DNA from: Chelativorans multitrophicus
GTDB lineage: Bacteria; Pseudomonadota; Alphaproteobacteria; Rhizobiales; Rhizobiaceae
Direction of reading: 5' to 3'
DNA: 64,000 bases
Assembly (NCBI RefSeq): GCF_011317445.1
Contig: NZ_JAAAPL010000001.1
Location: 62,001-126,000, forward strand
Part shown: one piece after another, positions 1-64,000 of the stretch
Layout of the letters: each line of letters begins with the position of its first letter
Numbering within the stretch: the first letter of the stretch is position 1
Translations under genes and position numbers: made by a program
Notes under the pieces: generated by a model
Databases searched by the model: none
Told to the model about the DNA's origin: nothing
What the model saw: only the letters and a program-made list of their open reading frames with translations

Positions 1-695
1 CGCGCTATCGCTTCATGTTCGCTTCACGGCTGATCGAGGATTCGATTCACGAAACGATCGGCCGGATTTTCCGTATTCCCAGCGAGGGACGGCCGGTTAC
101 CTGCTTCGAGATGGCCGGTCTTCCCGCCGAAGTGGTCAATTCGGTCTGCTCCGTGCTCGCCCGCCTTGCTTTCGACCTGGCGCTTTGGAGCGAGGGAAAG
201 CTCAAGCTGCTTCTCCTTTGCGAGGAAGCCCACCGCTACATGCCGGCGGACCCAAGGCTCGGTTTTTCGCCGACGCGCCACGCGCTCTCCCGGATCGCCA
301 AGGAGGGCCGTAAATATGGATGCTATCTCGGCGTGGTCACGCAGCGGCCGGGAGACCTGGACCCGACGGTGCTGTCGCAATGCTCAACGATTTTCGCGAT
401 GCGCCTTGCCAATGAGCAGGACCAGGCGATCATCCGCTCGGCGATCCCCGATTCCTCCGCATCCATTCTCAATTTTCTCTCCGCCATGGGCCAGCGCGAG
501 GCGATCGCCTTCGGCGACGGCGTGGCCGCCACCATGCGAATGAAGTTCGAGCAATTGCAGGAAAACCTGCTCCCCGGCTCGAAGAAAGATACGCATTGGG
601 ATCGAGCCGCCGATGCCGGCAGCCAAGAAACCGATCTCGCATCAATCGTTGGCCGGATGCGCAATACGGGCCGTCGTGAAAAGGTCGGATCATAG
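1..695 (+). CDS. HerA-like ATP-binding protein, C-terminal part (cut by window start)
   Basis: The reading frame is open from position 3, so the 5' part lies outside the window. About 230 residues remain. They contain a Walker B-like segment (LLLLCEEAHRY, near visible residue 70) and the segment VVTQRPGDLDPTVLSQC with a candidate arginine finger, both typical of HerA/DUF87 FtsK-type ATPases. These form hexameric motors for DNA end processing with NurA, or belong to related translocases. The last 45 residues are polar and probably disordered. The partner gene, if any, must lie upstream, so HerA proper and a HerA-like stand-alone ATPase cannot be told apart here. Confidence 0.85.
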   Translation, partial: RYRFMFASRLIEDSIHETIGRIFRIPSEGRPVTCFEMAGLPAEVVNSVCSVLARLAFDLALWSEGKLKLLLLCEEAHRYMPADPRLGFSPTRHALSRIAKEGRKYGCYLGVVTQRPGDLDPTVLSQCSTIFAMRLANEQDQAIIRSAIPDSSASILNFLSAMGQREAIAFGDGVAATMRMKFEQLQENLLPGSKKDTHWDRAADAGSQETDLASIVGRMRNTGRREKVGS

Positions 696-748
696 CGGCG
701 CGAAGGGCGCCTGGCCGTTCTGCGGCCGAGACTGACCAGTGTTCGAGG

Positions 749-1483
749 TCATTCGAGCGGCGCCAGGCGCCTCATATCCAACTTGAGATAATTCGGGTCG
801 AAATCCGCCAGGCTGGCAAGGCCGTTCCAATCCTTGATCTCGACCGTCTCCCCGAGCCAAGTGATCAGATCCAGCTCCCTCAGCCCTTTAATAGCGCGGT
901 TCAGGTGTACGATGGACATGCCCCTAGCATCGGCCAGTTCCCCTTGCGTAATGGGCAACCGAAACTGAAATTTGTCGGCTTTGCCGACGGCCGCCAGGCG
1001 CATGTAAAGTTCGCACAAGAGGTGCGCGACATTTGCGCGCGAAGATCTGCGGCCGAAGCTTACCAGCCACTCGCGGTGTATCGCAGCATCGATCAACGTG
1101 CTCAGCCAAAGCTGACGCGTAAGGTTGGGAAAACGCTCCGTGATCTCCTTCAGCCTTTCATGCGGAACGGAAGCAACCGTGCATCGGGTGAGGGCCACGA
1201 CCCCGTGATCCATCTTCTTCAGAAGGAAGCTGTGCAGGTCGACGAAGTCTCCTTCCACGTGAATGGTCAAAAATTGCCGTTTTCCGTCTGAAAGCTCTCT
1301 CGATCGCGCAGCGAACCCGCTTAAAAGAACGGTACTCGCCTGCGGAACGTCCCCTTCCCTGATGAATTCCCGGTCGTGTGGAATCTCCCGCGTTCCAGAG
1401 AAAGCTGCAGTCAAGAACTCCGACTCTTCACGCGTGATCGAGCCTCGAAGAGATAACTGCTTTAGTAGCGGGTATTCTGTCAC
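749..1483 (-). CDS. Crp/Fnr family transcriptional regulator
   Basis: This 244-residue protein has an N-terminal cyclic-nucleotide-binding fold (about 20-130) and a C-terminal winged helix (about 165-235) with the recognition region ITQGELADARGMSIVHLNRAIKG split over residues 175-200. The FNR cysteine cluster is absent: only two Cys are present and neither is N-terminal, so oxygen sensing by an Fe-S cluster is unlikely. The segment SDGKRQFLTIHVEGDFVDLHS resembles small rhizobial Crp-like regulators whose ligand is unknown. It diverges from the PfpI-like gene, which is a plausible target. Confidence 0.9.
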   Translation of the reverse strand: MTEYPLLKQLSLRGSITREESEFLTAAFSGTREIPHDREFIREGDVPQASTVLLSGFAARSRELSDGKRQFLTIHVEGDFVDLHSFLLKKMDHGVVALTRCTVASVPHERLKEITERFPNLTRQLWLSTLIDAAIHREWLVSFGRRSSRANVAHLLCELYMRLAAVGKADKFQFRLPITQGELADARGMSIVHLNRAIKGLRELDLITWLGETVEIKDWNGLASLADFDPNYLKLDMRRLAPLE

Positions 1484-1602
1484 TCTGCATTCAGTTGGTT
1501 GTGGAGCCTATAAGATTGCAACGCCCCATGCGGCTATATCGATCCCGTTCAAATCCCTCTTTTTGTTCCAGTGCCACGGTCCCTTTTCCCCCGCCCGAAA
1601 GC

Positions 1603-1627
1603 GGAACACCTCTCTAACTCCCCGGTT
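1603..1627 (+). promoter_or_regulatory. Possible EcfG-type promoter upstream of the PfpI-like gene
   Basis: GGAAC at 1603-1607 is followed by 16 bases and GGTT at 1624-1627. The general-stress sigma factor EcfG of alphaproteobacteria uses GGAAC-N16/17-CGTT, so this differs at one base of the -10 box. The site lies 37 bases before the likely ATG. The downstream product is a stress-type protein, which fits, but short motifs of this kind occur by chance. Confidence 0.3.
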
Positions 1628-1664
1628 TGGCAGGTAGTCCCCAAAGAGATAGATGGAGCGAGCG

Positions 1665-2225
1665 ATGCAGGACATCTCTGGAAAAAGGGTGGCAATTCTC
1701 GCAACCCATGGCTTCGAGCAGTCTGAACTTGAGGTCCCTCTCAACAAGCTGCGGCAGGCGGGCGCGGAGGTTCACGTAATCTCGCTCGAGCCCGGCGAGA
1801 TCAAGGGATGGGACGAGAAGGATTGGGGGCGTCCGGTTAAAGTCGACAAGACTTTGGACGAGGCACGGCCGGAAGACTATGATGCCCTCGTCCTGCCCGG
1901 CGGACAGATCAATCCCGATCTTCTGCGCGTGGAGAAGGCAGCTCTCGATTTCATCAAGAGCTTCTGGAATGACAGCAAGGTCATCGGCGCCGTCTGCCAT
2001 GCTCCCTGGTTGCTCGTTGAGACCGGGATTTTAAAGGGCCGCCGCGTCACTTCTTACCATTCGATCAAGACGGACGTCATCAATGCCGGCGGTAAATGGG
2101 AGGACTCGCAGGTCGTCACCGATCAGGGTCTCGTTACCAGCCGCAATCCGGGTGACCTTGACGCATTCTGCGACAAGCTCGCTGAGGAAATACGGGAAGG
2201 AAGGCACCAGCGCCGCGCCGCCTAG
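1665..2225 (+). CDS. PfpI/DJ-1 family protein (type 1 glutamine amidotransferase-like)
   Basis: A 186-residue single-domain protein of the PfpI/YhbO group, linked in characterised members to protein or glyoxal deglycase and stress functions. The nucleophile elbow GAVCHAPW carries the Cys-His pair (about residues 112-113) and LVLPGGQINPD precedes it. An in-frame ATG lies 12 bases upstream at 1653. I prefer 1665 because GGAGCGAGCG sits directly before it. A hairpin terminator follows the stop. The exact substrate cannot be read from sequence. Confidence 0.88.
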   Translation: MQDISGKRVAILATHGFEQSELEVPLNKLRQAGAEVHVISLEPGEIKGWDEKDWGRPVKVDKTLDEARPEDYDALVLPGGQINPDLLRVEKAALDFIKSFWNDSKVIGAVCHAPWLLVETGILKGRRVTSYHSIKTDVINAGGKWEDSQVVTDQGLVTSRNPGDLDAFCDKLAEEIREGRHQRRAA

Positions 2226-2267
2226 GGCTTCAATAAGGCGCGCCGATCCTCCCGGTTGACCGCGCCG

Positions 2268-2299
2268 ACCCGCCCGCGCCCTCTGGCCGGGTGGGTTTT
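2268..2299 (+). terminator. Rho-independent terminator after the PfpI-like gene
   Basis: A 9-bp stem (2268-2276 with 2288-2296, one G-T pair) with an 11-base loop is followed by TTTA. It lies 43 bases past the stop codon at 2225. Confidence 0.6.
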
Positions 2300-2409
2300 A
2301 CTTTGAGCAAAATTTTGAAAGAAAATCACAAAGTCGCTACTCGCTTGCCCTGCAAAACTAACATAGACTGGTTTTTTTAGAGGCCCCTGAGAACTTGCTG
2401 CAGCCATTG

Positions 2410-3585
2410 ATGCCATCTTTCGCCGACGTGTTCATCACCGACGAACTTAATCGTCGCGCGCCAAAGAAGCCGGATTACCTTCAGGAAAAGCTGGCGCTGC
2501 AAGAACTCGTGGTCCGCATGGTCGACGCGCCGGAGGAGGTCCTTCCCCGTTTCGTCGATCTGGCGCTGGAGATCACGGGCGGCGTTTCCGCCGGGATCAG
2601 CCTTTATGAAGGCGACGACACCCGCGTGTTTCGCTGGCGCTATTTGCGCGGCACCCTTGCCTCATTCGAAGGCATGCCTACCCCGCGCGATTATAGCCCC
2701 TGCGGCGTCACGCTGGATGAAAACCGTCCGGTTCTCGCTCTCCACCCCGAACGTGCATATAGCTGGATAGCGGATGCAGGCATTACAGTGCCGGAAGTTC
2801 TGCTCGTTCCCATTCATGTCGGCGGAAAGAAACCTTTCGGCACACTTTGGATCGTCTCGCGTGAAGCTGGCCATTTTGACGGCGGCGATGCCCGAACCAT
2901 GACCGAACTTGCTACTTTCGTGGGCGGGGCTCTCAGCCTCCATGAGAGCCAGATGCGCCTTAGCCGCGCGCTTGAGGAGCAAGAGCGGCTTGCCGCCGAG
3001 ATGGACCATAGGATCAAGAACCTTTTTGCCATCGCGGAAAGCATGATCCGAACCACCGCGCGCAGCACATCCACCAAGGAAGAAATGGCTTTGGCCCTTT
3101 CCGGACGGCTCCATGCGCTGTCGGCTGCCCATTCGCTTGTCCGCCGCAAGGTGCGTCACAACGAGGAGGGCCTGCGTACCACGGAACTCGGCGAGATAAT
3201 CGACACCATCATACGCCCGCATGCTCCCGATCTTTCGGCGCGCTTCCAACTGGAGGGTCCGCAAGTCGCATGCGGTGACAAGGCAGCAGATGGCATTGCC
3301 CTTGCAATGCATGAACTTGCGACCAACGCCTCGAAATATGGTGCGCTGTCGACGGAAGAAGGGCGCGTCGACATTTGCTGGCGCAGCGCCGACGACCTAC
3401 TGACGATCGTTTGGACCGAAAGCGGCGGCCCTTCCATCGAGAGCGCGCCGAAAAGCACCGGCTATGGGAGTCGACTCGTACATGCCACCGTCACGCGCCA
3501 ATTTGGCGGCAAGCTCGAGTATGATTGGCAAGCATCGGGTCTTGTTGTTACGATCACCCTGCCGTTAGGCAATCTTCTCACGTGA
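2410..3585 (+). CDS. GAF-domain HWE-family sensor histidine kinase
   Basis: A cytosolic sensor kinase of 391 residues. A GAF-like sensor domain covers about residues 25-190, then comes the HWE/HisKA_2 dimerisation helix with the phospho-acceptor in MDHRIKNLFAIAES (His near residue 200). The ATPase domain has the N box AMHELATNASKYGALS and a G-rich segment GYGSRLV. No membrane helix is visible. ATG 2410 is preferred to the TTG at 2395. HWE kinases in this order often feed the PhyR-NepR-EcfG stress pathway. No response regulator is adjacent, so the partner is unknown. Confidence 0.9.
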   Translation: MPSFADVFITDELNRRAPKKPDYLQEKLALQELVVRMVDAPEEVLPRFVDLALEITGGVSAGISLYEGDDTRVFRWRYLRGTLASFEGMPTPRDYSPCGVTLDENRPVLALHPERAYSWIADAGITVPEVLLVPIHVGGKKPFGTLWIVSREAGHFDGGDARTMTELATFVGGALSLHESQMRLSRALEEQERLAAEMDHRIKNLFAIAESMIRTTARSTSTKEEMALALSGRLHALSAAHSLVRRKVRHNEEGLRTTELGEIIDTIIRPHAPDLSARFQLEGPQVACGDKAADGIALAMHELATNASKYGALSTEEGRVDICWRSADDLLTIVWTESGGPSIESAPKSTGYGSRLVHATVTRQFGGKLEYDWQASGLVVTITLPLGNLLT

Positions 3586-3722
3586 AAGCGAATGCCGCCG
3601 CGGCAAGCCGCGTGTCGCAGGCATAATGTTCAGGTCTCGACGATAGCTCTTCTCGACCGCCATCGAGTCACGCCAAGAGCGGCTTAGTCCACGGCTGTTT
3701 GCGACATGACCCCGTGCAACGC

Positions 3723-3748
3723 AAAAGGCCCGGCACAAGGCCGAGCCT
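3723..3748 (-). terminator. Terminator downstream of the EF-hand gene
   Basis: On the minus strand a GC-rich stem (3739-3748 with 3725-3734, one G-T pair) with a 4-base loop ends in CCTTTTGC. It begins about 28 bases after the EF-hand stop. Confidence 0.6.
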
Positions 3749-3776
3749 GTCGCAGCGACACTGTTGCTGATCGCGG

Positions 3777-4343
3777 CTATTCCCGATCCGTCGGAGCCCG
3801 GTCGCGCTCCATGCGATGCATCATCATCTTGTGAGGACGGTGACCGTCGCGCATGGCAAGGCGCCGGCCGTCGCCGCGGTGCATAAGCGTCGCGCCCCTG
3901 CCCCGGCGCAACTCGTCCTGGCTGAGTTGACCATCATCGTTGCGGTCGAGCAGTGCGAAGTGCTTGCCCTGCTGGTTTTCGATCTCGGCAAGCGTAACCT
4001 GCCCATCGCCGTCGATATCGAATTGCCCGGCCAACCGTTCGGCGCGCCGCTCGAACTCACGCTTCATCAGGTAATTGGCCAATTCCTCCTGCGAGAGCGT
4101 GCCATCCTGGTTCTCATCGGCGGTCCGCAGCGTGTCGAGACGATCGCCGCCGAATTCATCTCTTGCGATTGAACCGTCGCTGTTGGAATCGAAGCGGTTG
4201 AAGAACCCGCCGGGTCCGCGCTCGTTCTGTTGCGGGGCGGCAGCGGGCGCGTTGTCGTTGCCGGCCTGCTGGGCTTGCGCGAAACTCACGGCGCCGGCGG
4301 CAATCGATAGGGCGATGGCGGAAACAAGAACCTTGCGAAGCAT
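3777..4343 (-). CDS. Exported EF-hand calcium-binding protein
   Basis: The first 25 residues form a Sec signal peptide ending in AQA. The mature protein carries four EF-hand loops of 12 residues: D52-E63, D76-E87, D109-E120 and D133-E144. Most loop positions 1, 3, 5 and 12 are acidic or Asn, so calcium binding is plausible. The tail (150-188) is rich in Arg, His and Met. Proteins of this type are common in the periplasm of Rhizobiales but mostly uncharacterised. It is a stand-alone gene with its own terminator, and no partner is suggested by the neighbours. Confidence 0.88.
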   Translation of the reverse strand: MLRKVLVSAIALSIAAGAVSFAQAQQAGNDNAPAAAPQQNERGPGGFFNRFDSNSDGSIARDEFGGDRLDTLRTADENQDGTLSQEELANYLMKREFERRAERLAGQFDIDGDGQVTLAEIENQQGKHFALLDRNDDGQLSQDELRRGRGATLMHRGDGRRLAMRDGHRPHKMMMHRMERDRAPTDRE

Positions 4344-4461
4344 CCGTTCACTCCTTCATGTTGTGCCGCCGGTGGCGGCGCTTGCGACAGCTCTTTTCTG
4401 CCACGCCCAACATTACGGTGCGCTTGCTGCGGAATTACATTTCTGTAAGGCTTCGACTGTT

Positions 4462-5172
4462 TCAGCGCAGGAAGGTAGACCACTCTTCGATCGGCGCGCG
4501 TTCGGTCCTGAGCTTGTTCTCCGGCTTGGACGTGTCTTCGTATCCGAGCGCCATGCCGCACACGACCACTTCCTCCTCGGGAATATCGAGAATGGGGCGG
4601 ATGTAGCGGTGATAAGGGGCGAATGCCGCCTGGGGGCAGGTATGGAGCCCCCTCGCCCGCGCGGCGATCATGATCGACTGCAGGAACATTCCATGATCGA
4701 TCCATGAGCCCTTGTTGAGCCTGCGGTCGATGGTAAAGATCATGCCGACCGGGGCGTCGAAGAAGACGAAATTGCGGTCGTGCTGGGCACGCATCCGGTC
4801 AACCTCGCGCCTTCCGATGCCGAGAAGCCCATAAAGCGCATAGCCGACCGCGCGGCGGCGGGAGAGATAGGGCTCGAAGAAGCTGTCGGGATAGTATTTG
4901 TACTCCTCCCACTTCGCCTTTTCCGCGCAAATGCCCGAGGAAAGAATTGCTTCGGCCAGCCTGTGCTTGGTCTCGCCGGCCGTCACATAGACTTTCCAGG
5001 GCTGCATGTTCGTGCCCGAAGGCGCTCGGGAGGCGACTTGCAGGATTTCGCGGATAGTCCCCTCATCCACCGGATCGGGCAGAAACGCGCGCACGGAACG
5101 GCGCGACGTAATGGCCTCGTCGACGGCCGCGACAGCCTCCGCATCCACTGTTCTCTGGTCCGGTGCCAACAT
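4462..5172 (-). CDS. Nitroreductase family FMN-dependent oxidoreductase
   Basis: The frame is open further upstream, but ATG 5172 is chosen because AAGGA lies 8 bases before it and the 236-residue product fits the family. TSRRSVRAFLPDPVDEG and SRAPSGTNMQPWKVYV are the usual FMN-phosphate and isoalloxazine contacts at the N terminus; ARARGLHTCPQAAFA and VVCGMALGYED complete the fold. Substrates of such NAD(P)H-dependent enzymes range from nitroaromatics to quinones. It diverges from the XRE-cupin regulator, which may control it. Confidence 0.9.
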   Translation of the reverse strand: MLAPDQRTVDAEAVAAVDEAITSRRSVRAFLPDPVDEGTIREILQVASRAPSGTNMQPWKVYVTAGETKHRLAEAILSSGICAEKAKWEEYKYYPDSFFEPYLSRRRAVGYALYGLLGIGRREVDRMRAQHDRNFVFFDAPVGMIFTIDRRLNKGSWIDHGMFLQSIMIAARARGLHTCPQAAFAPYHRYIRPILDIPEEEVVVCGMALGYEDTSKPENKLRTERAPIEEWSTFLR

Positions 5173-5298
5173 TTTGCCGTCCTTGAGGCCGGGTAAACGT
5201 GACCGCCGGAGGCGAAGTGTTTGCGGCCCGCACAGTGAAAATCCCCTTGATTTTTTCATACAGGCTGGTTTCATGAATTTCCAGAGGAAAATTTCACG
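5173..5298. promoter_or_regulatory. Divergent intergenic region, nitroreductase / XRE-cupin regulator
   Basis: These 126 bases separate two divergently read genes and must hold both promoters. The sequence turns AT-rich around 5245-5295, in contrast to its flanks. I could not assign -35/-10 boxes or a clear operator palindrome. Confidence 0.4.
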
Positions 5299-5895
5299 AT
5301 GTCCACGTCCTTCGAACGCGCGGAAACGGATCTGAAAACCAAGGCGCTTCGGCTCCTGGCGAGCGATATCCGCCGGTTGCGCAAGGCGCGCGGCCTCACG
5401 CTTGCCGGCCTGGCATCGCAACTTGGCCGGTCGGTCGGATGGCTGAGCCAGGTGGAAAGAGGCATTTCGCTTCCCAGTGTCGCCGACCTGCGCGCGCTCG
5501 CCAATCATTTCAAAGTCCCCGTAAGCTTCTTCCTCACACCCGCGGCATCGGACGAGAAGGAGTTGCAGGTGGTCGTGCGCGCGGACAAGCGCCGCAAGCT
5601 CGTATCCGGCCAGCCCCGCGTGCTTGAGGAGCTTCTATCGCCGAACCTCGGAGGCCGGTTCGAAATCATCTGCTGTGAGTTTGCGGGCAATACGCCGCTG
5701 CCCCAGCCGCGAAAACGCGCCGCCGAAGAGGCCGGTTATGTGGTTTCCGGCGCGCTCGACATCGAAGTCACCGGAAAGTGGTACGAGCTTTCGGCGGGCG
5801 ACAGCTTTCGCGTGCGCGGCGAGACCCTCCGGTGGCGCAACCCGCATGAGGAACCTGCGATCGTGGTCTGGGTCGTCTCACCGCCGGTCTACTAA
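5299..5895 (+). CDS. XRE-family regulator with C-terminal cupin domain
   Basis: A 198-residue regulator. The HTH_3 domain occupies about residues 18-72 (RLRKARGLTLAGLASQLG, GWLSQVERGISLPSV), and a single cupin domain covers about 120-195 (GYVVSGALDIEVTG, LSAGDSFRVRGET). Proteins of this architecture (PuuR/SutR-like) bind a small ligand in the cupin and usually regulate adjacent catabolic genes. The aminotransferase gene follows in the same direction after 95 bases, so both the nitroreductase and the aminotransferase are candidate targets. Confidence 0.9.
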   Translation: MSTSFERAETDLKTKALRLLASDIRRLRKARGLTLAGLASQLGRSVGWLSQVERGISLPSVADLRALANHFKVPVSFFLTPAASDEKELQVVVRADKRRKLVSGQPRVLEELLSPNLGGRFEIICCEFAGNTPLPQPRKRAAEEAGYVVSGALDIEVTGKWYELSAGDSFRVRGETLRWRNPHEEPAIVVWVVSPPVY

Positions 5896-5990
5896 CGTTC
5901 CCGACGAAAGCAGGGCTTGACAATCTGAACCGTGGAGAAGACGGCTTTGCCGTAAAATTGGCCCCGAAGCCATCAAATAAGAGTAGATTC

Positions 5991-7184
5991 ATGCCTGATA
6001 TTTCAAAGCGCATTACCGGCATCATGCCCTCCGGCAAGGACGGTTGGGAGGTTCATTTCGCAGCCCTGACCCGAAAACTGGCGGGTGAAAACATCCTGAT
6101 GCTCTCGGTGGGCGATCATGATTTCGACACGCCCGCGGGAACGGTCGAGGCCTGCGTGGAAGCCGTGCAAAGCGGCCATCACCACTATATCCAGCTGCCC
6201 GGCCTGCCGAAATTGCGCCAGGCGCTGGCGCGGCTTTCCACCGAGTGCACCGGCGTCGATACGGCCCCGGAGGAGGTGATCGTCACACAGGGAGGCCAGG
6301 GGGCGCTTTACGCGTCCTGCCAGGCAGTGCTCGATCCCGGCAGTCATGCGGTGATCGTCTCACCCTATTACGCCACCTATCCCGGCACGGTACGGGCGGC
6401 GGGCGCGAGCTTTACCGAAATCGAAACGCGCTCCGAAGACGGATTTGAGCCGAGGGTCGAGGCGATCGCCGCCGCGATCCGGCCTGAAACGCGCATGATC
6501 CTCATCAATTCGCCGAACAACCCGACGGGCGCCGTCTATTCGCGCGCCACTCTCGAGGCAATCGCGGAGATTTGCCGCAGGCACGACCTTTGGCTCCTCT
6601 CCGACGAGGTTTACTGGACCTTGCGCGGCGAGCGGGAGCATGTCTCCCCCCGATCCCTGCCAGGGATGAAGGAGCGCACGCTGGTCGTCAACTCCCTCTC
6701 CAAGAGCCACGGCATGACAGGCTGGCGCGTCGGCTGGCTCACCGCGCCGGCCGAGGTGGTGAAGCTCCTGATCAGCCTCAACATCGTGTCGAGCTACGGC
6801 ATGGTGGATTTCGTCTCGCGCGCGGCAGTGGCGGCGGTGGAAAACGGCCATGGGGTTCAAGAGATCGCGGCGCGCTACGGAAGCCGCCGAAAGGCCTTCC
6901 TGGATGAGATCAGGGGCGCAAACGACATCGTCGTCCGGGGCTCCGAAGGCGGCATGTATGTCATGCTCGACATTTCGCACATAAATCCGGACGCCGAAGC
7001 ATTCGCATGGGGCCTCCTGGAGGCGGAAAAGGTCGCCGTCATGCCCGGACCGAGCTTTGGTGCGGCGGCGCAGGGCCACATCCGCATCTCCATGTGCCAG
7101 GAAGAGCCCGTGCTGCGGGAGGCGGCGATGCGCATCCGCCGCTATATCGCGTCGGAGATCACAAGGCGCGACGCAGCCGAATAG
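5991..7184 (+). CDS. Class I/II pyridoxal-phosphate aminotransferase
   Basis: A 397-residue fold-type I aminotransferase starting at ATG 5991 (a TTG at 5958 is less likely). The PLP lysine is K238 in NSLSKSHGMTGWRVGW. INSPNNPTGAVYS and LLSDEVYWTL hold the ring-binding Asn and Asp, and the C-terminal Arg in HIRISM should bind the substrate carboxylate. The amino acid used cannot be told from sequence. It probably shares control with the upstream XRE-cupin gene, which suggests an amino-acid or amine catabolic role. Confidence 0.88.
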   Translation: MPDISKRITGIMPSGKDGWEVHFAALTRKLAGENILMLSVGDHDFDTPAGTVEACVEAVQSGHHHYIQLPGLPKLRQALARLSTECTGVDTAPEEVIVTQGGQGALYASCQAVLDPGSHAVIVSPYYATYPGTVRAAGASFTEIETRSEDGFEPRVEAIAAAIRPETRMILINSPNNPTGAVYSRATLEAIAEICRRHDLWLLSDEVYWTLRGEREHVSPRSLPGMKERTLVVNSLSKSHGMTGWRVGWLTAPAEVVKLLISLNIVSSYGMVDFVSRAAVAAVENGHGVQEIAARYGSRRKAFLDEIRGANDIVVRGSEGGMYVMLDISHINPDAEAFAWGLLEAEKVAVMPGPSFGAAAQGHIRISMCQEEPVLREAAMRIRRYIASEITRRDAAE

Positions 7185-7475
7185 GGACAGGTCTCTATTT
7201 TTTGATGGGAGGGTTGAGCCGTGCTTCAACCCCTCACCTTCTCCCCCGGTTGAGTTCCGGTATCAGCACCTCTCCAACTTCGTGGGGCAGCAAAGGCCGC
7301 CTTGCCGAGCTTGGCGGAGCGGTAAGGGCGAGAGCGTTTCGGCAAATCCTCAACGCTGCCGATTTGCTAGATGCTCCCCGTGCCGTGGTCATCCCATTTT
7401 CATCTTCGCGTCACCCGCGTGTCACCGCGTGCGGCCTAGAACAGAGCATCCCTGTTCAGACGAGGAGAATCGGAG
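7185..7475. other. Intergenic region before the phosphoesterase gene
   Basis: This 291-base stretch shows no convincing gene. Near 7208-7232 a weak hairpin (GAGGGTTGA with TTCAACCCCTC) could terminate the aminotransferase transcript. The segment CCCCTCACCTTCTCCCCC at 7229-7246 resembles one arm of a common rhizobial intergenic repeat. The phosphoesterase promoter presumably lies within the last 100 bases. Confidence 0.4.
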
Positions 7476-8420
7476 ATGCCCACACGTCGCATGCTCATCA
7501 AGGCCACTGCCGCGGCCGGCCTTCTAGCTCCATTCGGCGGGTTTTCTGCCGCGCCAGCGAGCGCACAGGGCAACGCCCTCTTCCGGTTCGGCATCATCGC
7601 GGACCCGCAATACGCGCCCTTTCCGCCCAAGGCCGGCGGCACCCGGTATTATGCGAACAGCCTGTGGAAGCTGACGGAAGCCATCGACACTTTCAACCAG
7701 CAGGATCTCCAGTTCGTCGCCACGCTGGGCGACATCATCGACCGGCACTGGGACAGCTTTGGCGACATCCTGCCGATCTATGACAAACTGCGGCACGATC
7801 ATTTCTTCGTGCTCGGCAACCACGATTATGAAGTCGGGCAGGATTACCTGCGCTCGGTCGTCCGCACCGTGGGCATGCCAAAGCCCTATTATGATTTCAC
7901 CGGCGGGGGCTACCGATTCATCGTTCTTGACGGCAACGATATAAGCCTGTTCGCACCGCCAGCGGGCGACCCAAGGCTGGAGATCGCCGCAGAGCGGCTG
8001 GCAAAACTCAAGGAGGCCGGTGCATCCAATGCCCAGAGCTGGAACGGCTCATTGAGCGATGAACAGTTTGCCTGGCTGGGTGAAACCTTGGAAAAGGCCA
8101 AGACGGCAGGAGAGAAGGTGATCGTGCTCAGTCACTATCCGATTTATCCCGACAATATGCACAATCTCTGGGATTCGGATCGCATTGTCGAACTCCTGAC
8201 GAGCCACGACCATGTGGCCGCCTTCTTCAACGGGCACAACCATGCCGGAAATTACGGAGAAATCTCCGGAAAGCATTTCGTCAATTTTCAAGGGATGGTC
8301 GAAACGCCGGCGCATAATGCGTTTTCGACGGTGGCCGTATATGAAGATCGCTTGGAGATCACCGGCTTCGGCCGTGAGCCAAGCCGCAGCCTGAGGCTGG
8401 ATGGAGCACGCGGAGCTTAA
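7476..8420 (+). CDS. Tat-exported metallophosphoesterase
   Basis: A 314-residue enzyme with a twin-arginine leader (TRRMLIK followed by a hydrophobic stretch and ASA, residues 1-30). The calcineurin-like metal motifs are in order: GIIADPQ, TLGDIIDRHWDS, VLGNHDY, VLSHYPIYPDN and FNGHNHAGNYG. The segment between the first two motifs (KAGGTRYYANSLWKLTEAI) matches the ADP-ribose/CDP-alcohol diphosphatase-like branch. A periplasmic phosphodiesterase or pyrophosphatase acting on nucleotide-type substrates is the best guess; the substrate is unproven. Confidence 0.87.
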   Translation: MPTRRMLIKATAAAGLLAPFGGFSAAPASAQGNALFRFGIIADPQYAPFPPKAGGTRYYANSLWKLTEAIDTFNQQDLQFVATLGDIIDRHWDSFGDILPIYDKLRHDHFFVLGNHDYEVGQDYLRSVVRTVGMPKPYYDFTGGGYRFIVLDGNDISLFAPPAGDPRLEIAAERLAKLKEAGASNAQSWNGSLSDEQFAWLGETLEKAKTAGEKVIVLSHYPIYPDNMHNLWDSDRIVELLTSHDHVAAFFNGHNHAGNYGEISGKHFVNFQGMVETPAHNAFSTVAVYEDRLEITGFGREPSRSLRLDGARGA

Positions 8421-8431
8421 ACAAAGAAAGA

Positions 8432-8468
8432 GGCCGGCGGGCGATTATCGCTCCGCCGGCCGTTCTTC
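8432..8468. terminator. Bidirectional terminator between phosphoesterase and DUF378 genes
   Basis: A perfect 9-bp GC stem (8432-8440 with 8453-8461) with a 12-base loop sits between two convergent genes. It is followed by TTCTTCTT on the plus strand and preceded by an A-rich stretch that would serve the minus strand. Confidence 0.75.
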
Positions 8469-8693
8469 TTAATGGCGCTGGGCCATTGCTTCATCCTCGT
8501 TGAAGGACTTGAACAACGGCATCAGCTGCCACAAGGCCGAAAGCCCGACCAGGACATAGATGACCCTGGAAACTGCCGCTTCCTGCCCTCCGAAGATGGA
8601 CGCCACCAGGTCAACCTGGAAGAGACCGACGAGCAGCCAGTTCAGTCCCCCAATGATGAGGAGGATGAGCGTGACAACATTGAGTGCGTGCAT
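8469..8693 (-). CDS. DUF378 small membrane protein
   Basis: A 74-residue protein with two hydrophobic helices (about 5-28 and 43-62). The motif IGGLNWLLVGLFQVDLVASIFGG followed by RVIYVLVGLSALWQL is diagnostic of DUF378 (YuzA-like). The C terminus is charged and probably cytosolic. The function of the family is unknown. A weak EcfG-type promoter candidate lies upstream. Confidence 0.9.
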   Translation of the reverse strand: MHALNVVTLILLIIGGLNWLLVGLFQVDLVASIFGGQEAAVSRVIYVLVGLSALWQLMPLFKSFNEDEAMAQRH

Positions 8694-8726
8694 AGGGGTT
8701 CTCCATTAGGACGCCCTGATGCTGAC

Positions 8727-8752
8727 AATGCGGATCTTACGCCAATCGTTCC
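8727..8752 (-). promoter_or_regulatory. Weak EcfG-like promoter candidate for the DUF378 gene
   Basis: On the minus strand GGAAC is followed after 17 bases by CATT, ending about 33 bases before the ATG. The EcfG consensus is GGAAC-N16/17-CGTT, so one -10 base differs. DUF378 genes are plausible stress genes, but this is only suggestive. Confidence 0.25.
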
Positions 8753-8784
8753 TCTTGTAACAATTCGTGATCGTACCGGCAATC

Positions 8785-9489
8785 TCAACTCTCCGTGCGG
8801 GGGAGCTCCGAGATGCCGCCGTGGCTGGCAGACCATTTGAGCGGCTCCTTGAGGAAGGCTTCCGCCTGATCCAGCGCTTCAGTGCCGAAACGGTTTTCCT
8901 TTCGGCAGACGGCGAGGACATCCCACCAGGTGGTGAGATAATGGAGCCGCATGCCGGCGGCTTTAAGCCGGTCCGGCGTATCGGGGAAGATGTCGTAATA
9001 AAAGACGGCAAAAGTGTCGCTCACCGTAGCGCCGGCATTGCGGATGGCTTCGGCGAACTTGATCTTGCTCCCGCCATCCGTGGTTAGATCCTCGACCAAA
9101 AGAACGCGCGCGCCGTCCGGCAGATTGCCTTCGATCTGCGCGTTGCGGCCAAACCCCTTTGGCTTCTTTCGCACATAAAGCATCGGCAAGCCGAGCTTTT
9201 CGGAAAGCCAGGCAGCGAAGGGAATGCCGGCCGTCTCGCCGCCCGCAACCACATCGAACTGCTCGAAGCCGGCGCCACGCAGGATCACCGACGCGCCAAA
9301 ATCCATGACAGCCGAGCGGATGCGAGGATAGGAGATGAGCTTTCGGCAATCGATATAGACGGGCGCCTTGATGCCGGAGGTGAAGGTATAGGGCTCGTTC
9401 GCACGGATGTGGACCGCCTCGATCTCCAGAAGCATCTTGGCCACCGTCTCGGCGATCAGGGCCTTGTCGGGAAAGGTGTTGGCAAACAT
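8785..9489 (-). CDS. pyrE: Orotate phosphoribosyltransferase
   Basis: This enzyme joins orotate to PRPP to give OMP, the fifth step of pyrimidine synthesis. The PRPP loop is [14 protein letters not shown] (about residues 130-143), and [15 protein letters not shown] with [15 protein letters not shown] supplies the orotate and pyrophosphate contacts. At 234 residues it matches the longer alphaproteobacterial form. pyrC lies 212 bases upstream in the same direction, with a repeat between them, so co-transcription is possible but not certain. Confidence 0.95.
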
Positions 9490-9525
9490 GGGCGGGCTTG
9501 GTTCCTTCGGACCGTCTTCAACAAT

Positions 9526-9625
9526 ATACCCCTCACTTGCAATTTCTAAGATTTTGGCTTCGCCAAACCAAGAAATCGCTTTCTCTCCCGAAAGGGGAGA
9601 GATAGGGCGCTTCGCACCAGCGCGG
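9526..9625. repeat. Intergenic palindromic repeat between pyrC and pyrE
   Basis: The pyrC-pyrE gap contains two short hairpins in tandem: TTTGGC-TTC-GCCAAA near 9552-9568 and CTCTCCC-GAA-AGGGGAGAG near 9583-9602. The flanking bases (CCCCTCACTTGCAATTTCT, then AGAAATCGCTTTC) match from memory a repeat family scattered between genes in Mesorhizobium relatives. It carries no gene. It could act as an RNA processing or attenuation site within the operon. Confidence 0.5.
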
Positions 9626-9701
9626 CCACAAATTACCTGCTCCCGCTAGTGGCGTTTTTTGCGGCTTTCTTCGCTATCAAGCCAAGGACCGCCTAAAAAG
9701 C

Positions 9702-10742
9702 CTAATCCTCAACTTTCCAGTGGATCGGGAACATCGGGTCGAAGACGGTGATAGCCTCGTCCCCCACGCTGACTTTCCGTTCCATTTCCAGCGGCTCGTC
9801 GTAACGCCTGAGCGTGATGCGCTTCTCGTTCGGCGGCAGGCGGTAGAAGGCGGGACCGTTTAAGGAGGTGAAAGCCTCCAGCCGGTCGAGCGCGCCCTCC
9901 TCCTCGAACACATGCGCCAGACAGGCCATGGTGTTCGGTGCATTGAAGACGCCTGCGCACCCGCAGGCGCATTCCTTGAGCGGATCCAGATGCGGCGCAG
10001 AATCCGTGCCGAGGAAGAAGCGGCCTTCGCCGGAGATGGCGGCCGCGCGCAGCGCGAGGCGATGGGACTCCCGCTTGGCGACGGGCAGGCAGTAATAATG
10101 CGGGCGAATGCCGCCGGCGAGGATTGCATTGCGGTTGATGATCAGGTGATGCGTCGTGATCGTCGCGCCGACATTCTCATCCTGCGACAGCGCAAAATCG
10201 ACGCCGTCCTTCGTCGTCACATGCTCCATGACGATGCGCAGTTCCGGCAGGCGGCGGCGCAAGGGCTGCAGCACCCGCTCGATGAACACCGCCTCTCGGT
10301 CGAAGATATCGACCGCGGGATCGGTGACTTCGCCATGCACGCAGAGCGGCAGGCCGATTTTCGCCATGCGCTCCAGCACCGGGTAGACGGCCTCGATGTT
10401 GCGCACGCCGCTTTGGGAGTTGGTGGTGGCTCCCGCCGGATAGAGCTTGACCGCCTTGATCAGGCCGCTGCGGAACCCTGCCTCGATATCGTCAGCGCAG
10501 CTCGATTCCGTGAGATAGAGCGTCATCAGAGGCGTAAAGGCGCTGCCTTCAGACAGCGCCGCCAGGATGCGCTCGCGATAGGCCGCCGCATCCCTTGTGG
10601 TCACGACGGGCGGCACCAGATTCGGCATGATGATGGCGCGGGCAAAGTGAGCCGCCGAGTGCTCCGCCACCGCCTGAAGCACGGAGCCATCGCGCAGGTG
10701 TAGGTGCCAGTCGTCCGGCTGTCTGATGGTAAGTGTTTTCAT
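9702..10742 (-). CDS. pyrC: Dihydroorotase
   Basis: This amidohydrolase closes carbamoyl aspartate to dihydroorotate, the third step of pyrimidine synthesis. From ATG 10742 the product has 346 residues, the length of the E. coli-type (class II) enzyme. Metal ligands are visible: [10 protein letters not shown] (HxH, residues 12-14 region), the carboxylated Lys in [11 protein letters not shown], His in CVHGEVTD and EHVTTKDGV, and Asp in LGTDSAPH. The frame is open about 160 bases upstream of the start, but the homologous protein begins with MKTLTIRQP. It lies upstream of pyrE. Confidence 0.95.
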
Positions 10743-10874
10743 GACAGGGCCGAGACATATCCGGTTTGCGGGCAAGCGCAAGGCGAAACTCGCGGCGCCG
10801 CAGCGAAATTCCCTCGCGGCTCCTGTCGGAATGAGGCATGCTCGGCCGTCTTTTAAGCGAACGAGGTGATGCCG

Positions 10875-11261
10875 ATGCTTTACGCCATTCTCTGCTATCA
10901 CGACGAGGACGTGGTGATGTCCTGGAGCAAGGCCGAGGACGAAGCGGTCCTGGCCAAGCGCAAGCTTGTGCAGAAGGATTTTGTCGAACGCGGCAAGATG
11001 GGACCGGCGATCAGGCTCGTGCCGACGACGGGCGCAACGACGATCCGGGCCTCCGGCAACGAGCAGCTGGTTCTGGACGGACCCTTTGCAGAGACCAAGG
11101 AGCAGCTCCTCGGCTTCTACCTCGTGGACTGCGAGAACCTGGACGAGGTGATCGATTTCGCCAAGCGCATGAAGGAAGGCGAGAGCTGCACCTTTGAAAT
11201 CCGCCCCGTCCAGATCTTTGAAGAAGGCGTGCTCCCTCAGAAGGTGAAAGTGGCATCATGA
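10875..11261 (+). CDS. YCII/DGPF-domain protein linked to an ECF42 sigma factor
   Basis: A 128-residue alpha/beta-barrel protein of the YCII-related group. The name-giving segment is [19 protein letters not shown] (about residues 64-82). ATG 10875 is chosen since AGGTG precedes it at the right distance. Two in-frame upstream starts (10866 GTG, 10869 ATG) are possible. Its stop overlaps the start of the sigma factor gene as ATGA, so the two are translationally coupled. DGPF proteins are the standard genomic partners of ECF42 sigma factors; their biochemical activity is not established. Confidence 0.9.
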
Positions 11262-12523
11262 ACGACATGGCCTGGATCGAGACTGCACTGACGGGCGCGC
11301 GCCCGCAGGCGATGGGTGCGCTTCTGCGCTATTTTCGCGATCTCGACCGGGCGGAAGAGGCGTTTCAGGAGGCCTGCCTGCGCGCCATGAGGACATGGCC
11401 GGTGAAAGGGCCGCCGCGCGATCCCGCCGCCTGGCTCATCTTCGTCGGCCGCAATGCGGCGCTCGATTCGGTGCGCCGCGACAGCCGCAACACGGCGCTG
11501 CCCGAAGACTCGGCGATTTCCGAGCTCGGCGACGCCGAGGCGGACATGGCTGAAAGGCTCGACGATTCTCACTACCGGGACGACATCCTGCGGCTGATGT
11601 TCATCTGCTGCCATCCGGATCTTCCGGCTACCCAGCAGGTGGCGCTGGCGCTGCGCATCGTCTCGGGCCTCTCGGTGCGGGAGATCGCAAGCGCCTTCCT
11701 CGTCAACGAAAAAGCAATGGAGCAGCGCATCACCCGAGCCAAGCGCCGTGTGAGCGAGGCGAATGTGGCATTCGGGGCACCGGGCGCGGCGGAACGCGCC
11801 GAACGGCTCGCGGCTGTGGCCGCCATGATCTACCTGATCTTCAACGAAGGTTACTCCGCAAGCGGCGGGGAAGTGCATGTGCGCGAACCGCTCTGCAACG
11901 AGGCGATCCGGCTGGCGCGGCTTCTTTTGAGACTGTTCCCGGCCGAGCCGGAGGTCATGGGGCTCTTGGCGCTGATGCTCCTGCAGCATGCCCGAACGCC
12001 AGCACGCATCGATGGCAACGGCGATATCGTGCTCCTGGAGGAGCAGGATCGAAGCCAGTGGAACCGCGATATGATCACGGAGGGACTGGCGCTGGTGGAC
12101 AAGGCTATGCGCCACCGCAAGCCCGGCATCTATCAGGTGCAGGCGGCGATCGCGGCGCTTCATGCGCGGGCGGCCAAGCCCGAGGATACGGATTGGCAGG
12201 AGATCAATCTCCTCTATCAAATGCTGGAGCGGCTGCAGCCCTCGCCCGTCATCCGGCTCAATCGCGCAGTCGCCCTGTTCAAGACGCAAGGACCGGAAGC
12301 CGCGCTGCTGCTCATCGAGCCGTTGGAGGAGCGCCTTTCCAACTATTTCTATTTCCACGGCGTGCGCGGCGCGCTTTTGATGGAACTCGGCCGGGAGCGG
12401 GAAGCGCGGACGGCCTTCGACAAGGCTATATCGCTCGCGCGCACGCCGGCCGAGGCAGCGCATATCCGTCAGCAGATCGACCGGCTGATCAGCGACGCGA
12501 AGCCGCGGGCAAAGTCCGCCTAA
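11258..12523 (+). CDS. ECF42-type RNA polymerase sigma factor with C-terminal TPR-like extension
   Basis: A 421-residue sigma factor, about twice the size of a plain ECF sigma. Region 2 is at about 18-75 (RYFRDLDRAEEAFQEACLRAM) and region 4 at about 115-170 (ALRIVSGLSVREIASAFLVNEKAMEQRITRAKRR). The remaining 250 residues are helical with TPR-like repeats (AMIYLIFNEGY, INLLYQMLERLQPSPVIRLNRAVA). In the ECF42 family this extension replaces a separate anti-sigma factor and is needed for activity. No anti-sigma gene is adjacent. Targets probably include the DGPF gene itself and perhaps the VOC gene downstream. Confidence 0.92.
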   Translation: MNDMAWIETALTGARPQAMGALLRYFRDLDRAEEAFQEACLRAMRTWPVKGPPRDPAAWLIFVGRNAALDSVRRDSRNTALPEDSAISELGDAEADMAERLDDSHYRDDILRLMFICCHPDLPATQQVALALRIVSGLSVREIASAFLVNEKAMEQRITRAKRRVSEANVAFGAPGAAERAERLAAVAAMIYLIFNEGYSASGGEVHVREPLCNEAIRLARLLLRLFPAEPEVMGLLALMLLQHARTPARIDGNGDIVLLEEQDRSQWNRDMITEGLALVDKAMRHRKPGIYQVQAAIAALHARAAKPEDTDWQEINLLYQMLERLQPSPVIRLNRAVALFKTQGPEAALLLIEPLEERLSNYFYFHGVRGALLMELGREREARTAFDKAISLARTPAEAAHIRQQIDRLISDAKPRAKSA

Positions 12524-12608
12524 TTTTTCGCTTCCTGTCGGATCGGCGCCTTCCCGAACGTCCTTGGAACGCAGCCTGCCAATGTTTCAGGAAAAGAAGG
12601 AGAAGGAC

Positions 12609-13025
12609 ATGTCTGCAATCCAGATCGCCCCAGGGGAAACCGGCCAACCGCGCGGCGGCGTCATCGCTTATCTGCAGGTGGAAGGCGCCGCCAAGGCCGC
12701 CGCGTTCTACGAGAAAGCCTTCGGCGCCAAGGAAGTGGCCCGCCACCCGGTCGATGAGCAGGGGCGCACGATGTATCTCCACCTCTACATCAATGGAGGC
12801 TCGCTGATGATGAGCGATCCTTACCCCGAATATGGTCACGCCTATGTCAAGCCCGCGGGCGTGTCGCTCACGCTTTGCGTGGAGGACGTGGACTTCTGGT
12901 GGGATCGCGCATCGAAGACGGAAGGCATGGAGGTGGTGATGCCGCTCGAAAAGATGTTCTGGGGCGACCGCTACGGCCAATTGCGGGATCCATTCGGCTT
13001 CGATTGGGCCATCGTCGGAAAGTAA
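12609..13025 (+). CDS. VOC-superfamily (PhnB/glyoxalase-like) protein
   Basis: A 138-residue vicinal-oxygen-chelate fold protein of the PhnB-like branch: AYLQVEGAAKAAAFYEKAFGA near the N terminus and YGQLRDPFGFDWAI at the C terminus. ATG 12609 has a strong AAGGAGAAGGAC ribosome site. An in-frame ATG at 12564 is less likely. It follows the ECF42 gene by 85 bases in the same direction and has its own terminator, so it may be the last gene of the sigma-factor operon. The substrate is unknown. Confidence 0.88.
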   Translation: MSAIQIAPGETGQPRGGVIAYLQVEGAAKAAAFYEKAFGAKEVARHPVDEQGRTMYLHLYINGGSLMMSDPYPEYGHAYVKPAGVSLTLCVEDVDFWWDRASKTEGMEVVMPLEKMFWGDRYGQLRDPFGFDWAIVGK

Positions 13026-13045
13026 GCCTGCCCCCTCACCGCCTT

Positions 13046-13083
13046 GAACGGCTGCCGCCCAATCTGCGGCAGCCGTTCTTTCG
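13046..13083 (+). terminator. Terminator after the VOC gene
   Basis: A perfect 13-bp stem (13046-13058 with 13066-13078) with a 7-base loop is followed by TTTC. It lies 20 bases after the VOC stop and should end the YCII-sigma-VOC transcript. Confidence 0.85.
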
Positions 13084-13227
13084 CCGGGATCCGGTAAAAA
13101 TATCGGCCTTATAGGGTTTACACGGCTCTAGCATGCCCTACCCTTGGCCTTAGTGGCGGCGATCCATGGCCCGCCGCTTGGCGCCTGAGCGCGAACTGGA
13201 TCGAAATCGGTAAAAAGGGAGAAATCC

Positions 13228-13686
13228 ATGAGACAAGCCAGAGCGGGCGATGTCGTACGCGTCCATTACCGGGGACGCCTCACCGACGGCACCGAGTTCG
13301 ATTCCTCCGACGGTCGCGAGCCCCTGGAATTCCAGGTCGGCGGCGGTCAGGTCATTGCCGGTTTCGAAAAGCAGGTGGAAGGCATGGAGGTCGGCGAAAC
13401 ATCGACCGTGACCATTCCCGCCAATCAGGCCTATGGCGAGCGCGACGAACGGCAAGTGCAATCCGTGCCGCGCAACACGATGCCTGACAATCTGGACCTG
13501 CAGGTCGGCACGCGGCTGACCGCCACCACGCGGGACGGCAAGCAGATACCGCTTACCGTAACCGACGTGAATGACGAGCAGGTGATCGTCGATGCCAATC
13601 ATCCGCTGGCGGGACAAGATCTCGTCTTCGATATCGAACTGGTCGAGATCGTCGGTTCCGAGCCCGGCCTGAAATTCGGGCAATAG
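13228..13686 (+). CDS. FKBP-type peptidyl-prolyl isomerase, SlyD/SlpA-like
   Basis: A 152-residue prolyl isomerase and chaperone. The FKBP half-domains flank an insert-in-flap region: VVRVHYRGRLTDGTEFDSS, VIAGFEKQVEGMEVGE, then NQAYGERDERQVQSVPRN and the flap QVGTRLTATTRDGKQIPLTV, ending in HPLAGQDLVFDIELVEI. The His-rich metal-binding tail of SlyD is missing, so SlpA-like is the better name. No signal peptide is seen, so it acts in the cytosol. A GGGAGAAATCC ribosome site precedes the ATG. Confidence 0.9.
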   Translation: MRQARAGDVVRVHYRGRLTDGTEFDSSDGREPLEFQVGGGQVIAGFEKQVEGMEVGETSTVTIPANQAYGERDERQVQSVPRNTMPDNLDLQVGTRLTATTRDGKQIPLTVTDVNDEQVIVDANHPLAGQDLVFDIELVEIVGSEPGLKFGQ

Positions 13687-13764
13687 GAGATCAGGGAAAA
13701 GGAAAGTAGGCCAGAAGGCGGCTTTACCGCCTATTTCGGCTATTCCCTCTCCGGCAAAGCGGGA

Positions 13765-14049
13765 CTAACCGAACAGGGCGTCGCCCTGCTCGTCCACGAT
13801 CTGGCGGCCCTTGCGGATCGCATGCTCGGCTGCGAGATCGGCACTGGGAAAGCGATCAGCCCGAACGAAACGGTGCTCTTTCAACTCCCCGCCGACTTCC
13901 TTGGAAATGACGCCGCAGGTCTGGAACTGTCCCTGCTCGGAAAAGGGCGTAGCCCGGATGGTAAAGCCCTTGTGCTCCTCCGGCGTGCCGACCGTCTCTT
14001 GCGCGGGAGACTTCTCGGCGCCGCCGAACAAACGCTTCAGAAATGACAT
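13765..14049 (-). CDS. HlyU-family protein
   Basis: A 94-residue protein beginning MSFLKRLFGG, with the conserved core HKGFTIRATPFSEQGQFQTCGVISKEV and a C-terminal ADLAAEHAIRKGRQIVDEQG. This matches the alphaproteobacterial HlyU family (PF10115), annotated as a transcriptional activator of haemolysin by weak association. It has no visible helix-turn-helix, and a direct DNA-binding role is doubtful. It is a single gene. Confidence 0.8.
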   Translation of the reverse strand: MSFLKRLFGGAEKSPAQETVGTPEEHKGFTIRATPFSEQGQFQTCGVISKEVGGELKEHRFVRADRFPSADLAAEHAIRKGRQIVDEQGDALFG

Positions 14050-14123
14050 GGCAACTCTCCTCTATCGATTCCGGAAGCTAGCGCGGCCGCGCATTCAGGA
14101 CCAGACCGGGGCATGCCGGATTG

Positions 14124-14777
14124 TCAGTCGGCCGAAGCCGCCGTGAAAACCGCCAGCTGAGCCTCGAAAGCACGCTTGTATGCGGCCCGCGCTTCGCCGC
14201 GCGCAACATAGGCGGACAGGTTTGGATATTCGTCCAATATATCCGAGCTTTTCTTCAACCTGAGCAGCACCGAGACCATCAAAAGGTCACCGGCGCTAAA
14301 AGCACCATCGAGCCAGTCCGCATTGCCGAGGTGGCCGGAAAGGCCGTCCAGCCGTTTGCGGATGCTTTCCTCAAGGGCTTGCAGGCGCTGCTCGTACCAG
14401 GGCTCGTCGCGCTCCAGGATCTTGGCGAGGTTGCGATCGAAAATCGGCGGCTCCACCGTATTGAGAGCGGCAAACATCCACGCGACCGCCCGCGCCCGGC
14501 CATTCTCATCCTCGGGCAGCAGGCCCGCATGGCGCTCGGCGATGTGAAACACGATCGCCCCGGACTCGAAAAGTGTGAGATCGCCTTCTTCATAGGTCGG
14601 AATCTGCCCGAAAGGATGAAGCGCGAGATGCGCCGGTTCCTTCATTGCTTTGAAGGACAGAAGACGAACCTCGTATGGCTGGCCCACTTCTTCGAGCGCC
14701 CAGCGAACGCGCATGTCTCGCGCCAAACCCGCGCCACGATCCGGCGACCGTTCAAAGGCGGTGATAATGGGGGTCAT
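14124..14777 (-). CDS. Glutathione S-transferase
   Basis: A 217-residue cytosolic GST. The thioredoxin-like N domain holds VRWALEEVGQPYEVRLL and HPFGQIPTYEEGDLTLFESGAI (cis-Pro and the Glu-Ser glutathione contact near residues 67-68). The helical C domain follows from about 90 with the N-capping region SAGDLLMVSVLL. ATG 14777 has an excellent AGGAGG site, and the longer open frame upstream is not used. The electrophilic substrate is unknown. Confidence 0.92.
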   Translation of the reverse strand: MTPIITAFERSPDRGAGLARDMRVRWALEEVGQPYEVRLLSFKAMKEPAHLALHPFGQIPTYEEGDLTLFESGAIVFHIAERHAGLLPEDENGRARAVAWMFAALNTVEPPIFDRNLAKILERDEPWYEQRLQALEESIRKRLDGLSGHLGNADWLDGAFSAGDLLMVSVLLRLKKSSDILDEYPNLSAYVARGEARAAYKRAFEAQLAVFTAASAD

Positions 14778-14977
14778 AGCGGCCTCCTGTTGATGGCATT
14801 GCGTGTCAAGCATGATCCTAGGACGAACACCCGGCGCGCCTTCCGACAACGAGCTCGATTTTGAGCCGTTGGGGACATTTTCACTTGCATGAGACCTTCC
14901 GGGATGAAGAGATGCGCCAGAGATCTTCGTTGGAAGGAACGCCGTCACTCTGGATTTTAAATCGAAAGGAAGACGCA

Positions 14978-15451
14978 ATGGCAAAGAACATGATTTGCCT
15001 CTGGTACGACAAGGATGCCGAAGAAGCCGCGCGCTTTTATTCCGATGTGTTTCCAGACAGCGCGGTGACTGCCGTGCATCATGCGCCCAGTAATTACCCG
15101 TCCGGCAAAGAGGGCGATGTGTTGATGGTCGAATTCACCGTTGCGGGCGTTCCCTGTCTCGGCCTCAACGGGGGTCCCGCCTTCAAGCATAACGAAGCCT
15201 TCTCGTTCCAGATCTCCACCGAAAACCAGGAGGAGACCGACCGCTACTGGAACGCCATTGTCGGCAATGGCGGCCAGGAGAGCGCATGCGGCTGGTGCAA
15301 AGACAAATGGGGCATTTCCTGGCAAATCACCCCGCGTGTTCTGATGGAAGCGATGGCGGCCGGCGGCGCGGAAGCGAAGCGCGCTTTCGAGGCCATGATG
15401 ACCATGGGGAAAATCGATGTCGCCGCGATCGAGGCTGCGCGACGCGGTTGA
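14978..15451 (+). CDS. VOC-family protein, PhnB/3-demethylubiquinone methyltransferase-like
   Basis: A 157-residue glyoxalase-fold protein (MICLWYDKDAEEAARFYSDVFPDS, LNGGPAFKHNEAFSFQISTE, GNGGQESACGWCKDKWGISWQITPR). It belongs to the group once misnamed 3-demethylubiquinone-9 methyltransferase; it is not a methyltransferase. ATG 14978 has AAAGGAAG upstream. Genes of this type are frequent near ECF42 and YCII genes, as here, but the intervening FKBP, HlyU and GST genes argue against a single operon. Confidence 0.88.
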   Translation: MAKNMICLWYDKDAEEAARFYSDVFPDSAVTAVHHAPSNYPSGKEGDVLMVEFTVAGVPCLGLNGGPAFKHNEAFSFQISTENQEETDRYWNAIVGNGGQESACGWCKDKWGISWQITPRVLMEAMAAGGAEAKRAFEAMMTMGKIDVAAIEAARRG

Positions 15452-15521
15452 TGCTCCGCCTTTTCACCGGTGAGGATCACTCCTCGGTTTTGCCGCAGCG
15501 CCCTGCCTCCTCTGGGAGGCA

Positions 15522-15547
15522 CCCGAGAACCGATTCCGGTTTTCGGG
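15522..15547. repeat. Hairpin repeat between VOC and yjbQ genes (copy 1)
   Basis: An 11-bp stem with one G-T pair (15522-15532 with 15537-15547) and the loop ATTC. The sequence from ACCG to GCCGATGC closely matches the hairpin at 60128-60151. Both copies lie between convergent genes next to a minus-strand stop codon, so they may serve as transcription ends. A second small hairpin (GCCTCC with GGAGGC) precedes it at 15505-15520. Confidence 0.65.
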
Positions 15548-15555
15548 CCGATGCT

Positions 15556-15975
15556 CTAGCTCAAGTGAAGGATGATCTCGCGCCGGTGCGGCTGGTCGCG
15601 GTGTTCGAAAAGGTAGATGCCCTGCCAGGTGCCGAGCAGCATCCGGCCCCCCGATACGGGAACGCCGATCGAGGTCTGCGTAAGCGCCGCCTTGATATGC
15701 GCCGGCATATCGTCCGGCCCCTCGATGCGATGGACGATCCAGTCCATGGACGGATCGCTCGACGAGGGCACGAGCCTGCGGAAGAATGCATCGAGGTCCC
15801 GCTTCACGTCAGGATCGGCATTCTCCTGAATGATAAGCGAGCAGGAGGTGTGGCGCACGAAGACCGTGAGCAGCCCCTCCTCCACCGGCTGACGGCGTAC
15901 GAAATCGGCAGCTTCCCGCGTAAACTCGTAGAGGCCTTGGCCGGAGGTGGATATGAAAAGGCGCGTCTGGGCCAT
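15556..15975 (-). CDS. YjbQ family protein (UPF0047)
   Basis: A 139-residue protein of the YjbQ/UPF0047 family. The motifs EGLLTVFVRHTSCSLIIQENADP (about 37-60), HIKAALTQTSIGVPVSGGRMLLGTWQGIYLFEHRD and the metal-binding His residues are all present. The family is often labelled secondary thiamine-phosphate synthase because E. coli YjbQ can supply that activity when overexpressed; the physiological role is unclear. An in-frame ATG at 15990 is an alternative start; neither has a good ribosome site. Confidence 0.88.
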   Translation of the reverse strand: MAQTRLFISTSGQGLYEFTREAADFVRRQPVEEGLLTVFVRHTSCSLIIQENADPDVKRDLDAFFRRLVPSSSDPSMDWIVHRIEGPDDMPAHIKAALTQTSIGVPVSGGRMLLGTWQGIYLFEHRDQPHRREIILHLS

Positions 15976-16020
15976 ACCTGGGTCGTGCATCGGCCGGACG
16001 CGCCTGTCAAGCCTCAGGCC

Positions 16021-16314
16021 TCAGCCCAGCGAGCGGATGATTTCCCGATAGGCCTCCTCGGGAAACGCTTTCATGGTGCAGGTCTTCACATTGCCTTGAG
16101 AGCCCAGCGCGAGGGCAAAGCGAGCGGCTACCGCATCATCCGGCGCTTCGCAGATAACGACCATGTCGTATTCCCCCATGGTCAGGTAGAACGCCCGGAT
16201 CGACCCCCCCATTTCCTCAACCAGGGCTTTAGCCGCATCGAGCCGCCGCGGCGACTCGCGCACAGTTTTGATGCCCTGCTCTGTCCAGTTGGAAAGTACG
16301 ATATACGTGGTCAC
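16021..16314 (-). CDS. GYD-domain protein
   Basis: A 97-residue alpha/beta-barrel-like protein (TTYIVLSNWTEQGIKTVRES, MGEYDMVVICEAPDDAVAA, GNVKTCTMKAFPEEAY). The GYD-type motif appears as GEYD. These small proteins occur widely in soil bacteria without known function. It lies upstream of yjbQ in the same direction with a 45-base gap, so the two may be co-transcribed. Confidence 0.88.
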   Translation of the reverse strand: MTTYIVLSNWTEQGIKTVRESPRRLDAAKALVEEMGGSIRAFYLTMGEYDMVVICEAPDDAVAARFALALGSQGNVKTCTMKAFPEEAYREIIRSLG

Positions 16315-16493
16315 GTCACACCTCCCTCGGCGCCGTGACGTCTGCGGAGCGCAGTGCTCAGGCGCCGGAACGTTTTCCCACCACCCGGAGCCGAGTATGC
16401 GCCTGCCTGGCTAGACCGGCAAGCTAGCCGCTTTCCGAGCGCCATCCGCTTTGGGAAGCATTCCTACCAAAGCTGGATGAGGCTGCCGGGCAC

Positions 16494-16522
16494 AAAAAAA
16501 GCCGGGCCAAGGCCCGGCTTTT
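16494..16522 (-). terminator. Terminator of rpoD
   Basis: Read on the minus strand, a 10-12-bp stem (16511-16522 with 16497-16508) with a 2-base loop ends in seven T residues. It starts 22 bases after the rpoD stop and is a textbook rho-independent terminator. Confidence 0.9.
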
Positions 16523-16543
16523 AGGAGAAGTAGAGACGCTTCC

Positions 16544-18550
16544 TCAGCTGTCCAGGAAGCTGCGCAGCTTGCGACTGCGGCTCGGATGCTTGAGCTTGCG
16601 CAGCGCCTTCGCCTCGATCTGGCGAATGCGCTCGCGTGTGACCGAGAATTGCTGGCCCACCTCCTCAAGCGTGTGATCGGTGTTCATTCCGATGCCGAAG
16701 CGCATGCGGAGCACGCGTTCCTCGCGCGGAGTGAGCGAAGCAAGAACGCGCGTCGTCGTCTCGCGAAGGTTCGCCTGGATTGCCGCGTCGATCGGCAGGA
16801 TCGCACTCTTGTCTTCGATGAAATCGCCGAGATGCGAATCCTCCTCATCGCCCACAGGCGTTTCGAGGCTGATCGGCTCCTTGGCGATCTTGAGAACCTT
16901 GCGCACCTTCTCAAGCGGCATTGCGAGCTTTTCGGCGAGTTCTTCCGGCGTCGGCTCCCGGCCGATCTCATGCAGCATCTGGCGCGAGGTGCGCACGATC
17001 TTGTTGATCGTCTCGATCATATGCACAGGGATGCGGATCGTCCGCGCCTGATCGGCGATCGAACGGGTGATCGCCTGCCTGATCCACCAGGTGGCATAGG
17101 TCGAGAACTTATAGCCGCGGCGATACTCGAACTTGTCCACGGCCTTCATGAGGCCGATATTGCCTTCCTGGATCAGGTCAAGGAACTGCAGGCCACGGTT
17201 GGTGTATTTTTTGGCGATGGAGATGACCAGGCGCAGATTGGCCTCCACCATCTCCTTCTTGGCGATAGCCGCCTCGCGCTCGCCCTTTTGAACCTGATTG
17301 ACGATGCGGCGGAACTCGCCAATCGAAATACCGGTTTCCTGCGCAAGATTCTGGATCTCGGAGCGAAGGGCCTCGATCGTGTCGGCTTCGTGCTTGACGA
17401 AGTCCCTCCAACCGGGCTGCGGCAGGACGGCCACCGTGGAACCCCAGTTCGGGTCAAGCTCGGAACCCTGATAGGCCTTGAGGAAATCCTCGCGCCTCAC
17501 GCCATAACTCTCGGCAAGCCGGAACAGCTTCAGCTCGTTCTGCACCAGGCGCTTATTGATATCGTAAAGCTGCTCGACCAGCGTCTCGATGCGCTGGTTG
17601 TTGAGCGAGAGCGACTTCACCGCCTTGATGAGCTCGTCCTTCAGCTCTTTGGACCGGCGCTCCTGACCAGCCGAAAGCTTGTCGGAATCGCCCAGGCGGC
17701 TCTCCACCTCCTGGTCCTGCAGCTTGCGCAGCTTGGAATAAGTGTCGGCGATGAAGTCGAGCGTCGTCATGACGCCGGGCTTGAGCTCGGCCTCCATGGC
17801 AGCGAGGGAGAGGTTCGTCTCGTCCTCCTCCTCGTCGTCTTCCTCGGGCCGCGACTCTCCGCCGACATTGGTAATGTCGTCGTCATCGCGCGCCCGCCGC
17901 ATCAGCTTCTCTTCGGGCGCGGGCCTGGCGACATCTTCCGGCCGCGCGATCACCGGCGCCTGCTTGCCCTCGGGGCCGGCATAGGTCGCCTCAAGATCGA
18001 TGATCTCGCGCAGCAGGATCTTTCCGTCGTTAAGCTCTTCGCGCCAGATGATGAGCGCCTGGAACGTCAGCGGGCTTTCGCAAAGCCCGGCGATCATGGT
18101 CTCGCGGCCGGCCTCGATGCGCTTGGCGATGGCGATTTCGCCTTCGCGCGACAGCAGCTCCACCGAACCCATCTCGCGCAGATACATGCGCACGGGGTCG
18201 TCGGTGCGGTCGGTCGGCTCTTTCTTGGCAACGGTGGCAACGGCGCTGCCGGTCTCGGCCAGCTCACCGCTTTCCTCTTCGGGCGCGCTGTCAGCCTCGG
18301 CTTCCTCGCCCGCCTCCTCGTCCTCGACGACATTGATGCCCATGTCCGAAAGCATGGCCATCGTGTCCTCGATCTGCTCGGAACTCACCTCACCGGAAGG
18401 CAGCACCGCATTCAGCTCGTCCATGGTCACATAGCCGCGCTTCTTCGCGAGCTTGATCATTTTCTTGACTGCGTCGTCGGAAAGGTCGAGCAGCGGCCCA
18501 TCGGTGCCGTCGCGTTCGATCTCGACCTCTTCCTTTTCCTTTGTCGCCAT
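16544..18550 (-). CDS. rpoD: RNA polymerase primary sigma factor (sigma-70)
   Basis: The housekeeping sigma factor, 668 residues from ATG 18550. Region 1.1 (1-75) is followed by an acidic, low-complexity stretch and region 1.2 ([21 protein letters not shown]). Region 2 has [27 protein letters not shown] around residue 450. Region 3 ([25 protein letters not shown]) and region 4 with the [30 protein letters not shown] complete the protein. A 14-residue longer start (18592) is in frame but less likely. It lies downstream of dnaG, the usual alphaproteobacterial order. Confidence 0.97.
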
Positions 18551-18854
18551 GCTCTGCCTTCTCCAACCGCCCTTTGCAGCGGGCTCAGCCACTACCCACA
18601 GCTCGACTCATCGCCGGGATGCGCGCCGTCAGGCTCTATGCGCCCAGTGTTAAAGCGCGATTAACCCTGACATCTATGGCAGCCTTGCTGCCTTTCCATG
18701 CCTGTGGTCTCTTTGCTCTTAGCAGACCAACCCACGGTATCCGATCGAATCGACCCTGATTCCTTTAAATTGCGCCGAGGTCAAGCTGCTGTGCCATGAT
18801 TCGCGTCCAAAAAGCGAATCGCAGCGCATTTCACGGCTCGCTTCTGGGGATAAA
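18551..18854. promoter_or_regulatory. dnaG-rpoD intergenic region
   Basis: These 304 bases contain no gene and should hold the rpoD promoter, read leftwards. A small hairpin (GGCAGC with GCTGCC) lies at about 18677-18691. CTTGACC near 18786-18792 on the minus strand could be a -35 box, but no -10 box at proper spacing was found. Confidence 0.35.
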
Positions 18855-20774
18855 TCAAGACCTTCCGACACGGCCTGAAAGAATGCCGAAACCCTCGATG
18901 AGCGCTTCCGCCGACTGCAAGTTGCGCAGTTCCGCCTGAATCTCCACAAGGTGCCGATAATTCTCTTCGGTCGGTTCGTTTGCCAGCGCCTGCTCGGCCG
19001 CTTTCAGCTCCCTATGTAGGGCACCCGCACTGCGGTGCAAGTGCAGGGCCTGCAGAAAGGCCTCGCGCGCGTCCTCTAAGGCGGCCTCCGGCAGAGCCGG
19101 CCACTGGTTGGCGCGGCGAACCAGCGTCTGTGCCCGCTCCAGGATTTCGCCCAGGCCTGCAGCGCCTATCGCCGCCGTCAACGCTTCATGATCACGCGCT
19201 ACGTCATGGGCGACCGCGTCGAGCAGGGCGGAATAGAGCTTTTTGAGATCAGCATTGGCGAGCGACAACTTCTCGACGGCGTCGAATTGCTCATCGATCA
19301 GCGCCGGATGGTTTACGAGGGCGACGATCAGGGTAGCCTCGCGAAGCGGCATCATTCCGGCTGTGCGCTTCACCATGGCCGAACGGGCGAGGCTTTCCGA
19401 AACGGCGAACCGGCCGGCCGCCGCGCCAGGCTTGCCCGGTCCTCCTCCGCGCGGCGAAAAGCCGCCACGCTGCTGGCGTCCAGGCTGCGGGCCCGAACCG
19501 AAGAAGCTCTGCACCCGCTCACGCAATTCCTGCGCATAATGCCGGCGCACGTTCTCGTCGCGGATGCGGTTCGCAAGCTCTCGAAAGGTCTGCTCCAATT
19601 CGGCGCGCCGCTCCGGCGTGTCGAACACACGGCCAGAGGTCTCGCGCATCCAGAGGAGATCGGCGAGCGGCCGCGTTTCCCCGATGAGCGCATCGAAAGC
19701 CTGTCTCCCCTCCTCGCGCACCAGGTCATCGGGGTCCTTGCCTTCGGGGAGAAGCGCGAAGCGCAGCGATCTTCCCGGCTGCACCAGGGGCAGCGCCAGA
19801 TCCGCCGCGCGCCAGGCGGCGCGCAGCCCCGCGCCGTCACCGTCGAAACAGAGAACCGGCTCGCCCGAGATGCGCCACAAGAGCTCCAGTTGGTTTTCGG
19901 TCAGCGCCGTGCCCAGCGGCGCCACGACATTCTCGACGCTGGCCTGGGCGAGCGCGATGACGTCCATATACCCTTCGACGGCGATCACAGGCCCATCCTT
20001 CACGGCCTTGCGCGCGCGGGCGTGATTGTAGAGCACATTGCCCTTGTGGAAGAGCTCGGTGTCCGGTGAATTGAGGTATTTCGCCGGAACATCGGAGGAA
20101 AGCGCCCGGCCCCCGAAAGCGATGACGCGTCCGCGCGCGTCCTCAATGGGGAACATGACGCGGCCGCGGAAGCGGTCATAGGAAACCGGAACATCCGGTC
20201 CGCTCACCACCAGGCCGCAAGCCTCCATCTGCTCTTTCCCGACGCCCCGGCCAGCCAGGAACTCCTTAAGGGCGTTGCGGCTGTCGGGCGCAAAGCCGAG
20301 ACGGAAGGTCTGCTGGGTCAGGGAAGCGATGCCGCGCCCGCGCAAATAGGCTCTTGCCTCGGCTCCTCGTGCCCCTTGCAAGCAGTCCTGAAAGAACTGG
20401 GCCGCCATCTCCATGACATCGGTAAGGCTGGCGCGCTCCTTCTCCCGCTTTTCCGCCTCCGGATCGCGCGCCGGCATCGGCACGCCCGCCATCTCGGCCA
20501 CGCGCTCAACGGCTTCGGGGAAGCTCATCCCGTCGAGCTCTGTCAAGAAGCGAAAATGATCGCCAGAGACGCCGCAGCCGAAGCAGTGATATCGCCCCTT
20601 CCGATCCTCGCAATGAAAGCTCGGTGATTTTTCGCCATGGAACGGGCAGCAGGCCCAGAAATCGCCGCGACCGGGATTGCTCTTGCGCTTGTCGAAAGTG
20701 ACACGCGAGCCCACCACTTGACTGATGGGCACGCGGTCACGGATTTCGTCAAGAAAGCTGTTTGGAAAGCGCAT
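18855..20774 (-). CDS. dnaG: DNA primase
   Basis: Makes RNA primers for replication with DnaB. The CHC2 zinc ribbon is at the N terminus (ACCPFHGEKSPSFHC then HCFGCG, about 41-67). The RNA polymerase/TOPRIM core spans about 120-370: YDRFRGRVMFPIEDARGRVIAFGGR, VIAVEGYMDVIALAQ and CFDGDGAGLRAAWRA. A Pro/Gly/Arg-rich linker near 430-455 leads to the DnaB-binding C domain. At 639 residues the length is normal for the group. rpoD follows. Confidence 0.97.
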   Translation of the reverse strand: MRFPNSFLDEIRDRVPISQVVGSRVTFDKRKSNPGRGDFWACCPFHGEKSPSFHCEDRKGRYHCFGCGVSGDHFRFLTELDGMSFPEAVERVAEMAGVPMPARDPEAEKREKERASLTDVMEMAAQFFQDCLQGARGAEARAYLRGRGIASLTQQTFRLGFAPDSRNALKEFLAGRGVGKEQMEACGLVVSGPDVPVSYDRFRGRVMFPIEDARGRVIAFGGRALSSDVPAKYLNSPDTELFHKGNVLYNHARARKAVKDGPVIAVEGYMDVIALAQASVENVVAPLGTALTENQLELLWRISGEPVLCFDGDGAGLRAAWRAADLALPLVQPGRSLRFALLPEGKDPDDLVREEGRQAFDALIGETRPLADLLWMRETSGRVFDTPERRAELEQTFRELANRIRDENVRRHYAQELRERVQSFFGSGPQPGRQQRGGFSPRGGGPGKPGAAAGRFAVSESLARSAMVKRTAGMMPLREATLIVALVNHPALIDEQFDAVEKLSLANADLKKLYSALLDAVAHDVARDHEALTAAIGAAGLGEILERAQTLVRRANQWPALPEAALEDAREAFLQALHLHRSAGALHRELKAAEQALANEPTEENYRHLVEIQAELRNLQSAEALIEGFGILSGRVGRS

Positions 20775-20875
20775 CGGTCCCGCCTGTTATGGCGATCTTA
20801 TACCCCGCCTGCCGGCCTGTCGCGGCCCCGTTTGAGCAATGCACGTTGTTCACAGGCTAGCGGCCAAGGCTTGTC

Positions 20876-22594
20876 TCATCCCCGGTCGCGGAATTTGTTG
20901 GTGATGGGATAGCGCCGGTCGCGCCCGAAATTCTTCTTTGTGATCTTCACGCCGGGTGCTGCCTGACGGCGCTTGTATTCGGCGACGTAAAGAAGATGCT
21001 CGATGCGATGGACAAGATCGCGATCGTGTCCGCGCGCGACGATCTCGTCCACCCCCAATTCATTCTCGACCAGGCATTCGAGGATATCATCCAACACGGC
21101 GTAAGGCGGCAGGGAATCCTGATCCGTCTGGTTCTCGCGCAGTTCGGCCGAAGGCGCCTTGTCGATGATCGATGCGGGGATCACTTCGCCGGAAGGCCCG
21201 AGCGCGGTCGGCGGCACATGCGCATTGCGCCAGCGGCAGAGCGCGTAGACCTGCATTTTATAAAGGTCTTTTATCGGATTAAAGCCGCCATTCATGTCGC
21301 CATAGAGCGTGGCGTAGCCGACGGACATTTCAGACTTGTTGCCGGTGGTTACCACCATGGAGCCAAACTTGTTCGAGATCGCCATAAGCAGCGTGCCGCG
21401 CGCCCGGCTCTGGAGGTTTTCCTCGGTGATACCCTCTTCGGTGCCCTCGAAAAGCTGGCCGAGCGCATTCCTGAAGCCTTCCACCGGCTCGTTGATGGGT
21501 ACGATGTCATAGCGGCAGCCGAGCGCCCGCGCGCAAGCCTCCGCGTCCCGCAGCGATTCCTTGGATGTATATCGATAGGGCAACATGACCGCCCTCACCC
21601 GCTCTTCCCCCAAGGCATCAACGGCAAGCGCCGCGCAGAGCGCGGAATCGACGCCCCCGGAAAGGCCCAGCACCACATTCTTGAAGCCGTTCTTGTTCAC
21701 ATAGTCGCGAAGGCCAAGCATGCAGGCGCGGTAGTCCGCCTCCTCCTTCTCGGGAATGATCGCCATTGGCCCCTCGGCACAGACCCATTCATCGTCCTTT
21801 CCCCTTTGCGCGCCTGCGGCGTCGCGGCCTCTGCGCCAGGTTGTGACGGCTACCGCCTCCTCGAACTGGCTCATCTGAAAGGCGAGCGACTTGTCGGCCT
21901 GGATCGCAAAGGAAGCGCCGTCGAAGACCAGTTCGTCCTGCCCGCCAAGCATATTGGCATAGACGATCGGCAGGCCGCTCTCGATCACCTGCACGATGAC
22001 GACCTGCTGACGCACCTCCACTTTGCCCCGGTAGTAGGGCGAGCCGTTTGGAACGAGGAGGATTTCGGCACCGGATTCAGCAAGGGTTTCGCAGACGTCG
22101 AGCTTGCCCCAGATATCCTCGCAAATGGGAATTCCGATGCGCACACCGCGGAAATTCACCGGGCCGGGCATGCTGGGAGCGGCATCGAAGACGCGCTTCT
22201 CGTCAAACTCGCCGTAATTTGGCAGGTCGAGCTTATAGCGCTCGGCGATCACTTTTCCGTCGTCGAGCACCACGACCGCGTTGTGCACGCCGCTTTCGCG
22301 CTTGAGCGGCGTGCCGATGATGACGCCAGGGCCGCCATCGGCCGTCTCGGCAGCCAGTTCCAGCACCGCCTTCTCGCAGGCTGCGACAAAGGCCGGTTTC
22401 AGCACAAGATCCTCGGGCGGGTAGCCGGCGATGAAAAGCTCGGTGAAAAGAACGAGATCCGCGCCTTTCCGCGCCGCGTCCGCGCGCGCCTCGCGCGCCT
22501 TGGCGAGATTGCCGGGGATGTCGCCCACCGTGGGATTCAGCTGGGCGACGGCGATGCGGAAAATGTCTGGAGCGGCGTTCGTCATGAAGCTCAT
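20876..22594 (-). CDS. nadE: Glutamine-dependent NAD+ synthetase
   Basis: Converts deamido-NAD to NAD using glutamine nitrogen and ATP. The N-terminal nitrilase domain (about 10-265) has the Glu-Lys-Cys triad in LFTELFIAGYPPEDL (E52), ERYKLDLPNYGEFDE and IPICEDIWG. The C-terminal synthetase domain has the P-loop VLGLSGGVDSALCAALA (about 310-326) and VTTGNKSEMSVGYATLYGD. It has 572 residues. ATG 22585 is an alternative start three codons in. It is transcribed alone. Confidence 0.95.
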   Translation of the reverse strand: MSFMTNAAPDIFRIAVAQLNPTVGDIPGNLAKAREARADAARKGADLVLFTELFIAGYPPEDLVLKPAFVAACEKAVLELAAETADGGPGVIIGTPLKRESGVHNAVVVLDDGKVIAERYKLDLPNYGEFDEKRVFDAAPSMPGPVNFRGVRIGIPICEDIWGKLDVCETLAESGAEILLVPNGSPYYRGKVEVRQQVVIVQVIESGLPIVYANMLGGQDELVFDGASFAIQADKSLAFQMSQFEEAVAVTTWRRGRDAAGAQRGKDDEWVCAEGPMAIIPEKEEADYRACMLGLRDYVNKNGFKNVVLGLSGGVDSALCAALAVDALGEERVRAVMLPYRYTSKESLRDAEACARALGCRYDIVPINEPVEGFRNALGQLFEGTEEGITEENLQSRARGTLLMAISNKFGSMVVTTGNKSEMSVGYATLYGDMNGGFNPIKDLYKMQVYALCRWRNAHVPPTALGPSGEVIPASIIDKAPSAELRENQTDQDSLPPYAVLDDILECLVENELGVDEIVARGHDRDLVHRIEHLLYVAEYKRRQAAPGVKITKKNFGRDRRYPITNKFRDRG

Positions 22595-22899
22595 CTAGCT
22601 TGCGTCCGGAAGGCTTGCAAGGATCGGCGCCCGTATGGAAGCCTGCAGCGCCGCAGAGATCGTGCTTTGCCTGCCCCGCTCACCTGCTGCCAATGCCGTT
22701 TTTGGCCGTTTCGCCCGTTGAGCGTTCAGGCATGGATCCTCGGGTCAAGCCCGAGGATGACGAAGTGGAGAGGTCTCCGCTAGTCTCCGGCACTGGCGAT
22801 TGGTGGAAACGCATCCCCCGTCGTCATCCTCGGGCTTGACCCGAGGATCCGTGCCTGAGCATTGCCGCCTCACCAGCAAGGGCTGTGGAGTAAAAGTCC
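22595..22899. other. nadE-DAHP synthase intergenic region carrying a repeat pair
   Basis: A 305-base gap without a gene. About half is taken up by two inverted copies of a palindromic repeat (22726-22763 and 22821-22858). The nadE promoter should lie to the left of about 22700. Confidence 0.6.
22726..22858. repeat. Paired inverted palindromic repeats
   Basis: Two 38-bp arms, 22726-22763 and 22821-22858, are inverted copies with a single mismatch and a 57-base spacer. Each arm contains its own perfect hairpin, ATCCTCGGG-TCAAG-CCCGAGGAT. The core CCTCGGGCTTGACCCGAGG is a very common dispersed element in alphaproteobacterial genomes. No transposase is nearby. It may mark the 3' end of the DAHP synthase transcript. 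Confidence 0.85.
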
Positions 22900-24276
22900 T
22901 CAGCCCGCCGCGATCTTCCTCTCAGGATGAGCCGCGGCATCCTTTTTCAGAAGTTCCGCCACCAGGAAAGCAAGCTCCAGCGCTTGATCGGCGTTGAGGC
23001 GCGGGTCGCAATGGGTGTGATAGCGGTCCTGCAGATCGTCAGCCGAGATGGCACGGGCGCCGCCCGTGCACTCGGTAACGTTCTTGCCGGTCATCTCGAT
23101 ATGGATGCCGCCCGGATGCGTGCCCTCGGCCCGGTGCACGTCGAAGAAGGTCTGCACCTCTTTAAGGATGCGGTCGAAGGGCCGCGTCTTGTAGCCGTTG
23201 AGCGAGATGGTGTTTCCATGCATCGGATCGCAGGACCAGACGACTCTGCGCCCTTCCCTCTCCACCGCACGAAGCAGCTTGGGCAGGTGATCAACGACCT
23301 TGTCGGCGCCGAAGCGCGCAATAAGGGTCAGCCGGCCAGGCTCGTTTTGCGGATTGAGCGTATCGATCAGGCGGATGAGCGTGTCAGGCTCCAGAGACGG
23401 GCCGCATTTTAGGCCCAGCGGGTTTTTGATGCCGCGGGCATATTCCACATGGGCATGGTCGGGCTGGCGCGTGCGGTCGCCGATCCAGATCATATGGCCG
23501 GAGGTCGCATACCAATCACCGGAGGTCGAATCGACGCGGGTCAGCGCCTCTTCGTAGCCGAGGAGCAGCGCTTCATGGCTGGTGTAGAAATCCGTCTCGC
23601 GCAGCGAGGGATGGCTTTCGGCATTGATGCCGATGGCCCGCATGAAATCCATCGTCTCGCTGATGCGGTCCGCCAGCGCCTTGTAACGCTCAGCCTGCGG
23701 GCTGTCGGAAAGGAACCCCACCATCCATTTGTGCACGTTCTCCAGATTGGCATAGCCACCCTGGGCGAAGGCGCGCAGGAGATTGAGCGTCGCGGCCGAT
23801 TGACGGTAGGCCATTTCCTGGCGCGCGGGATCGGGAATGCGCGCAGCTTCGGTGAAGTCGATACCATTGATGATATCGCCCCGGTAGGAAGGCAATGTGA
23901 CATCGCCCTTCGTCTCCGAATCCGACGAGCGCGGCTTGGCGAACTGACCGGCGATGCGCCCGACCTTCACCACGGGCTGCGCGCCGCCGAAGGTCAGCAC
24001 CACGGCCATTTGAAGGAAGACGCGGAAGAAGTCGCGGATATTGTCCGCGCCGTGCTCGGAAAAGCTTTCGGCGCAATCGCCACCCTGAAGCAGGAAAGCC
24101 TCGCCATCGGCGACGGCAGCGAGCTGTTTCTTGAGCTTGCGCGCCTCACCTGCAAAAACGAGCGGGGGATAGGTGGCCATGCGGCCCTCGACCTCGGCCA
24201 GCGCTGCAGAATCCGGATAGGCCGGAACCTGCTGGATCGGCTTGCTTCTCCAGGAATTCGGGGACCACTTCGTCAT
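22900..24276 (-). CDS. Class II 3-deoxy-7-phosphoheptulonate synthase
   Basis: First step of the shikimate pathway: condenses phosphoenolpyruvate and erythrose 4-phosphate. It is the plant-type (class II) enzyme of 458 residues. Diagnostic segments are [30 protein letters not shown] (metal Cys near residue 68), [25 protein letters not shown] and [11 protein letters not shown] with [18 protein letters not shown]. It appears to be a single gene. Feedback control cannot be judged from sequence. Confidence 0.95.
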
Positions 24277-24454
24277 ATCAATTATCCATAGGCTTCCTCC
24301 CTGCGGCGTTCACCGGCAGGTTGCGGCTATTTAGCGGAAGCTTCGCCCGGATACTACCCCGCATTTCGCCGTGAATCGACGTAAAATCGTCTTTCGGGGT
24401 CCTATGCGGCGATTCCCGCTCGCCATTGGTTGGCGAGCGAGAGGAGGCATGCCT

Positions 24455-25837
24455 TTACACCCGCTCACCGTTTCTAACGCGATAGGAGGGCTGGTACATG
24501 GTCACCAATTCCTCCGCCGCCGTCGGGTGGACGGCCATGGTGCGGTCGAAGACGTCCTTCGTGAGCCTGCCTTTGATCGCGATCCCAAGAAGCTGCGCCA
24601 TTTCGCCGGCATCGGGCCCCAATATGTGCGCGCCAACAACGCGCTTGGAAGCGGCATCCACCACGAGCTTCATGATCATCTTGTCCTGCCGGCCGGCAAG
24701 CGTATGCCGCATCGGGCGGAAGCTGGCGCGGTAAATCTCCAGCTCCTCGAAATGCTTTCCCGCCTCCTCCTCCGCTAGGCCCACGGTGCCGATCTCCGGC
24801 TGTGAGAAAACCGCCGTGGCGATATCCCGATGATCGACAGTGGTCGGGTTGTCCTTGAAGGCGGTCTCGATGAAGCACATGGCCTCGTGGATCGCGACGG
24901 GCGTCAGTTGCACCCGGTCCGTCACGTCGCCGATCGCCCAGATGTTCTCGACATTGGTGCGCGAATAGCCGTCGACGAGGATCTCGCCACGCACGCCCGT
25001 CTCGACACCCGCGGCTTCCAGCCCCAGGCCCTCGGTATTCGGAACGCGGCCGATGGCGAGCATGATCTTGTCGAAGGTCTCGACGCCTCCCGACATCAAA
25101 TGGGCGGCAAGCCGGCCATCGGGCTGCTTCTCCACCTGCTCGATAATGTCCTGGCAGAGGATGCGGATGCCCTTGGCTTCCATTGCTTCGTGCAGGCCCT
25201 TGCGGAGATCGCCGTCGAACCGGCTCAGAATTTCCCTGCCGCGGTAAATCAGCGTCGTCTTCACGCCGAGGCCGTGGAAGATGTTGGCGAACTCGACGGC
25301 AATATAGCCGCCGCCCTCGATGGCGATCGAGGCGGGCAGTTCTTCGAGGTGAAAAGCTTCGTTCGAGGTGATGCAGTGCTCCCGGCCCGGGAGCGCCACA
25401 TGCGGATTTGGCCTGCCGCCGGTGGCGACCAGGATATGTTCAGCCGTGAAAGTTTCACCGCCGACACGCACCGTATGGCTGTCGACGAGAACCGCCCTGC
25501 CGTCGATCAGGCGAGCGCCGGCATTCTCGAGGCCTTTGCGGTAGAGACCTTCAAGCCGTGCGATCTCCTTGTCCTTATTGGCTATTAGGGTCGCCCAGTC
25601 GAAGCGGCTCTCGCCCACAGCCCAGCCGTAACCGGCGGCATCCTCGAAATGCTCGGGAAATTGAGAGGCGTAGACAAAAAGCTTCTTGGGCACACAGCCG
25701 CGGATCACGCAGGTGCCGCCGAAACGGTATTCCTCCGCGATCGCGACACGCTTGCCCATGGAGGCCGCGACCCGCCCGGCCCGCACGCCCCCGGAGCCGC
25801 CGCCGATCACGAAGAGGTCGAGGTCGTATTTCGCCAT
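24455..25837 (-). CDS. gor: Glutathione-disulfide reductase
   Basis: Uses NADPH to regenerate reduced glutathione. From ATG 25837 (GGGAG upstream) the product has 460 residues. The FAD-binding GGGSGG motif is at about residue 11, the redox-active disulfide is in GGTCVIRGCVPKK (about 41-46), the NADPH Rossmann motif is EGGGYIAVEFANIF, and the C-terminal active-site His is in AVHPTAAEELV. The CVIRGC spacer is the form usual in rhizobial enzymes. It follows rpiA and the DUF2059 gene, separated from them by a terminator. Confidence 0.95.
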   Translation of the reverse strand: MAKYDLDLFVIGGGSGGVRAGRVAASMGKRVAIAEEYRFGGTCVIRGCVPKKLFVYASQFPEHFEDAAGYGWAVGESRFDWATLIANKDKEIARLEGLYRKGLENAGARLIDGRAVLVDSHTVRVGGETFTAEHILVATGGRPNPHVALPGREHCITSNEAFHLEELPASIAIEGGGYIAVEFANIFHGLGVKTTLIYRGREILSRFDGDLRKGLHEAMEAKGIRILCQDIIEQVEKQPDGRLAAHLMSGGVETFDKIMLAIGRVPNTEGLGLEAAGVETGVRGEILVDGYSRTNVENIWAIGDVTDRVQLTPVAIHEAMCFIETAFKDNPTTVDHRDIATAVFSQPEIGTVGLAEEEAGKHFEELEIYRASFRPMRHTLAGRQDKMIMKLVVDAASKRVVGAHILGPDAGEMAQLLGIAIKGRLTKDVFDRTMAVHPTAAEELVTMYQPSYRVRNGERV

Positions 25838-25886
25838 GATTCTCCCGCTGCTCTCGTTCCGCTTCCTCGCAGCTATGACTTTGCAG

Positions 25887-25922
25887 CGCAAAAAGAAAGC
25901 CCGGCGCTAGGGCCGGGCCTTC
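25887..25922 (-). terminator. Terminator after the DUF2059 gene
   Basis: On the minus strand a GC-rich stem (25912-25920 with 25898-25905) with a short loop is followed by TTTCTTTTT. It lies 28 bases after the DUF2059 stop and upstream of gor. Confidence 0.8.
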
Positions 25923-25948
25923 AATTCTATTCAATATTGCTGCCGAGC

Positions 25949-26512
25949 TCAGTTGGAACTGGGCGCTGCGGCCGCACCATCGGTTTCTTCCGCAGGCGCC
26001 TTCGGAGCCTCGGCGCCGGCCGCGACCTGAAGCGTTTCCACCACGGAGTTGGTCAGATCGCGTGCAACGCCGCGCCGCCAGATTTCAGCCGCCTGCAGCA
26101 GTTCCCGCGTGACGATGGGGCCATCGGAGAGGAGCTTCTTGCCCGTGGGAGAGTTGTAGAAGGTCGCTATATTCTGCAGATCCTCCTGGCTGAACAGGCG
26201 CGCATAGGCAATTGCGGCCTCCTTCTCCAGATCGGCTCGACGTGCAGCCAGGTCAAGCGCCTTCTCATCCACGGTGGTGTTGATCAGATCCACCAGGTTG
26301 GGGCTCTGCTGTATGAGCTGGGCTTTGAGGGATGCGGCGGCGTCGGGCAGGTAGTTGTCGAAAGGATCGGTGGCGTTGATCGCGTCGATGGCGGCGCGCG
26401 CAGCCTTCAGATGCTCTTCCGAAACCTCCTGCGCGCCTGCCGGGAATGACAGAGCCGTCAGTGCTACCGCGGCGGTCAATGCGATCATGCGAGCGCGTTG
26501 GGCCAGTTTCAT
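25949..26512 (-). CDS. Exported DUF2059 protein
   Basis: A 187-residue protein with a signal peptide (RMIALTAAVALTALSFPAGAQ, residues 8-28). The DUF2059 core lies at about 85-150: AIAYARLFSQEDLQNIATFYNSPTGKKLL. The tail is Ala/Pro-rich. The family is found in the periplasm of many proteobacteria and has no known function. It starts 19 bases after the rpiA stop, so it is probably in the rpiA operon, an arrangement without an obvious metabolic reason. Confidence 0.88.
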   Translation of the reverse strand: MKLAQRARMIALTAAVALTALSFPAGAQEVSEEHLKAARAAIDAINATDPFDNYLPDAAASLKAQLIQQSPNLVDLINTTVDEKALDLAARRADLEKEAAIAYARLFSQEDLQNIATFYNSPTGKKLLSDGPIVTRELLQAAEIWRRGVARDLTNSVVETLQVAAGAEAPKAPAEETDGAAAAPSSN

Positions 26513-26531
26513 CTTCGCTTCTTCTCCATGT

Positions 26532-27239
26532 CTAGATTCGGCTGCCGGCGTCGAGCGTCCTGACACCGTTCCTGCCTGCAATAATCGCCGCGCCAGCCAG
26601 TCCGATGAAGAGACCGTGTTCCACAACACCGGGAATTGCATTCAGCGCCTCCGCCAGTGCTCTTGGCGCTTGAATACGGCCAAAAGATGCATCGATTATG
26701 AAATGTCCACCGTCCGTTACGAACGGCTCCTGGCCGGCCATACGTGTCCTCATCTCGCCGGCAAGACCGAGGCGCGCGGCGGCGGCCTCAATGGCGATCC
26801 TGGTGGCGCGAAGGCCAAAGGGATTCACCTCGATGGGCAGCGGAAAGGTGCCAAGCACATCAACGACCTTGCTCTCATCGGCAATCACGATCATCCGGCG
26901 TGAAGCCGCGGCAACGATTTTCTCGCGAAGCAGCGCACCGCCGCCGCCCTTGATCAGCGTGAGGTCCGGCCCCACTTCGTCCGCGCCGTCCACCGTCAGA
27001 TCAAGTTCCGGCGTCTCATCCAGCGTCGAAAGGGGAACCGACAGCTCGCGGCAAAGGGCAGCCGTGCGCTCGGAGGTGGGAACGCCGACGATCTTCATCC
27101 CCGAGCTAACGCGCGTCGCAAGCAGCCGCACGAACTCCTCGGCGGTCGAGCCCGTGCCGATTCCAAGCTTCATGCCATCTTCGACATAGCCCAGCGCCAC
27201 CCTGGCGGCTTCAATCTTAAGCGTCTTTGCGTCCGTCAC
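26532..27239 (-). CDS. rpiA: Ribose-5-phosphate isomerase A
   Basis: Interconverts ribose 5-phosphate and ribulose 5-phosphate in the pentose phosphate pathway. The 235-residue protein shows [16 protein letters not shown] (phosphate loop, about 26-41), [28 protein letters not shown] (catalytic Asp and Glu, about 83-110) and [14 protein letters not shown]. The gene diverges from gph and leads the DUF2059 gene. Confidence 0.95.
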
Positions 27240-27410
27240 TATCCTGCCCCAAACCAGACCGGCTTCCTAACCCGTTTCACCTTTTCCCGCAAATGCTTTG
27301 CAGCTGTGAATGGTGCACCGTATCGGGCAGGCGCCAATGATAGTTCCATAGCCTTCCTTGAAGAATGGGCTCATGCGGGTTATCGCGTGAGGATCAACGA
27401 GGGACGATTC

Positions 27411-28106
27411 ATGATATCGCCGATCATCGTGTTCGATCTCGACGGCACGCTCGTCGACACCGCACCCGACTTGCTCGACAGCCTCAATCACTGCCTGCGC
27501 ACGATCGGCTTGCCCGAGGCGGAACCCAAGGAACTCCGCCGCTTCGTGGGTTTCGGAAGCCGTGTGATGATCGAGCGGGCTTTTGCCGCGCATGGACGGC
27601 CGACAAACAACGAGGAGCTTGAAGCGCTGCAGAAGCTTTTCATCGAGCACTACACCGCCGCGATGCCAGGGCTTTCGCGCCCATTTCCCGGCGTTCTGCA
27701 AGCCTTGGCGCGCTTTCGCGAGGCCGGCTTCATCGCGGCTGTGTGCACCAACAAATTCGAAGGCCTCTCACAGGCCCTGCTCGAAGCGCTGGATATCGCG
27801 GATCGCTTCGAGGCAATTTGTGGTTCGGATACATTTGGCCATCGGAAGCCCGACCCGCGTCACCTGACCGATACGATCGAGCGGGCCGGAGGAGACCGGC
27901 ATCGCGCCATCATGGTTGGCGATTCGCGTACGGACATCGATACCGCCAAGGCGGCAGGAATCCCTGTTGTCGCGGTTGATTTCGGCTACACCGACCGGCC
28001 GGTGCGCGAGTTCGAGCCGAGCGTCGTCATCTCTCATTTCGACGAATTGACCGTGGAGCTTGCGGGCAAGCTGATCAAATCGGCTGCGGGCCAGCCAGTG
28101 GCTTGA
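27411..28106 (+). CDS. gph: Phosphoglycolate phosphatase (HAD family)
   Basis: Removes phosphate from 2-phosphoglycolate formed during repair or oxygenation. ATG 27411 (GAGGG upstream) gives 231 residues. HAD motifs are FDLDGTLVDT (nucleophile Asp near residue 8), AVCTNK (motif II), GHRKPDP (motif III Lys) and MVGDSRTDIDTAKAAG (motif IV). An in-frame ATG at 27306 is rejected because it lies in the rpiA-gph promoter region. The tRNA-Val promoter overlaps its stop codon. Confidence 0.92.
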   Translation: MISPIIVFDLDGTLVDTAPDLLDSLNHCLRTIGLPEAEPKELRRFVGFGSRVMIERAFAAHGRPTNNEELEALQKLFIEHYTAAMPGLSRPFPGVLQALARFREAGFIAAVCTNKFEGLSQALLEALDIADRFEAICGSDTFGHRKPDPRHLTDTIERAGGDRHRAIMVGDSRTDIDTAKAAGIPVVAVDFGYTDRPVREFEPSVVISHFDELTVELAGKLIKSAAGQPVA

Positions 28107-28131
28107 CTTCGCCACCGGGGCTCCCTTATAT
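28103..28131 (+). promoter_or_regulatory. Sigma-70 promoter of tRNA-Val
   Basis: TTGACT at 28103-28108 and TTATAT at 28126-28131 are separated by exactly 17 bases. The -35 box overlaps the gph stop codon. Transcription should start near 28138, about 24 bases before the mature tRNA. Confidence 0.7.
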
Positions 28132-28161
28132 CGCCGCGCGCTTGGCGATTTGCCGCCGGGC

Positions 28162-28236
28162 GGGCGCGTAGCTCAGCGGGAGAGCACACCCTTCACACGG
28201 GTGGGGTCGTAGGTTCAATCCCTACCGCGCCCACCA
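28162..28236 (+). tRNA. tRNA-Val (anticodon CAC)
   Basis: A full cloverleaf can be folded: 7-bp acceptor stem GGGCGCG with CGCGCCC, D arm GCTC with GAGC, anticodon stem CACCC with GGGTG, anticodon loop TTCACAC (CAC at 34-36, reading GUG codons), and T arm GTAGG-TTCAATC-CCTAC. The CCA end is encoded at 28234-28236. No integrase or duplicated 3' end is nearby, so it is not serving as an attachment site here. Confidence 0.97.
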
Positions 28237-28261
28237 TCTTCTTGAGCCACTTTCCAACACT

Positions 28262-30568
28262 CTAGGCCTGCTGCTCCGCCAGATCATGCTCATCGTCAGG
28301 CGGACCGTCCTGCAACGGCCGCCTTGAGCGCAGGCGCTTGGCGGCGACTGCGGGCCGCTCCCCATCGTTCCGGGGCGCACGCGGCTTCGCTTTGGCGGGC
28401 GAATTCATGGCTTCTTCACTGGAATCTGTGGAATCCATCAATGGCTTTGTCAGCCGTGCCAGATCTTCATTGCTGACGTTGAGCGTGACATGCGGGAATG
28501 GGATTTCGATTCCCCGCTCCTCGAACAACTCCTTGATGATCTCATTGTAGAGACGGCCAATCGCCCACTGTCGTCCGGCCTGCGTCTTGATGCGTGCGCG
28601 CACCATGATTGCCGAATCGCCGAACTCGGTCACGCCGTGCATCTCCAATTCGCCGATGATGTGCTCGCCTTCCTCCGTCTTCTTCAGGCGTTCAAAGGCA
28701 TCCTGCATGGCGCGCTTCACTTCGGGAACGCTTACCCCGTAGTCCACACCGATATTGGCAACGTGGTAGCTGAAGTTCTTCATGAAATTCGATACGGAAT
28801 CCACCGACGAAAACGGGATAAGATGGTAGGCGCCATCAAGCGAGCGCAGCGAAACCGAGCGGATCGTGAGACGTTCGACCGTTCCCGTCACCCCGCCGGC
28901 TGTGACGACGTCTCCCTCGTTCATGGCATTTTCGAACTGGATGAAGGCGCCCGTTATGATGTCCTGCACCAGCTTTTGCGCGCCGAAGCCGACGGCAAGT
29001 CCGAGGATACCGGCGCCTGCCAGAAGCGGAGCGATGTTCACCCCGAGTTCGGAAAGGACAAGCATGCAAGTCAGGACGCCGAGCGCGACGGTGAAGGCAT
29101 TGCGGAAAAGCGAAAGCAAGGTGCGCTCCCGCGCACTGGGCTTGCTCCCCTTCGGCGGGTCGAGCCGGTATTCCACCCAGGACTGGACGACAATATAGAT
29201 CAGGCTGCCGGCGATCAGGATGATCCCCGCCGACAAGATGGAGGTGACGATACGCTGGCCGACCTCGCTCGAAATCCAACCCAGGAAATCGGCTACAAGC
29301 CAGATCTGGGCGGAGGCGATAATGACGCCGATTACAATAACGCCACGCGTTACCCGCAGGACATTCGGCACGAAAGCGTTGAGGCGCTGTTCAAGCAGCG
29401 GCACACGTGTGCGAATATCGTCGGGCAAATGCATGCCGCCTGCGGCTATCCGCGTCACCGCCATGGTGAGCGCAGTGCCGATGGCGATCGCGATGAATGT
29501 CTGCGCAGTGGCGGTCAGCACGAAAGGCAGCGCGGCTTCATGGTCGGCAAGCCAGAGGCCGAAAATCAGTATGAGATAGGCGATCGCGACCACGTTCCAG
29601 AAGCGGGCGAGGATCGAAAGCGCGCGGGAAATCACTTCGGACTTGACGCGTTCCGCCCCAAGCATAAGCCAGGAGCGGACGAGATCGCGGTTCTGCATAA
29701 TGATGATGCAGGCCATGGTGAGCGCACAGAAAAGCACAAAGGCGCGCAATACCTGAGCTGCACCATAGGATACGCCGGAGGCCAGAAGGGGGGCCAGAAA
29801 AAGGAAAGCGTAGCCTAGAATGCTGAGGAGCCTGCTCGACCAAAAATACCAATAGGCGGAAGTGGTATCGCCGATCCGCAGAAAGCGCAGTGCGGGCCAT
29901 CTGGGCGCAAGCAGCACACGAGCCACGACTTTCGCCAGCTCAACAGAAAGGAAGGCGCCCAGGAAAAGCGTTTGGCCGCCTCCCGCCCGGTCCGCCAAAT
30001 CAAAGTAGATAGCGGGCACATAGCCGGCTGCCCACGCCAGAAGCACGGTAGCCGTGTCGAACAGAGCCGACGCAAGGATCAGGCCCGAGCGCCGCAGGGG
30101 ACCGGAACCGGCTGCTGCCGCGGCAAGGGCGCGCTGGATGCGCAGAAAACCAAGGCGCAGCAGGAAAAAGGCCGAAAAAGTAACGACGGCGACGACGATG
30201 ACCGTGCGCACGGCATTCCATATGATGGAGAAATCCACAGTCGTCGTGCCGGTGAGCACATCGGAAATATCGCCTGACAGGCGAACCACGGCAGAAATGA
30301 ATGCTGCCGAGCTTTCCACCGCAGCACGCGCATATTCGCCGATCTGGAGCACCCCGGTGGGCGTTGCCTCCTCCGCGGCCTCCTCCGTCTCGGCCTGGCG
30401 CAATGTCTGGATCAGGCGCGTGCGCGCCTGATCGTTTTCCAGAATTTGGATGAGTGCTTCGACATCGCCTGGAGACTCAGCCGCTTCAGCACCACTCGCG
30501 CCGTTCGCTGACTGTGCAGCAACCGGTGATGCGCAAATCAATAAAAAGAGGAGAGCCAAAATCCGCAT
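28262..30568 (-). CDS. MscS-family mechanosensitive channel, large form
   Basis: A 768-residue inner-membrane channel. It starts with a signal peptide (MRILALLFLLICASPVAAQ) and a short periplasmic part, then about ten membrane helices. The MscS core is near 500-700: the pore helix GAGILGLAVGFGAQKLVQDIITGAFIQFE and the beta domain EGDVVTAGGVTGTVERLTIRSVSLRS. The cytosolic tail is long, basic and disordered. ATG 30568 is chosen over an upstream start that would block export. It should open under osmotic downshock. A paralogue with a special role is possible given the size. Confidence 0.9.
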   Translation of the reverse strand: MRILALLFLLICASPVAAQSANGASGAEAAESPGDVEALIQILENDQARTRLIQTLRQAETEEAAEEATPTGVLQIGEYARAAVESSAAFISAVVRLSGDISDVLTGTTTVDFSIIWNAVRTVIVVAVVTFSAFFLLRLGFLRIQRALAAAAAGSGPLRRSGLILASALFDTATVLLAWAAGYVPAIYFDLADRAGGGQTLFLGAFLSVELAKVVARVLLAPRWPALRFLRIGDTTSAYWYFWSSRLLSILGYAFLFLAPLLASGVSYGAAQVLRAFVLFCALTMACIIIMQNRDLVRSWLMLGAERVKSEVISRALSILARFWNVVAIAYLILIFGLWLADHEAALPFVLTATAQTFIAIAIGTALTMAVTRIAAGGMHLPDDIRTRVPLLEQRLNAFVPNVLRVTRGVIVIGVIIASAQIWLVADFLGWISSEVGQRIVTSILSAGIILIAGSLIYIVVQSWVEYRLDPPKGSKPSARERTLLSLFRNAFTVALGVLTCMLVLSELGVNIAPLLAGAGILGLAVGFGAQKLVQDIITGAFIQFENAMNEGDVVTAGGVTGTVERLTIRSVSLRSLDGAYHLIPFSSVDSVSNFMKNFSYHVANIGVDYGVSVPEVKRAMQDAFERLKKTEEGEHIIGELEMHGVTEFGDSAIMVRARIKTQAGRQWAIGRLYNEIIKELFEERGIEIPFPHVTLNVSNEDLARLTKPLMDSTDSSEEAMNSPAKAKPRAPRNDGERPAVAAKRLRSRRPLQDGPPDDEHDLAEQQA

Positions 30569-30787
30569 AAGACCCCCGCAGGAAGCTCCAGCGACTGCCG
30601 CCAATCGTCGCCACCTTCTTCTAAGCAGCTGCTGCTTAACCAATTATTAGTTTGCGGCGATAGAGAGGCAGCCAGCTAAGCTGCATATCCGTCAGCAGAT
30701 GCAGCGAAAAGGCTTCCCGGTGATTTGACCTTTCCGGTCGCGCGGGCGATATGGAGCTTTGGAAGAACTGCTTGCCTCGCCATTTCC

Positions 30788-31489
30788 ATGATATTTCCCT
30801 CCCCGCTCACCGAAGCCCGGCTCATCCGCCGCTATAAGCGCTTTCTGGCCGATGTAGTGCTTGCGGACGGAACGGAACTTACGGTTTCAGTGCCCAATAC
30901 CGGATCGATGCTCGGGCTCACCGCGCCGGGATCGCGCGTGCTCTTGTCGAAATGGGACGATCCGAAACGCAAATATCCCTATCGGCTGGAAATCGTGGAA
31001 GCGGACGGAACGCTGGTGGGTATCAATACAGGCCTGCCGAACCGGCTTGCGGCGGAGGCTATCCGCGCCCGTCTGGTGGGCGACCTCGGCACATATCCGG
31101 TGATACGGCCCGAACAGCGCTATGGCGAGCGCTCGCGCATCGACTTTCTTCTGGAGCACCCGGAGCGCCCGCCAGCCTATGTGGAGGTGAAAAACGTGCA
31201 TTTCATGCGCGAGGCCGGGCTTGCCGAATTTCCGGATACGAGGACGGACCGCGGCGCCCGGCACCTCGACGAGCTTGCAGCCATGCGCAGGGCAGGCAAC
31301 CGCGCCGTCATGATCTATGTGGTCCAGCGGGCCGATTGCTCCCGATTCCGCCTTTGCGCGGATCTTGACGCCTCTTATGCCGCGGCTTTCGGGCGCGCGA
31401 GGGATGCGGGGGTTGAAGCTTTCGTGATAGGGTGCCAAATCTCTGCCGACGCGATCGCTCCCGATCGCCTGATCGATTTGGATTTTTAG
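30788..31489 (+). CDS. sfsA: SfsA family protein
   Basis: A 233-residue protein matching SfsA (sugar fermentation stimulation) along its whole length: [48 protein letters not shown] and [16 protein letters not shown]. The C-terminal half resembles a nuclease-like fold (IDFLL, VEVKNV). The E. coli protein binds DNA, but the true role is unknown. It leads an sfsA-map-radC gene run; the map ATG lies 9 bases after its stop, pointing to one operon. Confidence 0.93.
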
Positions 31490-31498
31490 GACGCCTCA

Positions 31499-32323
31499 AT
31501 GGTCACCTATCTCGATGCGGACACGGCTCCGCTGCGCAACACCGGCCAGATCCGCCTATACGGCAAAGACGGCTTCGAGGGCATGCGCAGGGCCTGCCAG
31601 CTCACCGCGCGCTGCCTGGACGAACTCGTCTCGATCGTGAAACCGGGCGTGACGACGAACGCGATCGATCAGTTCGTCTTCGAGTTCGGGATGGACCATG
31701 GGGCGCTTCCCGCCACGCTCAACTACCGCGGCTACACGAAGTCCACCTGTACCTCGATCAACCACGTCGTCTGTCACGGCATCCCCGACGATAAGCCGCT
31801 TCGCGAAGGCGACATCGTCAATATCGACGTGACCTATGTGCTCGACGGGTGGCACGGAGATTCAAGCCGCATGTACCCCGTGGGGCAGATCAAGCGAGCC
31901 GCCGAACGGCTTCTGGAAGTTACCCACGAATGCCTCATGCGCGGCGTGGAGGCGGTGAAACCGGGCGCGCGAACGGGCGCTATCGGCGCTGCGATCCAGA
32001 CTTATGCTGAAAATCAGCGCTGCTCGGTGGTGCGCGATTTCTGCGGACATGGCGTTGGCCGTCTGTTCCACGATGCGCCAAACATCCTGCATTACGGCAG
32101 CCCCAACGAGGGCGTCGAGATGCGGCCGGGCATGATCTTCACGATCGAGCCCATGATCAATCTTGGCAGGCCGCATGTGAAGGTGCTGTCGGATGGCTGG
32201 ACCGCCGTCACGCGGGACCGTTCCCTCTCCGCCCAATACGAGCACAGCGTGGGTGTCACCGAAACAGGCTGTGAAATTTTCACTCTCTCTCCAGCAGGGC
32301 TTGATCGCCCCGGCCTCCCATAG
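31499..32323 (+). CDS. map: Methionine aminopeptidase, type I
   Basis: Removes the initiator Met from nascent proteins. In this 274-residue enzyme the five metal ligands are visible: Asp in VNIDVTYVLDGWHGDSS, His in CGHGVGRLFHDAPN, and Glu in FTIEPM and QYEHSVGVTE. TSINHVVCHGIPD holds the substrate-side His. The N-terminal extension lacks the zinc-finger motif of larger forms. It is in the sfsA-map-radC run. Confidence 0.95.
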   Translation: MVTYLDADTAPLRNTGQIRLYGKDGFEGMRRACQLTARCLDELVSIVKPGVTTNAIDQFVFEFGMDHGALPATLNYRGYTKSTCTSINHVVCHGIPDDKPLREGDIVNIDVTYVLDGWHGDSSRMYPVGQIKRAAERLLEVTHECLMRGVEAVKPGARTGAIGAAIQTYAENQRCSVVRDFCGHGVGRLFHDAPNILHYGSPNEGVEMRPGMIFTIEPMINLGRPHVKVLSDGWTAVTRDRSLSAQYEHSVGVTETGCEIFTLSPAGLDRPGLP

Positions 32324-32361
32324 TTACCCTGTAGTCGATTGGGGACGGGGCAAAGCTGATC

Positions 32362-33117
32362 ATGGCGGAAAGCGGCAACGGCGGGTTCAGCGAAGGTGCG
32401 CTGCGCACAACAGAGAACGTACCGGGCAAGACGGAAACACGTATCAAGAAGCATTACGAAGGCCACCGCGAGCGCTTGCGCGAGCGTTTTAACGAGGCCG
32501 GCGCGGATGCGCTTGCCGACTATGAGCTTTTGGAGATGGTGTTGTTCCGCTCCGTGCCACGCGCCGACACCAAGTGCGCGGCCAAGGCACTGCTCAACCG
32601 ATTCGGCTCGATCGGCGAGGTTCTGGGGGCGCCGGAACATCGCTTGAGGGAGGTGGAGGGCATCGGCGAGGCGGCCGCCCGTGACCTCAAGCTGATCGCC
32701 GCGCTCACGCAGCGCATGCTGCGCAGCGAGGTGCGTGGAAAGCAGGTGCTTTCCTCCTGGACCCAGGTGCTAGACTATTGCCGCGCGGCGATGGCCTATG
32801 AGGATCGCGAGCAGTTTCGGATACTCTTTCTCGACAAGAAGAACGCGCTGATCAAGGACGAGTGCCAGCAGACCGGCACGGTGGATCATACGCCTGTCTA
32901 TCCGCGCGAGGTGGTAAAGCGCGCTCTGGAACTATCGGCAAGCGCCATCATCCTGGTCCACAATCATCCCTCGGGCGACCCGACCCCTTCGCGGGCCGAT
33001 ATAGAGATGACGAAGCTGATCGCGTCGACGGCGGAGCCGCTGGGAATCACCGTGCACGATCACATCATTATCGGCAAAAAGGGCCATGCCAGCATGAAGG
33101 GTATGCGGCTGTTTTGA
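32362..33117 (+). CDS. radC: RadC-family JAB1/MPN protein
   Basis: A 251-residue protein. An N-terminal helix-hairpin-helix region ([20 protein letters not shown], about 95-115) precedes a JAMM metalloprotease-like domain with the metal ligands in [20 protein letters not shown] (about 195-215) and an upstream Glu. The name radC came from a mapping error in E. coli, and a role in DNA repair is not supported; the family function is open. It follows map by 38 bases and ends the run. Confidence 0.92.
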
Positions 33118-33201
33118 GCGAAGCAGCGAGGGTGACCAGGGGTTGTTGATCGACGCGGCTTTCTTGCTGCGGCCTCACCGCCTCGGTCTATTCGCTATTC
33201 C

Positions 33202-36030
33202 TTATTCCGCCGCCTCTACCACATGCGCCTCGACGATGCCGCGAATCTCTCCGCGGCAGGAGCCGCAATTGGTGCCGGCCGACAGGGCGCGGCCGATGGC
33301 TTCGACGGTTCGGCATCCGCCGCGGGCGGCAGCGGCGATCTGGTTGGCTCCAACACCAAAGCAGGAGCAGACGATGGCGCCGATTTCCGGGCGGTCGGCT
33401 TCTGCCCTGCCCGCCACCACGCGATAGCGGGAGCATGGGTCGGGATGAGCGCTTCCAAGCTGCGCGACGGCGAAGGAGCGCGAGACGGCTACGGGGTGCG
33501 CAGAGAGATAGAGCGCGCCCACCATGCGCTCGCCATCAAAAGCCGCGAGCCGATAATCTCCCCTCTTGGGATCGTGATAGGCTAGGATCTGCGTCTTGCC
33601 GGTCGACTTTATGAGCCGTCGAAGCAGGATCTCCGGGCTTTCCGACAGCGCGCCATGCGCCAGTTCGATGCGCCAGCCGCCGTCGGCGCGGGCCAGCGCC
33701 CAATAGTCCAGGCCATCCCACTCCGGGCGGCTTTGCAAAACGGCAAAGCCGTAAAGAGCCGCCTCGAAGCGGCTTACGCGCACCGCGACGTTCTTCAACG
33801 CCGGCTGGCCGGAGATGGGATCGGTGATAGGGGCGACAAGCGCATCCACCCTGCCCTTGGCGGAGAACTGGTCGGTCCAGTGCATCGGCACGAAGACGGA
33901 GCCGGAACGCTGCCGCGCCGAGATCAGCGCACGGACGATCACCGCGCCATGCTGGCTTTCCACGCGCACGAGATCGGCATCGCCGATGCCGAGACGGGCG
34001 GCATCCTCTGGATGCAGTTCGGCATAGGGCTCGGCCAGATGGGCAGAAAGCCGGGCGCTTTGACCCGTCCGCGTCATGGTGTGCCAGTGATCGCGCACGC
34101 GGCCCGTGTTGAGCACTAGTGGGAAGTCCGCATCCGCGACATTTCGCACCCGCGGAAAAACGGCGATGAACCGCGCGCGGCGATCAGGGGTATAAAAGCC
34201 TCCATCGGCAAAAAAGCGGATATTACCCCCCTCTGGCCTGCCGGCCATCTCCCCCTCAAGGGGGGAGATTATGCCGGCCGCAAGTTCCGAGGCTTCATCT
34301 GCAACATTGGCGATTGGCGAAGGTCCCAGTGAAAGCTGATTTCCCCCCTTGAGGGGGAGATGGCCGGCAGGCCAGAGGGGGGTGCTTCCCAGCGATGGCG
34401 CTGGCCATTGGAAGGGCTGGAGCGCTTCAAAGGCAGGGGCAGAGAGGCCGGCATAGACTCCAATGTCGAAATCGCGCGCGCCATCATTTTCGTATGCGGA
34501 AAGCGCGGCATGCTCGCGGAAAATTTCCGCAGGTGTTGAATAGGCAAAGCCTTCCGCAAATCCCATTCGCCGGGCTACCTCGACCACCTGCCACCAGTCG
34601 GGCCGGGCCTCGCCGGGCAATGGCAGGAATGGGCGCTGGCGGGAAATGCGGCGCTCCGAATTGGTCACCGTACCATTCTTCTCGCCCCAGCCGGCCGACG
34701 GCAGCTTCACATGGGCGTGGCGCAGCGTATCGGTCGCCGCGGAAATGTCGGAGACCACGACGAAGGGACAGGCTTTCAATGCCGCCTGCACGAAATCCGC
34801 ATCAGGCAGGCTGTCGGCCGGGTTGGTGGCCATAATCCAAAGCGCCTTGATGCGCCCGTCGGCCACGGCACGGAACAGCTCCACGGCCTTGAACCCGGAT
34901 TTTTCCGCCAGGCGCGGCGCCCGCCAGAAGCGCCGCACGATTTCGCGATGCCAAGAATTTTCCAGGTCCATATGCGCGGCCAGCATGTTGGCTAGCCCGC
35001 CAACCTCACGCCCGCCCATGGCATTGGGCTGGCCGGTGACGGAGAACGGCCCCATACCCGGCCGGCCGATCCGGCCCGTCGCCAGATGACAGTTGATGAT
35101 AGCGCTGACCTTGTCGGTGCCGGAAACCGACTGGTTGACGCCCTGGCTGTAGACCGTAACCGTGCGCTCATTGCCGACAAAAAGGTCGAAAAACGCCAAC
35201 ACTTCGGAGGCGGCCAGGCCGCTCTCCAAAGCCACCCGTTCGGTATTGAAAGCACGTGCAACCGCCAATGCTTCATTGAAGCCGTTTGTGTGGTTTTCTA
35301 TGTAATCTCTTGATAATGCTCCAGTTATATCGAGATAGCCGAGCAGGCCAGTGAAAAGCGCCGCGTCGCCATCGGGCGCGACGGCAAGGTGTAAGTCGGC
35401 GATGTCGGCCGTCATGGTGCGGCGTGGGTCGATCAGCACGACCTTCATTTCCGGGCGCTTATCCTTCGCCGCGGCAAGCCGCTGATAGAGGACGGGATGG
35501 CACCAGGCGAGATTGGAGCCGACGAGCACGACAAGATCCGCAAGCTCCAGATCCTCATAGGTCCCCGGCACCGTGTCTGCGCCGAAGGCGCGGCGGTGGC
35601 CCGCGACCGAGGATGCCATGCAGAGCCGGGAATTCGTGTCGATATTGGCCGAGCCGATGAAGCCCTTCATCAGCTTGTTGGCGACGTAGTAATCCTCCGT
35701 CAGCAACTGCCCGGATACGTAAAAGGCGACGGAATCCGGCCCGTGTTCCTTGATCGCATCCGAAAATCGTTGCGCCACGAGTGTGAGCGCCTCGTCCCAG
35801 CCCGCGCGGCGGCCGTGTATGTCCGGATAAAGAAGCCGTTCTTCCAGGCCAATGGTTTCGGCGAGGGCTGATCCCTTGGAGCAGAGCCTGCCGAAATTGG
35901 CCGGGTGGTCGGGATCGCCCTTAATTGCAACCGTGCCGTCGGGCTGCGGCGTGGCGATTACGCCGCAACCGACGCCGCAATAGGGACAGGTGGTGCGCAC
36001 CTCCGCCAGTTGTTCATTATCGACCTTCAC
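33202..36030 (-). CDS. nasA: Assimilatory nitrate reductase catalytic subunit, with repeat insertion
   Basis: Reduces nitrate to nitrite in the cytosol. It has 942 residues. The N-terminal [4Fe-4S] ligands are C15, C18, C22 and C50; the molybdopterin guanine dinucleotide domains follow; a BFD-like [2Fe-2S] domain at the C terminus has CSC and NCGSC near residues 890-925. Residues about 550-602 (WPAGHLPLKGG to SPLEGEMAGRPEGG) are encoded by a 159-bp palindromic repeat and look like an in-frame insertion. The start overlaps the nirD stop by four bases, so translation is coupled. Active-site effects of the insert are unknown. Confidence 0.95.
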   Translation of the reverse strand: MKVDNEQLAEVRTTCPYCGVGCGVIATPQPDGTVAIKGDPDHPANFGRLCSKGSALAETIGLEERLLYPDIHGRRAGWDEALTLVAQRFSDAIKEHGPDSVAFYVSGQLLTEDYYVANKLMKGFIGSANIDTNSRLCMASSVAGHRRAFGADTVPGTYEDLELADLVVLVGSNLAWCHPVLYQRLAAAKDKRPEMKVVLIDPRRTMTADIADLHLAVAPDGDAALFTGLLGYLDITGALSRDYIENHTNGFNEALAVARAFNTERVALESGLAASEVLAFFDLFVGNERTVTVYSQGVNQSVSGTDKVSAIINCHLATGRIGRPGMGPFSVTGQPNAMGGREVGGLANMLAAHMDLENSWHREIVRRFWRAPRLAEKSGFKAVELFRAVADGRIKALWIMATNPADSLPDADFVQAALKACPFVVVSDISAATDTLRHAHVKLPSAGWGEKNGTVTNSERRISRQRPFLPLPGEARPDWWQVVEVARRMGFAEGFAYSTPAEIFREHAALSAYENDGARDFDIGVYAGLSAPAFEALQPFQWPAPSLGSTPLWPAGHLPLKGGNQLSLGPSPIANVADEASELAAGIISPLEGEMAGRPEGGNIRFFADGGFYTPDRRARFIAVFPRVRNVADADFPLVLNTGRVRDHWHTMTRTGQSARLSAHLAEPYAELHPEDAARLGIGDADLVRVESQHGAVIVRALISARQRSGSVFVPMHWTDQFSAKGRVDALVAPITDPISGQPALKNVAVRVSRFEAALYGFAVLQSRPEWDGLDYWALARADGGWRIELAHGALSESPEILLRRLIKSTGKTQILAYHDPKRGDYRLAAFDGERMVGALYLSAHPVAVSRSFAVAQLGSAHPDPCSRYRVVAGRAEADRPEIGAIVCSCFGVGANQIAAAARGGCRTVEAIGRALSAGTNCGSCRGEIRGIVEAHVVEAAE
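34225..34383. repeat. Palindromic repeat element inserted in frame in nasA
   Basis: Perfect 42-bp inverted repeats, 34225-34266 and 34342-34383, flank a 75-base centre. The total is 159 bp, exactly 53 codons, with no stop in the nasA frame. The arms (ACCCCCCTCTGGCCTGCCGG onward, with CTCCCCCTCAAGGGGGGA) match a family normally seen between genes in Mesorhizobium relatives. The translated arm gives SPLEGEMAGRPEGG, a motif I recall as recurring inside unrelated rhizobial proteins. Confidence 0.92.
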
Positions 36031-36365
36031 GCCGCTTTCTCCGCCATGTCGGTGAGGCCAAGCAAAATGCGATCGCCCTCAAGCCGGACCGGAAAGGGCG
36101 CGGTGGCTCCCTCATCCGCGCCTTGGGCAAACCCCGTCTCCAGCGAGATCACCCAATTGTGCAGCGGGCAGGTCACGCAGCCATCATGCACGATGCCCTG
36201 GCTAAGCGGCCCTCCCCGATGCGGGCATTTGTCCTCCAGAGCGAAGATGCGATTGTCGGCTGTACGGAATACGGCAATTTTGGTGTTGCCGGTCTCCACG
36301 CAGCGCGCGCCGCGGAGGGGGATATCCTCGAGCTTACCGATAGCGAACCAGTTCATGGTGCTCAT
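36027..36365 (-). CDS. nirD: Nitrite reductase small subunit
   Basis: A 112-residue Rieske-type partner of NirB. The cluster motifs are CPHRGGPLSQG and CPLHNWVISLETG (about 47-80), both with the Cys-x-His form, so it should hold a [2Fe-2S] centre. It may guide electrons or stabilise the large subunit. Its start overlaps the nirB stop and its stop overlaps the nasA start, each as a four-base overlap, placing the three genes in one tightly coupled operon. Confidence 0.95.
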   Translation of the reverse strand: MSTMNWFAIGKLEDIPLRGARCVETGNTKIAVFRTADNRIFALEDKCPHRGGPLSQGIVHDGCVTCPLHNWVISLETGFAQGADEGATAPFPVRLEGDRILLGLTDMAEKAA

Positions 36366-38806
36366 TCCGCAGCCTCCAGGGTCAGCGTGGCCATCGGCTT
36401 GAACTCGTGCTTGTCCTTGCCCGAGGCGCGCTCGGACCAGGGGTCCACCTGGGCGAATTTCTGGCTGAAGACAAAGCGGTCGTAATAGGCTTTGCGCTTT
36501 TCGGGATCGTCCAGAATTTGGCGGCGGATCTCGTCATAGCCGATGCGCTTGGCCCATTTGTAGATGCGCTCCAGATATCGCGCCTGCTCGCGGTACATCT
36601 GCGTAAGCGCGACGATCACCTCCAGCGCCTCGTCCTCCGATCTGACCAGGCCGAGCTTTTCCGTGCCCTTGATATCGAGGCCCGCCGCGCCCGCGAAGTG
36701 GATCTCGAAGCCGGAATCGACGCAGATGACGCCGACATCCTTGCAAGTGGCTTCCGCGCAGTTGCGCGGGCAGCCAGAGACGGCCATCTTCACTTTCGCG
36801 GGCGTCCACGAGCCCCACATGAATTTCTCGATTCGGATGCCAAGGCCGGTCGAGTCCTGCGTGCCGAAGCGGCACCAGTCCGACCCGACGCAGGTCTTCA
36901 CCGTGCGCAAGCCCTTGGCATAGGCGTGGCCGGAGACGAAGCCAGCCTTGCCGAGATCGGCCCAAACCTCGGGCAAGTCCTCCTTCTTGATGCCCAGCAT
37001 GTCGATGCGCTGGCCGCCGGTGACCTTCACCGTGGGGATGTTGAACTTGTCCACCACATCCGCGATGGCGCGCAGCTCCGCAGCACTCGTCACGCCGCCC
37101 CACATGCGCGGGACCACCGAATAGGTGCCGTCCTTCTGGATATTCGCGTGAACACGCTCATTGATGAAGCGCGACTGGTAGTCGTCGGCATATTCGTCCG
37201 GCCAATCGCAGACGAGATAGTAGTTGAGCGCCGGCCGGCACTTGGCGCAGCCGCAGGAGGTCTTCCATTCCAGCTCCTGCATGACGGCTGGAATGGTCTT
37301 GAGCCTCGATGCCTTGATCAGCCGGCGCACGTCGTCGTGGCCAAGGTCGGTGCAACCGCACATGGGCGTGACGGCGGCCGGATTGAAAGCGTCGCCGAGC
37401 GTGAGCTTCATGAGCTGCTCGACAAGCCCTGTGCAGGTTCCGCAGGAGGCGGAGGCCTTGGTGTGGGCCCGCACGGCGTCAAGCGTCGTCAGGCCTTTTT
37501 CTTGAATGGTGCCGGTGATCTTGCTCTTGCATACGCCGTTGCAGCCGCAGATTTCCGCATCATCCGGCAAGGCTGCAACGGCCGCCATAGGGTCCAGTTG
37601 CCCCCCTCCCTGGTAGGCCTGTCCGAAAATCAGGGTTTCGCGCATCTCCGAAACATCGGTGCCCTTTCTCAGCATGTCGAAGAACCAGGCCCCATCCGAC
37701 GTCTCGCCGTAGAGAACCGCGCCGAGGATACGGTTTTCCTTCAGTACCAGGCGCTTGTAGACGCCGGCACTGGCATCGCGCAGCACGATTTCCTCGCGAT
37801 CCTCGGCATCGGCGAAATCGCCAGCGGAATAAAGGGTTACGCCGGTAACCTTAAGCTGTGTCGCAGTTTCCACCGGCCGGAAGGCCGCATCCTGCTTGAC
37901 CAGCGTCTTGGCCGCCACCTTGGCCATCTCATAGAGGGGAGCGACGAGCCCGTAGCAGATGCTCTCGTGCTCCACGCATTCTCCGATGGCGAGAATGTCA
38001 GGATCGGAGGTTACCATCTGGTCGTTCACGACAATGCCGCGCTCGACATAAAGGCCCGCATCGACCGCGATGCGCACCTCAGGCCTGATGCCGACGGCCA
38101 TCACCACGATATCTGCCGGATAGATCGTGCCGTCCTCCAGAAGCACGGCTTCCACCTGGGCATCGCCAAGAATGGCCTTGGTCTGCGCCTTGCAGTGAAT
38201 TTTTATGCCCCTGCCCTCCAGTTCCTTCTGGAGCAGATAGCCGGCGGCGGGATCGAGCTGGCGCTCCATGAGATGGCCCATGAGGTGAAGCACCACCACG
38301 TCCATGCCGCGCAGCCTGAGCGCGGCCGCAGCCTCCAGTCCCAAAAGGCCGCCGCCGATCACCACCGCCTTGGCGCCGGGCCTGCCGGCGGCGGCCACCA
38401 TGGCGTCGACATCATCGAGGTCGCGGAAGGCACGCACGCCCGGCAGGTCCTTGCCGGCGATCGGGATGATGAAGGGCGCGGAGCCGGTGGCGACGACGAG
38501 CTTATCGTAAGGCGTCTCGCCGCTCCTGGAGAAGACCACCTTCGCCTTGCGATCGATCTTCGTCACCGTCTCGCCGAAGCGGCAGTGGACATCATTGGCC
38601 GCGTACCATTCCGCGTCATGGGTGACGATCTGGTCGTAGGTCTTCTCACCGGCCAGCACGGGCGAGAGCATGATGCGGTTGTAATTTCCGCGCGGTTCGG
38701 CTCCGAAGAGCGTCACATCGAATGCACCGGGGGCTGCCTCGAAGAGGTGCTCGAGCATGCGGCCGGAGGCCATGCCGGCGCCGACCACCACGAGTTTCTG
38801 AGTCAT
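36362..38806 (-). CDS. nirB: NADH-dependent nitrite reductase large subunit
   Basis: Reduces nitrite to ammonium with six electrons from NAD(P)H. From ATG 38806 the product has 814 residues. The N-terminal FAD/NAD part has VVVGAGMASGRMLEHL and VIGGGLLGLEAAAALRLRG. Two BFD-like [2Fe-2S] segments follow (CGCNGVCKSKITG, then SCGTCTGLVEQL; CGCTDLGHDDVRR). The sirohaem/[4Fe-4S] ligands are in TCVGSDWCRFGTQDS and SGCPRNCAEATCKDVG (about 640-695). A long open frame upstream of the start is spurious. Operon: transporter, nirB, nirD, nasA. Confidence 0.96.
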   Translation of the reverse strand: MTQKLVVVGAGMASGRMLEHLFEAAPGAFDVTLFGAEPRGNYNRIMLSPVLAGEKTYDQIVTHDAEWYAANDVHCRFGETVTKIDRKAKVVFSRSGETPYDKLVVATGSAPFIIPIAGKDLPGVRAFRDLDDVDAMVAAAGRPGAKAVVIGGGLLGLEAAAALRLRGMDVVVLHLMGHLMERQLDPAAGYLLQKELEGRGIKIHCKAQTKAILGDAQVEAVLLEDGTIYPADIVVMAVGIRPEVRIAVDAGLYVERGIVVNDQMVTSDPDILAIGECVEHESICYGLVAPLYEMAKVAAKTLVKQDAAFRPVETATQLKVTGVTLYSAGDFADAEDREEIVLRDASAGVYKRLVLKENRILGAVLYGETSDGAWFFDMLRKGTDVSEMRETLIFGQAYQGGGQLDPMAAVAALPDDAEICGCNGVCKSKITGTIQEKGLTTLDAVRAHTKASASCGTCTGLVEQLMKLTLGDAFNPAAVTPMCGCTDLGHDDVRRLIKASRLKTIPAVMQELEWKTSCGCAKCRPALNYYLVCDWPDEYADDYQSRFINERVHANIQKDGTYSVVPRMWGGVTSAAELRAIADVVDKFNIPTVKVTGGQRIDMLGIKKEDLPEVWADLGKAGFVSGHAYAKGLRTVKTCVGSDWCRFGTQDSTGLGIRIEKFMWGSWTPAKVKMAVSGCPRNCAEATCKDVGVICVDSGFEIHFAGAAGLDIKGTEKLGLVRSEDEALEVIVALTQMYREQARYLERIYKWAKRIGYDEIRRQILDDPEKRKAYYDRFVFSQKFAQVDPWSERASGKDKHEFKPMATLTLEAAE

Positions 38807-38841
38807 TTGAACAAGTTTCCTCTTTGTTTCGCGTGGCGCTT

Positions 38842-40122
38842 TCAGGCGGGCTGCAGGCCCGCTTGGCGGCGCTCCATCTGGCGGATGGCGATGTGCATCC
38901 AGACGAGCGAGCCGGCGACGATGACGAAGAGCGCCATGAAGCAGCTCGTCCAAAGGCCGGTCACGTCGTTGAGCCAGCCGAAGAGAAGTGGCAGGAAAAA
39001 GCCGCCCAGGCCGCCGATCATGCCGACAAGGCCGCCCACCGCGCCCACATTTTGCGGGTAATAGACCGGGATGTGCTTGTAGACCGCAGCCTTGCCGAGG
39101 CTCATGAAAAAGCCGAGCACAAAGATAACGGCGATGAAGGCCCACGGTCCGATCTCAAAATGGGCTGCGATGGGGCCGTTGACGCCACGCACCACATAGT
39201 CCGTGGGCGGGATGGACAGGATCAGCGCGCAGACGGCCGAGACGGCAAACGTCCAATACATCACGGTGCGCGCGCCCGAGCGGTCCGAAAGCGCGCCGCC
39301 ATAGGCGCGGAAGACCGAGGCGGGGATGGAATAGGCCGCGCCGATCATGCCGGCTGTTGCGATGTCGAACCCGTAGACCCCGATCAGATAGCGCGGCAGC
39401 CACAGCGAAAGCGCCACGAACCCGCCGAAGACGAAGAAGTAGTAGAGGGCGAAGCGCCAGACTTGCAGGTTTTTAAGCGGCTCAAAATCCGCGGCGAAGC
39501 TGTGCTGCGCACCCTGCCCTGCCCGCCGGGCGCGGATCACCGGGTCGTCGCCCGTGGTGAACCAGAAGAGGATGGCCATTGCAGCGAGCGCCAGCGCCCA
39601 AACCTGCGCCACCGCTTCCCAGCCCCAGGCGACGAGCACAAAGGGCGCCAGGAATTTCGTGACTGCCGCGCCCACATTACCGACGCCGAAAATGCCAAGT
39701 GCCGTGCCCTGCTTCTGGGCTGGATAGAAACGCGAGACATAGGCGACGCCCACGGCGAATGAGCCGCCGGCGAGCCCCACGCCAAGCCCCGCCAGGAGCA
39801 GATGCGCATAGGTGTGGGCGAAGGAGAGGAGAAAGGTGGCGATCGCCGCCGCGAGCATAGTGACGGTGTAGACCAACCTGCCGCCGTAGCGGTCTGTCCA
39901 GATGCCGAGCGCAAGGCGCACCAGCGAGCCGGTGAGGATCGGCGTGCCCACAAGCAGGCCGAACTGGGTTTCCGAGAGGCCCAGTTCCTCCTTGATGCGC
40001 ACGCCAATGATGGAAAAGATCGTCCATACCGCGAAGCAGACGGTAAAGGCGATGGTGGACATGCTGAGCGCGCGGACCGGTGTGGTGGTTGGCGCGCTTG
40101 AGGCTGGCTCATGTGAGGTCAT
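38842..40122 (-). CDS. Nitrate/nitrite MFS transporter (NarK/NasA type)
   Basis: A 426-residue inner-membrane protein with 12 predicted helices of the nitrate/nitrite porter branch of the major facilitator superfamily. The first half holds GTPILTGSLVRLALGIWTDRYGG (with the nitrate-contact Arg region) and LAGGSFAVGVAYVSRFYP; the second has YSIPASVFRAYGGALSDRSG with the matching Arg. ATG 40122 begins the coding part of the nas operon, just after the leader terminator. It probably imports nitrate. Import versus nitrite export cannot be decided from sequence. Confidence 0.92.
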   Translation of the reverse strand: MTSHEPASSAPTTTPVRALSMSTIAFTVCFAVWTIFSIIGVRIKEELGLSETQFGLLVGTPILTGSLVRLALGIWTDRYGGRLVYTVTMLAAAIATFLLSFAHTYAHLLLAGLGVGLAGGSFAVGVAYVSRFYPAQKQGTALGIFGVGNVGAAVTKFLAPFVLVAWGWEAVAQVWALALAAMAILFWFTTGDDPVIRARRAGQGAQHSFAADFEPLKNLQVWRFALYYFFVFGGFVALSLWLPRYLIGVYGFDIATAGMIGAAYSIPASVFRAYGGALSDRSGARTVMYWTFAVSAVCALILSIPPTDYVVRGVNGPIAAHFEIGPWAFIAVIFVLGFFMSLGKAAVYKHIPVYYPQNVGAVGGLVGMIGGLGGFFLPLLFGWLNDVTGLWTSCFMALFVIVAGSLVWMHIAIRQMERRQAGLQPA

Positions 40123-40172
40123 GGGTCGGTTCCATCCAACTGCTCGTGTCCAAACTGCCCGGAGGGGCCGAC

Positions 40173-40246
40173 CAAAAGAAAAGCTGCCGGCCAGATCTCG
40201 CACGCCCACCGCGGTCAACGTGGGTGCAAGACTGATCGGCAGCTTT
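40173..40246 (-). terminator. Leader terminator of the nas operon
   Basis: On the minus strand, AAAGCTGCCG (40246-40237) pairs perfectly with CGGCAGCTTT (40189-40180). An inner stem GCACCCAC with GGTGGGCGTGC strengthens it, and TTTTCTTTT follows. It lies about 50 bases before the transporter ATG, inside the leader, where a terminator only makes sense if read-through is controlled. Confidence 0.8.
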
Positions 40247-40252
40247 GCCCGA

Positions 40253-40270
40253 GCGCCCTTCGCTGGACGC
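40253..40270 (-). promoter_or_regulatory. ANTAR-type RNA hairpin in the nas leader (NasT target)
   Basis: On the minus strand GCGTCC and GGGCGC form a 6-bp stem (one G-U) closing the hexaloop AGCGAA. ANTAR-binding hairpins require a six-base loop with A at 1 and G at 4, both present here. The hairpin ends 6 bases before the leader terminator. The expected first hairpin of the pair, around 40275-40297, is not clean (only a GG/CC and CC/GG stem with CAGAGG as loop). NasT, an ANTAR protein, is encoded next door. Confidence 0.7.
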
Positions 40271-40306
40271 TTCTTTCTGGTCCCCTCTGGGTTCCGCCTT
40301 TTACTA

Positions 40307-40322
40307 TGCAGATTGCGTGCCA
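40307..40322 (-). promoter_or_regulatory. Sigma-54 promoter of the nas operon
   Basis: TGGCACG-CAAT-CTGCA on the minus strand matches the RpoN consensus TGGCACG-N4-TTGCW at all but one position, with the invariant GG and GC at the correct spacing. Transcription should start near 40296, just ahead of the ANTAR hairpin and about 175 bases before the transporter ATG. This predicts nitrogen (NtrC) control in addition to nitrate control. Confidence 0.85.
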
Positions 40323-40329
40323 GTTTTGC

Positions 40330-40431
40330 TGCAGCGCGATAAGTGCAATTATATCAAAGGATTGAAATGGAATGGTGCCGTGGCTTCATCTTTCGCGCGG
40401 CGAAAAGCGCTGCCGAATGTTGCAGCGCGAT
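40330..40431. repeat. Direct repeats upstream of the nas sigma-54 promoter
   Basis: TGCAGCGCGAT occurs at 40330-40340 and again at 40421-40431, 91 bases apart. Their position behind an RpoN promoter suits an enhancer. They do not match the NtrC consensus TGCACC-N5-GGTGCA well, although TGCAC at 40344-40348 (minus strand) sits beside the first copy. Confidence 0.45.
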
Positions 40432-40534
40432 GTTTATTTCTTAGGCAATTGAAGTTTGCGCCTAAAAAATAGGCTCTTTGCTGCAGGCCTCCTGACCGGC
40501 GGCGGCGTTCCCGAACCATTCAATCCGCAAAAGA

Positions 40535-41746
40535 TCAAATGGAAGGGTCGCTGCCTTTACCGGCAGGACGTTGGCCCGCGATATAGGCGTCGAGCTTGTC
40601 GGGATCGAAAACGGCACCGTCGAAGAAGCCGCCCGCGCCTGGAGCAAGTGCGGCGCCCTCTGGCTTCATGTCTTCCACCGGCACGGGAACACCGAGCGGC
40701 TGGAGCGCGGCGCGATAAAGGTCCGGCCGGAAGGAATTGCGGGCTTTTTCCGCATTGGCAGCGCTATGCGCCACCTGCCCCCAACGAACCATCTGCGAAT
40801 AGAGCCAAAGCGCATGGCTGCGCCAGGGGAAAGTAGCCGCCCGCGCGGCGGGAAGGAAGAAGTCCGGCACGTTTTGCAATCCGTGGCCGGTGTCGAGCCG
40901 ACCTTCGAGCGCGCCGAGGACGATTTCAACCGGCTGGCCGAGATAGCGCTCCCCGGCAAGGATCTCTGCCAGTTCGGCGCAGTTGTCCGCTTTCCCGCAC
41001 CATTCGGCCGCGCGGTAAAGCGCGCGCAGGAGGCGGAACAGCTCCTCTCCGTTCGCTGCGGCCCAATCGGCGCGCACCCCCAGCACCTTCTCGGGGCTCG
41101 ACTTCCAGATCGCGGCCTTGACCGCCGCGATATGCGCATGACCCCGGGCGACGGCGACGCTGCTCCATGGCTCGCCGACGCAGAAACCGTCGATGCTTCC
41201 CGCAGCGATCGCGTCTGGCATCAAGGGCGGCGGCAGCACGGCGACATCAAGGTCCCGCTCGGGATCGATGCCGCTCGCGGCCAGCCAGTAGCGGAGCTCG
41301 AGATTGTGCCCGGAATGGGGATGAACGACGGCAAAGCGAAGCCGGCCTTCCGCTGTCCCGCGCCTTCCGGCGATAACCTGCCTTAGGGCATTCCCAGCCG
41401 CAGCGGGATCGCCCACGCCTCGGGCACCGGCGCTCTCCATCTCCTTCCAGAGCGCGCGGCTGACGCTGATCGCGTTTCCGCCCAGCCCCAGCGCCATTGG
41501 CGCCACCAGGTCCAGGCGGATTGGCGTGAGGCCGAGCGTGGCGGCGATCGGCATGGGCGCCAGCATGTGCGCGGCCTCGAAGTGGCCGACAGCGATTCGG
41601 TCACGGATGCTGGCCCAGGAGGTTTCCCGCACCAGGGTAAGATCGATGCCTTCGCGTTCCGCGAAGCCTTTTTCCTTCGCCGCGACCAAAATGGCGCTGT
41701 CGAGCAATGGCAGGAATCCGGCTGTGATTGCATGCGTATCGGCCAT
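40535..41746 (-). CDS. nasS: NasS nitrate sensor
   Basis: A 403-residue protein of the NrtA/CmpA periplasmic-binding-protein fold: GFLPLLDSAILVAAKEKGFAE, AAHMLAPMPIAATLG, IDGFCVGEPWSSVA and LGVRADWAAANGEEL. It has no signal peptide, so it stays in the cytosol and acts as a sensor, not as a transport component. In Paracoccus and Azotobacter, NasS holds NasT inactive until nitrate or nitrite binds. nasT precedes it by 5 bases in the same direction. Confidence 0.92.
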   Translation of the reverse strand: MADTHAITAGFLPLLDSAILVAAKEKGFAEREGIDLTLVRETSWASIRDRIAVGHFEAAHMLAPMPIAATLGLTPIRLDLVAPMALGLGGNAISVSRALWKEMESAGARGVGDPAAAGNALRQVIAGRRGTAEGRLRFAVVHPHSGHNLELRYWLAASGIDPERDLDVAVLPPPLMPDAIAAGSIDGFCVGEPWSSVAVARGHAHIAAVKAAIWKSSPEKVLGVRADWAAANGEELFRLLRALYRAAEWCGKADNCAELAEILAGERYLGQPVEIVLGALEGRLDTGHGLQNVPDFFLPAARAATFPWRSHALWLYSQMVRWGQVAHSAANAEKARNSFRPDLYRAALQPLGVPVPVEDMKPEGAALAPGAGGFFDGAVFDPDKLDAYIAGQRPAGKGSDPSI

Positions 41747-41751
41747 AGCGG

Positions 41752-42342
41752 TTACTCCTCGAGCAGCCCCGCGGCCAGAATGAGGCTCTGGGCGATCTCC
41801 GAAATCTTCCGGTTCTGGTTCATGGCCGTGCGGCGCAGGAGCGCGTAGGCCTGCTCTTCCGTAAGGCCGCGCGAGCGCATGAGTATCCCTTTGGCGCGGT
41901 CGATCAGCTTGCGGTTTTCGAGCTCGCTTCGCGCGTCCTCCAGCTCGCGCGCCATGCGCGAATAGGCGTTGAAGCGGCTGATGGCCATGTCGACGATCGG
42001 CTTTACGCGATCCTGCCGAAGGCCGTCGACCACATAAGCGGACACGCCCGCCTCCACGGCCGCCTCGATGGCGCTCTGATCCGACTGGTCGACGAACATC
42101 GCGATCGGCCGCTTCACGGCGCGGGACAGGCTGAACATGCTTTCAAGCATGTCGCGATTTGGGTTTTCCAGATCAATGACGATGACATCCGGCTCGACGG
42201 CCGCGATTCGCTGCGCGATTCCATTGACGTCGTGCACCACCGTCACGAACTCATGGCCTGCCTCGCGCAAGCCCGCCTCTATGATGGCGGCGCGCACCGT
42301 ATTTTCATCGATAACCAGGACAGAAAGCGACCGAGGCGACAT
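41752..42342 (-). CDS. nasT: NasT antiterminator (receiver-ANTAR protein)
   Basis: A 196-residue protein: a receiver-like domain (about 5-120, with Asp in VIVIDLENP) followed by a coiled helix and the RNA-binding ANTAR domain (about 135-190, RKLIDRAKGILMRSRGLTEEQAYALLRRTAM). NasT binds two-hairpin leader RNA and stops terminator formation when released by NasS. The start at 42342 is supported by homology; the frame is open slightly upstream. Its likely target is the leader at 40173-40296. Confidence 0.94.
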   Translation of the reverse strand: MSPRSLSVLVIDENTVRAAIIEAGLREAGHEFVTVVHDVNGIAQRIAAVEPDVIVIDLENPNRDMLESMFSLSRAVKRPIAMFVDQSDQSAIEAAVEAGVSAYVVDGLRQDRVKPIVDMAISRFNAYSRMARELEDARSELENRKLIDRAKGILMRSRGLTEEQAYALLRRTAMNQNRKISEIAQSLILAAGLLEE

Positions 42343-42408
42343 GCCTCTATTTTGCGCATGCACAATGATTGTGCAACGCAAAAAAATCACAAGGGCGAAA
42401 GACGAATG

Positions 42409-42987
42409 TCAGGCGTAGAAGATACCGTTGTCGCCGGCAGGCGTCGCCTCCTCCCGCTCCACGGCGGAGAGGCTGGATTTCTCCCCAAGCTCGACCAGAA
42501 GCCGCAGACGGGCGCGGTTAAGCCGGCTCTTGATTGTGCCTATGGCGCAATTGCAGATGGTGGCGGCTTCCTCATAGCTCATCCCGAGCACGCCGATCAG
42601 CATCATCACCTCGCGCTGCTGCTCAGGCAGCCGCTGAATGGCATGGTGAATCTCAAGACCGCGCGCCGACCATTCCTGGGTGGCGTTCACCACCGGCCGC
42701 GCGGAAACGCAATCGGCCGTTCCCGGCGCTTCCCGCTTGGCTACCTTGATCTTGGTGTAGAACGTGTTGCGCATGATCGTGAAAAGCCAGGACTTCATGC
42801 TGGTCCCGGCTTCGAACTGATGCAGGTGTGAAAGGCCTTTCGTCAGCGTCTCCTGCACCAGGTCGTCGGCATCGTTCGGGTCGCGGTAGAAGGTTCTCGC
42901 GAAAGCGCGCAGCGCGGGAATGAGGTCTACGATCTCGGAGCCGGGATGCCTGGGGGCGCTGTCTCTCTCATATCGGGACGGTGCCAT
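42409..42987 (-). CDS. ECF sigma factor, EcfG/ECF15-like
   Basis: A 192-residue sigma factor with region 2 (ALRAFARTFYRDPNDADDLVQETLTKG, MKSWLFTIMRNTFYTKIK) and region 4 (LPEQQREVMMLIGVLGMSYEEAATICNCAIGTIKSRLNRAR). The sequence resembles EcfG, the general-stress sigma factor of alphaproteobacteria. The usual nepR and phyR neighbours are absent, so it may be a paralogue. The C-terminal 25 residues are unusual and acidic. A GGAAC-N16-CATT element lies upstream and may support autoregulation. Confidence 0.88.
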   Translation of the reverse strand: MAPSRYERDSAPRHPGSEIVDLIPALRAFARTFYRDPNDADDLVQETLTKGLSHLHQFEAGTSMKSWLFTIMRNTFYTKIKVAKREAPGTADCVSARPVVNATQEWSARGLEIHHAIQRLPEQQREVMMLIGVLGMSYEEAATICNCAIGTIKSRLNRARLRLLVELGEKSSLSAVEREEATPAGDNGIFYA

Positions 42988-43035
42988 TCCAAATCCCTTC
43001 TCTTACGACGAATCTTTTCGGCTGTTCGCGGGATT

Positions 43036-43060
43036 AATGCGCGATGGCGGTGGGAGTTCC
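43036..43060 (-). promoter_or_regulatory. Candidate autoregulatory promoter of the EcfG-like gene
   Basis: GGAAC and CATT are 16 bases apart on the minus strand, 48 bases before the ATG. EcfG sites read GGAAC-N16/17-CGTT, so one -10 base differs. EcfG-type genes are often autoregulated. Confidence 0.3.
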
Positions 43061-43145
43061 AAAAGCCGGAGGAACTTGGCAAAGAAACTCGCCGGACCCT
43101 TACGCGATGCCCGCCCGGCATTTGGCACCCCGAATTATACGGAAT

Positions 43146-43706
43146 TCAAGCCGCCGCAGGGCTTTGCGCCCGCAGCGCCGGATGGGCTGTCGCCAGTTCG
43201 TCTTCCTGCGGGTGTGAGGGATCGAGCTCAATCAGCCCCACGGTCTCACCCTCCTCGAAGATGATCCTGGCGGCAAATTTCGCCGCTAAGGCCCGCATGG
43301 TGTTGTTATTCGGGTGTGTGGTCACGTAAAGGCGCGTATAGCCGAGCGATCGCGCATGGGCGATGAGCCGCTCGAAGAGCCGGCTTCCCAGCCCCCGATG
43401 CTGCAATGCCTTTTCAACGCTGAAGGCGATCTCGCCTGTCGGCGGGGTTAGCTGGGGCCGCTCGTGCAGTTCCGCAGCGCCGAGCACCTGCCCCCCTTCC
43501 ACATAACCGACCACCGTTGCGCCCTCGTGGAAGCTTCGGATCGCATATTGCTCGAGAAATTTATCGCTGATGACGCCGTTGAAGCGGTCGCGCCGGCTTT
43601 CCTTATCCAATCTCAAGAGATGCTCGCGGAAAAGCTCGAGCTCGGATGGCCTCAGGCGCCGTATCACCCCTGGGAGCATATTCGTGGATTTTATTGCTTG
43701 GACCAT
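43146..43706 (-). CDS. GNAT-family N-acetyltransferase
   Basis: A 186-residue acetyltransferase of the single GNAT domain type. The acetyl-CoA loop is VEKALQHRGLGSRLFERLIAHA (about residues 90-112), preceded by VVGYVEGGQVLGAAEL and followed by YVTTHPNNNTMRALAAKF. ATG 43706 has GAGGAG 8 bases upstream and is preferred to the GTG at 43715. The acceptor substrate is unknown. It lies between the sigma factor gene and rirA without a clear link to either. Confidence 0.88.
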   Translation of the reverse strand: MVQAIKSTNMLPGVIRRLRPSELELFREHLLRLDKESRRDRFNGVISDKFLEQYAIRSFHEGATVVGYVEGGQVLGAAELHERPQLTPPTGEIAFSVEKALQHRGLGSRLFERLIAHARSLGYTRLYVTTHPNNNTMRALAAKFAARIIFEEGETVGLIELDPSHPQEDELATAHPALRAQSPAAA

Positions 43707-43926
43707 AAGCCGCACTCCTCGCGGGTTCCTCCCCGAGCTGTTCGACCGCTAGCCCCTTATCTGTGTGGAAAAACCTGCTTAACAAGCCCTGATCATGCAT
43801 CGCGGCATTGTAAAAAATGCATGACCTGGCAATCTGGACCTATAGCGTCATCTTTTTGTGATTATATCTGGAATTGCGCTGAACTATTAGCCATATTGGT
43901 TTGCGACATACAGCGAAGGGTTTCTC

Positions 43927-44388
43927 ATGCGGCTTACCCGGCAAACGAATTATGCAATTCGAATTCTGATGTATTGCGCGGCGAATGAAGGCCGCCTCAG
44001 CCGGATTCCCGACATTGCTCAAGCTTATTCCCTGTCCGACCTTTTTCTTTTCAAAATCCTTCAACCCCTGGTCGAGGCCGGGTTCGTGCAGACGGTGCGC
44101 GGCCGCAACGGTGGTGTGAAGCTTGGCAAACCGGCCGAGGACATCACTTTGTTCGACGTCATCCGTGTCACGGAAGAGAGCTTTGCCATGGCGGAGTGCT
44201 TCGAGAACGATACGGAGTGTCCGCTCGTCGATGGCTGCGGGCTGAATGAGGCGCTGCGTAAGGCGCTAGGCGCATTCTTCGAGGTTCTTGCCTCCTACAC
44301 GATCCAGGATTTGGTCGACGCGCGCCCGAACATGCGCGATGTATTGGGCTTGGAAGTGCAGCAAGTTCCATTAGCCACAACCGTCTAG
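43927..44388 (+). CDS. rirA: RirA, Rrf2-family iron-responsive regulator
   Basis: The global iron-uptake repressor of rhizobia, 153 residues. The winged helix (1-70, MRLTRQTNYAIRILMYCAANEG and LFKILQPLVEAGFVQTVRGRNGGVKL) is followed by three cysteines in CFENDTECPLVDGC (C91, C99, C104) that hold a [4Fe-4S] cluster. With iron it binds IRO boxes and represses. Its stop lies 10 bases from the hmuV stop, facing it. The IRO box at 47527-47541 is an expected target. Confidence 0.95.
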   Translation: MRLTRQTNYAIRILMYCAANEGRLSRIPDIAQAYSLSDLFLFKILQPLVEAGFVQTVRGRNGGVKLGKPAEDITLFDVIRVTEESFAMAECFENDTECPLVDGCGLNEALRKALGAFFEVLASYTIQDLVDARPNMRDVLGLEVQQVPLATTV

Positions 44389-44398
44389 GCAGAGAATA

Positions 44399-45178
44399 TC
44401 AGACCATCGCCGTCTGCGGCAAAAGGAAGGGTGTGGGTCCGTCCGGGAGCGCACCCACTTTCAGCTGACAATCGAAGACCTCCGATAACAGCGCATCCTG
44501 CATCACCTCCTCCGGCGTGCCGCCGGCGACGCTTCGCCCCTGATGCATGATGACCACGTGATGCGCGAAGGCGACCGTCAGGTTCAGGTCGTGCAGCACG
44601 GCCACGACCCCGCCACCGGCTGCGGCGAACTCCCTGGCGATCCGCAGGACAATGAGCTGATGCTTTATGTCGAGGCTTGATACCGGCTCGTCGAGGAGGA
44701 GATAGCGGGGCTGCCCCAGACATGGCGTCCAGACCTGGCATAGCACGCGCGCGAGCTGGACCCGCTGCTGCTCGCCCCCGGAAAGCTCCTGGTAAAAGCG
44801 GCCGGCAAAGCCGGCAAGGTCCACCTTCTCCAAGGCGCGCTCGGGAAGGCAGTTATCCCGCGCCGCGCTGTACCCTCTCATGATGCCAAGGCTCACCACT
44901 TCGCGCACCGTACAGGGGAAGGAGAGCGTTGTGCTTTGGGGCAGAACGGCTCTTACCATCGCGGCTTCGGCGGGCTTCATCCGGGCCAGCTCCTGTCCGT
45001 TGAGGGTTATGCTTCCCCCATATGGCAGATCGCCCGAAATGGTCTTGATCAGCGTGGATTTGCCCGAGCCATTGGGGCCGACAATGGCGGTGACGATGCC
45101 CGGCTCGGCGGCAAAGTTCACATGGGAAAGAATGCGCTTTCCGCCTATGGAAACGTTAAGGTCCCGTGCTTCGATCAT
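44399..45178 (-). CDS. hmuV: Haem ABC transporter ATP-binding protein
   Basis: Powers haem import across the inner membrane. ATG 45178 gives 259 residues. Motifs: Walker A VGPNGSGKST (about 33-42), signature ELSGGEQQRVQLARVL, Walker B YLLLDEP, and switch His in VAVLHDLN. The insert LCQVWTPCLGQPRY before Walker B is typical of HmuV. It begins 8 bases after the hmuU stop. The open frame continues far upstream on the same strand inside hmuU but is spurious there. Confidence 0.94.
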   Translation of the reverse strand: MIEARDLNVSIGGKRILSHVNFAAEPGIVTAIVGPNGSGKSTLIKTISGDLPYGGSITLNGQELARMKPAEAAMVRAVLPQSTTLSFPCTVREVVSLGIMRGYSAARDNCLPERALEKVDLAGFAGRFYQELSGGEQQRVQLARVLCQVWTPCLGQPRYLLLDEPVSSLDIKHQLIVLRIAREFAAAGGGVVAVLHDLNLTVAFAHHVVIMHQGRSVAGGTPEEVMQDALLSEVFDCQLKVGALPDGPTPFLLPQTAMV

Positions 45179-45186
45179 GCTTCTGC

Positions 45187-46284
45187 TCAAAGGTCGAGGA
45201 TGCCGCGCCTGCGCAAAAGCACCCAGAGGAAAAAGGGCGCGCCGAAGACGGCAGTGACAATGCCGATCGGCAGTTCCGCCGGCGCAACAATGGTGCGGCT
45301 TACGGCGTCGGCGATCAGCAAAAGGCTGGCGCCCAAAAGGGCGGAAGCGGGAAGCAGATAACGGTGGTCCGGGCCGATCACGAGACGAAGCAGATGCGGC
45401 ACAACGATGCCGACGAAGCCGATGCCGCCGGTAAACGCCACGGACGCCCCCGTGGCCGCCGCCACCGCCAGAATCGCCAGCGCCTTGATGCACTGAACCG
45501 CCACGCCAAGATGCCGGGCGGAAGGCTCGCCCAGAGCTAGCGCATTGAGTCCGCGGGCGAGAAACGGCGTGACGGCAAGCGCCACCGCGATGACTGGCGC
45601 TGCCGCCCCGATCTTGGTCCATGTCGCGCCGCCGAGAGAGCCGAGCTGCCAGAATGTGAGGTCGCGCAGCTGGCGGTCGTCAGCGATATAGATGAGGATG
45701 CCGGAGAGCGCGCCGGCCAATGCCGCCAGCGCGATGCCTGCGAGCAGCATGGTGGCGATGGAGGTTTGGCCCCGCCTTGTGGCCACACTATAAAGAATGA
45801 GGGTTGTCGCCAGCCCGCCGACGAAGGCCGCGAGCGGTAACGCATAGATGCCCAGCAAGCCAACCGCAGGTGCAAGGAGGGTGTGGCCAAGCACGATGAC
45901 GGAAATCGCGCCCAGCGCAGCCCCGGCGGATACGCCGATGATACCGGGATCAGCGAGCGGATTGCGGAAAAGCCCCTGCATCAGAGCGCCGGAGACCGCC
46001 AATGCCGCGCCCACAAACATGCCGAGCGCGATGCGCGGCAGCCGAATCTCGTTGATGATGAGGCGGTCGCGCGCCGAAAGCGCGCTTTCAGCCCCGCCGC
46101 CGAGCCAGCCTTCAAGAACCCCGATTACCGATGCATCGGAAGCTCCGGTGGCAATGCTCATTGCGGTGACTGCCAAGAGCAGCAGGATGAGCAGAGCCAG
46201 CACAAACCTCGCCCGCGCGGAACGGTCCCCTTCCGGCCCCGCGGCGATGCGTCGGACGAGGATTGTTTCTGCCACTTGGCTCAT
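45187..46284 (-). CDS. hmuU: Haem ABC transporter permease
   Basis: A 365-residue FecCD-family permease with about ten membrane helices. Characteristic stretches are RLPRIALGMFVGAALAVSGALMQGLFRNPLADPGIIGVSAGA (residues about 80-120) and GIGFVGIVVPHLLRLVIGPDHR (about 300-322). The start overlaps the hmuT stop by four bases, so the genes are coupled. Works with HmuT and HmuV. Confidence 0.94.
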   Translation of the reverse strand: MSQVAETILVRRIAAGPEGDRSARARFVLALLILLLLAVTAMSIATGASDASVIGVLEGWLGGGAESALSARDRLIINEIRLPRIALGMFVGAALAVSGALMQGLFRNPLADPGIIGVSAGAALGAISVIVLGHTLLAPAVGLLGIYALPLAAFVGGLATTLILYSVATRRGQTSIATMLLAGIALAALAGALSGILIYIADDRQLRDLTFWQLGSLGGATWTKIGAAAPVIAVALAVTPFLARGLNALALGEPSARHLGVAVQCIKALAILAVAAATGASVAFTGGIGFVGIVVPHLLRLVIGPDHRYLLPASALLGASLLLIADAVSRTIVAPAELPIGIVTAVFGAPFFLWVLLRRRGILDL

Positions 46285-47246
46285 GGTCGGTTGGCGATGG
46301 AAGCGCCGTAAAGTGCGGCGGCCAGATCACGAATGGCTCCGGCCGTGCGCGGCCCGAACCCGAGCAAATAGCTGCCGTCCATGCGCACCACGGCCTTGTT
46401 GCGGCCAGCCGACGTGGCCGCGATTGCCGCATTTGCGAAAAGCTCCTCGTCGCCGACGTCCAGGCCTCCGCCCCGATTCATCATCAGGATGACGTCCGGC
46501 CGTGCCTCTATGATCGCTTCCGCCGATACTTGCTTATAGCCCGGAAAGGCGCTGACGGCATTGAGGCCGCCGGCCATGCGGATGATCCCGTCGGCTGCGG
46601 TGCCGGTCCCTGAAGCCAGAATGCGGCCGTCCTGATTGCTCAGGATGAAAAGCACGCGCTTGCGTTCCGCGATGCCTCTTGTTACCGCCTCCGCCTGATC
46701 GATTTCTGCGCCGACACTTGCGGCAAGTTTCTCGGCCTTCTGCGTTTTTCCCAAGGCGGCGCCAACGATGCGTATCTTGTTCAAGATGCCGTCACGGTCG
46801 AATTCTTCCGGCACGCGGACCAGCGGCACACTGCCCTTCGCGAGTACATCCATTGTTTCGGGCGGGCCGCTGCCCTCCAGCGCGAGGATCGCCGTGGGCG
46901 CGACCGAAAGCACGCCTTCCGGCGAAAGCTGGCGCATATAGCCGATGTCGGGAAGCTCCCTGACCTGCGGAGGGAATATGCTCGTCGAATCGCGCGCGGC
47001 CAGCAGTTCCTCTTCGCCCAGCGCATATACGATCTCTGTAAGAGATCCTCCAATCGCAACGAGCCGGGAGGGGTCTGCGAAAGGCTCGGGCAGATCTTGC
47101 TGGGCATGGGCTGAAAATGAGGAAAGGATGCCTGCCAGTAGTAGAGTGGCCGGCCTGATCACTGCCGCAAGTCGAGCAGCAGGCCGAAAATTGTCTGCCC
47201 GTTTCCGCCGGATCTCCTCCGGTCGCACCGTCCCCACAACAGTCAT
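46281..47246 (-). CDS. hmuT: Haem ABC transporter substrate-binding protein
   Basis: Periplasmic haem carrier of 321 residues. An export signal lies at about 28-48 (RPATLLLAGILSSFSAHAQ) after a longer-than-usual basic start, so an internal start may be used. The helical-backbone metal-receptor fold shows LVAIGGSLTEIVYALGEEELL, DIGYMRQLSPEGVLSVAPTAILA and GGLNAVSAFPGYKQVSAEAIIEARPDVIL. The haem-ligand Tyr is probably in GYMRQ. It follows hemP directly; the cytosolic haem protein gene hmuS, commonly found here in rhizobia, is absent. Confidence 0.92.
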   Translation of the reverse strand: MTVVGTVRPEEIRRKRADNFRPAARLAAVIRPATLLLAGILSSFSAHAQQDLPEPFADPSRLVAIGGSLTEIVYALGEEELLAARDSTSIFPPQVRELPDIGYMRQLSPEGVLSVAPTAILALEGSGPPETMDVLAKGSVPLVRVPEEFDRDGILNKIRIVGAALGKTQKAEKLAASVGAEIDQAEAVTRGIAERKRVLFILSNQDGRILASGTGTAADGIIRMAGGLNAVSAFPGYKQVSAEAIIEARPDVILMMNRGGGLDVGDEELFANAAIAATSAGRNKAVVRMDGSYLLGFGPRTAGAIRDLAAALYGASIANRP

Positions 47247-47254
47247 TCCAGCGC

Positions 47255-47452
47255 CTATTTGTTGAGAATGAGCTTGCCCTGCTTCGTAATTTTCAGGCGG
47301 TAGAATGATCCGCCGTGGGCGATGACGATCTCCTGCGCGCCGCGGAAAAGATCCTCGCTCGCAAAGGTGCGCAAAGACGGCGCATTGTACGGAAGCTCGT
47401 GCTCGTGCTTTGCCGTCGGCGGCTTTCGATCCAGAGAAAATTCAGCGTTCAC
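47255..47452 (-). CDS. hemP: Haemin uptake protein HemP
   Basis: A short protein ending LFRGAQEIVIAHGGSFYRLKITKQGKLILNK, the conserved HemP/HmuP core. HmuP of Bradyrhizobium acts as a co-activator of haem-uptake genes with Irr. I choose GTG 47452 (65 residues) because AGGGG lies at the right distance and family members are about 60 residues. The frame stays open to TTG 47560 (101 residues), but that start would cover the iron operator. It heads the hemP-hmuTUV operon. Confidence 0.8.
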   Translation of the reverse strand: MNAEFSLDRKPPTAKHEHELPYNAPSLRTFASEDLFRGAQEIVIAHGGSFYRLKITKQGKLILNK

Positions 47453-47525
47453 GTTCAATGCCCCTGGTCTAAGCGCCTGGCTCGCATCGGGGGCTGGCTG
47501 GGCGATCTCACTGTGATCTGATTTC

Positions 47526-47554
47526 TTGACATCAATAATCAACTTTAATAGGAA
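47526..47554 (+). promoter_or_regulatory. Receptor promoter with iron-responsive operator (IRO box)
   Basis: TGA-CATCAATAA-TCA at 47527-47541 fits the RirA operator TGA-N9-TCA exactly. It overlaps a TTGACA -35 box at 47526-47531, with an AT-rich -10 candidate near 47546-47552. Bound RirA would block the receptor promoter and probably the leftward hemP promoter too. No Irr-type ICE box was seen. Confidence 0.65.
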
Positions 47555-47668
47555 GCGCAATACCGGATAGATTTACTCAACATTTGAATGCCGGGGGCAA
47601 AGGCGAGCCAGCAATCCCGCTCGGGACGAGCCAGCGAAGGCCTAATCGAGAGATTAAGGGGATTCGCA

Positions 47669-49726
47669 ATGAAGGGGCTTTTGGCTCGCCATCGGATGGC
47701 AATGCTTGTCTGTGCGACCGTTGTCGTGAGCATTTCGGCGGCGGCAGCCGCACAAGAGGCAGGCGGTCAAACCGCTGAAGCAGCAGCAACAGGCCAGCCA
47801 GGCACGACGCAGTTAGACAGAATTACCGTTGTCAGCCGCACCGGCGAGACGCCGATCGAGACCATGGCTTCGGTGAGCCATGTGGGCGAGGAGCGGCTGG
47901 AGCGGCGGATGGCCACGACGCCAAGCGACCTTCTCTACGGAGTTCCCGGCATCAACATCTATGCCGACGGACAGCCCTCGGTGACGAACATCAACATCCG
48001 CGGCCTGCAGAATGCCGGCCGTGTCGCGGTCATTGTCGATGGCGCCCGCCAGAACTTTCACAAGAACGGCCATGATGTCTCGCGGATGTTCTGGATCGAC
48101 CCGGAACTCGTAAAGCAGGTCGACGTGATCCGCGGGCCGAGCGCCAACACCTTCGGCTCGGGCGCTATCGGCGGCGTCGTCTATTTCGAGACAAAGACGG
48201 CTGAGGATTTTCTGCGCGAGGGAGAGACCCATGCGCTTTCAACGACGGCGCGCTACGAATCGAACGGCTCCGGCTGGACCACGAGCGCCACGGGCGCCTA
48301 CCGGCTCACCGATGACTTCTCCGTCCTGGGCAGTGTCGTCTGGCGCGACTATGGCGATTATGACGACGGCGCCGGAAACACGGTGGAAAATTCCGGCTTC
48401 GAAATCCTGAGCGGGCATGCAAAGGCCACGCTGAAGCCGACGGAACTCAGCGAGTTTACGCTCGGCTGGACGGGCTCGCGGGACGAGTGGTCCACGTCCG
48501 ACGAGGTGGACAACGAGCTCAAGGGCAACACCTTCACCGGCGAATTCAAGATCTCCGGCGAGGAGGAGAAATGGCTTAACCTCAATGTGAAGGGCGCCAT
48601 CAACTCGATGGACCTTACCGAGACAGAGGTGGGCGGCCAGACCGAGTACGAGCTCCAGACATCGAGTTTCGACATCTGGAACACCTCCTATTTCGATACC
48701 GGCGTCATCCGGCACGAACTCACCGTGGGCGGCGACTGGGTCTACGACGATTTCACCTCCAGCACGGGGACGGGCGCGGATTTCTTTAATCCGGCCGGTG
48801 AGCGCACCGTCTGGGGCACCTATATCCAGGACAAGCTGACCTATGATTGGCTGGAGGTGGTCGGCGGTCTGCGCTACGACGCCTATACGCTCGAAGCTTC
48901 CCAGGAAAGCTCCGACGACCGCATCTCGCCGCGCCTCAGCGTGGGCGTGTCGCCCTTCCGCGAGGGCCTGCTTTCAGGATTGCAGATCTATGGCTCCTAT
49001 GCCGAAGGCTATCGTGCGCCGAGCACGTCCGAGGCCTTCATCAGCGGCATGCATCCCTTTCCGCCCTTCCCGTTCCTTCCCAATCCCGATCTGAAGCCGG
49101 AGACTGGCAAGACCTGGGAAGCGGGCGTGAACTATACCGCCGAAGGGCTTTTCCGGCCCGACGACGCATTGCGGCTCAAGGCAGCCTATTTCCACAATGA
49201 CGTGGACAATTTCATCACGACCGAGACCATTTTCATGGGGCCGGGATCGGCCTGCGCCTTCTCCCCCATGGGATTCTGCGTGCAGTACCAAAACATTCTC
49301 AAGGCGGAGATCGATGGCTTCGAGCTCGAAGGCTACTATGACGCCGGCCGGTTCTTCGGGGGCTTAAGCGTTTCCATCATTGACGGCCAGGAAATCCAGC
49401 AGGACGGGACGCGGACCGATCTCGCGACCATTCCGCCGACCACTGTGACCGCCGATCTGGGCATGCGCTTCCTGCAAGAGCGGCTGACGGTCGGGGGCGA
49501 GGTGCAGTTCAACGAGGCCCCGAAGGGATCGAGCTTCGCCGAGGACTACACGCTCGTAAATATCTACGCGAACTACCAGGCCACGGAGAACCTGCGGCTC
49601 GACTTCCGCGTCGACAACCTCTTCGACGAGAAATACGTCGTCCCGCTCGTCGATACGGCCGGTGGCTTCGACTATCAGCCCGGGGTGACGTTGAAAGTCG
49701 GCGCCACCCTGCGGCTCGGGGGCTGA
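47669..49726 (+). CDS. TonB-dependent haem/haemoglobin receptor
   Basis: Outer-membrane haem receptor of 685 residues (BhuA/HmuR type). Signal peptide 1-27, TonB box near ITVVS (about 50), plug domain to about 200 (INIRGLQNAGRVAVIVDGARQ, DVIRGPSANTFGSGAIGGVVYF), then the beta barrel ending LKVGATLRLGG. The receptor motifs YRAP and NPDL flank a stretch with the expected His (SGMHPFPP). ATG 47669 has AAGGGG upstream. It opens a six- to eight-gene operon that includes its own energising complex. Confidence 0.93.
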   Translation: MKGLLARHRMAMLVCATVVVSISAAAAAQEAGGQTAEAAATGQPGTTQLDRITVVSRTGETPIETMASVSHVGEERLERRMATTPSDLLYGVPGINIYADGQPSVTNINIRGLQNAGRVAVIVDGARQNFHKNGHDVSRMFWIDPELVKQVDVIRGPSANTFGSGAIGGVVYFETKTAEDFLREGETHALSTTARYESNGSGWTTSATGAYRLTDDFSVLGSVVWRDYGDYDDGAGNTVENSGFEILSGHAKATLKPTELSEFTLGWTGSRDEWSTSDEVDNELKGNTFTGEFKISGEEEKWLNLNVKGAINSMDLTETEVGGQTEYELQTSSFDIWNTSYFDTGVIRHELTVGGDWVYDDFTSSTGTGADFFNPAGERTVWGTYIQDKLTYDWLEVVGGLRYDAYTLEASQESSDDRISPRLSVGVSPFREGLLSGLQIYGSYAEGYRAPSTSEAFISGMHPFPPFPFLPNPDLKPETGKTWEAGVNYTAEGLFRPDDALRLKAAYFHNDVDNFITTETIFMGPGSACAFSPMGFCVQYQNILKAEIDGFELEGYYDAGRFFGGLSVSIIDGQEIQQDGTRTDLATIPPTTVTADLGMRFLQERLTVGGEVQFNEAPKGSSFAEDYTLVNIYANYQATENLRLDFRVDNLFDEKYVVPLVDTAGGFDYQPGVTLKVGATLRLGG

Positions 49727-49728
49727 CC

Positions 49729-50154
49729 ATGCGCGGGCGGCTTGCATCCTGGCTGATCGTGACACTCATGGCGGACGCCGGACATGTTCTGGCCCAGGAG
49801 GGCGGCAACGCGCCCGTCCTCTCGCTTGAACTCAACGGAGCCGAGCCAAGCGAGCGCGGGTGCAGGCTGACATTCGTCGCGGCGAACCGGCTCGGGCAAG
49901 ATATAGCCCGGGCCGCCTACGAGGTCGCACTGTTCGGCAAGGACGGGCTGGTCAAGCGCCTCACTGTCCTCGACTTCAAGGAATTGCCCGACAGCGAAAC
50001 GAAGGTCCGCCAGTTCGTCATGCCGGACATGGATTGCGCGGATCTCGGACGTGTTCTCGTCAACGATGCCACCGCCTGCGAAGGGCCGGAAGCCGCCGCC
50101 TGCATGAGGCGGCTGGAAACCGCCACGCGCGGCGCGGTGGCCTTCGGAAAATAG
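49729..50154 (+). CDS. Exported protein of unknown function in the haem operon
   Basis: I do not recognise this 141-residue protein. It has a signal peptide (residues 1-22, ending VLA) and a beta-rich body with alternating pattern (CRLTFVAANRLGQDIARAAYEVALFG, RLTVLDFKELPDSETKVRQFVMPDMDC) that looks like a small immunoglobulin-like domain. Four Cys could form two disulfides. The start is 2 bases after the receptor stop, so the two are coupled. A periplasmic helper between receptor and ExbB-ExbD-TonB is the natural inference. Confidence 0.8.
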   Translation: MRGRLASWLIVTLMADAGHVLAQEGGNAPVLSLELNGAEPSERGCRLTFVAANRLGQDIARAAYEVALFGKDGLVKRLTVLDFKELPDSETKVRQFVMPDMDCADLGRVLVNDATACEGPEAAACMRRLETATRGAVAFGK

Positions 50155-50189
50155 GCCAGCAAGCAGAAAAGCCAGCAAGGATAAGGAAA

Positions 50190-50888
50190 ATGCCCGCAGG
50201 ACTAATCGATTCCATTGCCTCTCTCCTGGAGCTCGGCGGCATCGTCGTGGCCTTGATCCTGGTTCTCTCAATTTTCGCGGTCGCGATCATTCTCCTCAAA
50301 TTCGCTCAGTTCTGGCGCGAGCGGGTGGGTCGCCACCGCGGGGCGGAACGGGCACTGCATGCCTGGTTTCACGCCGGCCACGGCGAAGCGCGGCGCATGG
50401 TGGAAGGGGACCGCTCGCCGGCGGGCGAGGCGCTTGCTGCTTCCATGCGGCTTGCAGCGATGCGCAATGTTCCCAAGGACGCGATCGAGGACGAGGTAGC
50501 CCGCATCGCGCTCTCGCGTTTGCACGATTTGCAGCGCGGCTTCCGCGCGCTCGACGCCATCGCGCAGATCTCGCCGCTGCTCGGTCTCTTCGGCACCGTG
50601 CTCGGCATGATCGAGGCATTTCGCCAGCTCCAGAATGCCGGCAATGCGGTGGACCCCTCCATGCTCGCCGGCGGCATCTGGGTGGCGCTTTTGACGACGG
50701 CCGCGGGCCTTGCGGTCGCCATGCCCGTCTCGCTCCTTCTCACCTGGTTCGAGACCCGCGTCGAGAACGAACGCGTGGCGATCGAGACGATGACGAGCGC
50801 CGTCCTCTCACACCGAGGTGCACACAGGCAGCCGGAAGGCGAAACCCATGCAATGGCGGCAGGCACGGGAATGGCCCATGCGCATTGA
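50190..50888 (+). CDS. exbB: ExbB-like proton channel subunit
   Basis: A 232-residue inner-membrane protein with three helices: about 10-35, 125-150 (AQISPLLGLFGTVLGMIEAFRQ) and 160-185 (GGIWVALLTTAAGLAVAMPVSLLL). It should form the pentamer that energises TonB. In E. coli ExbB an essential Glu (E176) stands where this protein has Val165 (GIWVALL against GI-E-AL). The two Thr of the third helix are kept. AAGGA lies before the ATG. The end overlaps the first exbD. Confidence 0.9.
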   Translation: MPAGLIDSIASLLELGGIVVALILVLSIFAVAIILLKFAQFWRERVGRHRGAERALHAWFHAGHGEARRMVEGDRSPAGEALAASMRLAAMRNVPKDAIEDEVARIALSRLHDLQRGFRALDAIAQISPLLGLFGTVLGMIEAFRQLQNAGNAVDPSMLAGGIWVALLTTAAGLAVAMPVSLLLTWFETRVENERVAIETMTSAVLSHRGAHRQPEGETHAMAAGTGMAHAH

Positions 50889-51261
50889 CCTTCCCGTTCC
50901 CCGGCGGAGGCCGCTGTCGATGACGTCGCTCATCGACATAATTTTCCTGTTGTTCCTTTTCTTCATGCTTTCCTCCACATTCCTGCGCTTCGCCGAGGTG
51001 GAGGTGACGGGCGGTGCCGCCTCCAGCGCCGCCAGAGGGGAGGCGCCCGATATTCTGATCCGTCTCGACAGCCAAAGCTGGCAGGTGAACGGCGTCTCCA
51101 CCGATCCCGAGCAGGGAATGACGGAACTGAAGCGGCTGCAAGAAGTGGGGGCCGAGAAGGCGGTGCTTCTCGTTCGCGAAGAACTTTCCTCGCAGGATCT
51201 CGTCGGCGCGCTCGAAAGGATCCGCCGCGAAACGTCACTCTCCGTCACCGTGGCGAGGTGA
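50848..51261 (+). CDS. exbD: ExbD-like protein, first copy (Asp present)
   Basis: A 137-residue single-helix protein with a periplasmic C domain. The membrane helix SLIDIIFLLFLFFMLSS (27-43) has the proton-carrying Asp at residue 30, matching E. coli D25. The start at 50848 (GGAAGG upstream) overlaps exbB by 41 bases. ATG 50878 is an alternative. It is the partner of ExbB and the second ExbD. Confidence 0.9.
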   Translation: MQWRQAREWPMRIDLPVPRRRPLSMTSLIDIIFLLFLFFMLSSTFLRFAEVEVTGGAASSAARGEAPDILIRLDSQSWQVNGVSTDPEQGMTELKRLQEVGAEKAVLLVREELSSQDLVGALERIRRETSLSVTVAR

Positions 51262-51267
51262 TCCCAC

Positions 51268-51669
51268 ATGCTGCGCCTTTCCCGCCCCCTGCCCCGACGC
51301 CAGCGCGAAAGCACGATCGCTCTTATCAATGTGGTCTTTCTGATGCTCGTGTTCTTTCTTGTGGCTGGCTCGCTCGCGCCACCGATCGACAAGGAGATCG
51401 AGCTGATCTCGACAGCGATGACCGAGCCCAGCGCCCCGCCAGACGCGCTTTTTGTCACGGGTGAAGGAGAACTTCGCGCCCGCGGCGAAACAACGACCGT
51501 TGCAGCCTTCATCGAAGATCTGACGGCAGGCGGCACGGAGGCAGATGAAATCGAGGTGAAGCTTGCGGCCGATCGCAATCTGCCGGCCGTGCGGCTGATC
51601 GAGATCGTGGGAGAGCTGCGCCAGGCGGGAGCCGCACGCATCAGCATCGTGACGGAGATCGCCGAATGA
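51268..51669 (+). CDS. ExbD-like protein, second copy (Asp replaced by Asn)
   Basis: A 133-residue protein aligned without gaps to the first copy over the membrane helix: ALINVVFLMLVFFL (18-31) against SLIDIIFLLFLFFM. The invariant Asp is Asn21 here (codon AAT, 51328-51330). The C-terminal fold (EIEVKLAADRNLPAVRLIEIVGELRQAGAARISIVTE) is intact, so this is a maintained gene, not a pseudogene. Together with copy 1 it may form a heterodimer with a single protonatable site. Confidence 0.9.
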   Translation: MLRLSRPLPRRQRESTIALINVVFLMLVFFLVAGSLAPPIDKEIELISTAMTEPSAPPDALFVTGEGELRARGETTTVAAFIEDLTAGGTEADEIEVKLAADRNLPAVRLIEIVGELRQAGAARISIVTEIAE

Positions 51670-52544
51670 AATGGAAGCGGTCCCACTGGATGCTGGCAGT
51701 CGGTGCCTCCTGCGTCATCCATGCGGGCGCGGCCGCGCTGATCGAGCCTTCCAAGGAAGAGGTGCTGGTCGAGAGTGGCGGAAGCGGCGTGATCGTGCTC
51801 GGCAACAATGTCTTCGCGGACATGTCCGCCATGGGCGAGGAATCGGAAATCGTGGAGCCGGAGACGGAGATCCCGGCGGCGATTGTGCCGCCGGAGCCGA
51901 CTGTCACCGCGCCGGAGCCGGCCGAACCTTCGCCCGCTGATATCGCCGTACCGGCGGAGACAACAGAGCCCTTGGGGCCTGAGGAGGAGGTGGCGATGCT
52001 GCCCATCCCGCGGCCGACACCCCGCCCGCATTACACTCCACCGAAGGTCGAGCCGCGCCAAGGCCAGCCGCCCAGGCAGGCCCCCTCCCCGCGCCAACAA
52101 ACCGAGGAAAGAAAGGAAAGTCCGAAACGGCAGGCCACGTCACGTGGTTCGCGCGGTCAGAACACGCAAAATGCAAGGCGCGGTTCATCGGAAGGCAGCC
52201 GGACGGCAAGCGGAACGGAAAGCCAGGGGCCGGGGCGTTCACGGCAAACCGGCAATGCCGCAACTTCCAACTACCCAGGAAAGATCGTCGCGAAATTGCG
52301 CCGTTCGCTGCGCTATCCGCGCGAAGCCCGGCGGCAGCGCCTCGGTGGGGAGGTGCGCGTCGCATTTACGGTAACGCAGGACGGACGGGTAAGCGGCATT
52401 CGCATCGTGCGCAGCTCCGGCTCGCCTGTTCTGGACCAAGCAGCCCTCGAGACGGTCCAGCGAGCGGCCCCTTTTCCCAAAATACCGGCCGAAGCGGGCC
52501 GACCATCGTGGCCCTTCACGGTCCCCCTCGAGTTCAAACGTTGA
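51666..52544 (+). CDS. tonB: TonB-like energy transducer
   Basis: A 292-residue protein: short N-terminal anchor (SHWMLAVGASCVIHAGAAAL, 6-25, with a central His as in TonB), an acidic then Pro/Arg/Gln-rich spanning region (60-210), and the C-terminal TonB domain (YPREARRQRLGGEVRVAFTVTQDGRVSGIRIVRSSGSPVLDQAALETVQRA split over 215-275). Its start overlaps the second exbD by ATGA. The spanning region is more basic and Gln/Ser-rich than the usual Pro-Glu/Pro-Lys repeats. It should be dedicated to the haem receptor. Confidence 0.92.
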   Translation: MKWKRSHWMLAVGASCVIHAGAAALIEPSKEEVLVESGGSGVIVLGNNVFADMSAMGEESEIVEPETEIPAAIVPPEPTVTAPEPAEPSPADIAVPAETTEPLGPEEEVAMLPIPRPTPRPHYTPPKVEPRQGQPPRQAPSPRQQTEERKESPKRQATSRGSRGQNTQNARRGSSEGSRTASGTESQGPGRSRQTGNAATSNYPGKIVAKLRRSLRYPREARRQRLGGEVRVAFTVTQDGRVSGIRIVRSSGSPVLDQAALETVQRAAPFPKIPAEAGRPSWPFTVPLEFKR

Positions 52545-52548
52545 AAGG

Positions 52549-52812
52549 ATGTCTCCCATTTTTCACATTACCGCATTTCACCAATTGGCCGCCTCGCGTG
52601 GCGAGGGCTTGAGACAGGAGTTTCTCGAACTCTTGCATCAACGGGCCGAACGAGTTGATCCTGCCGTGCGGGAGATCTACCCGGAGCGGCAGGCTGGTCC
52701 CGATCCGGCGCAGCGCATCGACGGAACGTTGCCGAAGAACGTTCTGTTGTTTCCTTCCGGCGACCACCGGAAGATCACTGGTACCTTAATTGCGGAACTG
52801 ACGGGGAATTGA
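52549..52812 (+). CDS. Small protein of unknown function before the haem monooxygenase
   Basis: An unrecognised 87-residue protein, probably cytosolic (no signal or helix anchor). It starts MSPIFHITAFHQLAAS and has several His residues in the first 30 and a charged helical middle. It begins 4 bases after the tonB stop and ends 2 bases before the monooxygenase ATG, so it belongs to the operon and is translationally linked. A role in cytosolic haem handling is an inference from position only. Confidence 0.65.
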   Translation: MSPIFHITAFHQLAASRGEGLRQEFLELLHQRAERVDPAVREIYPERQAGPDPAQRIDGTLPKNVLLFPSGDHRKITGTLIAELTGN

Positions 52813-52814
52813 AC

Positions 52815-53129
52815 ATGTTTATCGCAATGAATCGCTTCAAGGTCGTGGCAGGCCAGGAAGAGGCCTTCGAGCAGGTTTGGAAGAACAGGGATTCAAGCCT
52901 CGCCGAGATGGCAGGTTTTGTCGAATTTCGCCTGCTGCGCGGCCCGCAAAACGAGGAGGAAGGCTACACGCTCTATGCCTCCCACACGATCTGGAAAAGC
53001 CGGGACGATTTTGTTGCCTGGACGAAATCGGAGAATTTCCGCAATGCCCACAAGAATGCCGGCCAGAACAAAGGGCTATATAAGGGCCCGCCGGCTTTCG
53101 AGGGCTTTGAGAGTGTTGAGGGGGCGTAA
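52815..53129 (+). CDS. Haem-degrading monooxygenase, IsdG/HmuQ-like
   Basis: A 104-residue antibiotic-biosynthesis-monooxygenase fold protein: MFIAMNRFKVVAGQEEAFEQVWKNRD, FRLLRGPQNEEEGYTLYASHTIWKSRDDFVAWTKS and the candidate haem-ligand His in NAHKNAG (about residue 77). This matches the BhuQ/HmuQ branch of haem oxygenases from Brucella and Bradyrhizobium, which free iron from haem. The ATG is at 52815. It ends the receptor operon and makes up for the missing hmuS. Confidence 0.88.
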   Translation: MFIAMNRFKVVAGQEEAFEQVWKNRDSSLAEMAGFVEFRLLRGPQNEEEGYTLYASHTIWKSRDDFVAWTKSENFRNAHKNAGQNKGLYKGPPAFEGFESVEGA

Positions 53130-53169
53130 GGGCAATTTCCGCATGTTGGCCGCGCCAGAAAGCGCGCCG

Positions 53170-53715
53170 TTAGAATTTGCGGCTCACATAGATTGAGCCT
53201 TCCAACCCGAACCTCCACTCTAGCTCGGCGGCGCGCGTGATGCCGATGCGCGTGCCGCTTATGGCGCATGCTTTTGCGTTCGACAGATCCAGTCTGAAGG
53301 GCGGTTGATCGAGACCGCGCCCGTCAAGAGACCGGTCGATGCCGAGTGCCTCCCCTACCCGTCCCGGACCGGAACAGAGCTGTTTCAGGGAAATCGTCCG
53401 GCGGCGCTCCTGCATCAGTTCGATGCCCGCGGTGGGCTCCAGGGCACGGATGAGGACCCCGCTGCCCGGCAGGCAGACGAAGTTCAAACACCAATGAATA
53501 CCATAGGAACGGTAGACGTAGGCATGCGCAGGCGGGCCGAACATCGACCTGTTTCGGGCGGTAGGACCGCGGAAGCTGTGGGAGGCCGGCTCTTCTCGAT
53601 CATAGGCCTCGGTCTCGACGATAATGCCGCCCGCGGACCCGACGAAGAAATTCGCTCCGATCAGATCTTTCGCGACAACGACAGAGGGACGTGAAAAGAA
53701 AGCGGTAAGAGACAT
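53170..53715 (-). CDS. mpg: DNA-3-methyladenine glycosylase (Aag/MPG type)
   Basis: Base-excision repair enzyme for alkylated purines, 181 residues from ATG 53715. The family segments are [41 protein letters not shown] (catalytic Glu near residue 38), [25 protein letters not shown] and [13 protein letters not shown]. The flipping Tyr is in the YVYRSYG part. It is a single gene convergent with the haem operon. Confidence 0.93.
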
Positions 53716-54013
53716 GATCAAGAAGAGGGTATCCAGACTGTCTGAATTGCAGGATGGAAGCGAGGGGTCAAGGCCGGAGTGCGGAAGCCGCTGTTAGCCT
53801 GCCCTATTGGAAAGCTGTTATACCCGTCCCAACTATCCTATCTTGAAAAAGCGGAGAAGGTGCGGATAGCCATATGAATGAATTCTCGCGTGGGCCTGGA
53901 GGCGGCGGCGGCAAACGCCGCCTGTTGACAACGCAGGCTCGCGAAAAAGCAAAATCGTCTTACAGCGAGTAATTTTGACCTTACGCAACACCATCTTTGA
54001 GGGCCGGAAGCGG
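53716..54013. other. Intergenic region before the transglycosylase gene
   Basis: These 298 bases lie between divergent genes. The composition drops in GC around 53815-53990. No gene, RNA or clear promoter box was identified. The first part should carry the mpg promoter and the last part the transglycosylase promoter. Confidence 0.35.
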
Positions 54014-54916
54014 ATGGCAGGCAGGCTCCTGCCGTCTGACGTTTCGGATCGCGCCGCCTCAAGCCCAGTGAAGCGGGCTTTGCGATGGCTTGTGCTCATG
54101 GCGCTTGCCGGGGTGTTCGCGCTTAGCATCCTGATCGCCTGGGCAATGGAAGGCACCCCGTGGAAAGAGATTGCCGACCAGCCTGCTTCCGCGCAAGCCG
54201 GGTATGTTCCCAGATCGGCATTCCCGCGGCATCTTGTCGATGCAGTGCTGGCGGTGGAGGATCGCCGCTTCTACGGACATTTCGGGCTGGATCTGCGGGG
54301 CATTGCCCGGGCCGTCGTCAGCAATTTCCGCGCCGGCGAGATCGTTCAGGGCGGAAGCACCATCACCCAACAGCTCATAAAGATCGCGTATCTGCAACAT
54401 GACCGGACATTCAAACGAAAGTTCCAGGAAGCGGTGATCGCGATCTGGCTGGAACAGAAGCTGGGCAAGGAAGAGATCCTTACCCGCTATCTCAACAGCA
54501 TCTATCTCGGCGCCGGCGCCACAGGAATGCCCGCTGCGGCGCGCGTCTATTTCCACAAGGACGTACAAGACATCGATCTTGCCGAATCGGCACTTCTTGC
54601 GGGCCTGATCCGCGCCCCTTCAATGCTCAATCCGTTGGAAAACCCCGAGGGTGCCAGAAAACGCGCGGAACTCGTTCTGGACCTCATGGTCATCGACGGC
54701 AGGCTGGACGCGGCAGAGGCCGAACAGGCAAAGCGGCGCTATGCGAAGTTGCGCCTTGCACCGGGCGCTCGCTCGCAGACACTGCCGGCGGCCGGAAACC
54801 TGGGCTCGGTCCCGGAATGCAACATCCAGGCCTGCACGCGGGCATACCGCTCGTTCCGCGCCTCCGACTGCACCTATCAGCCTTATAGTGGCCCGCGCCA
54901 GCTGTGTGAAAAATAG
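54014..54916 (+). CDS. GT51 transglycosylase with BA14K-like C-terminal tail
   Basis: A 300-residue membrane-anchored peptidoglycan glycosyltransferase: one helix (about 23-45), then the GT51 domain with the catalytic Glu in VEDRRFYGHFG, GGSTITQQLIK and AIWLEQKLGKEEILTRYLNSIYLG. No transpeptidase domain follows. The last 30 residues (CNIQACTRAYRSFRASDC, TYQPYSGPRQLC) resemble BA14K, a Cys-rich cell-surface module of Rhizobiales. ATG 54014 is preferred to TTG 53975. Whether the tail binds glycans is unproven. Confidence 0.87.
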   Translation: MAGRLLPSDVSDRAASSPVKRALRWLVLMALAGVFALSILIAWAMEGTPWKEIADQPASAQAGYVPRSAFPRHLVDAVLAVEDRRFYGHFGLDLRGIARAVVSNFRAGEIVQGGSTITQQLIKIAYLQHDRTFKRKFQEAVIAIWLEQKLGKEEILTRYLNSIYLGAGATGMPAAARVYFHKDVQDIDLAESALLAGLIRAPSMLNPLENPEGARKRAELVLDLMVIDGRLDAAEAEQAKRRYAKLRLAPGARSQTLPAAGNLGSVPECNIQACTRAYRSFRASDCTYQPYSGPRQLCEK

Positions 54917-54919
54917 AAC

Positions 54920-55210
54920 TCACACTTTCGACACGAAATCGGCGGCAATGCGCATTTCCCGCAGCGGACGGACCTTCGTGATCGTCTCGGAATAGATCGG
55001 ATGCGCCTTGTAGGCATGGAGTGCAGCCTCGTCGCGGAACTCCGCATAGACCACGACGTCGACTTCGGTCCCCAGCTGGTCGACCTTGCGGTTAAGGCCC
55101 ACTTCGAAGAACTCGCTGTGCGGAATCCGGCCGAGCCCATTTAGATCCTCGGCTATGCGCTGGATATCTTCCTCATTTTTCGCGCTGAAAAAGACAATGT
55201 GACGAATCAT
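54920..55210 (-). CDS. Dabb (stress-responsive A/B barrel) protein
   Basis: A 96-residue dimeric alpha/beta barrel: MIRHIVFFSAKNEEDIQRIAEDL, VDVVVYAEFRDEAALHAYKAHPIY and an acidic helix. The HPIY motif is typical. Functions are mostly unknown. It lies convergent to the transglycosylase gene with only 3 bases between the stops. Confidence 0.88.
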   Translation of the reverse strand: MIRHIVFFSAKNEEDIQRIAEDLNGLGRIPHSEFFEVGLNRKVDQLGTEVDVVVYAEFRDEAALHAYKAHPIYSETITKVRPLREMRIAADFVSKV

Positions 55211-55372
55211 GGGGCTGCCTCCAAGGCTCTGGCGGGAAAACGCGCCGTAGCGCAGCGGAAGTCAATACGAAAATGGGCCGCGCCGACAGGCGCCGCGACC
55301 CTTGGGCATTTCCAATGAATGTAGCAGATTCAGTCCAACTGATTCCGGTGGCGCATGGATGGCGATGCCCTG

Positions 55373-55846
55373 TCACGCCATTTCAGGCCGGATGCCGACG
55401 GCTGTCCGATCGATCACCTCCCGCAACGCGAAAGCGGAATTGAGCTTGATGACATGAGGCATGGCGGTCAGCCATTCCTTGTGGATGCGCTCGTAATCTT
55501 CGAGATCACGTGCGGTTATCCTCAGGATGTAATCATATTCGCCGGACATTAGGTGGCAGGAAAGCACGTTGGGGCAACGCTTCACCGCAGCCTCAAATTC
55601 GCTCAGGGTCTTCTCGAACTGCCCGGAGAGAGAAATATGCACGATCACCGTCATCCGGTGGCCAAGTGCCGCGTTTGAAATCCGGGCGTGGTAACCCTTG
55701 ATGGCGCCGGACTTTTCTAGATTGTCGAGCCGCCTTGAACAGGCCGACTGGGAGAGCCCCACCTTTTCCGCGAGGGTTGCGTTGGGCATGCGACCGTCCT
55801 CCTGAAGGGCGGTCAACATGGCAATATCAATCCTATCAAGGGGCAT
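55373..55846 (-). CDS. Lrp/AsnC-family regulator (probable ald regulator)
   Basis: A 157-residue regulator with an N-terminal HTH (about 5-55, [45 protein letters not shown]) and a C-terminal RAM domain that binds amino acids (about 65-150). It diverges from ald with 141 bases between the starts, the arrangement seen for AldR, which activates alanine dehydrogenase in response to alanine. Confidence 0.92.
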
Positions 55847-55987
55847 CGTTCGAAACTTCTCCTACAAAAAGCCCCAGTCACGCAAGAAATAACGAATTTG
55901 ACCGGAGCGAGCAAATATATTCACAAGGACCTTCCAGCCGGTTTGTGGTTCCCTAGAGCAATTGAACAAAGCCAGTTGGAGGTGGCA
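55847..55987. promoter_or_regulatory. Divergent promoter region, Lrp-like gene / ald
   Basis: A 141-base region that must hold both start signals. The stretch around 55880-55935 is AT-rich and contains several A/T-tract half-sites of the type Lrp proteins bind. No exact operator can be named. Confidence 0.4.
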
Positions 55988-57103
55988 ATGCGTATCGGAT
56001 GTCCCAAGGAAATCAAGAACCATGAATACCGGGTCGGCCTGACCCCGGGCTCGGTACGCGAATATATGGCCCACGGCCACGATGTGCTGGTCGAAACTGG
56101 CGCCGGTGCCGGGATCGGCGCGGATGACAATGCTTACCGAGCTGCGGGCGCAGAAATCGCCAAATCGGCCGAAGACGTGTTTGCCCGGTCGGACATGATC
56201 GTAAAGGTGAAAGAGCCGCAGCCTTCGGAATGGGTGCAACTTCGTGAAGGCCAGATCCTCTATACCTACCTCCACCTGGCTCCGGATCCTGAGCAAACCA
56301 AGGGCCTGCTCGAAAGCGGCGTGACGGCGGTTGCTTACGAAACCGTGACGGACGCGCATGGCGGCCTGCCGTTGCTTGCCCCGATGTCCGAAGTTGCCGG
56401 TCGCCTCGCGATCCAGGCGGGAGCTACGGCTCTGCAAAAGGCAAATGGCGGGCGCGGCGTGCTGCTTGGGGGCGTGCCGGGTGTGCTGCCTGGCAAGGTC
56501 GCCATCATCGGCGGTGGAGTGGTCGGGCTTAATGCGGCAAAAATGGCGGTGGGCCTCGGCGCCGACGTGACGATCATAGACCGGTCAATTCCACGGCTGC
56601 GCCAGCTGGATGACATCTTCAACGGGCGCATCCACACGCGCTATTCCACTGTCGAAGCGATCGAAGAAGAGTGCTTTTCAGCCGATGTGGTGGTCGGCGC
56701 GGTGCTCATTCCGGGTGCCGCCGCGCCAAAGCTCGTCACCCGCGAGATGCTTTCCGGCATGAAGAAAGGTGCCATTTTGGTGGATGTGGCGATCGATCAG
56801 GGCGGCTGCTTCGAGACCTCGCATGCCACCACCCATTCCGATCCGACCTATGAGGTGGACGGCATTATCCACTATTGCGTCGCGAACATGCCGGGTGCGG
56901 TGCCCGTCACCTCCGCGCATGCGCTCAACAACGCGACGCTGCACTATGGTTTGCAACTGGCCGGCAGGGGGCTAAGGGCTCTTGCGGACGACCAGCACCT
57001 GCGCAACGGCCTCAACGTGCATAAGGGCCGCATCACGAACCGCGCGGTGGCGGATTCTCTCGGCTATGAAATGATCGAGCCAAAGGCCGCCCTCGCCGCC
57101 TGA
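55988..57103 (+). CDS. ald: Alanine dehydrogenase
   Basis: Interconverts L-alanine and pyruvate plus ammonium with NAD. ATG 55988 (GGAGG upstream) gives 371 residues, the standard length. Landmarks: [20 protein letters not shown] (Arg15 substrate contact), [10 protein letters not shown] (Lys near 75), TYLHLAPD (His near 96), the NAD motif [17 protein letters not shown] (about 170-186) and [19 protein letters not shown] with Asp. Likely induced by alanine through the divergent Lrp-like regulator. Confidence 0.96.
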
Positions 57104-57117
57104 TGCGCGCCGGCCTC

Positions 57118-57145
57118 CTTTGTGCGTCTTTTTTGACGCACAAAG
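57118..57145. terminator. Hairpin with T6 loop after ald
   Basis: A perfect 11-bp inverted repeat (57118-57128 with 57135-57145) encloses six T residues. It lies 15 bases after the ald stop, between convergent genes. It lacks a following T-run on either strand, so termination may be weak or rho-aided. Confidence 0.5.
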
Positions 57146-57190
57146 CTGCTCGTAACCTGTCCGCCTGCTCGGGCGGACTTTGGCCAAGAA

Positions 57191-57766
57191 TTACGGGCGC
57201 AGCAGCACGTCCGCACGTGCATCGGAGGAAAGCTCCCTCACCGTCTCTTCCTTCCGCCAGACGGGAGAGAAACCAAGCTTTTGGTAAAGCGGCAGCGCCG
57301 CCGGGTGGTCGAGGGTACATGTCTCGACTGAAACGATGCGCGGCTGGTGTTCCCATGCCGCCTGAATTGCCGTTCCCAGGAACCAGCGGCCGAGGCCGCG
57401 CCCGACGGCATGCGGCATGAGTCCGAAATGCACGAGCCGGCACTCCTCTTCCGAAAGCAGACGCAATTCGAAGAAGCCGGCCGGCGCTCCGTCCATGTAA
57501 AGGACGCGAATATCGGTCTTCGGGCTGTCCAGCCTCTGCTTGAGATCGGCGTCGGAAAGCGTGAGCGCCGCCGTCCAATGCCAGTCCCGGCCGACACGGT
57601 CGTAGAGATATCGGTAAAAATGCAAGGGAATGGAACGGCACCGGAGCAGCGCCAACGGCATTCCCGAAGGGAAAAGCGGATGGCCGGGCGGGGGCGCATC
57701 CATCCGCAGGTGCGTCACCACTGCCGCCAGGGAACGCGCTTTGGAGAGGGGTTCCTTTCCGCTCAT
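57191..57766 (-). CDS. GNAT-family N-acetyltransferase downstream of sseA
   Basis: A 191-residue acetyltransferase. The acetyl-CoA loop is LMPHAVGRGLGRWFLGTAIQAAW (about 112-134) with the following strand IVSVETCTLDHPAALPLYQKLGFSPV. ATG 57766 overlaps the sseA stop as ATGA, so it is co-translated with the sulfurtransferase. The acceptor is unknown; the first 60 residues are not typical of the family core. Confidence 0.88.
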   Translation of the reverse strand: MSGKEPLSKARSLAAVVTHLRMDAPPPGHPLFPSGMPLALLRCRSIPLHFYRYLYDRVGRDWHWTAALTLSDADLKQRLDSPKTDIRVLYMDGAPAGFFELRLLSEEECRLVHFGLMPHAVGRGLGRWFLGTAIQAAWEHQPRIVSVETCTLDHPAALPLYQKLGFSPVWRKEETVRELSSDARADVLLRP

Positions 57767-58608
57767 TTGTCCCCCGTCACCACCGGCGTATCCTGATGCC
57801 TTCCCCACTCGCTCCAGGAGCCGTCATAAAGGCGGTTGTCCTTATGGCCGAGGGATTCGAGCGCTAGCGTGATCACCGCCGCCGTTACGCCGGAGCCACA
57901 GGAGGTCACGACTGGCCTTTCCAGATCAATGCCCGCGGCCTCCAGCTTTTCCCGGAGCCGATCAAGCGGCAGAAGCTCTCCGTTCTCCGATAGGGAGGCG
58001 GCAGGAACACTCACGGCTCCCGGCATATGGCCGCCGCGAAGGCCGAGGCGCGGCTCCGGCTCGGTGCCGGCAAAACGGCCCGCCGAGCGGGCATCGGCAA
58101 TCTGCGCTTCCTCTCGCTCGACGATGCGCCGCATCTCCTCGAAAGGAACCACCCGGCTCGCATCGAATTCAGAAACAAAGGCCGATGGAGCGATTTTCGT
58201 CCTCTCGCCCGTCACGGGGCGCCCCTCCGACCGCCAGCGCTCAAAGCCGCCGTCGAGCACGAAGACCTTCTTTGCGCCCATGACCCGGAAAAGCCACCAG
58301 GCGCGCGGGGCGGCCAAGAGGCCCGGCCCATCATAGACGACGATGGTGTCGTCCTTTGAGATGCCCATCGAACTCGCATGGCGCTCGAAGGTCAGCGGGT
58401 CGGGGAGCGCATGGGGCAGATCGGAATCCGTGTCGACGACGAGGTCGTGATCGAAGAACACCGCGCCGGGAATATGCGACGCCTCATATTCAGCCCGCGC
58501 GTCGCGGCCGGGGAAATACCAGGACCCGTCCACGATTGACAGGCCCGGACTGCCGAGACGTTCCTGCAGCCAATCGGGCGAAACGACAAAGGGGCTCTTT
58601 TCACTCAT
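57763..58608 (-). CDS. sseA: 3-mercaptopyruvate sulfurtransferase
   Basis: Moves sulfur from mercaptopyruvate to a thiophilic acceptor. A 281-residue protein with two rhodanese domains. The catalytic loop in the second is CGSGVTA (Cys near residue 235), the form that marks mercaptopyruvate over thiosulfate as donor. The first domain (IVDGSWYFPGRDARAEYEASHIPGAVFFDHD) lacks the Cys. ATG 58608 has AGGTGT upstream. It forms an operon with the GNAT gene. Confidence 0.94.
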   Translation of the reverse strand: MSEKSPFVVSPDWLQERLGSPGLSIVDGSWYFPGRDARAEYEASHIPGAVFFDHDLVVDTDSDLPHALPDPLTFERHASSMGISKDDTIVVYDGPGLLAAPRAWWLFRVMGAKKVFVLDGGFERWRSEGRPVTGERTKIAPSAFVSEFDASRVVPFEEMRRIVEREEAQIADARSAGRFAGTEPEPRLGLRGGHMPGAVSVPAASLSENGELLPLDRLREKLEAAGIDLERPVVTSCGSGVTAAVITLALESLGHKDNRLYDGSWSEWGRHQDTPVVTGDK

Positions 58609-58906
58609 GCTACACACCTGAAGCTAGGGTGATCATCCACCCAATTGCGCGGAAAGAAAAGATGAGGTCGCAACGATCGATGATGCCGAGGAACGTTGCT
58701 CCGGCAAAGGCAACATATGGCTGCCCGCGTAACAAAGTCTCGGATCACATGCGCTTTCTCCATCGGCTTTGATCTAACCTGCACCAAAAGCGTCCGCCAG
58801 AGGTTAGCGCGGGCTGTTATGAAGGAAACCTTCCACTTTGGTATTTCCCGAGGGGATGGCAAAGTGTCTCGCGCTGATGCTCGGACAGGATCTCGCGGAA
58901 GGTAAT
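58609..58906. other. Intergenic region between sseA and the lipase-like gene
   Basis: A 298-base divergent gap. I see no gene, repeat or known RNA motif. It should contain two promoters. An in-frame GTG at 58838 for the downstream gene exists but has no advantage over ATG 58907. Confidence 0.35.
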
Positions 58907-60109
58907 ATGGAACGAAACGCGATAAAGCTTATCGGCAGCCTGATCCTCATGGCTGCGGCCGTTCTTACCGCCGGCTGGCTGGTTGAACCATCACAGCCAG
59001 GCTCGTTCTACAGGATCGAGGAGGAGATAAAGGGGGCGCCGGGCGATATTCTTCGCGTCGCACCGTTTCCCGGCCCCGTTGCCAACGGGGCGCGGGCCTG
59101 GCGCGTGCTTTATGTCTCGACCGGGCTTTCGGGCGAGCCGATTGCCGTTTCCGGCGTGATTGCCGCGCCGGAGGAAAAGGCTCCCGCCGAGGGTAGGCCC
59201 GTGGTCGCCTGGGCCCATGGAACCACGGGGGTGACCAGCCGTTGCGCGCCCTCGCTGCGCGCGGACTTCTTCCAGCATGTTCCCGGCGTAACCGAGTTGC
59301 TCAGGAAGGGGTATGTGGTGGCGGCGACGGATTATCCCGGCCTCGGGACGCCCTCCCCTCATCCTTACCTTGTCGGCGAGAGCGAGGGGCGCGCAGTGCT
59401 CGACGCGGTTCGCGCAGCGGCCAAAGTGGAGAGCGCCGGGACGTCTAAGCGGTTTGCCGCCTGGGGCCATTCGCAGGGTGGACATGCCGCGCTCTTTGCC
59501 GGGCAGATCGCCGCGGATTATGCGCCGGAGCTCGAAATTGCCGGCGTGGCGGTCGCAGCACCTGCGACAAACCTCGCGGAGCTTGTGGACGATGATCTTC
59601 CGAGCAAGGCCGGAAAGGTGCTGACCGCACTTGCCATGTGGTCCTGGAACAAGGTCTTTGACGCTCCCCTGTCGCCTCTGCTCGATCCGGAAGCCATAGC
59701 GGCCATCGACCGCATCGCTGCCGATTGCATGGAGGATGTCCTTCAGGGTCTCGTTCTCGCGGAGCGGGAAAAGGCGATCGACGGGAACTTCATCCACGGT
59801 GATCTGACCCAGACCGAGCCCTGGAAGAGACTGCTCGAAGAAAACACGCCGGATGCCGGCAAGGCCGACGCCCCGCTTTTCATGGCGCAGGGCACCGCGG
59901 ACACAATTGTGCGGCCCCAGGTGACGCGCGATTTCGCCGAGCGCGCATGCCGAAGCGGCAGGCCGGTCCGTTTCATTGCCGGACCGGGGCTTGATCACAT
60001 GGGAATTCTGGCCGGCGCCACAGCCGATGTCGTAGAATGGATTTCAGATCGCCTCGCTGGCAGCCCCGCGCCTAGCGATTGCGCGGACCTGCCGACCGTA
60101 CGTTATTGA
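58907..60109 (+). CDS. Secreted lipase-like alpha/beta hydrolase
   Basis: A 400-residue hydrolase. The N terminus (IKLIGSLILMAAAVLTAGWLV, 6-26) is a signal peptide or anchor. The nucleophile elbow is GHSQGG (Ser near residue 188), with WAHGTTGVTSRCAPSL forming the oxyanion region. The acid is probably in GTADTIV, and the His is in GLDHMGIL near 365. This pattern matches the secretory lipase (LIP) family of alpha/beta hydrolases. Two Cys near 107 and 293 may pair. The natural ester is unknown. Confidence 0.88.
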   Translation: MERNAIKLIGSLILMAAAVLTAGWLVEPSQPGSFYRIEEEIKGAPGDILRVAPFPGPVANGARAWRVLYVSTGLSGEPIAVSGVIAAPEEKAPAEGRPVVAWAHGTTGVTSRCAPSLRADFFQHVPGVTELLRKGYVVAATDYPGLGTPSPHPYLVGESEGRAVLDAVRAAAKVESAGTSKRFAAWGHSQGGHAALFAGQIAADYAPELEIAGVAVAAPATNLAELVDDDLPSKAGKVLTALAMWSWNKVFDAPLSPLLDPEAIAAIDRIAADCMEDVLQGLVLAEREKAIDGNFIHGDLTQTEPWKRLLEENTPDAGKADAPLFMAQGTADTIVRPQVTRDFAERACRSGRPVRFIAGPGLDHMGILAGATADVVEWISDRLAGSPAPSDCADLPTVRY

Positions 60110-60127
60110 ATCTACGCATCGTTCTTT

Positions 60128-60151
60128 CCGAAAACCGTTTCCGGTTTTCGG
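60128..60151. repeat. Hairpin repeat between lipase-like gene and cysK (copy 2)
   Basis: A perfect 10-bp stem CCGAAAACCG with CGGTTTTCGG and a 4-base loop, continuing into GGCCGGTGC. It closely matches copy 1 at 15522-15547 in sequence and in position beside a minus-strand stop codon. It probably marks the end of the cysK and lipase transcripts. Confidence 0.7.
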
Positions 60152-60161
60152 GCCGGTGCGC

Positions 60162-61202
60162 TTAGCTGGCCGCCACCTGTTCGAATGGCACCGGTATTTC
60201 CGATCTTCCTTCCATCCAGGCGGGAACGGGAAGCTTCTTTTCACGCAGGAAGGCAGGATTGAAGAGCTTCGACTGATAGCGCGTGCCGTAATCGGCCAGA
60301 ATCGTAACGATCGTGTGGCCGGGGCCCAGTTCCCTTGCCATTCGAATCGCGCCAGCGATGTTGATGCCGGTCGACCCGCCCAGGCACAGCCCTTCTTCCT
60401 GCACGAGCGAAAAGATGATCGGCAGCGCCTCCTCATCGGGAATCTGAAAGGAAAAGTCCGGCTGGAAATCTTCCAAATTCGCCGTGATGCGCCCCTGCCC
60501 GATTCCTTCGGTGATCGAACTCCCCTCCGATTTCAATTCGCCAGCGGTGTAGTAGCTGAAAAGGGCAGCGCCAAGCGGATCGGCCAGCGCCACCTTGACG
60601 TCCGGGTTCCTGGCCTTGAGGCCCGCCGACACGCCCGCAAGCGTGCCGCCAGTACCAACGGCGGAGACGAAGCCGTCCACCTTGCCGCCCGTCTGGCGCC
60701 AGATCTCTTCGGCTGTGGTGCGGATGTGGCCGTCGCGGTTCGCCACATTGTCAAACTGGTTGGCCCAGATGGCGCCGCTCGCCTCGGTGCGGGCAAGCTG
60801 TTCGGCGAGGCGGCCCGAAACCTTCACGTAATTGTTGGGGTTCTTGTACGGGACAGCCGGCACCTCGATCAGCTCCGCTCCGAGGATGCGAAGTGCATCC
60901 TTCTTCTCCTGGCTTTGCGTATCGGGAATGACGATTACGGTGCGATAGCCCAGGGCCTTGGCGACGACGGTAAGGCCAATCCCCGTATTTCCGGCCGTGC
61001 CCTCCACGATCACGCCGCCCGGCCGCAGCAGGCCACGCTTCTCGGCATCGCGAATGATGAAGAGCCCGGCCCGGTCCTTCACGGACTGCCCGGGATTCAT
61101 GAACTCCGCCTTACCATAGATCTCGCAGCCGGTCTCCTCGGAAGCCCGTTTCAGGCGGATAAGTGGCGTATTGCCAATGGCTTCGATGACGGTCTGGTAC
61201 AT
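60162..61202 (-). CDS. cysK: Cysteine synthase A
   Basis: Makes cysteine from O-acetylserine and sulfide. A 346-residue PLP enzyme: TIGNTPLIRL-type start (IEAIGNTPLIRLKRA), PLP Lys in NPGQSVKDRAG (about residue 42), EGTAGNTGIGL for the cofactor phosphate neighbourhood, GTGGTLAGVSAGL and GGSTGINIAGAI. The GTAGNTG form and length belong to the long rhizobial variant. A cystathionine beta-synthase activity cannot be fully excluded. The gene stands alone. Confidence 0.92.
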   Translation of the reverse strand: MYQTVIEAIGNTPLIRLKRASEETGCEIYGKAEFMNPGQSVKDRAGLFIIRDAEKRGLLRPGGVIVEGTAGNTGIGLTVVAKALGYRTVIVIPDTQSQEKKDALRILGAELIEVPAVPYKNPNNYVKVSGRLAEQLARTEASGAIWANQFDNVANRDGHIRTTAEEIWRQTGGKVDGFVSAVGTGGTLAGVSAGLKARNPDVKVALADPLGAALFSYYTAGELKSEGSSITEGIGQGRITANLEDFQPDFSFQIPDEEALPIIFSLVQEEGLCLGGSTGINIAGAIRMARELGPGHTIVTILADYGTRYQSKLFNPAFLREKKLPVPAWMEGRSEIPVPFEQVAAS

Positions 61203-61427
61203 GGCGGATCCTCGCTGGTCACGGGCTACGGCGACTGGTGCACGGACAGTATGTCGCCCTGCGAACCTAAAAACCGGTCATCCCTGTTGCAAGTTCTTGT
61301 TTTTGCGCCGTCCACAAAGCGTTGGCAAAATGCTTCGGTCATTCTGCCCCCAAGCGGACAGTTTTTCCGTTGCGCTGCTCCGGCGTTTGAGGGAGGCCGG
61401 AAAAGCCGCCCTCCCTGGGAGTTACAA

Positions 61428-62762
61428 TCAGGCCGCCTTTGAGGTGGGGCGCTGCGCTCCGCCTTTCTGTCCGCGGCGGTTGCGCCGGTGACGCGGAGGC
61501 TTGGCGCCCGACCGTTTGGGCGCGGCATTTCTTTGCGGCTTCCCCTCGACGCCCTCGGCAAGCGGTTGAATTGCCGAAGGGACGCGGGGCTTTGGTGCAG
61601 AATCCGGCTGGCCGGTGATATCGCGAGCGATTGGAAGGCGGTTGCGTATCACGCGTTCCACCTGGCGCAGCTTGGAAACTTCGCCGGGATCGCAGAGCGT
61701 GATTGCCTCGCCCTCCGCACCGTTGCGGCCGGTACGGCCGATGCGGTGCACATAGCTCTCCGCCTCGTCCGGCAGATCGAAATTCACCACGTGACTGATA
61801 CCCGGAACGTCGATGCCGCGGGCGGCGATATCCGTCGCCACCAGGATGCGCACCGCGCCCTCCCGGAAATCATTGAGCGCGCGCTGCCTCGCGTTCTGAG
61901 ACTTGTTTCCGTGAATCACCGCCGCTTGAAAACCGTCGTGCTGAAGGTCCTTTGTCACCCTGTCCGCGCCGTGTTTGGTGCGAGAGAAAATGATGACTTG
62001 GGCCATTTTCTCGTCGGCCAGCATTTCCGACAGAAGCTTCCGCTTCTGCTTGGTGCGGGCCATTATGACGCTTTGCCTGATCTCTGCCGCCGTGGTGCCC
62101 TGGGGAGAGACTTCAATGCGCACGGGTTCCTTTAGCAGGCTGGAGGCCAGCGCTTCGATTTCCCTTGGCATGGTTGCGGAAAACAGTGCGGTCTGGCGTG
62201 CCGGATGTGTTGCTTTTGCGATGCGACGGACATCGTTGATGAACCCCATGTCCAGCATGCGGTCCGCCTCGTCGAGCACGAGCCAGGTCGTCTCCGAAAG
62301 GACGACTGCCCCATCGCGCACGAGATCCGTCAGCCGGCCCGGCGTGGCGATCAGCACGTCCACGCCCTGAGCCATCCGCTTTATCTGTGAATGGCGGGAA
62401 ACGCCGCCGAGCACCAGCGCGGTGGAGACGTGAGCGCCCTTGGCAAGTTCGCGCACGACCTTCTCGATCTGCACCGCGAGCTCGCGGGTCGGCACCAGGA
62501 TGAGAGCACGCGCCGTGCGCGGACGCCGCTTCGTCCCAAGCCCGATGATCTTCGACAGAATGGGCAGGGAGAATGCCGCGGTCTTGCCGGAACCGGTCTG
62601 AGCGACGCCCAGAATATCGCTGCCCGCGAGGAAAGGCGGAATGGCTTCTTTTTGGATGGGCTTCGGTTCGGTCATGCCGGCAGCCGCTGCTGCCTTCAGA
62701 AGCGTTTCGCTGATGCCCAGATCGGCGAAGCCGCCGGAAGGCAGAATGTTGTCTTTGGTCAA
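61428..62762 (-). CDS. DEAD-box RNA helicase, RhlE-like
   Basis: An RNA helicase of 444 residues from TTG 62762 (GAGAG upstream); ATG 62810 is an alternative. Motifs in order: Q motif GFADLGISETLLKA with EPKPIQ, Walker A AQTGSGKT, PTRELAVQ, DEAD box VLDEADRMLDMGF, SAT, VIIFSRTKHGA, VATDIAARGIDV and HRIGRTGRNG. The last 75 residues are basic and Arg/Lys/Gly-rich (RRNRRGQKGG), an RNA-binding tail. Likely role in ribosome assembly or RNA turnover in the cold. Confidence 0.92.
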   Translation of the reverse strand: MTKDNILPSGGFADLGISETLLKAAAAAGMTEPKPIQKEAIPPFLAGSDILGVAQTGSGKTAAFSLPILSKIIGLGTKRRPRTARALILVPTRELAVQIEKVVRELAKGAHVSTALVLGGVSRHSQIKRMAQGVDVLIATPGRLTDLVRDGAVVLSETTWLVLDEADRMLDMGFINDVRRIAKATHPARQTALFSATMPREIEALASSLLKEPVRIEVSPQGTTAAEIRQSVIMARTKQKRKLLSEMLADEKMAQVIIFSRTKHGADRVTKDLQHDGFQAAVIHGNKSQNARQRALNDFREGAVRILVATDIAARGIDVPGISHVVNFDLPDEAESYVHRIGRTGRNGAEGEAITLCDPGEVSKLRQVERVIRNRLPIARDITGQPDSAPKPRVPSAIQPLAEGVEGKPQRNAAPKRSGAKPPRHRRNRRGQKGGAQRPTSKAA

Positions 62763-63054
62763 TCTATTCTCTCTTTCGCGCTCAACTCCATGAGTCGGCG
62801 CAAATTGCATTGCGGCAGGGCGCAACCTGCCGAATAGGATTTTGTGAAACGACAAGGCGGCGGAAAATTCCACACGGCTGCGCTGTCGCGCCCGAATTGT
62901 TCGGGCTTCTCCGCCTGCGATTCACTGAATTCGAGGAGGATCAGACGCAACCAGTCTCGTTTTGAGAAAGCCGGATTGCCCAGCCCATGCGCCTATGCTG
63001 CTCATATGGCGTATCCTTCGCCGAAGCGCAATGATAATCTTGTGCGGTGCGGCA
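62763..63054. other. Intergenic region upstream of the helicase gene
   Basis: About 290 bases with no supportable gene. It should contain the helicase promoter and a 5' leader, since DEAD-box mRNAs are often regulated through long leaders. I found no clear cold-shock or terminator structure. Confidence 0.35.
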
Positions 63055-63600
63055 TCAGGGCCGGATGGCTGCGGCCATATCCCTCAGCGCAAGCACGGTG
63101 CGCCAGTTCCGCGCGGTCATGGCGACCTTGAGCGTCGGCTCGATCTTGGGCACGAACAGAGAACGGCCCATGCCGTCCGGCGTGTGGAGATAAAGGGACC
63201 GGCCGTTAAGGACAAAGCGCTCCGCGCCCGTAGCCTTCCCCTGAAGAGCCTTGACGGCCTGCGCTTCGGGCTCACGCTCCAGCGCGAAATGGTGCAGCTT
63301 GGTCGGTTCTGCGACCACGTCGGGGTAAGGGTTCTGCTCTATCGCCTTTACCCATTCGGCGAGACTGCGCACAAGCACTCTCTTTTCGAAGCCCATCTGC
63401 TCCTTCACCGCCGCAGCCACTTTCCGGGCCACCTGTGCTTCCGTCAACGGCGAGGACAGAACGGCATTGCCGCTGTTGATATAGGTGGAGACGTTGCGGA
63501 AGCCCGCCTGCGGAAGCACCTCCCGCAGCCGCGCCACAGGAAGCTGCGTGGCGCCGCCCACGCCGCGAAAGAGCACGATATAGGCCGTTCCCGCCGTCAT
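63055..63600 (-). CDS. DUF1697 protein
   Basis: A 181-residue protein of the DUF1697 family: YIVLFRGVGGATQLPVARLREVLPQAGFRNVSTYINSGNAVL at the N terminus and TARNWRTVLALRDMA at the C terminus. The fold is a ferredoxin-like alpha/beta, often with unknown function. Its start overlaps the ilvA stop by four bases, so it is co-translated with threonine dehydratase. Confidence 0.9.
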   Translation of the reverse strand: MTAGTAYIVLFRGVGGATQLPVARLREVLPQAGFRNVSTYINSGNAVLSSPLTEAQVARKVAAAVKEQMGFEKRVLVRSLAEWVKAIEQNPYPDVVAEPTKLHHFALEREPEAQAVKALQGKATGAERFVLNGRSLYLHTPDGMGRSLFVPKIEPTLKVAMTARNWRTVLALRDMAAAIRP

Positions 63601-64000
63601 ATGAGGAGATTCGCGATCGTCTCGTCTTGGGTGATGTCCTGATACCCCCAGCCGGCCTCGTCAAAACGACGCCCCAGCAGGGCAAAGTTCCGCGGGTCCT
63701 TGGTCTCGATGCCGATCAGCACCGAGCCGAAATTGCGCGCGGATTTTTTCAGATATTCGAAGCGGGTGATATCGTCGTCCGGCCCCAGCAGATCGAGGAA
63801 ATCCCGCAGCGCGCCGGGGCGTTGGGGAAAACGGAAGATGAAGTACTTCTTCAAGCCCTCGAAACGCAGCGAGCGCTCCTTCACATCCGGCAGCCGCTCG
63901 AAATCAAAGTTGCCACCGGAAACGACAGCGACGATCGTGCTCCCACGGATCTCCCGCCGTGAAAAATCCTTGAGGGCGTCAATCGCCAGCGCCCCTGCAG
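63597..64000 (-). CDS. ilvA: Threonine dehydratase, C-terminal part (cut by window end)
   Basis: The frame is open to the window edge, so the catalytic PLP domain lies outside. The visible 134 residues contain the end of the PLP domain (DALKDFSRREIRGSTIVAVVSGGNFDFERL) and the regulatory ACT-like domain (KKYFIFRFPQRPGALRDFLDLLGP, KKSARNFGSVLIGIETKD). IlvA makes 2-oxobutanoate for isoleucine. Catabolic threonine dehydratases usually lack this ACT arrangement. Confidence 0.9.
   Translation of the reverse strand, partial: AGALAIDALKDFSRREIRGSTIVAVVSGGNFDFERLPDVKERSLRFEGLKKYFIFRFPQRPGALRDFLDLLGPDDDITRFEYLKKSARNFGSVLIGIETKDPRNFALLGRRFDEAGWGYQDITQDETIANLLI

Follow-up and report, generated by a model that had tools for sequence, protein, structure and literature searches.

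The best-described relatives of the motor considered here are the ExbB5-ExbD2 complexes of Escherichia coli and Serratia (5SV0, 6TYI, 6YE4, 7AJQ). Two ExbD helices have been described within the ExbB pore, with Asp25 near Thr148 and Thr181 (PMC6778125), and in rotary models the two Asp residues alternate, with a rotation of 36 degrees per proton (PMC9022066; PMC9008036). In MotB, the D22N substitution serves as a mimic of protonation (PMC9389320; PMC9022066). The locus described here lies in a stretch of 64,000 nucleotides from Chelativorans multitrophicus, referred to below as the window, and shares with these complexes the same protein families, equivalents of Thr148 and Thr181, and a TonB partner. 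However, the E. coli and Serratia motor is built with a single ExbD, both copies of which carry Asp, and its ExbB has Glu176, while the window encodes two ExbDs, one with Asp (ExbD1) and one with Asn (ExbD2), and has Val in its ExbB.

All of the genes named with coordinates here are on the forward (+) strand. An HmuR-type haem receptor gene (47588-49726; NCBIfam TIGR01785, 455.7 bits against a cut-off of 316.85) lies upstream of exbB, and the strand opposite to it encodes HemP as well as a periplasmic binding protein. On the downstream side of the receptor follow an unnamed reading frame, exbB, exbD1, exbD2, tonB and an HmuQ-type haem-degrading protein. The gene set is as the sequence-only reading had it: exbB spans 50190-50888 (232 aa; Pfam MotA_ExbB, PF01618, 100.9 bits against a cut-off of 22.9), exbD1 ends at 51261 and exbD2 spans 51268-51669 (133 aa), with both ExbDs matching Pfam ExbD (PF02472) above its cut-off. 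Taken from the ATG at 50878, exbD1 (50878-51261, 127 aa) overlaps exbB by 11 bases and is separated by 6 bases from exbD2, which in turn overlaps by 4 bases the gene for its TonB partner, tonB (51666-52544, 292 aa; Pfam TonB_C, PF03544, and TonB_2). A search with PF01618 found no second ring protein in the window set, as a double-ExbB Ton set would have. Nor does the set score as TolQR, with ExbB at 62 bits against the tolQ cut-off of 221 and ExbD2 at 22.6 bits against the NCBIfam tolR cut-off of 127.3; ExbB scores below the NCBIfam cut-offs for exbB and tolQ alike. Single models predicted for the two ExbDs each combine a single long helix at the N-terminus with an alpha/beta domain, at modest mean pLDDT values of 71.2 and 73.7, and the best structural matches to the ExbD2 model are ExbD periplasmic domains.

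The claim that ExbD2 has Asn21 where other ExbDs have Asp proved correct, as this residue aligns without gaps to the PFIDV-motif Asp of the E. coli and Serratia proteins, which we take, following the numbering in the literature, to be Asp25 of the E. coli protein. ExbD1 does keep the Asp, but the number first given to it, Asp30, assumes a start at ATG 50848; counted from ATG 50878 it is Asp20, and a Met is found at the position of this ATG in 23 of 28 aligned ExbD1 homologues. The membrane Asp is therefore not present in every axle ExbD of this locus, being Asp in ExbD1 and Asn21 in ExbD2. Asn is found in 29 of 30 aligned ExbD2 sequences (the window counted). Among representatives less than 62% identical, a set that leaves out the pattern-scan loci of named genomes, L128, L143 and later fetches, the first ExbD of the pair has Asp in 72 of 72; of the 70 second ExbDs, 68 have Asn and the other 2 have Asp. 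Conservation within ExbD2 is highest in its transmembrane helix, Asn included, and the Asn column, ranked by entropy, shares second place with two further columns out of 124. A strain-specific change, which would have undone the original proposal, is removed by the presence of Asn in 68 of 70 diverged ExbD2 proteins, and sequencing error is likewise ruled out by this conservation. Judged by their sequences, both proteins are ExbD homologues whose genes stand together in a constant order, the leading one retaining Asp and the following one Asn.

The spread of this pair was followed through several searches, in which most loci were found with the ExbD2 sequence or a profile, and those of the named-genome scan with a pattern that demands Asn. 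When the window ExbD2 was searched against 61 genomes (its own and 60 relatives), 47 matched, and the best match of each of 30 of these showed Asp-then-Asn in 29 of the 30 loci, window included; the exception, L030, is Asp/Asp. The named-genome scan gave 80 loci, five with ExbDs identical to loci from other searches and the other 75 all Asp/Asn with Val in ExbB; since the pattern contains Asn, these counts show spread and not frequency. The named hosts of Asp/Asn sets include Nitratireductor, Chelativorans, Mesorhizobium, Hoeflea, Stappia, Pannonibacter, Ruegeria and Roseovarius. In two Stappia loci (L065, L077), an insertion in the ExbD2 periplasmic domain splits the profile match. The first 30 loci listed from a profile search of 289 class-level genomes comprised, minus one duplicate, 27 Asp/Asn sets together with L143, whose first ExbD is cut off by a contig end ahead of its Asp site, and L128, in which ExbD1 and ExbD2 fall within one open frame of 294 aa (L128:1027-1908). 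A natural fusion was rejected for L128 because the join has no extra membrane segment and topology would forbid it; the single frame is probably a frameshift in a draft genome. Further down the same profile list, 40 chosen regions gave 38 distinct loci, whose tandem sets comprised 14 that are Asp/Asn, L178, which is Asp/Asp and shares their ring type, and seven double-ExbB sets that are Asp/Asp, and whose other members carried one Asp-ExbD each (5 double-ExbB, 10 single-ExbB and 1 without a ring gene in reach).

Beyond the class, a search of 398 phylum-level genomes added 22 further distinct loci, 17 of them Asp/Asn and 5 with a single ExbD carrying Asp, and 20 regions outside the class held 2 Asp/Asn sets and 18 sets with one Asp-ExbD. 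Outside the class, the Asp/Asn pair was seen at four loci (L152, L163, L223, L228). The suggestion that the pair is maintained in fixed order thus holds across much of the class and in these four loci. No near match was found among plasmids, and a plasmid origin was rejected; distant protein matches occur in 27 plasmid records, and the 25 listed are annotated as ExbD or "biopolymer transport protein".

A census not selected for Asn was made with PF02472 (E up to 0.001) in 67 class-level genomes, the window's included, of which 66 matched. Tandem pairs were defined by coordinates among the matches listed, so that pairs with a diverged member undetectable by Pfam are missed, and all 20 found in this way were read. 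Twelve are Asp-then-Asn (G000, G061, G069 twice, G078, G082, G088, G093, G135, G140, G711, G712), eight are Asp/Asp (G063, G064, G072, G074, G086, G099, G151, G713), and none of the 20 is Asn/Asn or Asn/Asp. With eight of the 20 being Asp/Asp, tandem arrangement alone does not bring Asn; Asn in ExbD2 instead goes with one ring type. Eleven single-match census loci were also read, ten of which have Asp; in the eleventh (L275:1958-2404), the reading frame is lipoprotein-like; it has a domain resembling that of ExbD but lacks the motor helix. Single-ExbD sets thus carry Asp in 5 of 5 phylum-level, 16 of 16 class-level, 18 of 18 outside-class and 10 of 11 census cases, and no Asn-ExbD without a neighbouring ExbD was seen in the loci read, among which L143 is truncated as described above.

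A tree of 164 ExbDs, built with the Asp/Asn column left out and rooted on the window's TolR, required four changes of the Asp/Asn trait over its 164 rows. All 68 Asn forms fall in one group (SH-aLRT 75), together with both Asp second-ExbDs, which are nested among the Asn forms, and one stray first-ExbD also falls in this Asn-form ExbD2 group. The simplest reading is that Asn may have arisen once and reverted twice to Asp; because support in the ExbD tree is low (15 of 161 inner branches starred), a single origin is the simplest reading rather than proof. The Asp/Asp sets of the Asn group, L030 and L178, have the same ring type as the Asp/Asn sets and indicate that Asn is not strictly required. 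Co-evolution of ExbD1 and ExbD2 was scored by mutual information with average-product correction over 181 pairs (about 141 effective, overlapping and Asn-pattern loci included). The top inter-protein score was 0.37, versus 0.33 within proteins and at most 0.12 in five partner shuffles; shuffling also strips shared ancestry, so these inter-protein scores do not separate contact from co-inheritance.

The ring protein has its own substitution. That ExbB has Val165 at the Glu176 position was borne out by its alignment to the Glu of GIAEAL in three TolQ chains, and the alignment coordinates with E. coli ExbB (query 113-205, chain 125-216) also fit Glu176 opposite Val165. T136 and T170 are invariant in 23 aligned ExbBs and are taken, from the alignment frame, as the equivalents of E. 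coli T148 and T181. The sequence-only reading had treated the loss of Glu176 as part of the same design as the Asn. This did not survive comparison: among 84 tandem-set rings (near-copies included) the site is V in 43, E in 29, L in 4, A, Q and I in 2 each, and G and T in 1 each. Because 29 of 84 rings keep Glu and the site changes 21 times on the ExbB tree, loss of Glu176 reads as a separate, repeated and labile change. Val is found throughout the 30-row group that contains the window, and Glu or Ala in some order relatives (L035, L037, L036). Single-ExbD sets have Glu in 12 rows (the window's TolQ counted twice) and Lys in 5. Outside the class, single sets with Lys at this position (L157, L165-L168, L224, L225, L231, L235) read SKALNTTA or AKALNTTA, and their ExbD has Asp. 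A ring without Glu176 has been judged probably non-functional (PMC8599685). The window's genome yielded no Ton ring other than this Val ring, which argues for Glu176 being dispensable in this ring type but does not prove it.

A steadier mark of the ring is the residue before this site, W164 in the window. Of 163 distinct Asp/Asn rings (Asn-pattern loci included), 161 have Trp here, one has Phe and one Tyr; the signature of this ring type is GGI-aromatic-x-AL. Trp is found in only 3 of 44 other sets with one ring gene (double-ExbB sets not counted). Tandem Asp/Asp one-ring sets have Gly (4), Ala (2) or Trp (2, namely L030 and L178), and single-ExbD one-ring sets have Ala (18), Ser (17) or Trp (1, L276). 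L276 encodes a single ExbB, which has Trp-Glu at the signature site, and a single ExbD, which has Asp, and hence shows the ring signature without an Asn partner; it also has reading frames that are putatively TonB-like, HmuS-like and HmuT-like.

It is probable, in our judgement, that these genes encode a distinct and old Ton motor in which one ExbB ring would enclose ExbD1 (Asp) and ExbD2 (Asn) as an obligate heterodimer, the heterodimer being the part that we infer. The sequence-only reading had proposed such a heterodimer with one proton site, and the proposal is plausible. The compact spacing of the genes in the window, which overlap or nearly touch, is counted in favour of it. ExbD1 and ExbD2 would assemble within the ExbB ring as 5:1:1, with ExbD1 as the sole proton carrier and the Asn of ExbD2 as a permanently neutral, protonated-like arm. 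Since an axle with Asn in both chains would lack a titratable residue, ExbD2 would be useful only beside ExbD1. Under the alternating-site rotary model, such a motor would use about 5 protons per turn in 72-degree steps, versus 10 and 36. A bolder version, which we put forward tentatively, is that an obligate 5:1:1 motor with one titratable carboxylate may be common to the whole branch; its Asn subunit would be locked in a protonated-like state that rules out alternation between two proton sites, and it would run either in strokes of 72 degrees, at about 5 protons per turn, or through a non-alternating cycle of a single arm.

The strongest of the rival explanations is that the motor is an ExbD1 homodimer and that ExbD2 is a conserved non-motor accessory, such as a regulator or a TonB-binding partner, which sits on ExbB or TonB and not in the pore with ExbD1. 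ExbD-TonB heterodimers have been reported in vivo (PMC9389320), the second exbD of Xanthomonas is described as dispensable for iron uptake (PMC3551730), and the two Asp/Asp sets within the Asn group would also be at home with such a role. However, it is the transmembrane helix with its Asn that is most conserved in ExbD2, where a protein outside the pore would have no need of an Asp-like side chain, and co-encoding in fixed order also speaks against an accessory; on balance we regard this explanation as unlikely, if a serious one. Another idea is that homo- and heterodimers both form, with Asn/Asn rings as silent decoys and the ExbD1:ExbD2 ratio tuning the number of motors. The Asp/Asp sets L030 and L178 could then be understood as a loss of tuning, but Asn is near-invariant over deep divergence, which is more than a decoy needs, making this improbable. 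It is very improbable that ExbD2 is a relaxed or decaying duplicate in which Asn is a tolerated loss of function: the lability of Glu176 in the same sets would suit such decay, but a drifting site would take many residues and only Asn (68) or Asp (2) is seen among 70 second ExbDs, and the conservation of Asn led to its rejection.

The putative Asp/Asn motor had been called haem-specific, a description that finds no support in its genome or its relatives. The window's genome has three receptor plug domains and two TonB_C proteins, and no other Ton ExbB/ExbD set was found in it, so the motor probably serves all three receptors, haem included. PF02472 finds three ExbD-type proteins in the genome, namely ExbD1, ExbD2 and one on contig C9, whose pair passes the NCBIfam cut-offs for tolQ (289.4) and tolR (134.1) and not those for exbB/ExbD; the remaining two MotA_ExbB matches read as a flagellar-type MotA and a MotA/OmpA-like pair. 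In G000, contig C8 (219490-225028) has the second TonB_C protein and a receptor plug domain within about 5 kb of each other, and no ExbB/ExbD match. Among the 80 named loci, a single-sequence search of flanks of mostly 4 kb found no haem-type neighbour in 24, and neighbours that were HmuR-like in 45, HmuT in 9, HmuU in 8, HemP in 7 and HmuQ in 14; single sequences miss distant relatives, so these haem-neighbour counts are lower bounds. In nine loci without an HmuR match, none of ten large neighbouring reading frames matched a receptor model, five having no match and the others being a ribonucleotide reductase subunit, two dehydrogenases, a LysR regulator and an anion symporter. Two of the nine, L092 and L103, have HmuT- or HmuU-like matches.

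The unnamed protein encoded directly 5' of exbB (49729-50154, 141 aa) has a signal-peptide-like start and four Cys residues. A homologue is found on the same strand just 5' of exbB in all 80 named loci. The window protein has no Pfam or NCBIfam match, one of 30 aligned family members has a weak match to DUF3213 (E 0.028), and a PDB search returned no relative of the family, which has conserved Cys and is present in 29 of 289 class-level genomes. In other loci of the family, no exbB was detected within 1.5-kb flanks. The protein was considered as a part peculiar to the Asp/Asn motor, a role that was rejected because it also stands 5' of a single canonical exbB-exbD in L248, L250 and L256. It is best described as a putative accessory of the module.

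Several other described systems combine some of these features. Double-ExbB Ton sets, which we take to be the TtpC-like sets, have two ring proteins, unlike the window; some carry tandem ExbDs, and these were Asp/Asp in 7 of 7 distinct sets and in L266. The tonB1-exbB1-exbD1-exbD2 cluster of Sphingobium SYK-6 likewise has a single ExbB and tandem ExbDs beside tonB, but Asp25 is reported in both of its ExbDs, unlike the window pair (PMC8599685). Four tandem sets with a GPVGEAL ring are Asp/Asp, and our guess is that they are of the SYK-6 type. Xanthomonas campestris has tandem exbD1-exbD2 in its tonB cluster, as in the window, with exbD2 being the dispensable gene mentioned above (PMC3551730). 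The haem cluster of Ruegeria TM1040, described as exbB, exbD1, a "duplicate" exbD1a, tonB and a hypothetical protein (PMC5225302), has the same gene content, and from that description it is very likely the same module. Searches of an open-access collection, which takes in few subscription journals and little of bioRxiv, turned up no natural pair described as having Asn where ExbD has its Asp; this is weak evidence that the Asp/Asn pair is new to the literature, the gene content being already in print (PMC5225302).

A natural motor that keeps exactly one membrane carboxylate over deep divergence would test the need for alternation, would predict step size and proton cost, and would have two axle chains that can be labelled separately; the plain annotation of both genes as ExbD hides this functional split. 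The AglR-AglQ-AglS system of Myxococcus likewise has one ring protein and two ExbD/MotB-like proteins. It differs in serving gliding and not Ton, and both AglQ and AglS are said to carry Asp, whereas the second protein of the window has Asn. It has been stated as open whether AglQ and AglS form a heterodimer or homodimers (PMC9389320), and the Asp/Asn pair bears on this same question of whether two ExbD-like proteins in one ring heterodimerise.
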